Assembly (NCBI GenBank): GCA_000415505.1
Contig: KE354239.1
Location: 1-33,892 of the forward strand
DNA from: Streptomyces afghaniensis 772
Lineage (GTDB): Bacteria; Actinomycetota; Actinomycetes; Streptomycetales; Streptomycetaceae
Reading direction: 5' to 3'
Length of the DNA: 33,892 nt
Shown here: piece by piece, positions 1 through 33,892 of the stretch
Numbering within the stretch: the first letter of the stretch is position 1
Layout of the letters: the number at the start of each line of letters is the position of its first letter
Notes under the pieces: model-generated
Databases searched by the model: none
What the model saw: only the letters and a program-made list of their open reading frames with translations
Told to the model about the DNA's origin: nothing
Program-made: the position numbers and the translations under genes

Positions 1-593
1 TCGATGCGGAAGACCTGGTCCGGGGCGAAGACCTCGTGGACGACCTTGTTGAGCTCCTCGGCCGACTTCAGGTCGTGCCCGAAGGGCTTCTCGATGACCG
101 CGCGCCGCCAGGAGCCGCCCTTCTGGTCGGCCAGCCCGTGCTTCTTCAGCTGCTGGATGACCACCGGGAAGGACTTCGGCGGCACGGACAGGTAGAAGGC
201 GAAGTTGCCGCCCGTGCCCTGTGCCTTGTCCAGCTCCTCGATCGTGGAGCGCAGCCGCTCGAACGCGTCGTCGTCGTCGAACGTCCCCTGCACGAAGCGC
301 ATGCCCTGGATGAGCTGCTGCCAGACCTCTTCGCGGAAGGGCGTGCGGGCGTGCTCCTTGACCGCGTCGTGGACCTCCTGGGCGAAGTCCTCGTGCGCCC
401 ACTCGCGGCGCGCGAAGCCCACGAGTGAGAAGCCCGGCGGCAGCAGACCCCGGTTGGCGAGGTCGTACACGGCGGGCATGAGCTTCTTGCGGGACAGGTC
501 GCCCGTGACGCCGAAGATGACCAGGCCCGACGGCCCCGCGATACGCGGGAGCCGTCGGTCCGCGGGGTCACGCAGCGGGTTGCTGCTCGACAC
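1..593 (-). CDS. zwf: Glucose-6-phosphate dehydrogenase, N-terminal 197 residues (runs off left edge)
   Basis: Oxidises glucose-6-phosphate to 6-phosphogluconolactone, making NADPH; first step of the oxidative pentose-phosphate pathway. The protein starts at GTG (593-591) as (V/M)SSSNPLRDPADRRLP. It carries the Rossmann nucleotide-binding motif GVTGDLSRKKLMPA near residues 28-41 and the conserved EKPFGHDL segment. The window cuts it just after FRID, the beginning of the family active-site signature RIDHYLGK, so the substrate-binding half is outside. The start lies 4 bases after the tal stop, so zwf is the third gene of a tkt-tal-zwf operon and probably translationally linked to tal. The identity is clear from the motifs and neighbours. 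Only the C-terminal two-thirds cannot be assessed. Confidence 0.95.
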   Translation of the reverse strand, partial: MSSSNPLRDPADRRLPRIAGPSGLVIFGVTGDLSRKKLMPAVYDLANRGLLPPGFSLVGFARREWAHEDFAQEVHDAVKEHARTPFREEVWQQLIQGMRFVQGTFDDDDAFERLRSTIEELDKAQGTGGNFAFYLSVPPKSFPVVIQQLKKHGLADQKGGSWRRAVIEKPFGHDLKSAEELNKVVHEVFAPDQVFRI

Positions 594-597
594 CTGT

Positions 598-1716
598 TCA
601 GCCCTCCGAAGGGGCGAGGCGCTGAAGCTCGGCCTCGGTCGACTTCAGCAGGTCGGTCCAGGACGCCTCGAACTTCTCGACGCCCTCGTCCTCCAGCAGC
701 TGCACCACGTCGTCGTACTTGATCCCGAGCTGCTCGACCGCGTCGAGGTCGGCCCGGGCCTGCTCGTACGTGCCGGCGACGGTGTTGCCGGTGATCTCGC
801 CGTGGTCCTCGGTGGCGTACAGGGTCGCCTCCGGCATGGTGTTCACCGTGTTCGGCGCGACCAGCTCGGTGACGTACATCGTGTCCTGGTACGCCTTGTC
901 CTTCACGCCGGTGGAGGCCCACAGCGGACGCTGCTTGTTGGCGCCCTCGCGCTCCAGCGCGTTCCAACGGTCCGAGGAGAAGACCTCCTCGTACGCCTGG
1001 TAGGCGAGACGGGCGTTGGCGATGGCGGCCTTGCCGCGCAGCGCCTTGGCCTCGTCGGTGCCGAGCGCGTCGATCCGCTTGTCGACCTCGGTGTCGACGC
1101 GCGAGACGAAGAAGGACGCCACGGAGTGGATCTGGGACAGGTCCAGGCCCTTGGCCTTGGCCTTCTCCAGACCGGACAGGTAGGCGTCCATCACCTCGCG
1201 GTAGCGCTCCAGCGAGAAGATCAGCGTGACGTTGACGCTGATGCCGTTGCCGATCGTCTCGGTGATCGCCGGGATGCCCGCCTTGGTGGCCGGGATCTTG
1301 ATGAGCGTGTTGGGCCGGTCCACCAGCCAGGCCAGCTGGCGGGCCTCGGCGACCGTCGCCTTTGTGTTGTGCGCCAGCCGCGGGTCGACCTCGATCGAGA
1401 CCCGGCCGTCCTGGCCGCCGGTGGCGTCGAAGACCGGGCGCAGGATGTCGGCGGCGTCGCGGACGTCCGCCGTGGTGATCATGCGGATGGCTTCTTCGAC
1501 GGTGACCTTGCGGGCAGCGAGGTCGGAGAGCTGCTGGTCGTAGCCGTCGCCCTCGGAGATCGCCTTCTGGAAGATCGTCGGGTTGGTCGTGACGCCCACG
1601 ACGTGCTGCTGGTCGAGCAGCTCGGCGAGGTTGCCGGACGTGATCCGCTTGCGCGACAGGTCGTCCAGCCAGATCGCGACGCCTTCCTCGGAGAGGCGCT
1701 TGAGTGCGTCTGTCAT
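598..1716 (-). CDS. tal: Transaldolase
   Basis: Transfers a dihydroxyacetone unit between sedoheptulose-7-phosphate and glyceraldehyde-3-phosphate in the non-oxidative pentose-phosphate pathway (cytosol). The 372-residue protein starts [12 protein letters not shown]. The reading frame stays open farther upstream, but that extension is low-complexity and runs into tkt, and an AGGAG-type ribosome site sits before ATG 1716. The Schiff-base lysine is K140 in [20 protein letters not shown] (41-49) is the other family signature. Length matches the long actinobacterial/cyanobacterial transaldolases. It lies 34 bases after tkt and 4 bases before zwf, which supports one transcript for all three. Confidence 0.96.
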
Positions 1717-1750
1717 GGAAATTCCATCTCCTACGTGTCGTATGTAAGCG

Positions 1751-3838
1751 TCAGCGCTGAGCTGCGGCGATCGATTCCCGCGCGGCGGCGGCGACGTTCT
1801 CGGCAGTGAAGCCGAACTCACGGAAAAGGACCTTGCCGTCGGCCGAAGCACCGAAGTGCTCCAGGGAAACGATGCGGCCGGCGTCCCCGACGTACTTGTG
1901 CCAGGTCAGGCCGACCCCGGCCTCCACCGCGACGCGAGCCTTGACGGACGGCGGCAGAACGCTGTCCCGGTACCCCTGGTCCTGCTGCTCGAACCACTCC
2001 ACCGACAGCATGGACACCACACGGGTGGGCACGCCGGCGCCCTGGAGCTGCTCGCGCGCCTCTACGGCGACGTGCACCTCGGAGCCGGTGGCGATGAGGA
2101 TGACCTCGGGCTCGCCGCCGTCGGCCTCGAACAGGACGTAACCGCCCTTGGCGGCATCGTCGTTGGGCTCGTACGTCGGCACACCCTGACGCGTCAGAGC
2201 CAGACCGTGCGGCTGGCCCTTGCCGAACTCCTTCGTCCAGCGCCTCAGAATCTCGCGCCAGGCGATGGCGGTCTCGTTGGCGTCCGCCGGGCGCACGATG
2301 TTCAGGCCCGGGATGGCGCGCAGCGAGGCCAGGTGCTCGACCGGCTGGTGGGTCGGGCCGTCCTCGCCCAGGCCGATGGAGTCGTGCGTCCACACGTACG
2401 TCACCGGCAGGTGCATCAGCGCCGACAGCCGCACCGCGTTGCGCATGTAGTCGGAGAAGACCAGGAACGTGCCGCCGTAGATCCGGGTGTTGCCGTGCAG
2501 CGCGATGCCGTTCATCTCGGCGGCCATCGCGTGCTCGCGGATACCGAAGTGGATCGTGCGGCCGTACGGGTCCGCCTCCGGCAGCGGGTTGTCCGCCGGG
2601 AGGAAGGAGCTGGTCTTGTCGATCGTGGTGTTGTTGGAGCCCGCCAGGTCGGCCGAGCCGCCCCACAGCTCCGGGATCACCGCGCCGAGCGCCTGGAGGA
2701 CCTTGCCGGAGGCGGCACGCGTGGCCACGCCCTTGCCGACCTCGAAGACCGGGATCTTGTCCTCCCAGCCGGTGGGCAGCTCACCCTTGGCGACCCGGTC
2801 GTACTCGGCGGCGCGCTCGGGGTTGTTGTCCCGCCACTGCTGGTACGCCTTCTCCCACACCGCGCGGGCCGCCTGGCCCCGCTCCAGCGCCTTGCGGGTG
2901 TGCGTGATGACCTCGTCGGCCACCTCGAAGCTCTGCTCCGGGTCGAAGCCCAGGACCCGCTTGGTGGCCGCGACCTCGTCCTCGCCCAGCGCCGAGCCGT
3001 GCGCGGCCTCGGTGTTCTGCGCGTTCGGGGCCGGCCAGGCGATGATCGAGCGCATCGCGATGAACGACGGCCGGTCCGTGACCGCCTTGGCCTTCTGGAC
3101 CGCCTCGAAGATCGCGGCCGGGTCCAGGTCGCCGTTCTCCTGCGGCTCCACCCGCTGCACGTGCCAGCCGTAGGCCTCGTACCGCTTGACGGTGTCCTCG
3201 GACACGGCCGTCTCGGTGTCGCCCTCGATCGAGATGTGGTTGTCGTCCCACAGCAGGATCAGGTTGCCCAGCTTCTGGTGGCCCGCCAGCGACGAGGCCT
3301 CGGAGGAGATGCCCTCCTGGAGGCAGCCGTCACCGGCGATGCAGTAGACGAAGTGGTCGAAGGGGGACTCGCCCTCGGGGGCCTCCGGGTCGAACAGGCC
3401 GCGCTCGTAGCGGGCGGCCATCGCCATGCCCACCGCGTTGGCGACACCCTGCCCGAGCGGGCCGGTCGTCGTCTCCACACCGGTGGTGTGCCCGTACTCG
3501 GGGTGGCCCGGGGTCTTCGAACCCCAGGTGCGGAAGGACTTCAGATCGTCCAGCTCCAGGCCGAAACCGGCCAGGTACAGCTGGGTGTAGAGGGTCAGGG
3601 ACGAGTGGCCTGCGGACAGCACGAAGCGGTCCCGCCCGACCCAGTCGGCGTCCGCCGGGTCGTGCCGCATCACCTTCTGGAAGAGGGTGTAGGCGGCAGG
3701 CGCCAGGCTCATCGCCGTACCCGGATGGCCGTTACCGACCTTCTGTACGGCATCGGCGGCCAGGACACGCGCGGTGTCGACGGCCCGCTGGTCCAACTCG
3801 GTCCACTCGAGGTCTGTGGTGGTCGGCTTGGTGCTCAC
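1751..3838 (-). CDS. tkt: Transketolase
   Basis: Thiamine-diphosphate enzyme that moves two-carbon ketol units in the pentose-phosphate pathway. The 695-residue protein has all three transketolase domains. GHPG is at 37-40. The ThDP/Mg motif starts with GDG (169-171) and ends at N200 ([10 protein letters not shown]). The pyrimidine domain has [10 protein letters not shown], and [20 protein letters not shown] follows. The GTG start at 3838 is preceded by GAGAGGAG. The gene heads the tkt-tal-zwf operon. Upstream, a TAGGCT -10 hexamer (minus strand, 3909-3904) is a plausible promoter. Full length with intact catalytic motifs, so it should be active. Confidence 0.97.
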
Positions 3839-4190
3839 CCTGGGTCAGGGCTCCTCTCACAAGTCGGATGCCGGTGTATCGGGGCGCCCACCGGCCGCAG
3901 TCGAGCCTACCCCCGTGGGACGTGCGTTCTTTCGGGTCACTCCAGAGTGCCGGGACTCGTTGCGATCCGCTTCCTGACTGGGCCGTATCCCATTCGGCAA
4001 GTGAATACGGAGCCGCTCATCCGGGTGCTCAATCGAGCTTCCACGCGCCCTTCGGGAGCCGCCCTCCAACACGACCCGACCCCCGCGAATGTCCGACTCT
4101 GGGCAACGTCTAAAGTGGCGTGGTACGCGCGAGCCTTTACCGGGACTTCACACGGGTGAGGCTTGCTGGGATGTCTCTGTAGGGGTGTGC
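3839..4190. promoter_or_regulatory. Divergent promoter region between tkt and ctaB
   Basis: A 352-base non-coding stretch between the two divergent starts. Minus strand: a TAGGCT hexamer (bases 3909-3904) fits a -10 for tkt, but no convincing -35 sits upstream of it. Plus strand: TAAAGT (4111-4116) could be a -10 for ctaB, also with a weak -35. An imperfect dyad, CCGTAT...ATACGG, falls near 3983-4010. No coding potential was seen beyond chance frames. Confidence 0.4.
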
Positions 4191-5138
4191 GTGACGGCCG
4201 TTGAATCCCGTCCAGCGGGGATGCTCGGGACGGACCAGAGCCCGGCCCACCGGCCGTTCGGGGCCCGTGTCAAGGCGTTCGTGGCTCTCACCAAGCCGCG
4301 GATCATCGAGCTGCTCCTGATCACCACCGTTCCGGTGATGTTCCTGGCGCAGCAGGGTGTGCCCGACCTGACGCTGGTGCTCCTGACCTGCGTCGGCGGT
4401 TACATGTCCGCGGGCGGCGCCAACGCGCTCAACATGTACATCGACCGCGACATCGACGCCCTGATGGACCGCACCTCGCAGCGGCCGCTGGTCACCGGCA
4501 TGGTCAGCCCGCGCGAGTGCCTCGCCTTCGGCATCACCCTGGCGATCACCTCCACCCTGCTGTTCGGCCTCACCGTGAACTGGCTGAGCGCCTGGCTCTC
4601 CCTCGGCGCGCTCCTCTTCTACGTCGTCGTCTACACGATGATCCTCAAGCGCCGTACCTCGCAGAACATCGTGTGGGGCGGCATCGCCGGCTGCCTGCCC
4701 GTGCTGATCGGCTGGTCCTCGGTCACGAACTCCATGTCGTGGGCGCCGATCATCCTGTTCCTCGTCATGTTCTTCTGGACGCCGCCGCACTACTGGCCGC
4801 TGTCCATGAAGGTCAAGGAGGACTACGCGCGCGTGGGCGTGCCCATGCTGCCGGTGGTCGCCTCCAACAAGGTGGTCGCCAAGCAGATCGTGATCTACAG
4901 CTGGGTCATGGTCGCCGTCTCGCTCCTGCTGACCCCGCTCGGCTACACGGGCTGGTTCTACACGTCGGTGGCACTGCTGGCGGGCGGCTTCTGGCTCTGG
5001 GAGGCGCACGGCCTCCAGAACCGCGCGAAGGCGGAGGTGACGGGCGCGAAGCTGAAGGAGATGCGCCTGTTCCACTGGTCGATCACCTACGTCTCGCTGC
5101 TGTTCGTGGCCGTCGCGGTCGACCCCTTCCTGCGCTGA
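4191..5138 (+). CDS. ctaB: Protoheme IX farnesyltransferase (heme O synthase)
   Basis: Membrane prenyltransferase that attaches farnesyl diphosphate to heme B, giving heme O, the precursor of heme A for aa3-type cytochrome oxidase. It has 315 residues with about eight or nine hydrophobic segments. The UbiA-family metal/diphosphate motif NxxxDxxxD is N81-D85-D89 (NMYIDRDID), followed by TSQRPL and the second conserved stretch [10 protein letters not shown]. Start choice: GTG 4191 has AGGGG five bases before it; the in-frame GTG at 4185 would add two residues. CtaA, which uses the product, is encoded nearby on the opposite strand (6818-7867). Confidence 0.95.
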
Positions 5139-5146
5139 CGCAACGC

Positions 5147-5158
5147 TGACGTACGTCA
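5147..5158. repeat. Perfect 12-bp palindrome after ctaB
   Basis: TGACGTACGTCA, fully self-complementary, 8 bases after the ctaB stop and about 50 bases before the next start. It could be an operator for the gene at 5208 or a chance palindrome. No adjacent T-run, so it is unlikely to be a terminator. Confidence 0.4.
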
Positions 5159-5207
5159 CAGGGCCCTGCTCTCGCCAGTCGATCTACCCGTGAGTAGCAT
5201 CGCCACC

Positions 5208-5540
5208 ATGGCAGACACGCAGCAGGTTGACCCGAAGGCCGAGCGCAAGGCGGCCCGGCTCGCCAAGCAGATCAGCTCCTTCTCCAAGGCCCACGGCGGC
5301 GCCGAGGGCCAGGTCGCCTACCTCGGCGAACGCGGCGCCCGCATCGTCCTCGTGGGTGAGGACGGCAACTGGGGCGACCTGGTGGCCCCCTCGTACGAGA
5401 TCGCCGAGCAGGCCGTGGAGAAGTCGGGCATCACGACCCACGAGTCCTTCGACGGCGAGTTCGCCGCGAAGGTCAAGACGGGCCGCTACGAGTGGTCGCG
5501 CATGGCGGGGATCCAGGTCGGCGGGCCCAAGAACAACTGA
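5208..5540 (+). CDS. Conserved small protein of unknown function
   Basis: 110 residues, MADTQQVDPKAERKAAR..., highly charged N-terminus, then a mixed alpha/beta body with no signal peptide or membrane segment, so probably cytosolic. The C-terminal part contains WSRMAGIQVGG. I do not recognise a catalytic motif. An in-frame GTG at 5190 would add six residues; the ATG at 5208 was chosen because the protein then starts with a typical hydrophilic sequence. Neither start has a strong ribosome site. It lies between ctaB and an amidohydrolase gene, but the 69- and 152-base gaps do not prove co-transcription. Codon use is native and highly biased, so it is a real gene. Confidence 0.75.
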   Translation: MADTQQVDPKAERKAARLAKQISSFSKAHGGAEGQVAYLGERGARIVLVGEDGNWGDLVAPSYEIAEQAVEKSGITTHESFDGEFAAKVKTGRYEWSRMAGIQVGGPKNN

Positions 5541-5547
5541 CCCTTTT

Positions 5548-5578
5548 CAGGGGCGCGGGGAACTGCGCGACCAGCCAC
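5548..5578 (+). repeat. Dispersed intergenic repeat, copy 1
   Basis: A 31-base element beginning CAGGGGCGCGGGGAACTGCG, 7 bases after a stop codon. A second copy in the opposite orientation lies at 29806-29836 with 30 of 31 bases identical. From memory, this sequence recurs many times between genes in Streptomyces genomes. It contains short CGCG dyads and, with the preceding CCCTTTT, can form a small hairpin. Function is unknown. Confidence 0.75.
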
Positions 5579-5692
5579 AGCCGTCCCGCACCCGCCGAAC
5601 ACACCGGTCCTCCCACGACGGCCCCGCGACCTCAACCCCGGTTCACCCGTTAAGACCCTCAGGAACAACAGGGTCCACACGGGGGAGCCCGG

Positions 5693-6799
5693 ATGATCGA
5701 AACGCCGTCCCTAGTGGACCAGTACTGCCACGGAGTACTCCGCACGGAGCTGGGCCTCGGCACCTTCGAGGCCCACCTCTCCCGCACGGAGGGCCCACCC
5801 GCCCCCGGCACCACCCTCTTCGACACCCAGACCGGCTTCGCCGTAAGACGCTGGTGCCCACCCCTGCTCGGCCTGGAACCCCACTGCACACCCGCCCGCT
5901 ACCTGGCACGCCGTCGCGAACTGGGTGTCCTGGAGTCCGCCCGCCGGCTCCTGCGCGGCAGCGGCATCACGACGTACCTGGTCGACACGGGGCTGCCCGG
6001 CGATCTGACCGACCCCGGGGAACTGGCCTCCGCCGGAGCCGCCGAGGCCCGTGAGATCGTCCGCCTGGAACTGCTCGCCGAGCAGGTCGCCGACACCTCC
6101 GGGACCGTCGAGTCCTTCCTCGCCAACCTCGCCGAGTCGGTGCACGCCGCCGCCGCGAACGCCGTCGCCTTCACCTCGGTCGCGGGCCTGCGGCACGGCC
6201 TCGCGCTCGCGCCGGAGCCGCCCGGGCCGGGGGAGGTGCGGGGGGCCGTCGGCCGCTGGCTCGCGGGGCGGGAGGTCGGCGGGGAGCTGAGCGACCCGGT
6301 GCTGCTGCGGCACCTGCTGTGGAGCGCCGTCGCCTCGGGGCTGCCGCTCCAGCTCCACGCGGGGCTCGGCGCGCCGGGCCTGCGGATCGACCGTACGGAT
6401 CCGGTGCTGCTGACGGATTTCGTACGGGCCACGGCCGGTCTCGGCACGGATCTCGTCCTGCTGCACGGCTACCCGTACCACCGGCACGCCGCACACCTGG
6501 CCGGTGTCTTCCCGCACATCTATGTCGACTCCGGCGCCGCCCTGGTCCGCACCGGCGCCCGCGCCGCGACCGTACTCGCGGAGATCCTGGAGCTGGCCCC
6601 GTTCGGCAAGATCCTCTTCTCCACCGGTGCCCAGGGGCTGCCCGAGCTTCACGTCGTCGGCGCCCGGCTGTTCCGCGAGGCGCTCGGCCGGGTGCTCGGC
6701 ACCTGGGTCGCCGAGGGCGCGTGGTGCCTGGCCGACGCGCAGCGCGTGGCGGGGATGCTGGCGTCGGGGAACGCGCGCCGGGTGTACGGGCTCGACTGA
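5693..6799 (+). CDS. Amidohydrolase-family protein (Amidohydro_2-like)
   Basis: 368 residues with a ribosome site GGGGGAG five bases before ATG 5693. The fold looks like a metal-dependent amidohydrolase TIM barrel of the Amidohydro_2 type. Supporting segments are LPLQLHAGLG (a strand with a conserved His), LLHGYPYHRHAAHLAGVFPHIYVDSG (second His-rich strand), and a C-terminal ILFSTGAQGLPELHVVGAR where family members carry SD/TD. In many Amidohydro_2 proteins this last position is Asp in 'GSD'; here it reads STGA, so catalysis cannot be assumed. The N-terminal HxH signature is also not obvious (DQYCHGVLR has a single His). Homologues fused to glutamine synthetase (FluG) exist. Substrate unknown. 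Convergent with ctaA, 18 bases between stops. Confidence 0.7.
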   Translation: MIETPSLVDQYCHGVLRTELGLGTFEAHLSRTEGPPAPGTTLFDTQTGFAVRRWCPPLLGLEPHCTPARYLARRRELGVLESARRLLRGSGITTYLVDTGLPGDLTDPGELASAGAAEAREIVRLELLAEQVADTSGTVESFLANLAESVHAAAANAVAFTSVAGLRHGLALAPEPPGPGEVRGAVGRWLAGREVGGELSDPVLLRHLLWSAVASGLPLQLHAGLGAPGLRIDRTDPVLLTDFVRATAGLGTDLVLLHGYPYHRHAAHLAGVFPHIYVDSGAALVRTGARAATVLAEILELAPFGKILFSTGAQGLPELHVVGARLFREALGRVLGTWVAEGAWCLADAQRVAGMLASGNARRVYGLD

Positions 6800-6817
6800 A
6801 CCCCGGTCAGGCGGCTT

Positions 6818-7867
6818 CTAAGCCTTGGTCAGGGTCGCCTCGGCCGCCGGGCCGGGCACATCGGCCACGACCTCCGGCCGTTCGCGCAGCGACAGCACCA
6901 CCCGCAGCACCCAGATCCACATCACGGCCGAGCCGAGCATGTGCAGGCCGACCAGGACCTCGGGCAGGTCGGTGAAGTACTGGACGTAGCCGATGACGCC
7001 CTGTGCGAGCAGGATCAGGAACAGCTCGCGGGTGCGGTTCAGCGGGCTCTTGGGGGCGTCGACCGCCTTGAGGACGAACCACAGGGCGAACGTCAGCGTC
7101 ACCACGATCCACGCCAGGACGGCGTGCAGCTTGCTCACCGTCTCCCAGTCGACCGGCATCCGTTCGACCTCGCTGGAGTCGCCGGCGTGCGGGCCCGCGC
7201 CGGTGACCACCGTGCCGACCAGGATGAGCAGCACGGCGGCGGCGACCAGGAACCAGACCAGCTGCTGCACGGCTTTGCCGACCAGTGGGCGCGGCGCGGC
7301 GTCGCCCTCACGGGTGCGCTGCCACATCACCGTCGCCACCGCGATCAGCGCGGACGTCGCGACGAAGTGGGCGGCGACCGTGTACGGGTTGAGGCCGACC
7401 AGCACCACGATGCCGCCGAGCACCGCGTTGCTCATCACGATCCAGAACTGCGCCCAGCCGAGCCGGGTCAGGCCGCGGCGGTACGGCTTCTGCGAGCGCG
7501 CGGCGATGATCGCCCAGCCGACGGCGGCGCACAGCACGTACGTCAGCATGCGGTTGCCGAACTCGATGGCGCCGTGGAAGCCCATCGCGCTGGTGGCGGT
7601 GAGCGAGTCGTCGGTGCACTTGGGCCAGGTCGGGCAGCCGAGGCCCGAGCCGGTCAGCCGTACGGCTCCGCCGGTGACCACGATGAGCACCGACATGACG
7701 ATTGCGGAGAGGGCCGCACGCTGGACCGTCCGGGGTTGCGGGGTCCAGCGCTCGGCGATGAAGGCGAGCGGATTGCGCAGGGCCGCCCTGGCGTCGGCGC
7801 GGGTCACTTTTGGCACGCGACCCATCGTAGGACGCCGCTTGTGCACGCTTTCACGAGGGTCCGTCAT
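6818..7867 (-). CDS. ctaA: Heme A synthase (COX15/CtaA family)
   Basis: Membrane monooxygenase converting heme O to heme A for cytochrome c oxidase. 349 residues with eight hydrophobic segments in two four-helix halves. Candidate heme ligands are visible: H98 and E102 (FHGAIEFGNRM), H167 (AAHFVATSA), H248 (KLHAVLAW) and H309 (GLHMLGSAVMW). The cysteine pair C78/C84 in the first outside loop (GLGCPTWPKC) matches the redox-active pair of the B. subtilis-type enzymes. ATG 7867 is preceded by GGGAG seven bases upstream; the Met at 7825 has no ribosome site. It begins 17 bases after the ABC permease stop, so it is the third gene of an ATPase-permease-ctaA operon. Confidence 0.93.
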   Translation of the reverse strand: MTDPRESVHKRRPTMGRVPKVTRADARAALRNPLAFIAERWTPQPRTVQRAALSAIVMSVLIVVTGGAVRLTGSGLGCPTWPKCTDDSLTATSAMGFHGAIEFGNRMLTYVLCAAVGWAIIAARSQKPYRRGLTRLGWAQFWIVMSNAVLGGIVVLVGLNPYTVAAHFVATSALIAVATVMWQRTREGDAAPRPLVGKAVQQLVWFLVAAAVLLILVGTVVTGAGPHAGDSSEVERMPVDWETVSKLHAVLAWIVVTLTFALWFVLKAVDAPKSPLNRTRELFLILLAQGVIGYVQYFTDLPEVLVGLHMLGSAVMWIWVLRVVLSLRERPEVVADVPGPAAEATLTKA

Positions 7868-7884
7868 GGCCTTGCTCCCAGCGC

Positions 7885-8655
7885 TTATTCCCAGCGGAAG
7901 AACCGTCCGGCCGCCGCCAGCCCGACGACCGCCCAGACGGCGAGGATCCCCAGGTCGGCCCAGGGCATCCCGGCTCCCTGCTGGAGCACGTCCCGCAGGC
8001 CGTCGGACAGGGCCGAGATGGGCAGCAGGCCGAGCAGGTCCTGCGCGCCGGAGGGGAACTTGTCGAGCGGCACGATGACCCCGCCGCCGACGAGCAGCAG
8101 CAGGAACACCAGGTTGGCGGCGGCGAGCGTCGCTTCGGCCTTCAGCGTCCCGGCCATCAGCAGGCCGAGGCCCGAGAAGGCCGCCGTACCGAGGACCAGG
8201 AGCAGCAGCACGGCGAACGGGTTGCCGTGCGGCGACCAGCCGAGCGCGAAGGCGATCACCGTCAGCAGGACCACCTGGAGCACCTCGGTGACCAGGACGG
8301 ACAGCGTCTTCGCGGTCATCAGGCCCCAGCGCGGCAGGGGCGAGGAGGCGAGCCGCTTCAACACGCCGTAGCGGCGCTCGAAGCCGGTCGCGATCGCCTG
8401 CCCGGTGAACGCGGTCGACATCACTGCGAGCGCGAGGATGCCGGGGGCGAGGAAGTCCACGGCCTCGCCGGCGCCCGTGTCGACGATGTCCACGGTGCTG
8501 AAGAGCACCAGGAGCAGGGTCGGGATGACGACGGTCAGCAGCAGCTGCTCGCCGTTGCGCAGCAGCATCTTCGTCTCGAGCGCGGCCTGGGCCGCGATCA
8601 TGCGGGTCAGGGGCGCGGCCCCCGGCTTCGGCGCATAGGTGCCGGTGGCGGTCAC
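7885..8655 (-). CDS. ABC-2 type transporter permease
   Basis: 256 residues with six predicted membrane segments and the ABC-2 pattern: a cytosolic N-terminus, the coupling segment GFERRYGVLKRLASSPLPRWGLMTAK (residues 92-117), then four helices. It pairs with the ATPase next door: its GTG start (8655) overlaps the ATPase stop by four bases (GTGA), meaning translational coupling. Exporters of this class move drugs, lipids or cofactors; nothing in the sequence sets the substrate. Its position immediately before ctaA is suggestive of a role linked to heme A or oxidase assembly, but that is inference. Confidence 0.9.
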   Translation of the reverse strand: MTATGTYAPKPGAAPLTRMIAAQAALETKMLLRNGEQLLLTVVIPTLLLVLFSTVDIVDTGAGEAVDFLAPGILALAVMSTAFTGQAIATGFERRYGVLKRLASSPLPRWGLMTAKTLSVLVTEVLQVVLLTVIAFALGWSPHGNPFAVLLLLVLGTAAFSGLGLLMAGTLKAEATLAAANLVFLLLLVGGGVIVPLDKFPSGAQDLLGLLPISALSDGLRDVLQQGAGMPWADLGILAVWAVVGLAAAGRFFRWE

Positions 8656-9575
8656 GAACGCAGCTCCTTACCCGTGAGTTCCAGGAAGACGTCCTCCAGG
8701 GTGTGCCGCTCCACCGAGATCTTCTCCGGCATCACGCCGTGCTGGGCGCACCAGGAGGTGACCGTCGCGAGCAGTTGCGGGTCGATCTTGCCGACGACGC
8801 GGTACGAACCCGGCGTCAGCTCGGCGGCCGAGCAGTCGGCGGGCAGGGCCTTCAGCAGCGATCCCACGTCCAGGCCGGGCCGGCCGCTGAAGCGGAGCGT
8901 GTTCTCGGCGCCGCCCCGGCACAGCTCCTCCGGGGAGCCCTGGGCGATGACCCGGCCCGCGTCGATGATCGCCACGTCGTCGGCGAGCTGCTCGGCCTCG
9001 TCCATGTAGTGCGTGGTGAGGATCACGGAGACGCCGTCGTCGCGCAGGTCCCGGACCAGGTCCCAGGTGGCGCGGCGGGCCTGCGGGTCGAGCCCGGCGG
9101 TCGGCTCGTCGAGGAAGACCAGTTCCGGGCGCCCGACCACGGCCATGGCCAGCGCGAGCCGCTGCTGCTGTCCGCCCGACAGCCGCCGGTACGTCGTACG
9201 GCCGCAGGAGCCGAGCCCGAGGCGTTCGATGAGCGCGTCCACATCCAGGGGGTGGGCGTGCAGCTTGGCCACGTGGCGGAGCATCTCGTCGGCGCGGGAG
9301 CCCGAGTAGACGCCGCCGGACTGGAGCATCACGCCGATCCGGGGCCGCAGGTCCCGGGACTGCCCGACCGGGTCGAGGCCCAGGACGCGCACCGTGCCGG
9401 AGTCCGGCTTCCGGTACCCCTCGCAGGTCTCGACCGTGGTCGTCTTGCCCGCCCCGTTGGGGCCGAGCACGGCGGTCACACCCTCCCGGGCCACCAGGTC
9501 CAGCCCGTCCACCGCGGTCTTCGTGCCGTACCGCTTCACCAGGGCCTGGACCTGGACCACGGGCTCACTTCGCAT
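8652..9575 (-). CDS. ABC transporter ATP-binding protein (DrrA-like, ABC-2 partner)
   Basis: 307 residues from ATG 9575. Walker A GPNGAGKT (38-45), Q-loop in GVMLQSGGVY, signature LSGGQQQRL, Walker B VFLDEPTAGLD, and switch His in ILTTHYMDEAEQ, so catalytically intact. After the nucleotide-binding domain comes the 80-90-residue C-terminal extension typical of DrrA-type ATPases (ENTLRFSG... VERHTLEDVFLELTGKELRS). The frame is open upstream to 9638, but that part overlaps the neighbouring gene. No ribosome site precedes 9575; a TAGACT hexamer (minus strand) lies about 10 bases before the ATG, so the transcript may be leaderless. Energises the permease at 7885-8655. Confidence 0.92.
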   Translation of the reverse strand: MRSEPVVQVQALVKRYGTKTAVDGLDLVAREGVTAVLGPNGAGKTTTVETCEGYRKPDSGTVRVLGLDPVGQSRDLRPRIGVMLQSGGVYSGSRADEMLRHVAKLHAHPLDVDALIERLGLGSCGRTTYRRLSGGQQQRLALAMAVVGRPELVFLDEPTAGLDPQARRATWDLVRDLRDDGVSVILTTHYMDEAEQLADDVAIIDAGRVIAQGSPEELCRGGAENTLRFSGRPGLDVGSLLKALPADCSAAELTPGSYRVVGKIDPQLLATVTSWCAQHGVMPEKISVERHTLEDVFLELTGKELRS

Positions 9576-9606
9576 GGGTCCAGAGTCTAGGTTCGTGCGC
9601 CGGGGC

Positions 9607-10419
9607 TCAGAGCGGCGGGTGCTGGAACTCCTCCTCACGGGGCCGGTGCACCGGCAGCCACCGCTCGGCGTAGGCGACCGCGTCGGCCACCGGGAACAGC
9701 CGCGCCTCGGCCGCCCCGACCTTCCCGCGTACGACAGGACGGTCCCGCTCGAAGTCGTAGCCCAGCTCGTCGAACCGGTCCGAGCTGATCGACACCTCCG
9801 TCACGGTCTCCCAGCCGTCGGGACCCGGCCGGCCCACTGCGACGCGCGGGGACGGTATCCGGTACTCGGCGAGGTGGAAGCTCGTGCAGGAGGCGTAGCC
9901 GGCACCGAGCAGCAGGACCCGGGCGCCCATGGCCTCCAGCTTCGCGAGCGGGCTGCGCTCGCCGAGCCGGCAGTCGGGCGCGTGCCCCTCGATCGCCTCC
10001 GCCGCGCGCGCGCCGACCGCCGCGAACGAGGTCTGCGGATGCGCGCTGCGCAGTGCGCCGGGCCAGGTGCGCACGGTCTCCGGGACGACGCCGACCCCGC
10101 GCGTGGGCGTGATCCGGGGGTCGTATGCGGGCATCGTGGCGCGGATGGTCTCCCACCAGTCCGGGGGCACGGGCGGGTTCCCCCACAGGGCCGGGTCGGA
10201 GAGGTCCCCGGTCTGTGTCGGAACCACCAGGGTGCCCTGCGGGCCGAGCGCGTCGAGCAGTCCCTGCACCACCGCGACGGCACCGCCGTTGACCCAGCCG
10301 AGGGAGCTGAGCGAGGAGTGCACGAGGAGGGTCTCGCCGGGTCGCACGCCCAGCTCGCACAGCTGCGCGCGCAGTGTGTCCCGGGTGACAAGAGGGCCGG
10401 TCGGAGGGGGTGTGGACAT
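9607..10419 (-). CDS. AAC(3)-family aminoglycoside N-acetyltransferase homologue
   Basis: 270 residues from ATG 10419 (an upstream in-frame ATG at 10452 would add 11). It has the family landmarks [17 protein letters not shown] (acetyl-CoA side), [15 protein letters not shown] and [13 protein letters not shown], so it belongs to the Antibiotic_NAT/AAC(3) family, which acetylates the 3-amino group of 2-deoxystreptamine aminoglycosides. Streptomyces core genomes carry such homologues without any aminoglycoside cluster, and none is visible here, so a resistance role is unproven; other amine substrates are possible. Divergent from sufR with 161 bases between starts, and 31 bases before the ABC ATPase. 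Confidence 0.85.
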
Positions 10420-10489
10420 GGTTCGGGAGTGTCCCCGAAGCGCCATCGGCATGCCACCGGTTTGATCGATCAGAGATCGTTTTCGCAGG

Positions 10490-10508
10490 TCAGGTTAGCT
10501 TTACCTAA
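10490..10508. promoter_or_regulatory. DmdR/IdeR-type iron box
   Basis: TCAGGTTAGCTTTACCTAA matches the 19-bp actinobacterial iron box (TTAGGTTAGGCTAACCTAA, from memory) at 15 of 19 positions, with both half-sites (AGGTTAG and ACCTAA) well kept. It sits between the divergent aac-like gene and sufR, 73 bases before sufR. Bound by the Fe(II)-loaded DtxR-family repressor, it would relieve repression when iron is low. The gene for that regulator is not in the window. Confidence 0.65.
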
Positions 10509-10544
10509 GTGACGCAGGGCACCCACTGGGTGGCCGAACGCCGC

Positions 10545-10581
10545 TTGCCCGCCCCCGATGAATTACGCAACAATGGCGTTG
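10545..10581 (+). promoter_or_regulatory. sufR promoter with SufR-type operator; leaderless
   Basis: TTGCCC (10545-10550), an 18-base spacer and AACAAT (10569-10574) form a -35/-10 pair whose predicted start lands on or next to GTG 10581, so the mRNA would be leaderless. Overlying the -10 and start is CAAC-N6-GTTG at 10568-10581, an exact match to the SufR operator reported for Streptomyces avermitilis (recalled). SufR bound here would block its own operon. Confidence 0.75.
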
Positions 10582-11324
10582 TGAAAAACGTCGGCGAGGC
10601 TCGGGAGACCCCCACGGGGGCCCCTCAGGAGGAGCTCGCGACCGGGGAGCGGTCCACCCGCAACCGAGTCGCGCGGTCCATCCTGGACCACGGGCCGTCG
10701 ACCGTCGCCGAACTCGCCGAGCGGCTGGGCCTCACCCAGGCGGCCGTGCGCCGGCACCTCGACGCCCTCGCGGGCGACGGTGTCGTCGAGGCGCGCGAGC
10801 AGCGGGTCTACGGCGCGCGCACCCGCGGCCGGCCGGCCAAGGTGTTCGCCCTGACCGACTGCGGCCGGGACGCCTTCGACCAGTCGTACGACAAGCTCGC
10901 GGCGGACGCGCTGCGCTGGATCGCCGACCGCGAGGGCGGGAACGAGGCGATCGCCGCCTTCGCCCGCGCCAGGATCGCCGCGCAGGCGAGCGCGTACCGC
11001 GAGGCGGTCGAGACCGCCGCGCCCGAGCAGCGGACGGAAGCCCTGGCCAAGGCCCTGAGCGCCGACGGGTACGCTGCTACGGCGCGCAGTGCGCCCCACC
11101 CGCAGAAGGGTGAACAGCTCTGCCAGCACCACTGCCCGGTCGCCCACGTCGCCGAGCAGTTCCCGCAGTTGTGCGAGGCGGAGACGGAATTTTTCGCCGA
11201 GCTGCTCGGTACGCACGTACAGCGGCTCGCCACCATCGCGCACGGCGACGGCGTCTGCACGACGTTCATCCCCAAGATTTCCCACAACGCATCTGCAAGC
11301 ACGGCCGGGAGGAACCCCGCATGA
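10581..11324 (+). CDS. sufR: SufR, Fe-S-sensing repressor of the suf operon
   Basis: 247 residues. Winged-helix DNA-binding domain at about 28-92 ([31 protein letters not shown]). The C-terminal half carries four cysteines suited to hold an Fe-S cluster: C181, C185, C198 and C226 ([13 protein letters not shown]...QLCEAE...GVCTTF). Known SufR proteins bind a [4Fe-4S] or [2Fe-2S] cluster and repress suf genes while clusters are plentiful. The GTG start coincides with the operator and predicted transcription start, so translation is likely leaderless. The stop overlaps the sufB start (ATGA), so regulator and first structural gene are co-translated. First gene of an eight-gene operon. Confidence 0.92.
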
Positions 11325-12742
11325 CTCTCCCCACGGAGACTGCCCACCCTGAGCTCGAGGGCCTGGGCAAGTACGAATACGGCTGGGCCGACTCCGACAC
11401 GGCCGGCGCCTCTGCCAAGCGCGGCATCAACGAGGACGTCGTCCGCGACATCTCCGCCAAGAAGAACGAGCCGGAGTGGATGACCAAGCTCCGCCTCAAG
11501 GGCCTGCGCCTGTTCGAGAAGAAGCCCATGCCGAACTGGGGCTCGGACCTGTCGGGGATCGACTTCGACAACATCAAGTACTTCGTGCGCTCCACGGAGA
11601 AGCAGGCGGCCTCCTGGGAGGACCTGCCCGAGGACATCAAGAACACGTACGACAAGCTGGGCATCCCCGAGGCCGAGAAGAACCGCCTCGTCGCCGGTGT
11701 CGCCGCGCAGTACGAGTCGGAGGTCGTCTACCACCAGATCCGTGAGGACCTGGAGGAGCAGGGCGTCATCTTCCTCGACACCGACACGGCCCTGAAGGAG
11801 CACCCGGAGCTCTTCAAGGAGTACTTCGGGACCGTCATCCCCGTCGGCGACAACAAGTTCGCGTCGCTGAACTCCGCCGTGTGGTCGGGCGGCTCCTTCA
11901 TCTACGTGCCGCCGGGCGTCCACGTGGAGATCCCGCTCCAGGCCTACTTCCGCATCAACACGGAGAACATGGGCCAGTTCGAGCGGACCCTGATCATCGT
12001 CGACGAGGGTGCCTACGTGCACTACGTCGAGGGCTGCACCGCCCCGATCTACAAGTCGGACTCGCTGCACTCCGCGGTCGTCGAGATCATCGTCAAGAAG
12101 AACGCCCGCTGCCGCTACACGACCATCCAGAACTGGTCGAACAACGTCTACAACCTGGTCACCAAGCGCGCCGTGGCCTACGAGGGCGCGACCATGGAGT
12201 GGGTCGACGGCAACATCGGCTCCAAGGTGACGATGAAGTACCCGGCCGTCTACCTGATGGGCGAGCACGCCAAGGGCGAGACGCTGTCCATCGCCTTCGC
12301 CGGCGAGGGCCAGCACCAGGACGCGGGCGCCAAGATGGTCCACATGGCGCCGAACACGTCGTCCAACATCGTGTCGAAGTCCGTCGCGCGCGGTGGCGGC
12401 CGTACGTCCTACCGCGGTCTGATCGAGATCGGCGAGGGCGCCGCGGGCTCCAAGTCGAACGTGCTCTGTGACGCGCTGCTGGTCGACACGATCTCCCGCT
12501 CGGACACCTACCCCTACGTGGACGTCCGCGAGGACGACGTGTCCATGGGTCACGAGGCCACCGTCTCCAAGGTCTCCGAGGACCAGCTCTTCTACCTGAT
12601 GAGCCGCGGTCTGAGTGAGTTCGAGGCGATGGCGATGATCGTGCGCGGCTTCGTCGAGCCCATCGCCAAGGAGCTCCCCATGGAGTACGCGCTGGAGCTC
12701 AACCGGCTGATCGAGCTGCAGATGGAAGGCGCGGTCGGCTAA
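11321..12742 (+). CDS. sufB: Fe-S cluster assembly scaffold SufB
   Basis: 473 residues, core scaffold of the SufBC2D complex that assembles Fe-S clusters. The start ATG 11321 follows GGGAGGAACCCCGC and overlaps the sufR stop. The beta-helix core includes [19 protein letters not shown] with C239, the position that accepts persulfide sulfur in E. coli SufB. The C-terminal stretch [29 protein letters not shown] is the SufC-contacting helix pair. No intein is present, in contrast to mycobacterial SufB. Length is typical. Confidence 0.97.
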
Positions 12743-12800
12743 CACCCGCCGCAGTCCCATCAGGCCCCTTACGCAACGGAAAGCGAGCACTACGACAGCC

Positions 12801-13985
12801 ATGGCTGAGGCCCAGAACATCCCGGTGGGCTCCACCACCACCGGCTCGATCGCGGTGGCGGCCGAGTCGACCGTCGCCACCCGCATGAGCGCGCCCCCCT
12901 CCTTCGACGTGGCGGACTTCCCCGTCCCGCACGGCCGTGAGGAGGAGTGGCGGTTCACCCCGCTGGAGCGCCTGCGCGGGCTGCACGACGGCACCGCCGT
13001 GGCGAACGGCGACGGCGTGAAGGTCGACGTCCAGGCCCCCGAGGGCGTCACCGTCGAGGCCGTCGGCCGTGACGACGCCCGGCTCGGCAAGGCGGGCACC
13101 CCGGTGGACCGCGTCGCCGCCCAGGCCTACTCGGCCTTCGAGAAGGCCTCGGTCGTGACCGTCCCGAAGGAGACCGTCCTCACCGAGCCGATCCGCATCG
13201 CGGTGCACGGCCAGGGCGGCACCGCCTTCGGCCACCAGGTGATCGAGCTGGGCGCCTTCGCCGAGGCCGTCGTGGTCATCGACCACACCGGTGACGCGGT
13301 GCTCGCCGCCAACGTCGACTACCTCCTGGGCGACGGCGCCAAGCTGACCGTCGTCTCCGTCCAGGACTGGGACGGCAAGGCCGTTCACGTCGCCCAGCAC
13401 AATGCGCTCGTCGGCCGCGACGCCTCCTTCAAGTCCGTCGTCGTCACCTTCGGCGGCGACGTCGTCCGGCTCCACCCGCGCGTGCAGTACGCCGGCCCCG
13501 GTGGCGAGGCCGAGCTGTTCGGCCTGTACTTCACCGACCAGGGCCAGCACCAGGAGCACCGCCTCCTGGTCGACCACAACGTCCCGCACTGCAAGTCGAA
13601 CGTCGTCTACAAGGGCGCGCTCCAGGGCGACGGCGCCCACGCGGTGTGGATCGGCGACGTGCTCATCGAGGCCAAGGCCGAGGGCACCGACACGTACGAG
13701 ATGAACCGCAACCTGGTCCTCACGGACGGGGCCCGCGTGGACTCCGTACCGAACCTCGAGATCGAAACCGGCGAGATCGTCGGCGCCGGCCACGCCTCGG
13801 CCACCGGCCGCTTCGACGACGAGCAGCTCTTCTACCTCATGGCCCGCGGCATCCCGGAGCACGAGGCCCGCCGTCTGGTGGTCCGCGGCTTCTTCGCCGA
13901 GCTGGTCCAGCAGATCGGCCTCCCCGACATCGAGGAGCGCCTGATCGCCAAGATCGAGGAGGAGCTGGAGGCGGCAGTCGGATGA
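12801..13985 (+). CDS. sufD: Fe-S cluster assembly protein SufD
   Basis: 394 residues, SufB paralogue and partner in SufBC2D. It keeps the family C-terminus EQLFYLMARGIPEHEARRLVVRGFFAELV, almost the same as SufB's, plus QHQEHRLLVDHNVPHCKSN, which supplies His and Cys residues near the subunit interface where the nascent cluster forms. The long N-terminal tail (MAEAQNIPVGSTTTGSIAV...) is variable. A 58-base gap separates it from sufB, the longest in the operon, with a weak GGAAAG ribosome site. Its stop overlaps the ferredoxin start (ATGA). Confidence 0.95.
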   Translation: MAEAQNIPVGSTTTGSIAVAAESTVATRMSAPPSFDVADFPVPHGREEEWRFTPLERLRGLHDGTAVANGDGVKVDVQAPEGVTVEAVGRDDARLGKAGTPVDRVAAQAYSAFEKASVVTVPKETVLTEPIRIAVHGQGGTAFGHQVIELGAFAEAVVVIDHTGDAVLAANVDYLLGDGAKLTVVSVQDWDGKAVHVAQHNALVGRDASFKSVVVTFGGDVVRLHPRVQYAGPGGEAELFGLYFTDQGQHQEHRLLVDHNVPHCKSNVVYKGALQGDGAHAVWIGDVLIEAKAEGTDTYEMNRNLVLTDGARVDSVPNLEIETGEIVGAGHASATGRFDDEQLFYLMARGIPEHEARRLVVRGFFAELVQQIGLPDIEERLIAKIEEELEAAVG

Positions 13986-14299
13986 CCTTCGTACGCGCCT
14001 GTGGACTGGGCGAGCTGGAGGAGGACACCCCGAAGCGGGTGGAACTCGACGGCACGCCCGTGTCCATCGTGCAGACCGAGGGCGAGGTGTTCGCGATCCA
14101 CGACATCTGCTCGCACGCGAACGTCTCCCTGTCGGAGGGCGAGGTCGACGACTGCCACATCGAGTGCTGGCTGCACGGCTCGCGCTTCGACCTCCGCTCC
14201 GGCAAGCCCGACGCCCTTCCCGCGACGCGCCCCGTCCCCGTATATCCCGTAAAGATCGAAGGGGACGACGTGCTCGTCTCCCTCACCCAGGAGTCCTGA
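13982..14299 (+). CDS. Rieske-type [2Fe-2S] ferredoxin in the suf operon
   Basis: 105 residues with the complete Rieske motif: C43-x-H45 (CSHANVSL) and C62-x2-H65 (CWLHGSRFD). Soluble, of the dioxygenase-ferredoxin size (BphF/NirD-like), no membrane anchor. It overlaps sufD by four bases and ends 7 bases before sufC. The embedding in the operon, common in actinobacteria, suggests an electron donor for cluster assembly or a cluster carrier, but its exact role is not known to me. It is not SufA, and no SufA/IscA-type carrier is encoded in this operon. Confidence 0.93.
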   Translation: MTFVRACGLGELEEDTPKRVELDGTPVSIVQTEGEVFAIHDICSHANVSLSEGEVDDCHIECWLHGSRFDLRSGKPDALPATRPVPVYPVKIEGDDVLVSLTQES

Positions 14300-14306
14300 G
14301 GCACCC

Positions 14307-15067
<761 letters not shown>

Positions 15068-15071
<4 letters not shown>

Positions 15072-16324
15072 CACAGCTGCCGGGCCTCCTCGACACAGAG
15101 GCGCTCCGCAAGGACTTCCCCATCCTGGACCGCCAGGTCCACGACGGTAAGAAGCTCGTGTACCTGGACAACGCGGCGACCAGCCAGAAGCCGCGTCAGG
15201 TGCTGGACGCCCTCAACGAGTACTACGAGCGCTACAACGCCAACGTCCATCGTGGCGTGCACGTCCTCGCCGAGGAGGCCACGGCGCTGTACGAGGGCGC
15301 GCGCGACAAGGTCGCGGAGTTCATCAACGCGCCCTCGCGCGACGAGGTGATCTTCACGAAGAACGCCTCGGAGTCGCTCAACCTCGTGGCGAACATGCTG
15401 GGCTGGGCCGACGAGCCCTACCGCGTGGACTCCGACACCGAGATCGTCATCACGGAGATGGAGCACCACTCCAACATCGTCCCGTGGCAGCTGCTCGCGC
15501 AGCGCACGGGCGCGAAGCTGAAGTGGTTCGGCCTGACCGACGACGGCCGTCTGGACCTGTCCAACATCGACGAGGTCATCACCGAGAAGACGAAGATCGT
15601 CTCCTTCGTGCTGGTCTCCAACATCCTGGGCACCCAGAACCCGGTCGAGGCGATCGTGCGCCGCGCCCAGCAGGTCGGTGCGCTGGTCTGCATCGACGCC
15701 TCGCAGGCCGCGCCGCACATGCCGCTGGACGTGCAGGCCCTGCAGGCCGACTTCGTGGCCTTCACCGGCCACAAGATGTGCGGTCCGACGGGCATCGGCG
15801 TCCTCTGGGGCCGCCAGGAGCTGCTGGAGGACCTGCCTCCGTTCCTCGGCGGCGGCGAGATGATCGAGACGGTGTCGATGCACTCCTCGACCTACGCCCC
15901 GGCGCCGCACAAGTTCGAGGCGGGCACGCCCCCGGTCGCCCAGGCGGTCGGTCTCGGCGCGGCGATCGACTACCTCAACTCGATCGGCATGGACAAGATC
16001 CTCGCCCACGAGCACGCCCTCACCGAGTACGCGGTGAAGCGGCTGCTGGAGGTCCCCGACCTGCGCATCATCGGCCCGACCACGGCCGAGGAGCGGGGCG
16101 CGGCGATCTCCTTCACCCTCGGGGACATCCACCCGCACGACGTGGGCCAGGTCCTCGACGAACAGGGCATCGCGGTCCGGGTCGGCCACCACTGCGCGCG
16201 GCCGGTCTGCCTGCGGTACGGAATTCCTGCGACCACGCGAGCGTCGTTCTATCTGTACTCCACGCCGGCCGAGATCGACGCGCTGGTCGACGGCCTGGAG
16301 CACGTACGGAACTTCTTCGGCTGA
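15068..16324 (+). CDS. sufS: Cysteine desulfurase SufS (group II)
   Basis: 418 residues, PLP enzyme releasing sulfur from cysteine as enzyme-bound persulfide. PLP lysine K236 in FTGHKMCGPTG; catalytic C376 in RVGHHCARPVC, the group II RxGHHCA signature; EMEHHSNIVPW (130-140) holds the cofactor-stacking His. It begins at GTG 15068 inside the sufC stop. It is followed 15 bases later by sufU, its usual sulfur acceptor in Gram-positive bacteria. Confidence 0.97.
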
Positions 16325-16339
16325 AGGGCGTGCTGAACG

Positions 16340-16810
16340 GTGAAACTGGACTCCATGTACCAGGAAGTCATCCTGGACCACTACAAGAACCCGCACGGGC
16401 GGGGCTTGCGGGATGGCGACGCCGAGGTGCACCACGTCAACCCGACGTGCGGTGACGAGATCACACTGCGCGTGAAGTACGACGGAACGAAGATCGAGGA
16501 CGTCTCGTACGAGGGCCAGGGCTGCTCGATCAGCCAGGCCTCGGCCTCCGTACTGAACGAACTCCTCGTCGGCAAGGAGTTCTCCGACGCGCGGAAGATC
16601 CAGGAGACCTTCCTGGAGCTGATGCAGTCCAAGGGGAAGCTCGTGCCCGACGACGCGATGGAGGAGATCCTGGAGGACGCGGTCGCGTTCGCCGGGGTGT
16701 CCAAGTACCCGGCCCGGGTCAAGTGCGCCCTGCTGAGCTGGATGGCCTGGAAGGACGCGACGGCCCAGGTGCTGGGCGGCGCCGACGCCGAGAAGGAGAC
16801 GACGGCATGA
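16340..16810 (+). CDS. sufU: SufU, zinc-dependent sulfurtransferase
   Basis: 156 residues, IscU-fold. The zinc ligands of SufU are all present: C37 and D39 (PTCGDEITLRV), C62 (GQGCSISQASAS) and C129 (ARVKCALLSW). It has the SufU-specific insert between the second and third Cys. Accepts persulfide sulfur from SufS and passes it to SufB. GTG start 16340 has GAAGGGCG upstream; the stop overlaps the next start (ATGA). Confidence 0.95.
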   Translation: MKLDSMYQEVILDHYKNPHGRGLRDGDAEVHHVNPTCGDEITLRVKYDGTKIEDVSYEGQGCSISQASASVLNELLVGKEFSDARKIQETFLELMQSKGKLVPDDAMEEILEDAVAFAGVSKYPARVKCALLSWMAWKDATAQVLGGADAEKETTA

Positions 16811-17139
16811 GCGAGACCGTGGAGATGAAGCCGGCCTCGGAGGAAGAACTCCGTGAGGCCCTGATGGACGTCGTCGACCCCGAACTGGGCATCGACGTCG
16901 TCAACCTCGGCCTGATCTACGGCATTCACGTCGACGAGTCGAACATCGCGACCGTCGACATGACCCTGACCTCCGCGGCCTGTCCGCTGACGGACGTCAT
17001 CGAGGACCAGGCCAAGTCCGCCACGGACGGCCTCGTCAACGAGCTGCGCATCAACTGGGTCTGGATGCCGCCGTGGGGCCCCGACAAGATCACGGACGAC
17101 GGGCGGGAGCAGCTTCGGGCGCTCGGGTTCAACGTCTGA
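16807..17139 (+). CDS. SufT-like MIP18/DUF59 metal-sulfur cluster protein
   Basis: 110 residues of the MIP18 (DUF59/PaaD-like) family, with the signature LMDVVDPELGIDVVNLGLIYG (residues 19-39) and a conserved Cys in SAACPLTDVIEDQ. Relatives assist Fe-S protein maturation (SufT in Gram-positives, Cia2/MIP18 in eukaryotes); the C-terminal VWMPPWGPDKITDDGREQLRALGF is typical. Last gene of the suf operon, ATG within the sufU stop, followed by a strong terminator. The frame is open 84 bases upstream inside sufU, but the coupling and operon pattern favour 16807. Confidence 0.9.
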   Translation: MSETVEMKPASEEELREALMDVVDPELGIDVVNLGLIYGIHVDESNIATVDMTLTSAACPLTDVIEDQAKSATDGLVNELRINWVWMPPWGPDKITDDGREQLRALGFNV

Positions 17140-17179
17140 GAACCCCGTCTGGGATCCACGTCTGAGGTTCACTGACTGA

Positions 17180-17216
17180 CGAAGGGGCGGCACCCTCCCG
17201 GGGTGCCGCCCCTTCG
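17180..17216. terminator. Strong hairpin ending the suf operon
   Basis: A perfect 16-bp stem (17180-17195 with 17201-17216) and a 5-base loop, TCCCG. No T-run, as is common in Streptomyces. It lies 40 bases after the suf operon and 23 bases beyond the stop of the opposing gene, so it probably works both ways. Confidence 0.85.
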
Positions 17217-17239
17217 CGTGTGTCAGTCCGGTTCGCCTG

Positions 17240-18070
17240 TCAGTCCAGCCCGGCCACCAGCCGGAACGCCGAGTCCGCGCGGTACAGGCCGTCGTACTGG
17301 TACGGCTCGAGGCGGAGTTGGAAGTTGCGGTGGCGGAGGAAGCGGCCCGGGTAGTTCGCCGACTCCAGCATGATCGCGCCCGAGTAACTGGCGGGGCGGG
17401 GGCAGAAGGTGGCGTCCTTGCGGAAGAGGGACGAGCCGTCGTTGCGTTCCGCGCGCAGGACGAAGTTGCGGTGGCGGAGGTAGGTGCCGTCGGCCGTGGT
17501 GAAGGAGTAGCAGGAGGGGTCGGCCAGGCCCGCCACCCGTTCGAAGGTGGCGTTGCGGCGGGCCGAGGCCGAGCCGGCCTGGGCGAGGGTGACGTAGCCG
17601 CCGCTGGTCTGCCAGTAGCGGTCGGGGTAGTTGACGGAGCGTATGGAGGTCCCGCTCTTGGCGGCCGGGGGCTTCGCGCTCGGTGAAGTCCTCTGGGACG
17701 CCGGGGGCTTCGGCGCCTTCGTGTGCGGCTCCGGACTGGCGTCGGGGCGGGGCGATGTGCTTCGGGTGGGCGTCGGGGACGGGCGCTTGTGGTGCTTTGC
17801 GGGCGCTTTCCCCGCCTTGGAGGGCGTCGCGAAGGAGATCAGGCCGCCCGGCGCCGAGCTGCTGAGGGTTGTCGGCTGCGCCGCCGACGGGGTCGGCTCG
17901 CCGGTCCGGCTGTCCATCACGGCGATCGCCGTCACGCACGCGGTGACGGTGGCCAGGGCGAGAGCGCCTGCCATCCAGAGCCGTCGCGTCCCCGGTGCCC
18001 GGGTGGTGTCCGGGGCCCAGCCGCTCTCCCACGGGCGGTCCAGCGGGGGCCGGGACTTCTCTTCTGACAT
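17240..18070 (-). CDS. Membrane-anchored protein with C-terminal AbfB (arabinose-binding-like) domain
   Basis: 276 residues. N-terminal cytosolic stretch, one transmembrane helix at about 32-51 (LWMAGALALATVTACVTAIAVM), a Pro/Ser/Thr/Lys-rich extracellular linker to about residue 140, and a C-terminal beta-trefoil of the AbfB/CBM42 type. The repeats are recognisable: NYPDRYWQTSGGYV, DGTYLRHRNFVLRAE, NYPGRFLRHRNFQLRLE, with F(R/E)(L/V)VAGL ends. AbfB domains bind arabinofuranose side chains. No catalytic domain is attached, so a wall-facing binding or sensing role is the best guess. Start: ATG 18070 with an excellent GGAGG ribosome site; an upstream in-frame start at 18142 is less likely. Confidence 0.85.
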   Translation of the reverse strand: MSEEKSRPPLDRPWESGWAPDTTRAPGTRRLWMAGALALATVTACVTAIAVMDSRTGEPTPSAAQPTTLSSSAPGGLISFATPSKAGKAPAKHHKRPSPTPTRSTSPRPDASPEPHTKAPKPPASQRTSPSAKPPAAKSGTSIRSVNYPDRYWQTSGGYVTLAQAGSASARRNATFERVAGLADPSCYSFTTADGTYLRHRNFVLRAERNDGSSLFRKDATFCPRPASYSGAIMLESANYPGRFLRHRNFQLRLEPYQYDGLYRADSAFRLVAGLD

Positions 18071-18217
18071 GCGCTTTTTCCTCCGGCGGGCACCCTTGAC
18101 GGCGGCGCAGTTGTGGTGGCCCGGTGTGTGATCGGGTGACACCGTAGTGGACCAGTGGGATCCCGTGGGGGGCGTTTGTTGAAAGCGGTATCTCTTCTCC
18201 CGTCGCGTCCTCGTTGC

Positions 18218-18250
18218 GTACGGGTGTACAGATGTTGTGTACGCTCGTAC
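18218..18250. promoter_or_regulatory. 33-bp imperfect palindrome, likely TetR operator over the SMR promoter
   Basis: Centred on 18234, with arms GTACGGGTGTACA and TGTACGCTCGTAC; 12 of 16 positions per arm are complementary. It fills the space between a possible -35 TTGCGT (18214-18219) and the ATG at 18253, covering the likely -10 (TGTACG, 18238-18243). It precedes an SMR exporter followed by its TetR gene, the usual self-regulated arrangement. Confidence 0.7.
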
Positions 18251-18252
18251 AT

Positions 18253-18573
18253 ATGGGTTATCTGCTGCTGGCCGGGGCCATCGCCGCCGAGGTGGGTGCG
18301 ACGACCGCCATGAAGTACAGCGAGGGCTTCAGCAGGCTCGGACCCTCGCTGCTGACGCTCCTCGGCTACCTCGTCTCCTTCGCGCTGCTCGCGCAGACGC
18401 TGAAGACCGTCTCCGTCGGAACGGCCTACGCGATCTGGGCCGGTGCCGGCACCGCCGCCATCGCCACGATCGGGTTCGTCTTCCTGGGAGAGGGGATGAC
18501 CGGCGCCAAGGCCGCCGGGATCGCGCTGATCATCGTCGGGGTCGTGGTGCTGAACCTGGGAGGTGCCCACTGA
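18253..18573 (+). CDS. SMR-family small multidrug/guanidinium exporter
   Basis: 106 residues with four transmembrane helices. The membrane-embedded glutamate is E13 (AGAIAAEVGATTAMKYSEGF), equal to E14 of EmrE. The helix-3 G-rich dimer motif and YAIWAGAGTAAIATIGFVFLGE are typical. It works as a proton antiporter dimer for cationic drugs or guanidinium. Upstream in-frame extension to 18214 overlaps the operator, so ATG 18253 is chosen. It lies only 2 bases past the palindrome, pointing to a leaderless or nearly leaderless mRNA. Its stop overlaps the TetR start (TGATG). Confidence 0.9.
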   Translation: MGYLLLAGAIAAEVGATTAMKYSEGFSRLGPSLLTLLGYLVSFALLAQTLKTVSVGTAYAIWAGAGTAAIATIGFVFLGEGMTGAKAAGIALIIVGVVVLNLGGAH

Positions 18574-19229
18574 TGCCCCGGCGCTACGACCCCGAGCGGC
18601 GGCAGCGGATCATCGACGCGGCGATCCGGGTCGTCGGGGCGAAGGGCATCGCCGGGCTGAGCCACCGCACGGCCGCCGCCGAGGCCGATGTGCCGCTCGG
18701 CTCGACGACGTACCACTTCAAGACCCTCGACGAACTGCTGGTCGCCGCCCTGCGGCAGGCCAACGAGGGCTTCGCCAAAGTCGTCGCCGGGCGGGGCGCG
18801 CTGGAGGATCCCCGGACCGACCTGGCCGCCGAGCTGGCCGCGTGGATGGGGGAGTGGCTCGCGGGCGACCGCACGGGCGTCGAGCTGGAGTACGAGCTCT
18901 ATCTCGCCGCCCTGCGTCGGCCCGCCCTGCGCCCCGTCGCCGCCGAGTGGGCCGAGGGCGTCGCCGAGCTGCTGTCCCGGCGTACGGATCCGGTGACCGC
19001 GCGGGCGCTGGTGGCGGTCGTCGACGGGATCTGTCTCCAGGTGCTGCTGACCGGGGTGCCGTACGACGAGGCGTATGCCCGGGAGGTGCTGGGGCGGGTG
19101 GTGGCGGGGCGGGGGAGTGAGGCCGGTGGTGGGGACGCCGCTGTGTGCCGTCGACCTGCACCGGGACGTACCGCCCGGCACGTGAGACGTCCCTGCACCG
19201 GTTCGCATCGACCGCTGTCCGCCGGTTAG
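18573..19229 (+). CDS. TetR-family regulator of the SMR gene
   Basis: 218 residues. N-terminal TetR helix-turn-helix at about 8-55 (RRQRIIDAAIRVVGAKGIAGLSHRTAAAEADVPLGSTTYHFKTLDELL). The C-terminal ligand domain holds ELEYELYLAALRRPALRPVAAEW. ATG 18573 follows GGGAGG, sharing one base with the SMR stop. Most likely binds the 33-bp palindrome upstream of the SMR gene and is released by an exported compound. The last 35 residues or so are Arg/Gly-rich and may be dispensable. The stop codon (19227-19229) lies inside the dapD promoter. Confidence 0.88.
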   Translation: MPRRYDPERRQRIIDAAIRVVGAKGIAGLSHRTAAAEADVPLGSTTYHFKTLDELLVAALRQANEGFAKVVAGRGALEDPRTDLAAELAAWMGEWLAGDRTGVELEYELYLAALRRPALRPVAAEWAEGVAELLSRRTDPVTARALVAVVDGICLQVLLTGVPYDEAYAREVLGRVVAGRGSEAGGGDAAVCRRPAPGRTARHVRRPCTGSHRPLSAG

Positions 19230-19238
19230 GTTGCCCTC

Positions 19239-20228
19239 ATGACCGACACGACTGCTCCTCGTACCACCGGCGCCGTGGCCGCCGGCCTCGCCACGGTCGC
19301 CGCCGACGGCACCGTCCTCGACACCTGGTTCCCCGCGCCCGAGCTGGCCGACGCGCCCGGCCCGTCCGGCACCGAGCGGCTCTCCGCCGAGCAGGCCGCC
19401 GAGCTGCTCGGCGGCGGTGCGACCGCGGCGATCGGTCCGGACGCCCGCCGGGGCGTCGAGGTGGTCGCGGTCCGCACGGTCATCGCCTCGCTCGACGAGA
19501 AGCCGATCGACGCGCACGACGTCTACCTGCGTCTGCACCTGCTCTCCCACCGCCTGGTCAAGCCGCACGGCCAGAGCCTGGACGGCATCTTCGGCTTCCT
19601 CGCCAACGTCGCCTGGACCTCGCTCGGCCCGGTCGCCGTCGACGACCTCGAGAAGGTGCGGCTGAACGCCCGCGCCGAGGGCCTGCACCTCCAGGTCACC
19701 TCGGTCGACAAGTTCCCGCGCATGACCGACTACGTGGCCCCCAAGGGCGTCCGCATCGCCGACGCCGACCGGGTCCGCCTCGGCGCGCACCTCGCCGAGG
19801 GCACCACCGTCATGCACGAGGGCTTCGTCAACTTCAACGCCGGCACGCTCGGCACGTCGATGGTCGAGGGCCGTATCTCCGCGGGCGTCGTGATCGGCGA
19901 CGGCTCGGACATCGGCGGCGGCGCCTCGACCATGGGCACGCTGTCCGGCGGCGGCAACGTCATCATCTCCATCGGCGAGCGCTGCCTGGTCGGCGCCGAG
20001 GCGGGCGTCGGAATCGCCCTCGGCGACGAGTGCGTCGTAGAGGCCGGCCTCTACGTCACCGCCGGCACCCGCGTCACCATGCCCGACGGCCAGATCGTCA
20101 AGGCCCGGGAGCTGTCCGGCGCCTCCAACATCCTCTTCCGCCGCAACTCGGTCACCGGCACCGTCGAGGCCCGGCCGAACAACGCGGTGTGGGGCGGACT
20201 GAACGAGATCCTGCACAGCCACAACTGA
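19239..20228 (+). CDS. dapD: 2,3,4,5-tetrahydropyridine-2,6-dicarboxylate N-succinyltransferase
   Basis: Acyltransferase of the succinylase branch of the lysine/meso-diaminopimelate pathway. 329 residues of the actinobacterial DapD type: N-terminal domain to about 165, left-handed beta-helix of hexapeptide repeats at about 170-290 ([34 protein letters not shown]...), and the substrate-side sequences [17 protein letters not shown] and [26 protein letters not shown]. There is no ribosome site. TAGGTT (19227-19232) ends 6 bases before ATG 19239, so the mRNA is probably leaderless. DapA is encoded 3 kb away on the other strand. Confidence 0.96.
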
Positions 20229-20233
20229 TCACG

Positions 20234-20256
20234 GGCGGCCGTGACCTGCGGCCGCC
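20234..20256 (+). terminator. dapD terminator hairpin
   Basis: 8-bp GC stem GGCGGCCG / CGGCCGCC with a 7-base loop (TGACCTG), 5 bases after the dapD stop. Confidence 0.7.
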
Positions 20257-20318
20257 TCATTGATCAACGTCCTGAACCTGCTTCTGAGCTGTCGTAGCTG
20301 TCGACGTTGGTCATCGTT

Positions 20319-20360
20319 GAGCGCCCTTCCACGGCCCATGGCCGGCCCGGGAGGGCGCTC
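20319..20360 (-). terminator. Compound hairpin at the end of the nucleotidyltransferase-like gene
   Basis: GAGCGCCCT (20319-20327) pairs with AGGGCGCTC (20352-20360); inside it CGGCC-CAT-GGCCG makes a second stem. The right arm just reaches the stop codon of the minus-strand gene, so it probably ends that transcript. Confidence 0.6.
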
Positions 20361-20850
20361 ATGCATTGCCTCGTGTGCCTCGCCAGGCGTCTGAGGGCTC
20401 GGAAGCCGGCGGGAAGAGCGGCTCCACTTCACCGGTCCAGACGCGATAGAGGTGGCGGATGGCCGTGATGTCGGCGTGATCCTTGGGTCTGGCAGCGGCG
20501 ATCTTCCACCGCAGGATGTCACCCAGGCGCATGAACGGGACGCCATCGATGACGTCCGCATCATCGATGAGCCGGTCCGTTGACCAACCCGGGGTCCAAC
20601 GGTCCACGATCTCTATCGAGGCAGTCGGGTGGACGACTCTGAGTCCGTACCCGGAGATGGTGGGCTCCGGTGCGCCGAGACGAAGGGCGCGCTGCCAGGC
20701 CTCGCCGCGTGCGAGCACATCAAGGTCGCCCATGCGCGCGCGTAACCCGCGTACGTAGAGGGCCGCAGAGCCGCACACCACGTAGTCGCTGCGTGGGAGT
20801 TTCAGGGCAGCCAAGGCAGCGAAGAGCCCATCGGCATCGCTGAGAAGCAA
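20359..20850 (-). CDS. Nucleotidyltransferase-superfamily protein (orphan, AbiEii-like)
   Basis: 163 residues. The polymerase-beta-type nucleotidyltransferase signature is present: G27-S28 (VVCGSAALYVRG), D42-x-D44 (MGDLDVLARG), and a candidate third acidic residue at E80 or D83 (SIEIVDRW). KIAAARPKDHADITAI (116-131) matches the helix seen in AbiEii and related NTases. The TTG start (20850) has GAGGAG seven bases upstream. AbiEii toxins normally follow an AbiEi antitoxin gene; none is seen on either side, so this may be a solitary housekeeping NTase or a relic. Flanked by core genes on both sides. Confidence 0.7.
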   Translation of the reverse strand: MLLSDADGLFAALAALKLPRSDYVVCGSAALYVRGLRARMGDLDVLARGEAWQRALRLGAPEPTISGYGLRVVHPTASIEIVDRWTPGWSTDRLIDDADVIDGVPFMRLGDILRWKIAAARPKDHADITAIRHLYRVWTGEVEPLFPPASEPSDAWRGTRGNA

Positions 20851-21089
20851 CTGTTCTCCTCGGAGGGACGGAAGGAGCTGTGGCTCGGAAGCGGACCACA
20901 GACAGTGACGCTTACATGGTGTACGTCGGCGGCGAACGAGGTCGGTGCCTGGTTGTCACCGGCCACGTACGAGTTACCCGGCGTGACCTCGTGGTGGCTT
21001 TTGCAGATGAACGGGTGGGCGCAGGGTCCTATGAACGGGTGGACGCCGTGTCCGATCAGAAGCCGAAGCTACGAAACGAGGACCGGGGC

Positions 21090-21320
21090 ATGAGGAACGA
21101 GCGGGGGCGGGCCGTGGCGCGCTGTCTGGCCGGGGCGGTCACGGCGCTGGCGGTGTGCTGGCTTCCGGCGGGGGCCGCGCACGCCGACGAGACCAACACG
21201 GGCTCGCACAACGGCCACCGGGTCGGGCTGGTCAACGTCAACGTCGGCCAGGTCGACGACCCGGCGGAGGACGTGCTGGAGCACACGCTGCTGTTCGGTG
21301 ACGGGTACGCCTGGAACTGA
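21090..21320 (+). CDS. Small secreted protein of unknown function
   Basis: 76 residues. Sec signal peptide of about 29 residues (Arg-rich start, hydrophobic core CLAGAVTALAVCWLPAGA, cleavage at AHA|DE). The mature part is only about 45 residues: acidic, ending GDGYAWN, with no cysteines, so it is not a lasso, bacteriocin or disulfide-rich peptide of a type I recognise. ATG 21090 has GAGGA at a proper distance. A very strong terminator follows 12 bases after the stop, so it is a single-gene unit. Confidence 0.75.
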   Translation: MRNERGRAVARCLAGAVTALAVCWLPAGAAHADETNTGSHNGHRVGLVNVNVGQVDDPAEDVLEHTLLFGDGYAWN

Positions 21321-21331
21321 GCGGCAGTTCG

Positions 21332-21385
21332 ACGGGCCGGGGTCCGTACCGCGCACACTTGCGGTACGGGCCCCGGCCCGTTTTT
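21332..21385 (+). terminator. Strong intrinsic terminator
   Basis: 21-bp stem (21332-21352 with 21361-21381) with one G-T wobble, an 8-base loop and a T-run (21381-21385). The most classical terminator in the window. Confidence 0.92.
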
Positions 21386-21482
21386 CGTGTCCGGCAGGTG
21401 GCATAGCGGGAGAGTCCCGCGCGCGTCACAAGGGGTACGGGGGCGGACAGCGGGTCCGTCCCGGGGGAAAGCGAAGGTGACG

Positions 21483-22040
21483 ATGGATGCCGAAGCGCAG
21501 GAGAGCTTCCGGGAATTCGTGGCGAACAGATCGTCCGCGCTGCTGAAGACCGCGGTCCTGCTGAGCGGCGGCGACCGGCACGCGGGCGAGGACCTGCTCC
21601 AGAACGCGCTGATCAAGGCGGCGGGCCGCTGGCACCGGATCGACGAACCCGAGGCCTATGTCCGGCAGGTCCTCTACCGCCAGCAGGTCAGCCGCTGGCG
21701 GCTGAAGTGGCCGAGGCGCGAACTGAGCGTCGCCGAACCGCCGGAGACCTCCGCCGCCCCGGACGCCTCCGGCGCGGCCGAGCTGCGCCTGGTGATGCGG
21801 GGTGCGCTGGCCCGGCTGACCGCGCGGCAGCGCACCGTGCTCGTGCTGCGCTATTTCGAGGACCTGCCCGAGGCCGAGGTGGCCCGCATCCTGGGCTGCT
21901 CCGTCGGCACCGTACGGTCCGCCACCCACCGCTCCCTGGCCCGGCTGCGCGCCCTCGCCCCCGAGCTCGCCGCCCTGGGGCCGGCCGCCGCGGAACAGCG
22001 GCCGTCCCATGACTACTCGCCCGTGGAGGTGCGTCAGTGA
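21483..22040 (+). CDS. SigE-type ECF RNA polymerase sigma factor
   Basis: 185 residues. Region 2 at about 8-75 (FREFVANRSSALLKTAVLLSGGDRHAGEDLLQNALIKAAGRWHRI..EAYVRQVLYRQQVSRWR) and region 4 at about 105-155 (LTARQRTVLVLRYFEDLPEAEVARILGCSVGTVRSATHRSLARLR). This is the streptomycete 'SigE family' pattern, which often lacks a zinc anti-sigma partner. Start ATG 21483 has GAAGG five bases before it; GTG 21477 is an alternative. It overlaps the next gene by four bases (GTGA), so the partner is co-translated. Confidence 0.88.
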   Translation: MDAEAQESFREFVANRSSALLKTAVLLSGGDRHAGEDLLQNALIKAAGRWHRIDEPEAYVRQVLYRQQVSRWRLKWPRRELSVAEPPETSAAPDASGAAELRLVMRGALARLTARQRTVLVLRYFEDLPEAEVARILGCSVGTVRSATHRSLARLRALAPELAALGPAAAEQRPSHDYSPVEVRQ

Positions 22041-23248
22041 ACGTCGACGAACTCGTGCGCGACGCGCTGCGCGACCAGGCCGACGGGCAGCCGCCCGCGG
22101 CACCCGGCTTCGCCGACCGGGTGCTCGCGGTCCGCCGGCGCCGCCGCAGCCGCCGGCTCGCCTCCGCCGCCGCGGCGGCCGCCGCCGTGGTCGCCGTCGC
22201 CGTGGCCGTGCCGATGCTGGACTCGGGGAAGCAGGACGTTCGTCCCTCGGGCGGCGTGGAGCAGACCGGCGTCACCGCCCGTCCGGACCAGTCGCCGCCG
22301 CGCGATCTGATCGCGGCCGGCCGGGTCGCCCTGGCCGCGTACTTCACCAGATCGATCGTCGAGCAGTCCGCCGACCGTGCCGTTTCCAGGCGCACGTACT
22401 GGCTGCTGAACCCGAAGACGAACAAGTACGTGAAGGACGACCGGTGGTCGTACGTCGCCGTCGCCCCCGGGATGACGACCGCCGCCGTTCTCGAACGGGA
22501 CCTGCCCGTGCCGCGTATCGGGCTGCTCGACCTGGCGAGCGGTCAGGTCAAGCGGTGGATCCCGGTCGACCGGCCGGTGGCTGGGGTGGAGTTCTCCACC
22601 GACGGCAGGAAGCTCGTCGCGACGACGTACAGCAAGAACCCCGACCGCCGGGTGAAGATCGACGGGTCGGAGGGCTGGGACGCCCCCTTCATGCAGTCGG
22701 ACCGGACCGGGTTCCACGTCATCGACGTGGCCTCCGGAAGCAGTTCCTGGGCGGGGGTGGAGATCGGCGGGGGTGCGCACAATCCCGAAGTGTTCATCAA
22801 CTCGCGCCAGGACTTCGCGTTCACCCGCGACGGCCGTCTCGTCTGGTCGGGGATGCCCACCGAACCCGGCGAGAAGTTCTACGACTTCACCGGCAAGGAA
22901 GTCCCCGCCCCCGAGCTGGAACGGTACCGGGACTGGTCCGTCGACGCGGGCGTGTCGCCGGACGGGCAGCTCGTCGCCGGCCCGTTCGCGGGGCAGAAGT
23001 GGAAGACGTCGTCCTTCGTGCTCGACGCGCGCACCGGGAAGCAGCGCGAGGTACGCGGGCAGCAGTTGCTCGCCTGGGCGGACGGAAACTCGCTCGTCGC
23101 CTGGGACATCGGGCCGGACGGGAACGAGTACCACCAGCGGCTGGTGCTGGTGTCCATCGGCGGCGAGAAGACGACCCCGCTCAGTGATTTCCGGTCGCCC
23201 AAGGACAACACCGAGGGGCGGTGGGAGCCGGTGTTCGCGGAGCGGTGA
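22037..23248 (+). CDS. Membrane protein with beta-propeller-like ectodomain, sigma-factor partner
   Basis: 403 residues. Short cytosolic N-terminus ending in a basic run (RRRRRSRR, about 33-40), one transmembrane helix at about 41-60, then an extracellular region with WD40/propeller-like strands (GLLDLASGQVKRW, VEFSTDGRKLVATTY, FVLDARTGKQREVRG). It has no HxxxCxxC zinc anti-sigma motif. The overlap with the sigma gene and the topology suggest an anti-sigma-like or signal-receiving partner, as in other SigE-type pairs; this is inferred from context. The stop abuts the convergent dapA stop with no gap. Confidence 0.75.
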   Translation: MNVDELVRDALRDQADGQPPAAPGFADRVLAVRRRRRSRRLASAAAAAAAVVAVAVAVPMLDSGKQDVRPSGGVEQTGVTARPDQSPPRDLIAAGRVALAAYFTRSIVEQSADRAVSRRTYWLLNPKTNKYVKDDRWSYVAVAPGMTTAAVLERDLPVPRIGLLDLASGQVKRWIPVDRPVAGVEFSTDGRKLVATTYSKNPDRRVKIDGSEGWDAPFMQSDRTGFHVIDVASGSSSWAGVEIGGGAHNPEVFINSRQDFAFTRDGRLVWSGMPTEPGEKFYDFTGKEVPAPELERYRDWSVDAGVSPDGQLVAGPFAGQKWKTSSFVLDARTGKQREVRGQQLLAWADGNSLVAWDIGPDGNEYHQRLVLVSIGGEKTTPLSDFRSPKDNTEGRWEPVFAER

Positions 23249-24133
23249 TCAGGTCCGGGTGAGGTCCGCGTGGAGCGCCAGCAGGGCGTCGGCCGTGGCG
23301 GGGCCGGCCGGCCGGAGCGGGGCGCGGACCGGGCCCGCGGGCAGGTCCAGGGCGGTGAGGAGCGCCTTCGTCGTCACCGTGCCCGGCAGGCCCGCCGACA
23401 TGATCGCCTCGATGAGCGGGGTGGCCTGCTGCTGGAGGCGGGCCGCCCGGGTCGTGTCGCCCGCGTCGAACGCGTCCAGGACGGCTCGCAGCCGGGCCGG
23501 GATCACGTTCGACACCGTGCTGACGTAGCCGGCCCCGCCCACCGCGTACAGGGCGAGGTTGTGCTCGTCGCAGCCCGCGTAGTACGCCAGGTCCGTGCGG
23601 GCCAGCACCTTCTGGGCGGCCAGGAAGTCGTAGGAGCAGTCCTTGACCGCCACGATCATGGGGTGCGCGGAGAGGCGGAGGATCGTCTCCGCTTCGACTC
23701 GGACGCCGGTGCGGTTCGGGATGTCGTAGAGCATGAGCGGGAGCTCACTGGCGTCGGCGATCTCGCGGAAGTGCGCCTCGATCGCGTCCTGCGGGGGTCT
23801 GCTGTAGTACGGCGCCACCACCAACAGGCCGTCCGCGCCCGCCTTTTCCGCCTCCCGGGCCAGGTCGACGGTGTGGCGGGTGTCGGGCGTGCCGACGCCC
23901 GCGACGATCGACGCCCGGTCGGCCACGGCCTCGCGGACGGCTGCGATCAGGGCCGACTTCTCGGCGTCCGTGGTGGTGGGTGACTCGCCCGTCGTGCCGG
24001 ACAGGACGAGGCCGTCGCAGCCCTGTGCGACCAGGTGGGCGGCGAGGCGCTGGGCGCCGTCGAGGTCCAGTGCGCCGGACGTCGTGAACGGGGTGATCAT
24101 GGCGCACAGGGCGCGGCCGAAGGGGGTCGTCAT
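23249..24133 (-). CDS. dapA: 4-hydroxy-tetrahydrodipicolinate synthase
   Basis: Condenses pyruvate with aspartate semialdehyde, first committed step to DAP and lysine. 294 residues. Schiff-base K164 (IVAVKDCSYD), Y136 (YDIPNRTG), T47/T48 (SGTTGES) and R141 are in place. Streptomyces carry several DapA paralogues, so this one may be a DHDPS or a related pyruvate aldolase of the NAL superfamily; intact DapA residues favour the former. No ribosome site is seen before ATG 24133, so a leaderless transcript is possible. Confidence 0.9.
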   Translation of the reverse strand: MTTPFGRALCAMITPFTTSGALDLDGAQRLAAHLVAQGCDGLVLSGTTGESPTTTDAEKSALIAAVREAVADRASIVAGVGTPDTRHTVDLAREAEKAGADGLLVVAPYYSRPPQDAIEAHFREIADASELPLMLYDIPNRTGVRVEAETILRLSAHPMIVAVKDCSYDFLAAQKVLARTDLAYYAGCDEHNLALYAVGGAGYVSTVSNVIPARLRAVLDAFDAGDTTRAARLQQQATPLIEAIMSAGLPGTVTTKALLTALDLPAGPVRAPLRPAGPATADALLALHADLTRT

Positions 24134-24248
24134 GTGAGTAGTGTCGGCAGCATGACTGTGTAGCTCTAGTTAATTCTGCTACCTGGTATTCCTAAGAGAC
24201 GCTTTCCGGCCGTGCCGACTCCGGGGAGTCCAGGCAGGCCGTCCGCAG

Positions 24249-24273
24249 GGGTAGCCGGGGATGGGCCGGGTAC
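24249..24273 (+). promoter_or_regulatory. Possible SigB-type stress promoter
   Basis: GGGT (24249-24252), 15 bases, then GGGTAC (24268-24273). This fits the Streptomyces SigB consensus GNNT-N14-16-GGGTAC/T (recalled). It would start transcription about 30 bases before the holin-family gene at 24309. Confidence 0.45.
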
Positions 24274-24308
24274 TCGGGGGTTCCTACTTCGAGAGGAGGC
24301 GGAACACC

Positions 24309-24728
24309 GTGACCGGGACCATCGATCATCGGGCCGTGCACGACGAGCACCACTCCGTGGGCGAGCTCGTCTCACAGGCCACGGAGCAGCTCTCCCGGCT
24401 CCTGCGGCAGGAAGTTGCTCTGGCCAAGGAAGAACTGGCCGAGAAGGGGCGGCGTGCGGGGCGTGGCGGTGGGCTGCTCGGTGCGGCGGGTGCCGTCGCC
24501 TACGCCGGGCTGCTCGCGCTGGCCGGGACGGGGGTCGCCGCCCTCTCGCTGGTGCTGTCCGTCTGGGCCGCGGCGCTCATCGTGACGGGGGTGCTGTTCG
24601 TGATCGCGGCCGTGCTGGGCGCTGCCGGCCGGGCGCAGTTGCGCCGGGCCACGCCTCCCACGCCTGAGGCGGCTCTCGGCAGTGTCAGGGCGGACGTGGA
24701 GGAGATCAAGGAAAGGGCACATCGATGA
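24309..24728 (+). CDS. Phage holin_3_6-type membrane protein (actinobacterial envelope family)
   Basis: 139 residues. N-terminal amphipathic helix (VGELVSQATEQLSRLLRQEVALAKEELAEKGRRAG, about 17-52), then two transmembrane helices (about 56-79 and 85-107) and a charged tail. This is the pattern of PF07332-type proteins, named after holins but widespread as chromosomal envelope proteins of actinobacteria; no phage genes are near. GTG 24309 has GAGGAGG nine bases upstream. Its stop overlaps the DUF3618 start (ATGA), forming a standard pair. Confidence 0.85.
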   Translation: MTGTIDHRAVHDEHHSVGELVSQATEQLSRLLRQEVALAKEELAEKGRRAGRGGGLLGAAGAVAYAGLLALAGTGVAALSLVLSVWAAALIVTGVLFVIAAVLGAAGRAQLRRATPPTPEAALGSVRADVEEIKERAHR

Positions 24729-25096
24729 CGGACGCGACGGGTGGGGCCAAGGGGCCCGACGAGCTGCGGCAGCAGATCGAGCGGACCCGTGGTGAACTCG
24801 GGAACACGGTGGAAGAGCTGGCGGGGAAGGCGGATGTGAAGGGGCGTGCGCGGGCGCGGGCGGCCGATCTGCGGGACAAGGCCGGGGCGATGACGGTGCA
24901 GTTGCGCAGCAGCGCCGCGCAGGCCGGGCATACGGTGCAGGACAAGGCGACGCATGTGACGCATGCGGGGCCTCGGCATCCCAAGCCGGTGCTGGTTGCC
25001 GGGGCGGCTGCGGGGGCTGTGGTGGTGACTGTCGGGGTGTTGCGGCGTCGGCAGCAGGCCGCTCACGGACGTCTCTGGCATCTCGTGCATCGCTGA
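24725..25096 (+). CDS. DUF3618-domain membrane protein
   Basis: 123 residues. DUF3618 helix at about 10-55 (GPDELRQQIERTRGELGNTVEELAGKADVKGRARAR), an amphipathic coiled segment that may lie on the membrane, and one transmembrane helix at about 88-106 (PVLVAGAAAGAVVVTVGVL) followed by RRR, which puts the C-terminus inside. Co-translated with the holin-family gene. Function unknown; co-occurrence and the possible SigB promoter suggest envelope stress. Confidence 0.85.
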   Translation: MTDATGGAKGPDELRQQIERTRGELGNTVEELAGKADVKGRARARAADLRDKAGAMTVQLRSSAAQAGHTVQDKATHVTHAGPRHPKPVLVAGAAAGAVVVTVGVLRRRQQAAHGRLWHLVHR

Positions 25097-25151
25097 GCGG
25101 GGTGGGGGTGCGCGTAGCGCCTGCTCGCCGGGTGGTGGGTCGGGGCCGCGC

Positions 25152-25358
25152 GGGGGGTGTCCGTCCTCGGAACGGCGCGATGGGGTCACCTACCGACTGA
25201 CTGGCGTTGACGCGCCAACCGCTGCGGGCGGACACCCCCCGACACGTCCCCTTCCGTGCGTACGCGGGTGCGGGGTGCGTCGTGGTTGCCCTGGCTGCGG
25301 GCAATCGTGCCGCTGAGGGCGGCACGGGTGGGCGCAGCGGCACCCGGCTCCGCCGGGT
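25152..25358. other. Hairpin-rich non-coding stretch after the DUF3618 gene
   Basis: The 384 bases from 25097 to 25480 hold no gene. A perfect 12-bp inverted repeat pairs 25152-25163 with 25229-25240. Then come three hairpins in a row: 25286-25304 (6 bp), 25306-25326 (8 bp, loop TGAGG) and 25342-25358 (7 bp, loop TCC). They could be a terminator cluster or a structured RNA. High GC makes short stems common; the 12-bp one is not. Confidence 0.5.
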
Positions 25359-25410
25359 TGCGGACCCACCCGACTCCAGCGGTAGGTGTCGGGCTGCGCA
25401 GCAACCCCGC

Positions 25411-25441
25411 TTGACCTCAAGCTTGGTCGAGGTTGAAAGGT
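25411..25441 (+). promoter_or_regulatory. SoxR-type promoter
   Basis: TTGACC (25411-25416), a 19-base spacer and AAAGGT (25436-25441). The long spacer is typical of MerR-family control. Between them lies the dyad CCTCAAGCTTGGTCGAGG (25415-25432), close to the SoxR box CCTCAAG...CTTGAGG. Activated by redox-active compounds in Streptomyces. Confidence 0.75.
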
Positions 25442-25480
25442 GGGGTGTGCAGCAACCGGCGCATACGACTGGAGTGTTCC

Positions 25481-26167
25481 ATGAGCCGTCGAACCGAGCA
25501 GCACCCCGACCTCACCGACCCCCGGATCGGTGCTCCCTTCTTCAGCACCTGGCGAGTCGGCACACCCGAGCGGCAGCAGCAGACCGTGGAGGTGATCGGG
25601 CGGACGTGGGAGCGGCGGCCGTGGCCCACCGGTGATCTGCTGGGCTACCACGTCTACACGGGGCACGACGGCTCCACGCTGATGCATCACTCGCAGTGGA
25701 GCAGCGAGCAGGGATACGAGGCCTTCGTCAAGACTCATCGGCAGGAGCGGGTCGACGAGATCGACACCGCCGTGCCGGGGATCGAGCGCGTGGGGCTCGG
25801 CCGGTACCGGCGGTATCGCAGCCGGGAGCGGAACATGGGGGACGTGCGGGTGCCGGGACTGATCGTCACCGTGCGGATCGACTTCGAGGAAGGGGCCGGG
25901 GAGCGGCGCGAGGAGTGGGTCGATCTCGTGCTCAAGGCCCTGGGGGACGATCCGGAGGACCACGCCGGGCTGATCTCCGCCCATTTCCATCTGAGTACCG
26001 ATGGCGGGCACGTGCTGAACTACGCCGAGTGGGAGAGCGATCAGGCCTATGACGAGGCCTTGGCGGCGCCCGGGACCGACATGTGGGAGCGGGTGCGGAC
26101 GTACCCGGGGGTGGGCGCGGTGAGCGGGAGCCGGTACCGGCATGCCCTGGGGCTCGTGTCCGGATGA
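25481..26167 (+). CDS. Two-domain antibiotic biosynthesis monooxygenase (ABM) protein, likely SoxR target
   Basis: 228 residues made of two ABM dimeric alpha/beta-barrel units, about 15-112 (FFSTWRVGTPERQQQTVEVI...LLGYHVYTGHDGSTLMHHSQWSSEQGYEAF) and about 120-225 (GLIVTVRIDFEEG...LISAHFHLSTDGGHVLNYAEWESDQAYDEA). ABM domains in this family oxidise quinol-type aromatics without cofactor. The SoxR-type promoter 40 bases upstream fits a redox-compound response. From memory, S. coelicolor SoxR controls a monooxygenase gene (SCO1909) that I believe is this orthologue. ATG 25481 follows GGAG by seven bases. Substrate unknown. Confidence 0.85.
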   Translation: MSRRTEQHPDLTDPRIGAPFFSTWRVGTPERQQQTVEVIGRTWERRPWPTGDLLGYHVYTGHDGSTLMHHSQWSSEQGYEAFVKTHRQERVDEIDTAVPGIERVGLGRYRRYRSRERNMGDVRVPGLIVTVRIDFEEGAGERREEWVDLVLKALGDDPEDHAGLISAHFHLSTDGGHVLNYAEWESDQAYDEALAAPGTDMWERVRTYPGVGAVSGSRYRHALGLVSG

Positions 26168-26181
26168 GTGGGGTGTGCCCT

Positions 26182-26214
26182 GGGGCCGGCTGGACCCATG
26201 GTGCAGCCGGCCCC
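26182..26214. terminator. Hairpin between convergent genes
   Basis: Perfect 11-bp stem GGGGCCGGCTG / CAGCCGGCCCC with an 11-base loop, 15 bases after the ABM stop and 10 bases beyond the stop of the opposing gene. Likely bidirectional. Confidence 0.8.
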
Positions 26215-26224
26215 TGGCCCGTGA

Positions 26225-28054
26225 TTACGGGCGGAAGCGCAGGACCTGCGGGTCGTGGTCGCTGATCTGGTCGTTGAACTCCGCGTTGACGTGCACGCTG
26301 TCGTACGCGAAGTCGCAGTCGCGGCGGATCGACGGGCTGATCAGGATCTGGTCGAGGACCTGGCTGTTGCCCTGGTAGACGTACGAGTAACGCTCGCTCC
26401 TGGGCAGCGACTTGATCGCCGACCAGAGTTCGCCGCGGCCTTCGAGGAGCTTGGTGGTGCCGGAGAACTCGAAGTCGTTGATGTCGCCCAGGGCGATGAC
26501 GTCCGCGTTCTTCTGGGTGTCGAGGATGTCCTTGACGAAGGCGTTCACCAGCGTGGCCTGCCGGTGGCGCTGGGTCTCGGAGCTGCGGGCCGGCGGCTGG
26601 TACTGGGAGGTCAGGCCCTGGTCGCCGCCCTTGGAGTTGAAGTGGTTGGCGATCACGAAGACCGTGCGGCCGCGGAAGGCGAACTCGCCGGCCAGCGGCT
26701 TGCGGCTGTTCTTCCAGGCCTCGTCGGCGGGCGCGATGCGGCCGGGGCTGAGCGTCAGGTGCGCCTTGCCGTGGATCTTCGTCACGCCGGTCGCCGTCGT
26801 GGCGTCGCCGCCCGCGCGGTCAGTGAAGGAGACCCGCTCCGGGTTGAAGAGGAAGGCCTGGCGGATGTTGCCGCCGGGCTCGCCGCCGTCCGTGTTGTCG
26901 GCCGGGTCGATCGAGCGCCAGTCGTACCTCGGGCCGCCGGCCGCGACGATCGCGTCGATCAGCTTGGTCATGGTCTGGTCGGCGGCGACCGTACCGTCGT
27001 TCTTCGCGCCGTTGTTGTCCTGGATCTCCTCCAGGGACACGATGTCCGGCGACTTGAGGTTGTTCACGATCGCGGAGGCGTGCTCGGCGAAGGTGTCGTC
27101 CGTCGGGTCGAGGTTCTCGACGTTGTAGGTGGCGACCGCGAGTTCCGAGGAGCGCTGCTTGCGCGTCGTCTCGCGCTTCAGGCCCGCGGACTCGAGGGTG
27201 CCGAGTTCGCTCGCGACCAGGGTGTAGCCGCCGAACTGGTTGTAGTCCAGCGGGCCCGCCGTCGTGCCGGTGAGCGTGTCGCCGACGTTCGCCTTCGGGA
27301 AGTCCGCCGTCGAGCCGAGGGACTGGATCTGGAGCCGGCCGGTGTTCTGGGCGTCGTAGGAGCCGTAGACCGTGCCGCCGTGGCGGTTGCGGTTCTCGTG
27401 CGGCTTCACCGTCACCCAGAGTTCGCTGTGCGGGTCGGTGGCGCCGACGACACGGGTGTCGGTGACGCGGACGGTCATGCCCTCCAGGGCCTCGTAGTGG
27501 TCCAGGGCGTACTTCGAGGGCTTGAGTGGCAGGGCGTTGATCGAGCCGTTCGCCGTGGTGTCGCCGGCCGGCGCGTAGGCGGCGGGGACCGACCTGGCGT
27601 CGATCGTCGTGGCGGCCGGGAGCTGGTTGCCGCTGGAGACGACCGTGGTCGTCGGCTTGGTGATCTCCGTCAGGGACTGGTTGCCGGAGGCGGTGCCGCC
27701 GGGGACGTACTCCGAGACCGTGCCGCTGACCGTGACGGAGTCGCCGACGGCGACCCCCTTCGGCGTCGAGCTGGTGAAGACGAAGACGCCCTCACTGGTC
27801 GCCGGGTCGGCGTCCGGGTCCGGGTCCTGGATCCAGAAGCCGCGGGACGAGCCGTAGGTCCGGATGCCGGTGACGATTCCGGTCACATCGGTGACCTGCT
27901 TGCCGGCGTACGGGGATATCCGGGTGCTGCCCTGGATGTCGTGGATGCGGACCGAGTCCGCGTGGGCAGGGGTGGTGAGGACGATCGTGGATGCCGCGGA
28001 GCACACGGCGGCGACGGTGAGCGCGGCGAGGCGCGCGGACGACTTGCTCGGCAA
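26225..28054 (-). CDS. Secreted endonuclease/exonuclease/phosphatase (EEP) family protein, ExeM/NucH-like
   Basis: 609 residues. Sec signal peptide 1-32 (AHA|DS). The N-terminal half (about 36-300) contains an OB-fold-like domain (DVTGIVTGIRTYGSSRGFWIQDPDPDADPATSEGVFVF) as in extracellular nucleases. The EEP domain (about 303-609) has all its motifs: TYNVENL (about 308), LEEIQDN (about 339), NHFNSKGGDQ, GDINDFEFS (about 520), DQILIS and the C-terminal SDHDP (about 596). It should cleave extracellular DNA/RNA or phosphoesters with divalent metal. The TTG start (28054) has GGAGG eight bases before it. Most likely supplies phosphate or nucleosides from nucleic acids. Confidence 0.9.
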   Translation of the reverse strand: MPSKSSARLAALTVAAVCSAASTIVLTTPAHADSVRIHDIQGSTRISPYAGKQVTDVTGIVTGIRTYGSSRGFWIQDPDPDADPATSEGVFVFTSSTPKGVAVGDSVTVSGTVSEYVPGGTASGNQSLTEITKPTTTVVSSGNQLPAATTIDARSVPAAYAPAGDTTANGSINALPLKPSKYALDHYEALEGMTVRVTDTRVVGATDPHSELWVTVKPHENRNRHGGTVYGSYDAQNTGRLQIQSLGSTADFPKANVGDTLTGTTAGPLDYNQFGGYTLVASELGTLESAGLKRETTRKQRSSELAVATYNVENLDPTDDTFAEHASAIVNNLKSPDIVSLEEIQDNNGAKNDGTVAADQTMTKLIDAIVAAGGPRYDWRSIDPADNTDGGEPGGNIRQAFLFNPERVSFTDRAGGDATTATGVTKIHGKAHLTLSPGRIAPADEAWKNSRKPLAGEFAFRGRTVFVIANHFNSKGGDQGLTSQYQPPARSSETQRHRQATLVNAFVKDILDTQKNADVIALGDINDFEFSGTTKLLEGRGELWSAIKSLPRSERYSYVYQGNSQVLDQILISPSIRRDCDFAYDSVHVNAEFNDQISDHDPQVLRFRP

Positions 28055-28138
28055 CGGGAATCCCTCCGGGGACGTGACAGGGCGCCGGGACGAGGGTGGT
28101 GCGTGGACTGTCTGCCGCTACCTGTGGGGCGGGCGGTG

Positions 28139-28220
28139 TGACGCGCGTAGAGGACGGTGGACGGCGGGACTGGTGGGGCCGACCCGGTGAACAAGTGTCC
28201 GCCGACTTCTACGCGCGTCA
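28139..28220. repeat. 13-bp perfect inverted repeat in divergent promoter region
   Basis: TGACGCGCGTAGA (28139-28151) and TCTACGCGCGTCA (28208-28220), 56 bases apart, in the 306-base gap between the secreted nuclease and the 472-residue protein gene. Could be a pair of operator half-sites for looping or the stem of a structured transcript. Confidence 0.7.
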
Positions 28221-28360
28221 ATCTCCAGCCTGCTCAGGTCACTTGTCAAGGTTTCGGCCATGTACAGCACCTGACGGGGACATGAAGTAGGCGGCATGGG
28301 TGTAAATCCGTCTAGGCTGAGCGGCTGAGTCGTATGAGGCGCCGCTAGGAGAAACCCCCG
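28221..28360 (+). promoter_or_regulatory. Promoter region of the 28361 gene
   Basis: TAGGCT (28313-28318), the commonest Streptomyces -10 form, gives a start near 28325 and a leader of about 35 bases with AGGAG before the ATG. The -35 is weak. Confidence 0.5.
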
Positions 28361-29779
28361 ATGTCAGACAGCTCCCCCCTGCCGCCGGTGCGGCTGACTT
28401 CCGAAGCGGAGCTGGCGCGCGACGCGCTGTCCACGCCGTTGCTGTCCCGGGCCGCCCGGCTGGCCCGCTGGGCCGGGCCGGAGACCCGGGTCGACGCCGG
28501 GGGAGGGCTCGTCGACGAGCAGTTGCCCGCGGCCGCCGAGGCGCTCGGACTGAGCGGGGACGACGCCGCCGCCGACGCCAGCGAGGCGTGGCGGGTGGCC
28601 GTGGACACCGGGCTCGTCGAGATCGTCGACGAGGAGGAGGGCACGGTCACGGCGGGCGAGGACCTCGCGCTCCTCACCGGCGGCTCGCCGCAGGACGTGC
28701 TCGCGGTGTGGCTCGCGGCCCTGGAGACGGTGCTCGCCGACGCGAGCGTGCCCGACCTGGACGGACTCGTGGCCGAGGACGGCGAGGTCGACCTCTCCGC
28801 CCTCGACTGGGACCCGGAGGCCGAGGCCGAGTTCCTCGACGGTGTGCTCGGCAACCTCTACCTGCTGACCGCCGGCGAGGACACGCCCGCCGGGGCTCCG
28901 GTGCCGCTGCCCGCGCTGGCCGCGTCGGTGATCGTGCCCAGCGACATGAGCGAGCCGACCAACGACGTCCTGGAGCAGGTGTCCGACGCGATGATGCGGC
29001 TGGACGACCAGTTCCGGATGCTGGAGCCGGTGGGGCTCGTGGCGTACCAGCCCGTGGACGAGGCGCTCATGGCCGATGCCGACGAGGAGCCCGCGGCGCC
29101 CGTCGACGACACCGACGTCTCCCGGTACGGCATGGTCCGGCTCACCCCGCTCGGGCTCTACGGCCTGCGGGCCCGGCTGCTGGAGGCCGGATTCGAGGCG
29201 CCGGCCGTCGGGGACCTCGCGGACAAGGGAGCCGACGCGCTGCTCGACGGTACGGCGGCGTTCCCGCCGGGTGCTGCGCAGGCCGAGACGGAGCAGTGGC
29301 TTCAGCGGCGGGAATCGCTCGCGGCGGCACGGGAGTTGCTGGCGGCGGCCCGGGGCTCGGACGCCGGGGCGCCGCTGCGGCGGTTGCGGTGTCAGCAGGC
29401 GTTGTCGCTGGTGGGTGCTTCGGCCGAGCCGGCGCTGCGGGAGGTGCTCGATGACGCCGAGCTGGGCGGGCTCGCCCGGGTGTGGCTGACCGAGCACGGT
29501 GCGGTGGATGTGCCCCCGCCGTCGGAGGCGATGGTCTATTGGCTGACCATCGACACGGTGGCCGCGCAGCTGGCTGCCGAGGGGAACTCCGAGGAGTTGC
29601 GGGCGTTGGTCGAGGGGCTTGCGCGGCAGCACGGTGGGTTTTTCGAGGCTGTCTGGCGGGTTGAGCACCCCGCGACGGCTGATGTGCTGGAGGCGATGGG
29701 GCGGTTGCATCCGGACAAGAAGGTTGCGAAGGAGGCGCGGAAGGCTGCGTTCAAGGCGCGGTCGCAGCAGGGGGGCTGA
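28361..29779 (+). CDS. Conserved acidic protein of unknown function
   Basis: 472 residues, no signal or membrane helix, so cytosolic. Strongly acidic first 270 residues with many Asp/Glu (DEEEGTVTAGEDLALL, LDWDPEAEAEFLDG), an internal MVRLTPLGLYGLRARLLEAGFEAP that resembles a small winged-helix segment, and a helical C-terminal part with HEAT-like character (EPALREVLDDAELGGLARVWLTEHGAV; LEAMGRLHPDKKVAKEARKAAFKARSQ). I cannot assign a family with a known job. ATG 28361 has AGGAG nine bases upstream. It stands alone, divergent from the nuclease gene, and is followed by a dispersed repeat. Confidence 0.8.
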   Translation: MSDSSPLPPVRLTSEAELARDALSTPLLSRAARLARWAGPETRVDAGGGLVDEQLPAAAEALGLSGDDAAADASEAWRVAVDTGLVEIVDEEEGTVTAGEDLALLTGGSPQDVLAVWLAALETVLADASVPDLDGLVAEDGEVDLSALDWDPEAEAEFLDGVLGNLYLLTAGEDTPAGAPVPLPALAASVIVPSDMSEPTNDVLEQVSDAMMRLDDQFRMLEPVGLVAYQPVDEALMADADEEPAAPVDDTDVSRYGMVRLTPLGLYGLRARLLEAGFEAPAVGDLADKGADALLDGTAAFPPGAAQAETEQWLQRRESLAAARELLAAARGSDAGAPLRRLRCQQALSLVGASAEPALREVLDDAELGGLARVWLTEHGAVDVPPPSEAMVYWLTIDTVAAQLAAEGNSEELRALVEGLARQHGGFFEAVWRVEHPATADVLEAMGRLHPDKKVAKEARKAAFKARSQQGG

Positions 29780-29805
29780 GTTCGTATTGCGGGTGCGGGT
29801 GCGTT

Positions 29806-29836
29806 GTGGCTTGTCGCGCAGTTCCCCGCGCCCCTG
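29806..29836 (-). repeat. Dispersed intergenic repeat, copy 2 (inverted)
   Basis: Reverse complement differs at a single base from copy 1 at 5548-5578. It lies 27 bases after a stop codon, like copy 1, and directly before the PHO box of phoX. Confidence 0.75.
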
Positions 29837-29843
29837 GGGTGTT

Positions 29844-29865
29844 GTTCAACCGGCGTTCATGGATG
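29844..29865 (+). promoter_or_regulatory. PHO box (two 11-bp direct repeats)
   Basis: GTTCAACCGGC followed at once by GTTCATGGATG. PhoP of Streptomyces binds tandem 11-base units with conserved GTTCA; two units form the core. It precedes a PhoX-type phosphatase by 68 bases, the expected place for phosphate-starvation control. A CATATC at 29908-29913 is a weak -10 candidate. Confidence 0.75.
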
Positions 29866-29870
29866 AGCGG

Positions 29871-29920
29871 GACGGTGGCGGTGATCGAGGTCCGCCACCC
29901 TCCACGGCATATCCACCGTC
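29871..29920 (+). other. Alternative stems before the phoX-like gene
   Basis: GACGGTGG (29871-29878) is complementary to CCACCGTC (29913-29920), next to the AGGAG ribosome site. The overlapping GGTGGCGG (29874-29881) is complementary to CCGCCACC (29892-29899). The two pairings exclude each other. Whether they lie in the transcript depends on the start site. Confidence 0.4.
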
Positions 29921-29932
29921 ACAGGAGACACC

Positions 29933-31375
29933 ATGTCGCTCACCCGCAGGGACTTCGCCAGAACCTCCGCGATCACCGGTGCCGGTGTCGCGCTGGCGGG
30001 CAGTGTCGGCGCCCTCGCCACCGCGCCGAATGCCCTCGCCTCCTACGACACCGACAGTGCGCAGGGCGCGGCGGACGCACGGCACGGTGTCGGCTACGGC
30101 CCGCTCGTGCCGGACCCCGAGGGGATCCTCGCCCTGCCCGCGGGCTTCACGTACCGCATCATCACCCACAGCGGAAAGACCAAGCTGGAGTCCGGTGAGT
30201 TCACGCCGTCCAACCACGACGGCACCGCCACCTTCGACGGCCCCCGCGGTACCACCCTGCTCGTCAACAACCACGAGCTGAAGGGCCCGCGCGCCAACTG
30301 GAAGTACCCCGTTCCGCTCACCGAGGGCCTCGTCTACGACCCGGCCGCCGCCGGCGGCTGCACGGTCGTCGAGATACGCCCCGACGGACGGGTCGCCGAG
30401 TGGGTGGGCATTGCGGGCACCTCCACCAACTGCGCCGGTGGAAGTACGCCGTGGGGCACCTGGCTCACCTGCGAGGAAAACTCCGACAAGGCCGGCGTCA
30501 ACGGCATGACCAAGGACCACGGTTACGTCTTCGAGGTCGACCCGTGCGACCGGCGCGCCAACCGCGGCCCCAAGCCGCTGAAGTTCTTCGGCCGCTACGA
30601 CCACGAGGCCGTCGTCATCGACCCCAGGCGCGGCCACGCCTACCTCACCGAGGACGCCGCCGGCCCCAACGGCCTCTTCTACCGCTGGACCCCGCCCAAG
30701 GGATTCGCGTACGGCCCCGGGAAGTTCCGCGAGCTCGCCGACGACGCCGGTGTCCTCCAGGCGCCCAAGTGCTTCGACTCGGGCGGGAAGTTCGTCGACG
30801 ACCTGTCCCGCGCCACGAAGATCGGCACCGTCTACGGCGTCGACTGGGTGGACGTACCCGACCGCGACGCCCGTACGACCCCCGTGCGCAAGCAGTTCGC
30901 CGCCGACGAGGTCACCCGCGCCCGCAAGCTGGAGGGCATGTGGTGGGGCGACGGGGGCGCCTACATCGTCTCCTCGTACGCCCGCGAGGAGAGCCCCGGC
31001 CGGCACGACGGCCAGGTCTGGTTCTACGACCCCAAGCGCCGGACGCTGACGTTGAAGGTCCTGCTCGGTGTGAACCCCGACCCCTCGAAGGACGGCGCGT
31101 TCGACGGCCCCGACAACATCACCGTCTCCCCGTACGGCGCCATCGTCCTGGCCGAGGACGGCGAGGGCGTCTCGCACCTCTTCGGCGCCACCGAGAGCGG
31201 CCGCACGTACCCGATCGCCCGCAACGACCTGAACGTCGGCACCGAAGAGGAGCCGGAGTACAGCGAATTCGCCGGTGTCACCTTCTCGCCCGACGGCAAG
31301 ACCCTTTACGCCAACATCCAGGACCCGGGCATCCTGCTCGCCATCACCGGCCCCTGGAAGCGGCAGAAGCGGTAA
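29933..31375 (+). CDS. PhoX-family alkaline phosphatase (Tat-exported)
   Basis: 480 residues. Twin-arginine signal SLTRRDFART with a hydrophobic segment and cleavage at ALA|SY (37/38). The DUF839/PhoX five-bladed propeller shows its expected segments: NNHEL, GTWLTCEEN, FFGRYDHEAVVIDP, YLTEDA, LEGMWWGDGGAYIVSS, PDNITVSPYGAIVLAEDGEG and FAGVTFSPDGKTLYANIQDPG. PhoX enzymes use a Ca/Fe cluster; E/D and C residues fit (CEEN, TED, DNI, AED). Exported folded through Tat, as expected for a metalloenzyme loaded in the cytosol. ATG 29933 follows AGGAG; the PHO box upstream supports phosphate control. Confidence 0.92.
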   Translation: MSLTRRDFARTSAITGAGVALAGSVGALATAPNALASYDTDSAQGAADARHGVGYGPLVPDPEGILALPAGFTYRIITHSGKTKLESGEFTPSNHDGTATFDGPRGTTLLVNNHELKGPRANWKYPVPLTEGLVYDPAAAGGCTVVEIRPDGRVAEWVGIAGTSTNCAGGSTPWGTWLTCEENSDKAGVNGMTKDHGYVFEVDPCDRRANRGPKPLKFFGRYDHEAVVIDPRRGHAYLTEDAAGPNGLFYRWTPPKGFAYGPGKFRELADDAGVLQAPKCFDSGGKFVDDLSRATKIGTVYGVDWVDVPDRDARTTPVRKQFAADEVTRARKLEGMWWGDGGAYIVSSYAREESPGRHDGQVWFYDPKRRTLTLKVLLGVNPDPSKDGAFDGPDNITVSPYGAIVLAEDGEGVSHLFGATESGRTYPIARNDLNVGTEEEPEYSEFAGVTFSPDGKTLYANIQDPGILLAITGPWKRQKR

Positions 31376-31433
31376 TTAATTCACTCGCAGGTCCCGCACT
31401 GCGCCTCCTACAGTGAGATCACAACGTCACGCA

Positions 31434-31506
31434 CCTCCCGGTGCGATGGCAGCGGCTACTTCTCTTCCAAAGAATCCGACGCCGCCGCCGACTTGATCTC
31501 GGGAGG
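31434..31506 (+). ncRNA. Y-RNA-like unit 1, without tRNA-like module
   Basis: Ends pair as CCTCCCG (31434-31440) with CGGGAGG (31500-31506). Inside, GCGGC (31452-31456) pairs with GCCGC (31481-31485), and TTCT (31460-31463) with AGAA (31471-31474). Bases 31437-31462 match 31525-31550 of the neighbouring Y-like RNA at 22 of 26 positions, including CCCGGTGCG and TACTTC, and GAAT follows in both. No T-run follows, so it may be part of a longer transcript with unit 2. A TACAGT at 31409-31414 could be its -10. Confidence 0.55.
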
Positions 31507-31516
31507 CGCAGCATGG

Positions 31517-31669
31517 GGTGGGTGCCCGGTGCGCAGGCAACGGTTACTTCATTTGATCGGAATGTTGCGGGTTCGAATCCCGTCAGCGACTTCGGGTCGC
31601 TGTAGCTCAATCGGCAGAGCATCCGGATAAGTCCGTCGCCGAATTCTGTCCTCGGGCGCCCACCTTTTT
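31517..31669 (+). ncRNA. yrlA: YrlA-type Y RNA upstream of rsr
   Basis: Terminal helix of 12 bp, GGTGGGTGCCCG (31517-31528) with CGGGCGCCCACC (31653-31664), one G-U pair, followed by TTTTT (31665-31669), so the 3' end is well defined. The 5' side then carries GCAAC / GTTGC (31537-31541, 31564-31568) around a TTC/GAA hairpin; alternatively CGGAAT (31558-31563) pairs with ATTCTG (31643-31648). The distal part is a permuted tRNA-like module (separate entry). Location 67 bases before a Ro60-type gene is the usual one for bacterial Y RNAs, which tether Ro to nucleases or gate its ring. All pairings are by hand. The gene symbol refers to the RNA class. Confidence 0.85.
31567..31635 (+). other. Circularly permuted tRNA-like module of the Y RNA
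   Basis: Order: T arm (stem 31568-31571/31579-31582, plus a G-U pair, loop TTCGAAT with canonical T54-T55-C56-A58 pattern); acceptor-like stem CAGCGAC (31584-31590) / GTCGCTG (31596-31602), 7 bp, closed by TTCGG instead of free ends; T-A as positions 8-9; D arm GCTC/GAGC with loop AATCGGCA holding the GG; then a 4-bp hairpin CGGA-TAAG-TCCG (31624-31635) where an anticodon arm would be. No CCA, no 7-base anticodon loop, so it is a mimic and not a tRNA. Confidence 0.85.
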
Positions 31670-31717
31670 CATGCGCGCTTCCCCCGGAAACCTCTCAAGC
31701 ATTCGGGAACCTGTAAA

Positions 31718-31733
31718 GAATTCGGGGGAATTC
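31718..31733 (+). promoter_or_regulatory. Hairpin enclosing the rsr ribosome site
   Basis: GAATTC-GGGG-GAATTC, a perfect 6-bp stem whose loop and base form the GGGGG ribosome site, 3 bases before ATG 31737. CCCCC at 31681-31685 could also pair with the GGGGG. This may dampen rsr translation. Confidence 0.4.
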
Positions 31734-31736
31734 ATC

Positions 31737-33320
31737 ATGGCGCGATTCAACGGCAAGGCGGCGCGGGCACGTCCCGTCTCCCGTGTGACCTCCACCGGGC
31801 GTGTGCTGCGCACCTACGAGGGCGGCCGGGGCCGCGAGCGTGACGCACGCTCCGAGCTCTTCCTGCTGGCCGTGTCCAACTTTGTTTCCCAGCAGACCTT
31901 CTACGAGACCGGCGCCGACCGCGACGACCGCTTCGCGAAGCTCTTGCGCGAACTCGCCGTCACCGACCCTGCGTGGACGGCCGGCCTGCTCGGCTGGCTG
32001 CGCGGCGAGGGCAACCTGCGGACGGCCTCCGTCGTCGGCGCCGCCGAGTACGTCAAGGCCCGCCTGGACGCGGGCGCGACCGGCGGGCCGACGGGCCGGC
32101 AGGTCGTCGCCTCCGTGCTCCAGCGGCCCGACGAGCCCGGCGAACTGCTCGCCTACTGGACGGCGACGTACGGCCGCAATGTGCCCAAGCCGGTCAAGCG
32201 CGGCACCGCCGACGCCGTGCGCCGGCTCTACCACGGCAAGGCGCTGCTGAAGTACGACACCGCCTCCAAGGGCTACCGCTTCGGCGACATCCTCAACCTC
32301 GTGCACGCCGCGCCGGACCCGGACAAGCCCTGGCAGGGCGAGCTGTTCCGGTACGCCCTCGACCGGCGGCACCACCCCGACACCGCGGTGCCGCCCGCGT
32401 CGGACCGCGTCCTCACCGCCCACCGCGAGCTGATGGCGCTGCCGGTGGCCGAGCGGCGCGCGGTCGTGACCGCCGAGGGCGGTGCCGAGCGGCTGGCCGC
32501 GGCCGGGATGACGTGGGAGACGCTGGCGGGCTGGCTCCAGGGGCCGATGGACAAGGCGGCCTGGGAGGCCGTGATTCCGTCCATGGGCGTCATGGCGCTC
32601 GTGCGCAACCTGCGGAACTTCGACGAGGCCGGGGTGTCCGACGAGGTGGCCGAGCGGGTCGCCGCGCGGATCAGCGACCCCGCGGAGGTCGCGCGCTCGC
32701 GGCAGTTCCCCTTCCGGTACCTCGCCGCGTACCAGCACGCGCCGTCGCTGCGCTGGTCGTACGCGCTGGAGCGGGCGCTCGGCCACTCGCTGGCCAACGT
32801 GCCCGCGCTGCCCGGCCGGACCCTGGTGCTCGTGGACCGCTCGGGCTCGATGTTCTGGTCGCGGCTGTCCGACCGCTCGGAGCTCAACCGCGCCGACGCC
32901 GCCGCGATCTTCGGCACGGCGCTCGCGCTGCGGGCGGAGTGCGCTGACCTGGTCGAGTTCGGCTCGACGAGCGACCGCGTGAAGTTCCGCAAGGGCGAGT
33001 CGGTGCTGAAGATCCTCGGCCGCTTCGGCGATCTGGGTGGCACCGACACCACCGAGGCGGTGCGCCGGCACTACCGGAAGCACGACCGGGTGCTGATCGT
33101 CACCGACGAGCAGTACACGCACCACCACCGCGGTGACCCGACCGAGCAGGTCCCGGCCGACGTGCCGGTCTACACCTGGAACCTCGCCGGATACCGGGCG
33201 GGCCACGGCCCGTCGGGAACGGGGAACCGGCACACCTTCGGAGGCCTGACGGACGCGGCCTTCCGGATGGTTCCGCTGATCGAGGCCTCCCGGAACGCCG
33301 ACTGGCCCTGGGCGGCCTGA
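31737..33320 (+). CDS. rsr: Ro60/Rsr orthologue (TROVE plus vWA domains)
   Basis: 527 residues. N-terminal TROVE domain (about 20-355), a HEAT-like ring that in Ro60 holds the ends of misfolded RNAs in its hole and Y RNA on its rim. C-terminal vWA domain (about 362-527) with an intact metal-ion-dependent adhesion site: D367-x-S369-x-S371 (DRSGSM), T436 (GGTDT) and D457 (VTDEQ). Bacterial Ro proteins work with exoribonucleases such as PNPase in rRNA maturation, decay and stress survival. ATG 31737 was chosen over the frame-open ATG 31671 because of GGGGGAA before it and because the extension would overlap the Y RNA 3' end. No RtcB/RtcA genes lie next to it. Confidence 0.95.
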   Translation: MARFNGKAARARPVSRVTSTGRVLRTYEGGRGRERDARSELFLLAVSNFVSQQTFYETGADRDDRFAKLLRELAVTDPAWTAGLLGWLRGEGNLRTASVVGAAEYVKARLDAGATGGPTGRQVVASVLQRPDEPGELLAYWTATYGRNVPKPVKRGTADAVRRLYHGKALLKYDTASKGYRFGDILNLVHAAPDPDKPWQGELFRYALDRRHHPDTAVPPASDRVLTAHRELMALPVAERRAVVTAEGGAERLAAAGMTWETLAGWLQGPMDKAAWEAVIPSMGVMALVRNLRNFDEAGVSDEVAERVAARISDPAEVARSRQFPFRYLAAYQHAPSLRWSYALERALGHSLANVPALPGRTLVLVDRSGSMFWSRLSDRSELNRADAAAIFGTALALRAECADLVEFGSTSDRVKFRKGESVLKILGRFGDLGGTDTTEAVRRHYRKHDRVLIVTDEQYTHHHRGDPTEQVPADVPVYTWNLAGYRAGHGPSGTGNRHTFGGLTDAAFRMVPLIEASRNADWPWAA

Positions 33321-33325
33321 GAGAC

Positions 33326-33359
33326 CGTGGCCCGCACCGCGAGGGGAGTGCGGGCCACG
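33326..33359 (+). terminator. rsr terminator hairpin
   Basis: Perfect 12-bp stem CGTGGCCCGCAC / GTGCGGGCCACG with a 10-base loop, 5 bases after the rsr stop; ATCTTGT follows. Confidence 0.85.
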
Positions 33360-33374
33360 ATCTTGTCAGGGCCC

Positions 33375-33414
33375 TTGTTCTCACATGGACTGACATCTAA
33401 CATTTCAGTCCATG
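33375..33414 (+). promoter_or_regulatory. GntR promoter with palindromic operator; leaderless
   Basis: TTGTTC (33375-33380), 17 bases, TAACAT (33398-33403) form one of the best promoters in the window; the start would be near 33410, two bases before ATG 33412. CATGGACTGA (33384-33393) and TCAGTCCATG (33405-33414) are perfect inverted arms, 11 bases apart, flanking the -10 and covering the start codon. Best read as the self-regulatory operator of the GntR protein. Confidence 0.7.
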
Positions 33415-33892
33415 GAGGCCATCCGGCCCGTGCCCCGGACCCTGCTCAGGGACCGGGCGTACGAGGCGATCCGGGACGCCATCGTGGCCGGGGAGATCGA
33501 ACCCGGCGCGGTGGTGCGGGACGCCGAGCTCGCGGAGCGGCTGGGGCTGTCCCGGGCGCCGGTGCGGGAGGCGTTCTCCCGGCTCGTGGACGAGGGGCTG
33601 CTGGAGAGCAAGCCGCAGAGCTACACCCGGGTGACCCCGCTCGTGGCCTCCGACGTCAGGGACGCCGCCGCCGTGGTCGGCGCCATGCACGAGCTCGTGA
33701 CGCGGGTCGCCGTGCCCCGGCTGGGTGCCGCGGACATCGAGGCGATGCGCGCCGCCAACCAGCGGTTCGCCGCCGCCGTCGGCACCGGAGACGTGGACGG
33801 GGCCCTGCGTGCGGACGACGCGCTGCACGACGTCCTCGTCCGGGTGAGCGGACAACGAGCGGCGCGCGACCGTCGCCCGCTACACCCCGCTC
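33412..33892 (+). CDS. GntR-family (FadR/FCD type) regulator, partial at right edge, with apparent frameshift
   Basis: Starts MEAIRPVPRTLLRDRAYEAI. Winged helix at about 10-75 ([42 protein letters not shown]), then the FCD-type ligand domain (ASDVRDAAAVVGAMHELVTRVAVPRLGAADIEAMR...DDALHDVLVRVSG). After VSG the frame reads QRAARDRRPLHPA, unlike the family. Removing one A (33852) restores VSGNERRATVARYTPL, the usual SGN...RYTPL sequence. So there is a one-base insertion here, either a natural mutation or a sequencing error. The gene continues beyond the window. FCD regulators usually respond to organic acids; the targets are not visible. Confidence 0.8.
   Translation, partial: MEAIRPVPRTLLRDRAYEAIRDAIVAGEIEPGAVVRDAELAERLGLSRAPVREAFSRLVDEGLLESKPQSYTRVTPLVASDVRDAAAVVGAMHELVTRVAVPRLGAADIEAMRAANQRFAAAVGTGDVDGALRADDALHDVLVRVSGQRAARDRRPLHPA

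What the first reader, a model, noticed from the sequence alone, without database searches (positions are those of the whole stretch)
31517..31669. YrlA-type Y RNA with a circularly permuted tRNA mimic, next to a Ro60/Rsr gene
Seen: a 12-bp closing helix plus T5, and inside it, in reversed order, a canonical T arm, a 7-bp acceptor-like stem closed by TTCGG, U8-A9, a D arm with GG and a mini anticodon-like hairpin. Known: bacterial Y RNAs of the YrlA class carry such a tRNA-like module and lie beside rsr genes. Inferred: this Streptomyces locus makes a Ro ribonucleoprotein whose RNA may be recognised by tRNA-modifying enzymes or tRNA-binding factors. Few Streptomyces Y RNAs have been studied.
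Basis: partly seen in the sequence, partly recalled or inferred. Interest (0 to 1): 0.85.

Follow-up and report, generated by a model that had tools for sequence, protein, structure and literature searches.

The report
Ro-protein RNA carrying inside-out tRNA mimic
Upstream of a Ro60-like gene this Streptomyces encodes a small RNA that holds a tRNA shape in inside-out order, and in related bacteria and phages the same kind of RNA holds copies shaped like other tRNAs, as if the imitated tRNA could be exchanged.

Summary
The finding is real. Window 31517-31669 (+) encodes a YrlA-type Y RNA (Y2), 67 nt before a TROVE/Ro60-like gene (31737-33320). Covariation supports the fold (16 of 41 pairs with double changes), and so does a tRNA tertiary pair: bases 15 and 48 are A-U or G-C in 51 of 53 non-redundant mimics. 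One detail is wrong: the mini anticodon-like hairpin is not conserved; an anticodon stem joins the tRNA module to the Ro stem instead.

A second Y-like RNA without tRNA module lies at 31430-31510. 95 of 141 related loci have a third as well. In 48 of 120 class-assigned Streptomyces Y2 RNAs the D arm is tRNA-Leu-like, 38 with an extended variable region. The two types need 24 changes on the Rsr tree, 11 forced by well-supported branches. Unlinked copies, mixed arrays in other genera and phage copies exist.

YrlA is known. The searches available listed nothing on exchangeable isotype-like permuted mimics, but the core YrlA papers were not readable. Expression, Rsr binding and function are untested.

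The parts
31517..31669 (+). Y2: proximal YrlA-type Y RNA with circularly permuted tRNA module (class I)
   Evidence: covariation; model R1 171.3 bits, E 3.3e-32 (the window sequence is one of the 27 in the model); fold z -4.77
31517..31528 (+). closing helix 5' strand, pairs with 31653-31664
   Evidence: 12 pairs, 5 with double changes
31653..31664 (+). closing helix 3' strand
31665..31669 (+). T5 run, present here but in a minority of orthologues
   Evidence: TTTT in 33 of 124 Y2 tails
31536..31543 (+). inner stem 5' strand (presumed Ro-binding region), pairs with 31633-31640
   Evidence: 88.4% of cells paired, 3 of 8 pairs with double changes
31633..31640 (+). inner stem 3' strand
31557..31561 (+). 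anticodon stem 3' strand (tRNA positions 39-43), pairs with 31622-31626
   Evidence: 4 of 5 pairs with double changes
31622..31626 (+). anticodon stem 5' strand (positions 27-31)
31562..31566 (+). variable region; last base is U48, partner of A15 (31610)
   Evidence: 15-48 covariation
31567..31583 (+). T arm, loop TTCGAAT
31584..31602 (+). acceptor-like 7-bp stem closed by TTCGG (no CCA end)
   Evidence: 7 pairs, 98.9% paired, 3 with double changes
31603..31620 (+). U8-A9 and D arm with GG
   Evidence: 100% of cells paired
31430..31510 (+). Ymid: Y-like RNA with closing helix (31434-31440/31500-31506) and inner stem, no tRNA module
   Evidence: 5 of 16 pairs with double changes; fold z -3.97
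31407..31414 (+). conserved CCTACAGT, -10-like, just upstream of the first element
   Evidence: C[CT]TANA[GCA]T in 98 of 138 loci against about 1% of shuffled windows; promoter not shown, none found by consensus scan
31737..33320 (+). TROVE-domain Ro60-like protein (rsr-like) with DRSGS (MIDAS-like, recalled motif)
   Evidence: Pfam TROVE 53 bits, cut-off 23; NCBIfam Rsr equivalog only 23.2 of 900 bits

Best explanation
Window 31517-31669 encodes a Y RNA of the YrlA type. Its two ends form a stem that should bind the Ro protein. In place of a loop it carries a tRNA core that is circularly permuted: the chain enters at the anticodon loop, runs through anticodon stem, variable region, T arm and acceptor, turns back through a UUCG-like loop instead of a CCA end, then runs through the D arm and anticodon stem back to the Ro stem. 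The module folds into a tRNA-like L that has no end to be charged and no closed anticodon loop. Most likely the RNA sits on the adjacent Ro60-like ring protein and uses the L as a docking surface for tRNA-binding proteins (modifying enzymes, a nuclease such as PNPase, or other tRNA-handling factors), tethering them to the ring or occupying them. It is one slot of an array of two or three Y RNAs in the 5' region of rsr. Across relatives the slot is filled with alternative tRNA types on a fixed frame, so the module behaves as an exchangeable cassette. Shown: conserved fold, tertiary covariation, linkage to rsr, change of module type between relatives. Inferred: transcription, Rsr binding, partner proteins.
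For: Covariation of Y2 class I, 27 sequences: 94.4% of cells paired, 16 pairs with double changes, 0 of 500 shuffles reach any of five measures. Pair 15-48: 51 of 53 non-redundant mimics are A-U or G-C; 10,000 shuffles mean 26.5, maximum 41; viral/phage set 14 of 15, the last one U-A; in class I Y2 both A-U (59) and G-C (11) occur, 2 others. GGUGCG and, 10-20 nt on, UACUUC are nearly invariant in the Y2 and Y1 alignments and mostly so in Ymid. Model R1 at 59 bits or more in 74 of 81 strong-rsr genomes, 1 of 69 others, 0 of the 60 with no rsr match. Literature: Rsr-YrlA-PNPase complex and DusA/TruB modification (PMC8394870, passages).
Against: No transcript or protein-binding data. The window's own module has no clear tRNA parent: D-arm half nearest Asn/Lys, other half His, Arg close behind. 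RF02553 scores tandem tRNA pairs as high as this element. The neighbouring protein is far from NCBI's Rsr equivalog (23.2 of 900 bits). PNPase partnership in Streptomyces is untested.
Confidence: 0.82

Rival explanations
1. Only the tRNA shape matters. The module drifts and is overwritten now and then by recombination with tRNA genes or other Y RNAs, so the isotype resemblance is a by-product without function.
For: The D-arm half and the anticodon/V/T half point to the same amino acid in only 10 of 37 non-redundant mimics; Y1 is Met-like in 23 of 57 distinct 3' halves but in 7 of 57 D-arm halves. Tandem tRNA pairs are ready-made permuted cores.
Against: 10 of 37 is more than chance (shuffled mean 3.5, 1 of 5000 as high). 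In 23 Leu-like RNAs the D arm is almost invariant while the variable arm changes letters and keeps pairing.
Confidence: 0.42
2. The element is only a 5' leader structure that controls rsr translation or mRNA stability, not a separate RNA.
For: Same strand, 67 nt before rsr; T run absent in most relatives (33 of 124 with TTTT); one conserved -10-like block before the whole array.
Against: 17 places with a mimic lie away from the rsr matches; each RNA of the array has its own closed stem; genome G125 keeps a Y2 of 168.8 bits beside rsr remnants.
Confidence: 0.1
3. It is a remnant of tandem tRNA genes or a pseudo-tRNA.
For: RF02553 and R1 also score tandem tRNA pairs (38.7-44.5 and about 51-57 bits).
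Against: No tRNA found in the window; flanking stems covary; R1 gives 171 bits here against 51 for the genome's other hit, at a tRNA-Asn cluster; in 63 loci the finder hits only upstream of rsr.
Confidence: 0.03

Closest known systems
YrlA (Rfam RF02553); Salmonella YrlA structure 6CU1 (named in PMC8394870)
   Same: basal stem plus permuted T arm, acceptor and D arm; the RF02553 consensus carries a generic class I D arm
   Different: Scores 44.1 of 69 bits. In L010 the Leu-like Y2 is not matched by RF02553 at E 10 and Y1 gets 30.4 bits. Array with a module-less RNA, class I and class II mimics in one slot, anticodon-loop sequence kept in Y1, unlinked copies. Whether YrlA papers describe such variety could not be read.
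Deinococcus radiodurans Y RNA / RYPER
   Same: Y RNA linking Rsr to PNPase, as summarised in PMC4726728 and PMC8394870 (passages)
   Different: PNPase role not examined here; this TROVE protein is far from NCBI's Rsr equivalog
Salmonella rsr-yrlBA-rtcBA operon
   Same: two Y RNAs with rsr (PMC7790460, passages)
   Different: here the array lies upstream of rsr, two or three RNAs at most Streptomyces loci and four mimics at one locus of another genus (L164); RtcB was not looked for
Phage TROVE protein with RNA ligase (Streptomyces phage JustBecause)
   Same: Ro-like gene, RNA ligase and tRNA genes close together; TROVE protein with a tRNA-like partner discussed as RNA repair platform in PMC7824862 (passages)
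   Different: the permuted-tRNA Y RNA itself is unannotated in the record

Membership tests
YrlA-type Y RNA | circularly permuted T arm, acceptor and D arm forming a tRNA-like fold | tested here: met
YrlA-type Y RNA | basal stem formed by the two ends, as needed for Ro binding | tested here: met
   pairing and conservation only; binding not tested
YrlA-type Y RNA | genomic association with a Ro60/rsr gene | tested here: met
   74 of 81 against 1 of 69 genomes
YrlA-type Y RNA | stable transcript bound by Rsr | not testable with these tools
   no expression or binding data
Rfam RF02553 (curated cut-off) | score at or above 69 bits | tested here: not met
   44.1 bits; 0 of 150 genus genomes over the cut-off
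Ro60/TROVE protein | TROVE domain | tested here: met
   PF05731 53 bits, cut-off 23, over residues 273-332
NCBIfam RNA-bind_Rsr equivalog | score at or above 900 bits | tested here: not met
   23.2 bits
tRNA gene | canonical tRNA called in place | tested here: not met
   ARAGORN 0 genes in the window
tRNA-Leu-like class II mimic (relatives of Y2, not the window) | long variable arm with Leu-type D arm | tested here: met
   38 of 48 Leu-type modules have an extended variable region, 10 do not; in the 23 aligned all 5 arm pairs show double changes; A15-U48 48 of 48

The most novel reading that the evidence does not exclude
Ro ribonucleoproteins of actinobacteria and their phages carry an exchangeable set of permuted, uncharged tRNA look-alikes, each imitating a tRNA type (Met-like, Arg-like, Leu-like, Glu-like, Ser-like, Gln-like), that act as isotype-directed decoys or sensors for enzymes that cut or modify those tRNAs, in a host-phage contest over tRNA; the modules are swapped in place as the opponents change.
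Probability: 0.25. Interest if true: 0.93.

Novelty: new variant of a known kind. Interest (0 to 1): 0.73.

Why it matters
What bacterial Y RNAs hold on their tRNA-like end is an open question. If one orthologous Y RNA alternates between a class I (in places Arg-like) and a Leu-like class II tRNA core on a nearly unchanged stem, nature has done the domain-swap experiment: comparing proteins bound to the two forms in sister species would show what the module is for. The tertiary covariation is sequence-level evidence for tRNA-like folding of a set of RNAs that Rfam's model scores below its cut-off or, in the Leu-like case tested, does not match. Phage copies close to RNA ligase and tRNA genes tie Ro particles to tRNA handling during infection.

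Tried and rejected
Rfam at gathering score found nothing; at E up to 10 also weak Vault and tRNA-Sec matches, set aside as T-arm resemblance. A consensus promoter scan found no promoter. ARAGORN on re-ordered modules called 248 of 250, but with 75 cut lengths tried for each and tRNA arms required by the finder, and it also called 25 of 250 in the natural order, so I give it no weight. Class labels first mistook three D arms holding TGGCAGA for Leu type; corrected before the counts given. Direction of the class I/II change is not settled: the Rsr tree is a quick one with 46 of 117 inner branches open, and the whole locus may move between species, so 24 changes is no count of inventions. One of 18 fetched unlinked places (L276) had no mimic. 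Plasmid search of 31420-31675: no match. For Y1 loops I first took the ANN anticodons as a separate result; U36 alone makes an anticodon read ANN codons, so only the conservation of U36 and A37 counts.

Rows dropped: Y2 was anchored in 132 entries from 196 rsr loci, identical copies once: 79 class I, 48 class II, 5 other (72, 48 and 4 at Streptomyces-type loci). The tree used 120 (other genera, 'other' types, short and identical Rsr rows left out). Alignments A1-A4 hold 27, 23, 37 and 23 of 33, 31, 40 and 26 picked sequences; I left the rest out by hand, in A2 seven with a short variable region and L030, so its variable-arm result holds for the long-armed ones.

Full report
Observation. The element lies at 31517-31669 on the + strand. 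Folding is far better than shuffled sequence (z -4.77). On 27 class I relatives 41 pairs give 94.4% paired cells and 16 pairs with double changes; no shuffle of 500 reaches any measure, and sliding the partner strand by 1-3 columns drops pairing to 35-51%. The competing anticodon stem has 4 of 5 pairs with double changes. The Y body thus takes the place of a closed anticodon loop.

tRNA tertiary fold. In tRNA, base 15 of the D loop pairs with base 48 before the T stem (Levitt pair; recalled). In the window these are 31610 and 31566. In 53 non-redundant mimics 51 are A-U (26) or G-C (25); shuffles average 26.5 and never exceed 41 in 10,000; the neighbouring bases 44-47 give 2 to 16 of 53. Shuffles ignore kinship. 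All 267 mimics: 263 agree. In 28 viral and phage mimics (15 non-redundant) 14 agree and the last is U-A. Within class I Y2 the pair changes: A-U 59, G-C 11, two others.

Neighbourhood. The next gene encodes a TROVE protein; by sequence it matches two PDB chains named TROVE domain-containing protein. Its genome shows one copy. Of 150 Streptomyces genomes 90 have some rsr match, 81 of them strong (counted by me from the table). Model R1 scores 59 bits or more in 75 genomes (counted): 74 of the 81, one (G125) with rsr remnants, and 0 of the 60 without any rsr match; the Fisher test used these hand counts. The seven strong-rsr genomes without such a hit have rsr genes of 57-71% identity to the window's. 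Background for the model is tandem tRNA-Asn pairs at about 51-57 bits.

The array. Upstream of Y2 a shorter RNA (Ymid, 31430-31510) has a similar frame, a closing helix and no tRNA module. Its inner stem covaries modestly: 5 of 16 pairs with double changes, but further pair types are not above shuffles (406 of 500). Many relatives have a third, Y1, before it, itself supported by covariation (6 of 31 pairs). Of 141 distinct loci: Y1+Ymid+Y2 95, Ymid+Y2 37 (the window's type), Y1+Y2 6, Y2 alone 1, none found 2. The -10-like block that precedes Y1 elsewhere directly precedes Ymid here.

Types of mimic in Y2. At Streptomyces-type loci 72 class I, 48 with a tRNA-Leu-type D arm (GUGGCGGAA-GG-AGACGCG), 4 other. 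One Leu-type D arm (L221) equals that of the genome's own tRNA-Leu(GAG) over 19 of 19 bases. 38 of the 48 have an extended region before the T arm (20-28 nt; class I 14-19), 10 do not. In 23 long-armed ones all 5 arm pairs show double changes. A15-U48 holds in 48 of 48. Some class I Y2 are clearly tRNA-Arg-like (L012: 23 against 13 for the next type; L046 Arg in both halves); the window's own is ambiguous. On the Rsr tree of 120 rows the two types need 24 changes, 11 forced by well-supported branches, against about 38 for shuffled labels: inherited, yet often changed. In the sister pair L021/L072 (97 support) Ymid and the upstream flank are nearly identical while variable region and D arm of Y2 differ; the T arm differs by one base, the acceptor and inner stem by changes that keep pairing.

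Y1. Its anticodon-to-T-arm half is nearest tRNA-Met in 23 of 57 distinct Y1 (Asp 13, Thr 12, Glu 5, others 4), at best 21.5 against 15-15.5; its D-arm half is nearest Arg in 28, Met in 7. It keeps an anticodon-loop-like sequence: in 68 distinct loops (from 132 mimics in frame among 267) U33 is 68, U36 61, A37 55, A38 67 of 68, while 34-35 vary (CAU 19, CUU 14, GAU 11, GUU 9, others 15). U36-A37 is the context of t6A37 (recalled). The rows are related, so this is a pattern, not a probability.

Elsewhere. Some loci of other genera hold two to four mimics with differing D arms, among them Glu-like and Gln-like ones. Of 18 fetched places away from the rsr matches, 17 have a mimic; 11 share a D arm of Glu type (one representative scored, nearest Glu) and two are Ser-like or Ser/Tyr-like. 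Some lie on other contigs of draft genomes. Over all mimics the two halves agree in isotype in 10 of 37 non-redundant cases against 3.5 by chance: real but partial, so many modules are mosaics or ambiguous.

Phages. The search with 31420-31675 hits Streptomyces phages JustBecause and Kela and Gordonia phage Cashline, with no feature annotated under the match. In Cashline the Ro-like gene follows directly; in JustBecause an RNA ligase and then the Ro-like gene follow, with tRNA genes before; Kela was not opened. Of 28 IMG/VR contigs (predicted viral) with a relative of Rsr, 21 show a mimic upstream; four of the other seven have almost no upstream sequence.

Origin. A tandem tRNA pair, read from the anticodon of the first to the anticodon of the second, is already a permuted tRNA closed by the spacer, and Rfam's model scores such pairs like this element. 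The step from there to the Y module is inference.

Mechanism. Shown: fold, linkage, change of type. Inferred: the stem binds the TROVE ring; the L docks tRNA-binding proteins. From literature, YrlA is modified by DusA and TruB and tethers Rsr to PNPase (PMC8394870, passages). Changing isotype-like modules and the phage setting make a decoy or sensor role worth testing; the shape-only view is not excluded.

Novelty. YrlA and its tRNA mimicry are known; yrlA is also predicted in some mycobacteria (PMC9569102, passages). Searches with Y RNA, YrlA, Rsr, Ro60, tRNA mimic, permuted tRNA, Streptomyces, Actinobacteria and phage terms listed nothing on exchangeable isotype-like modules. The listings were capped, titles and abstract starts were seen, only open-licence papers are held, and the key YrlA papers were not held.

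Noticed in passing
31679-31733: A hairpin can pair the GGGGG ribosome site of rsr; 117 of 123 loci have pairing probability 0.8 or more, but 88 of 123 with shuffled upstream do too, so the signal is weak.
   Followed up: partly
L247-L253, L255, L256, L258: Rfam's YrlA model gives sub-threshold hits on tandem tRNA genes (9 Asn places, 1 Ala). It also rings below its cut-off in 6 of 14 control genomes, which were not looked into.
   Followed up: partly
G125 (L254): A Y2 of 168.8 bits beside an rsr of which only fragments match.
   Followed up: no
L161, L163, L164 middle elements: In these loci of other genera the middle Y RNA seems to carry a minimal permuted core without anticodon stem.
   Followed up: no
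L074 upstream of rsr: Repeated copies of the acceptor/D-arm start inside Y2, as if the module were expanding by slippage.
   Followed up: no
L199, L200, L202-L208, L210, L211: More distant TROVE genes in Streptomyces (about 67-74% identity to the window's) with no permuted mimic found upstream.
   Followed up: no
L307 (Streptomyces phage JustBecause) and L308 (Gordonia phage Cashline): Unannotated permuted-tRNA Y RNA close to an annotated Ro-like gene; in JustBecause also RNA ligase and tRNA genes.
   Followed up: partly
window 29933-31375 and 26225-28054: PhoX-type alkaline phosphatase before the array, and a nuclease resembling ExeM/NucH (170.1 bits, cut-off 300) further up.
   Followed up: no
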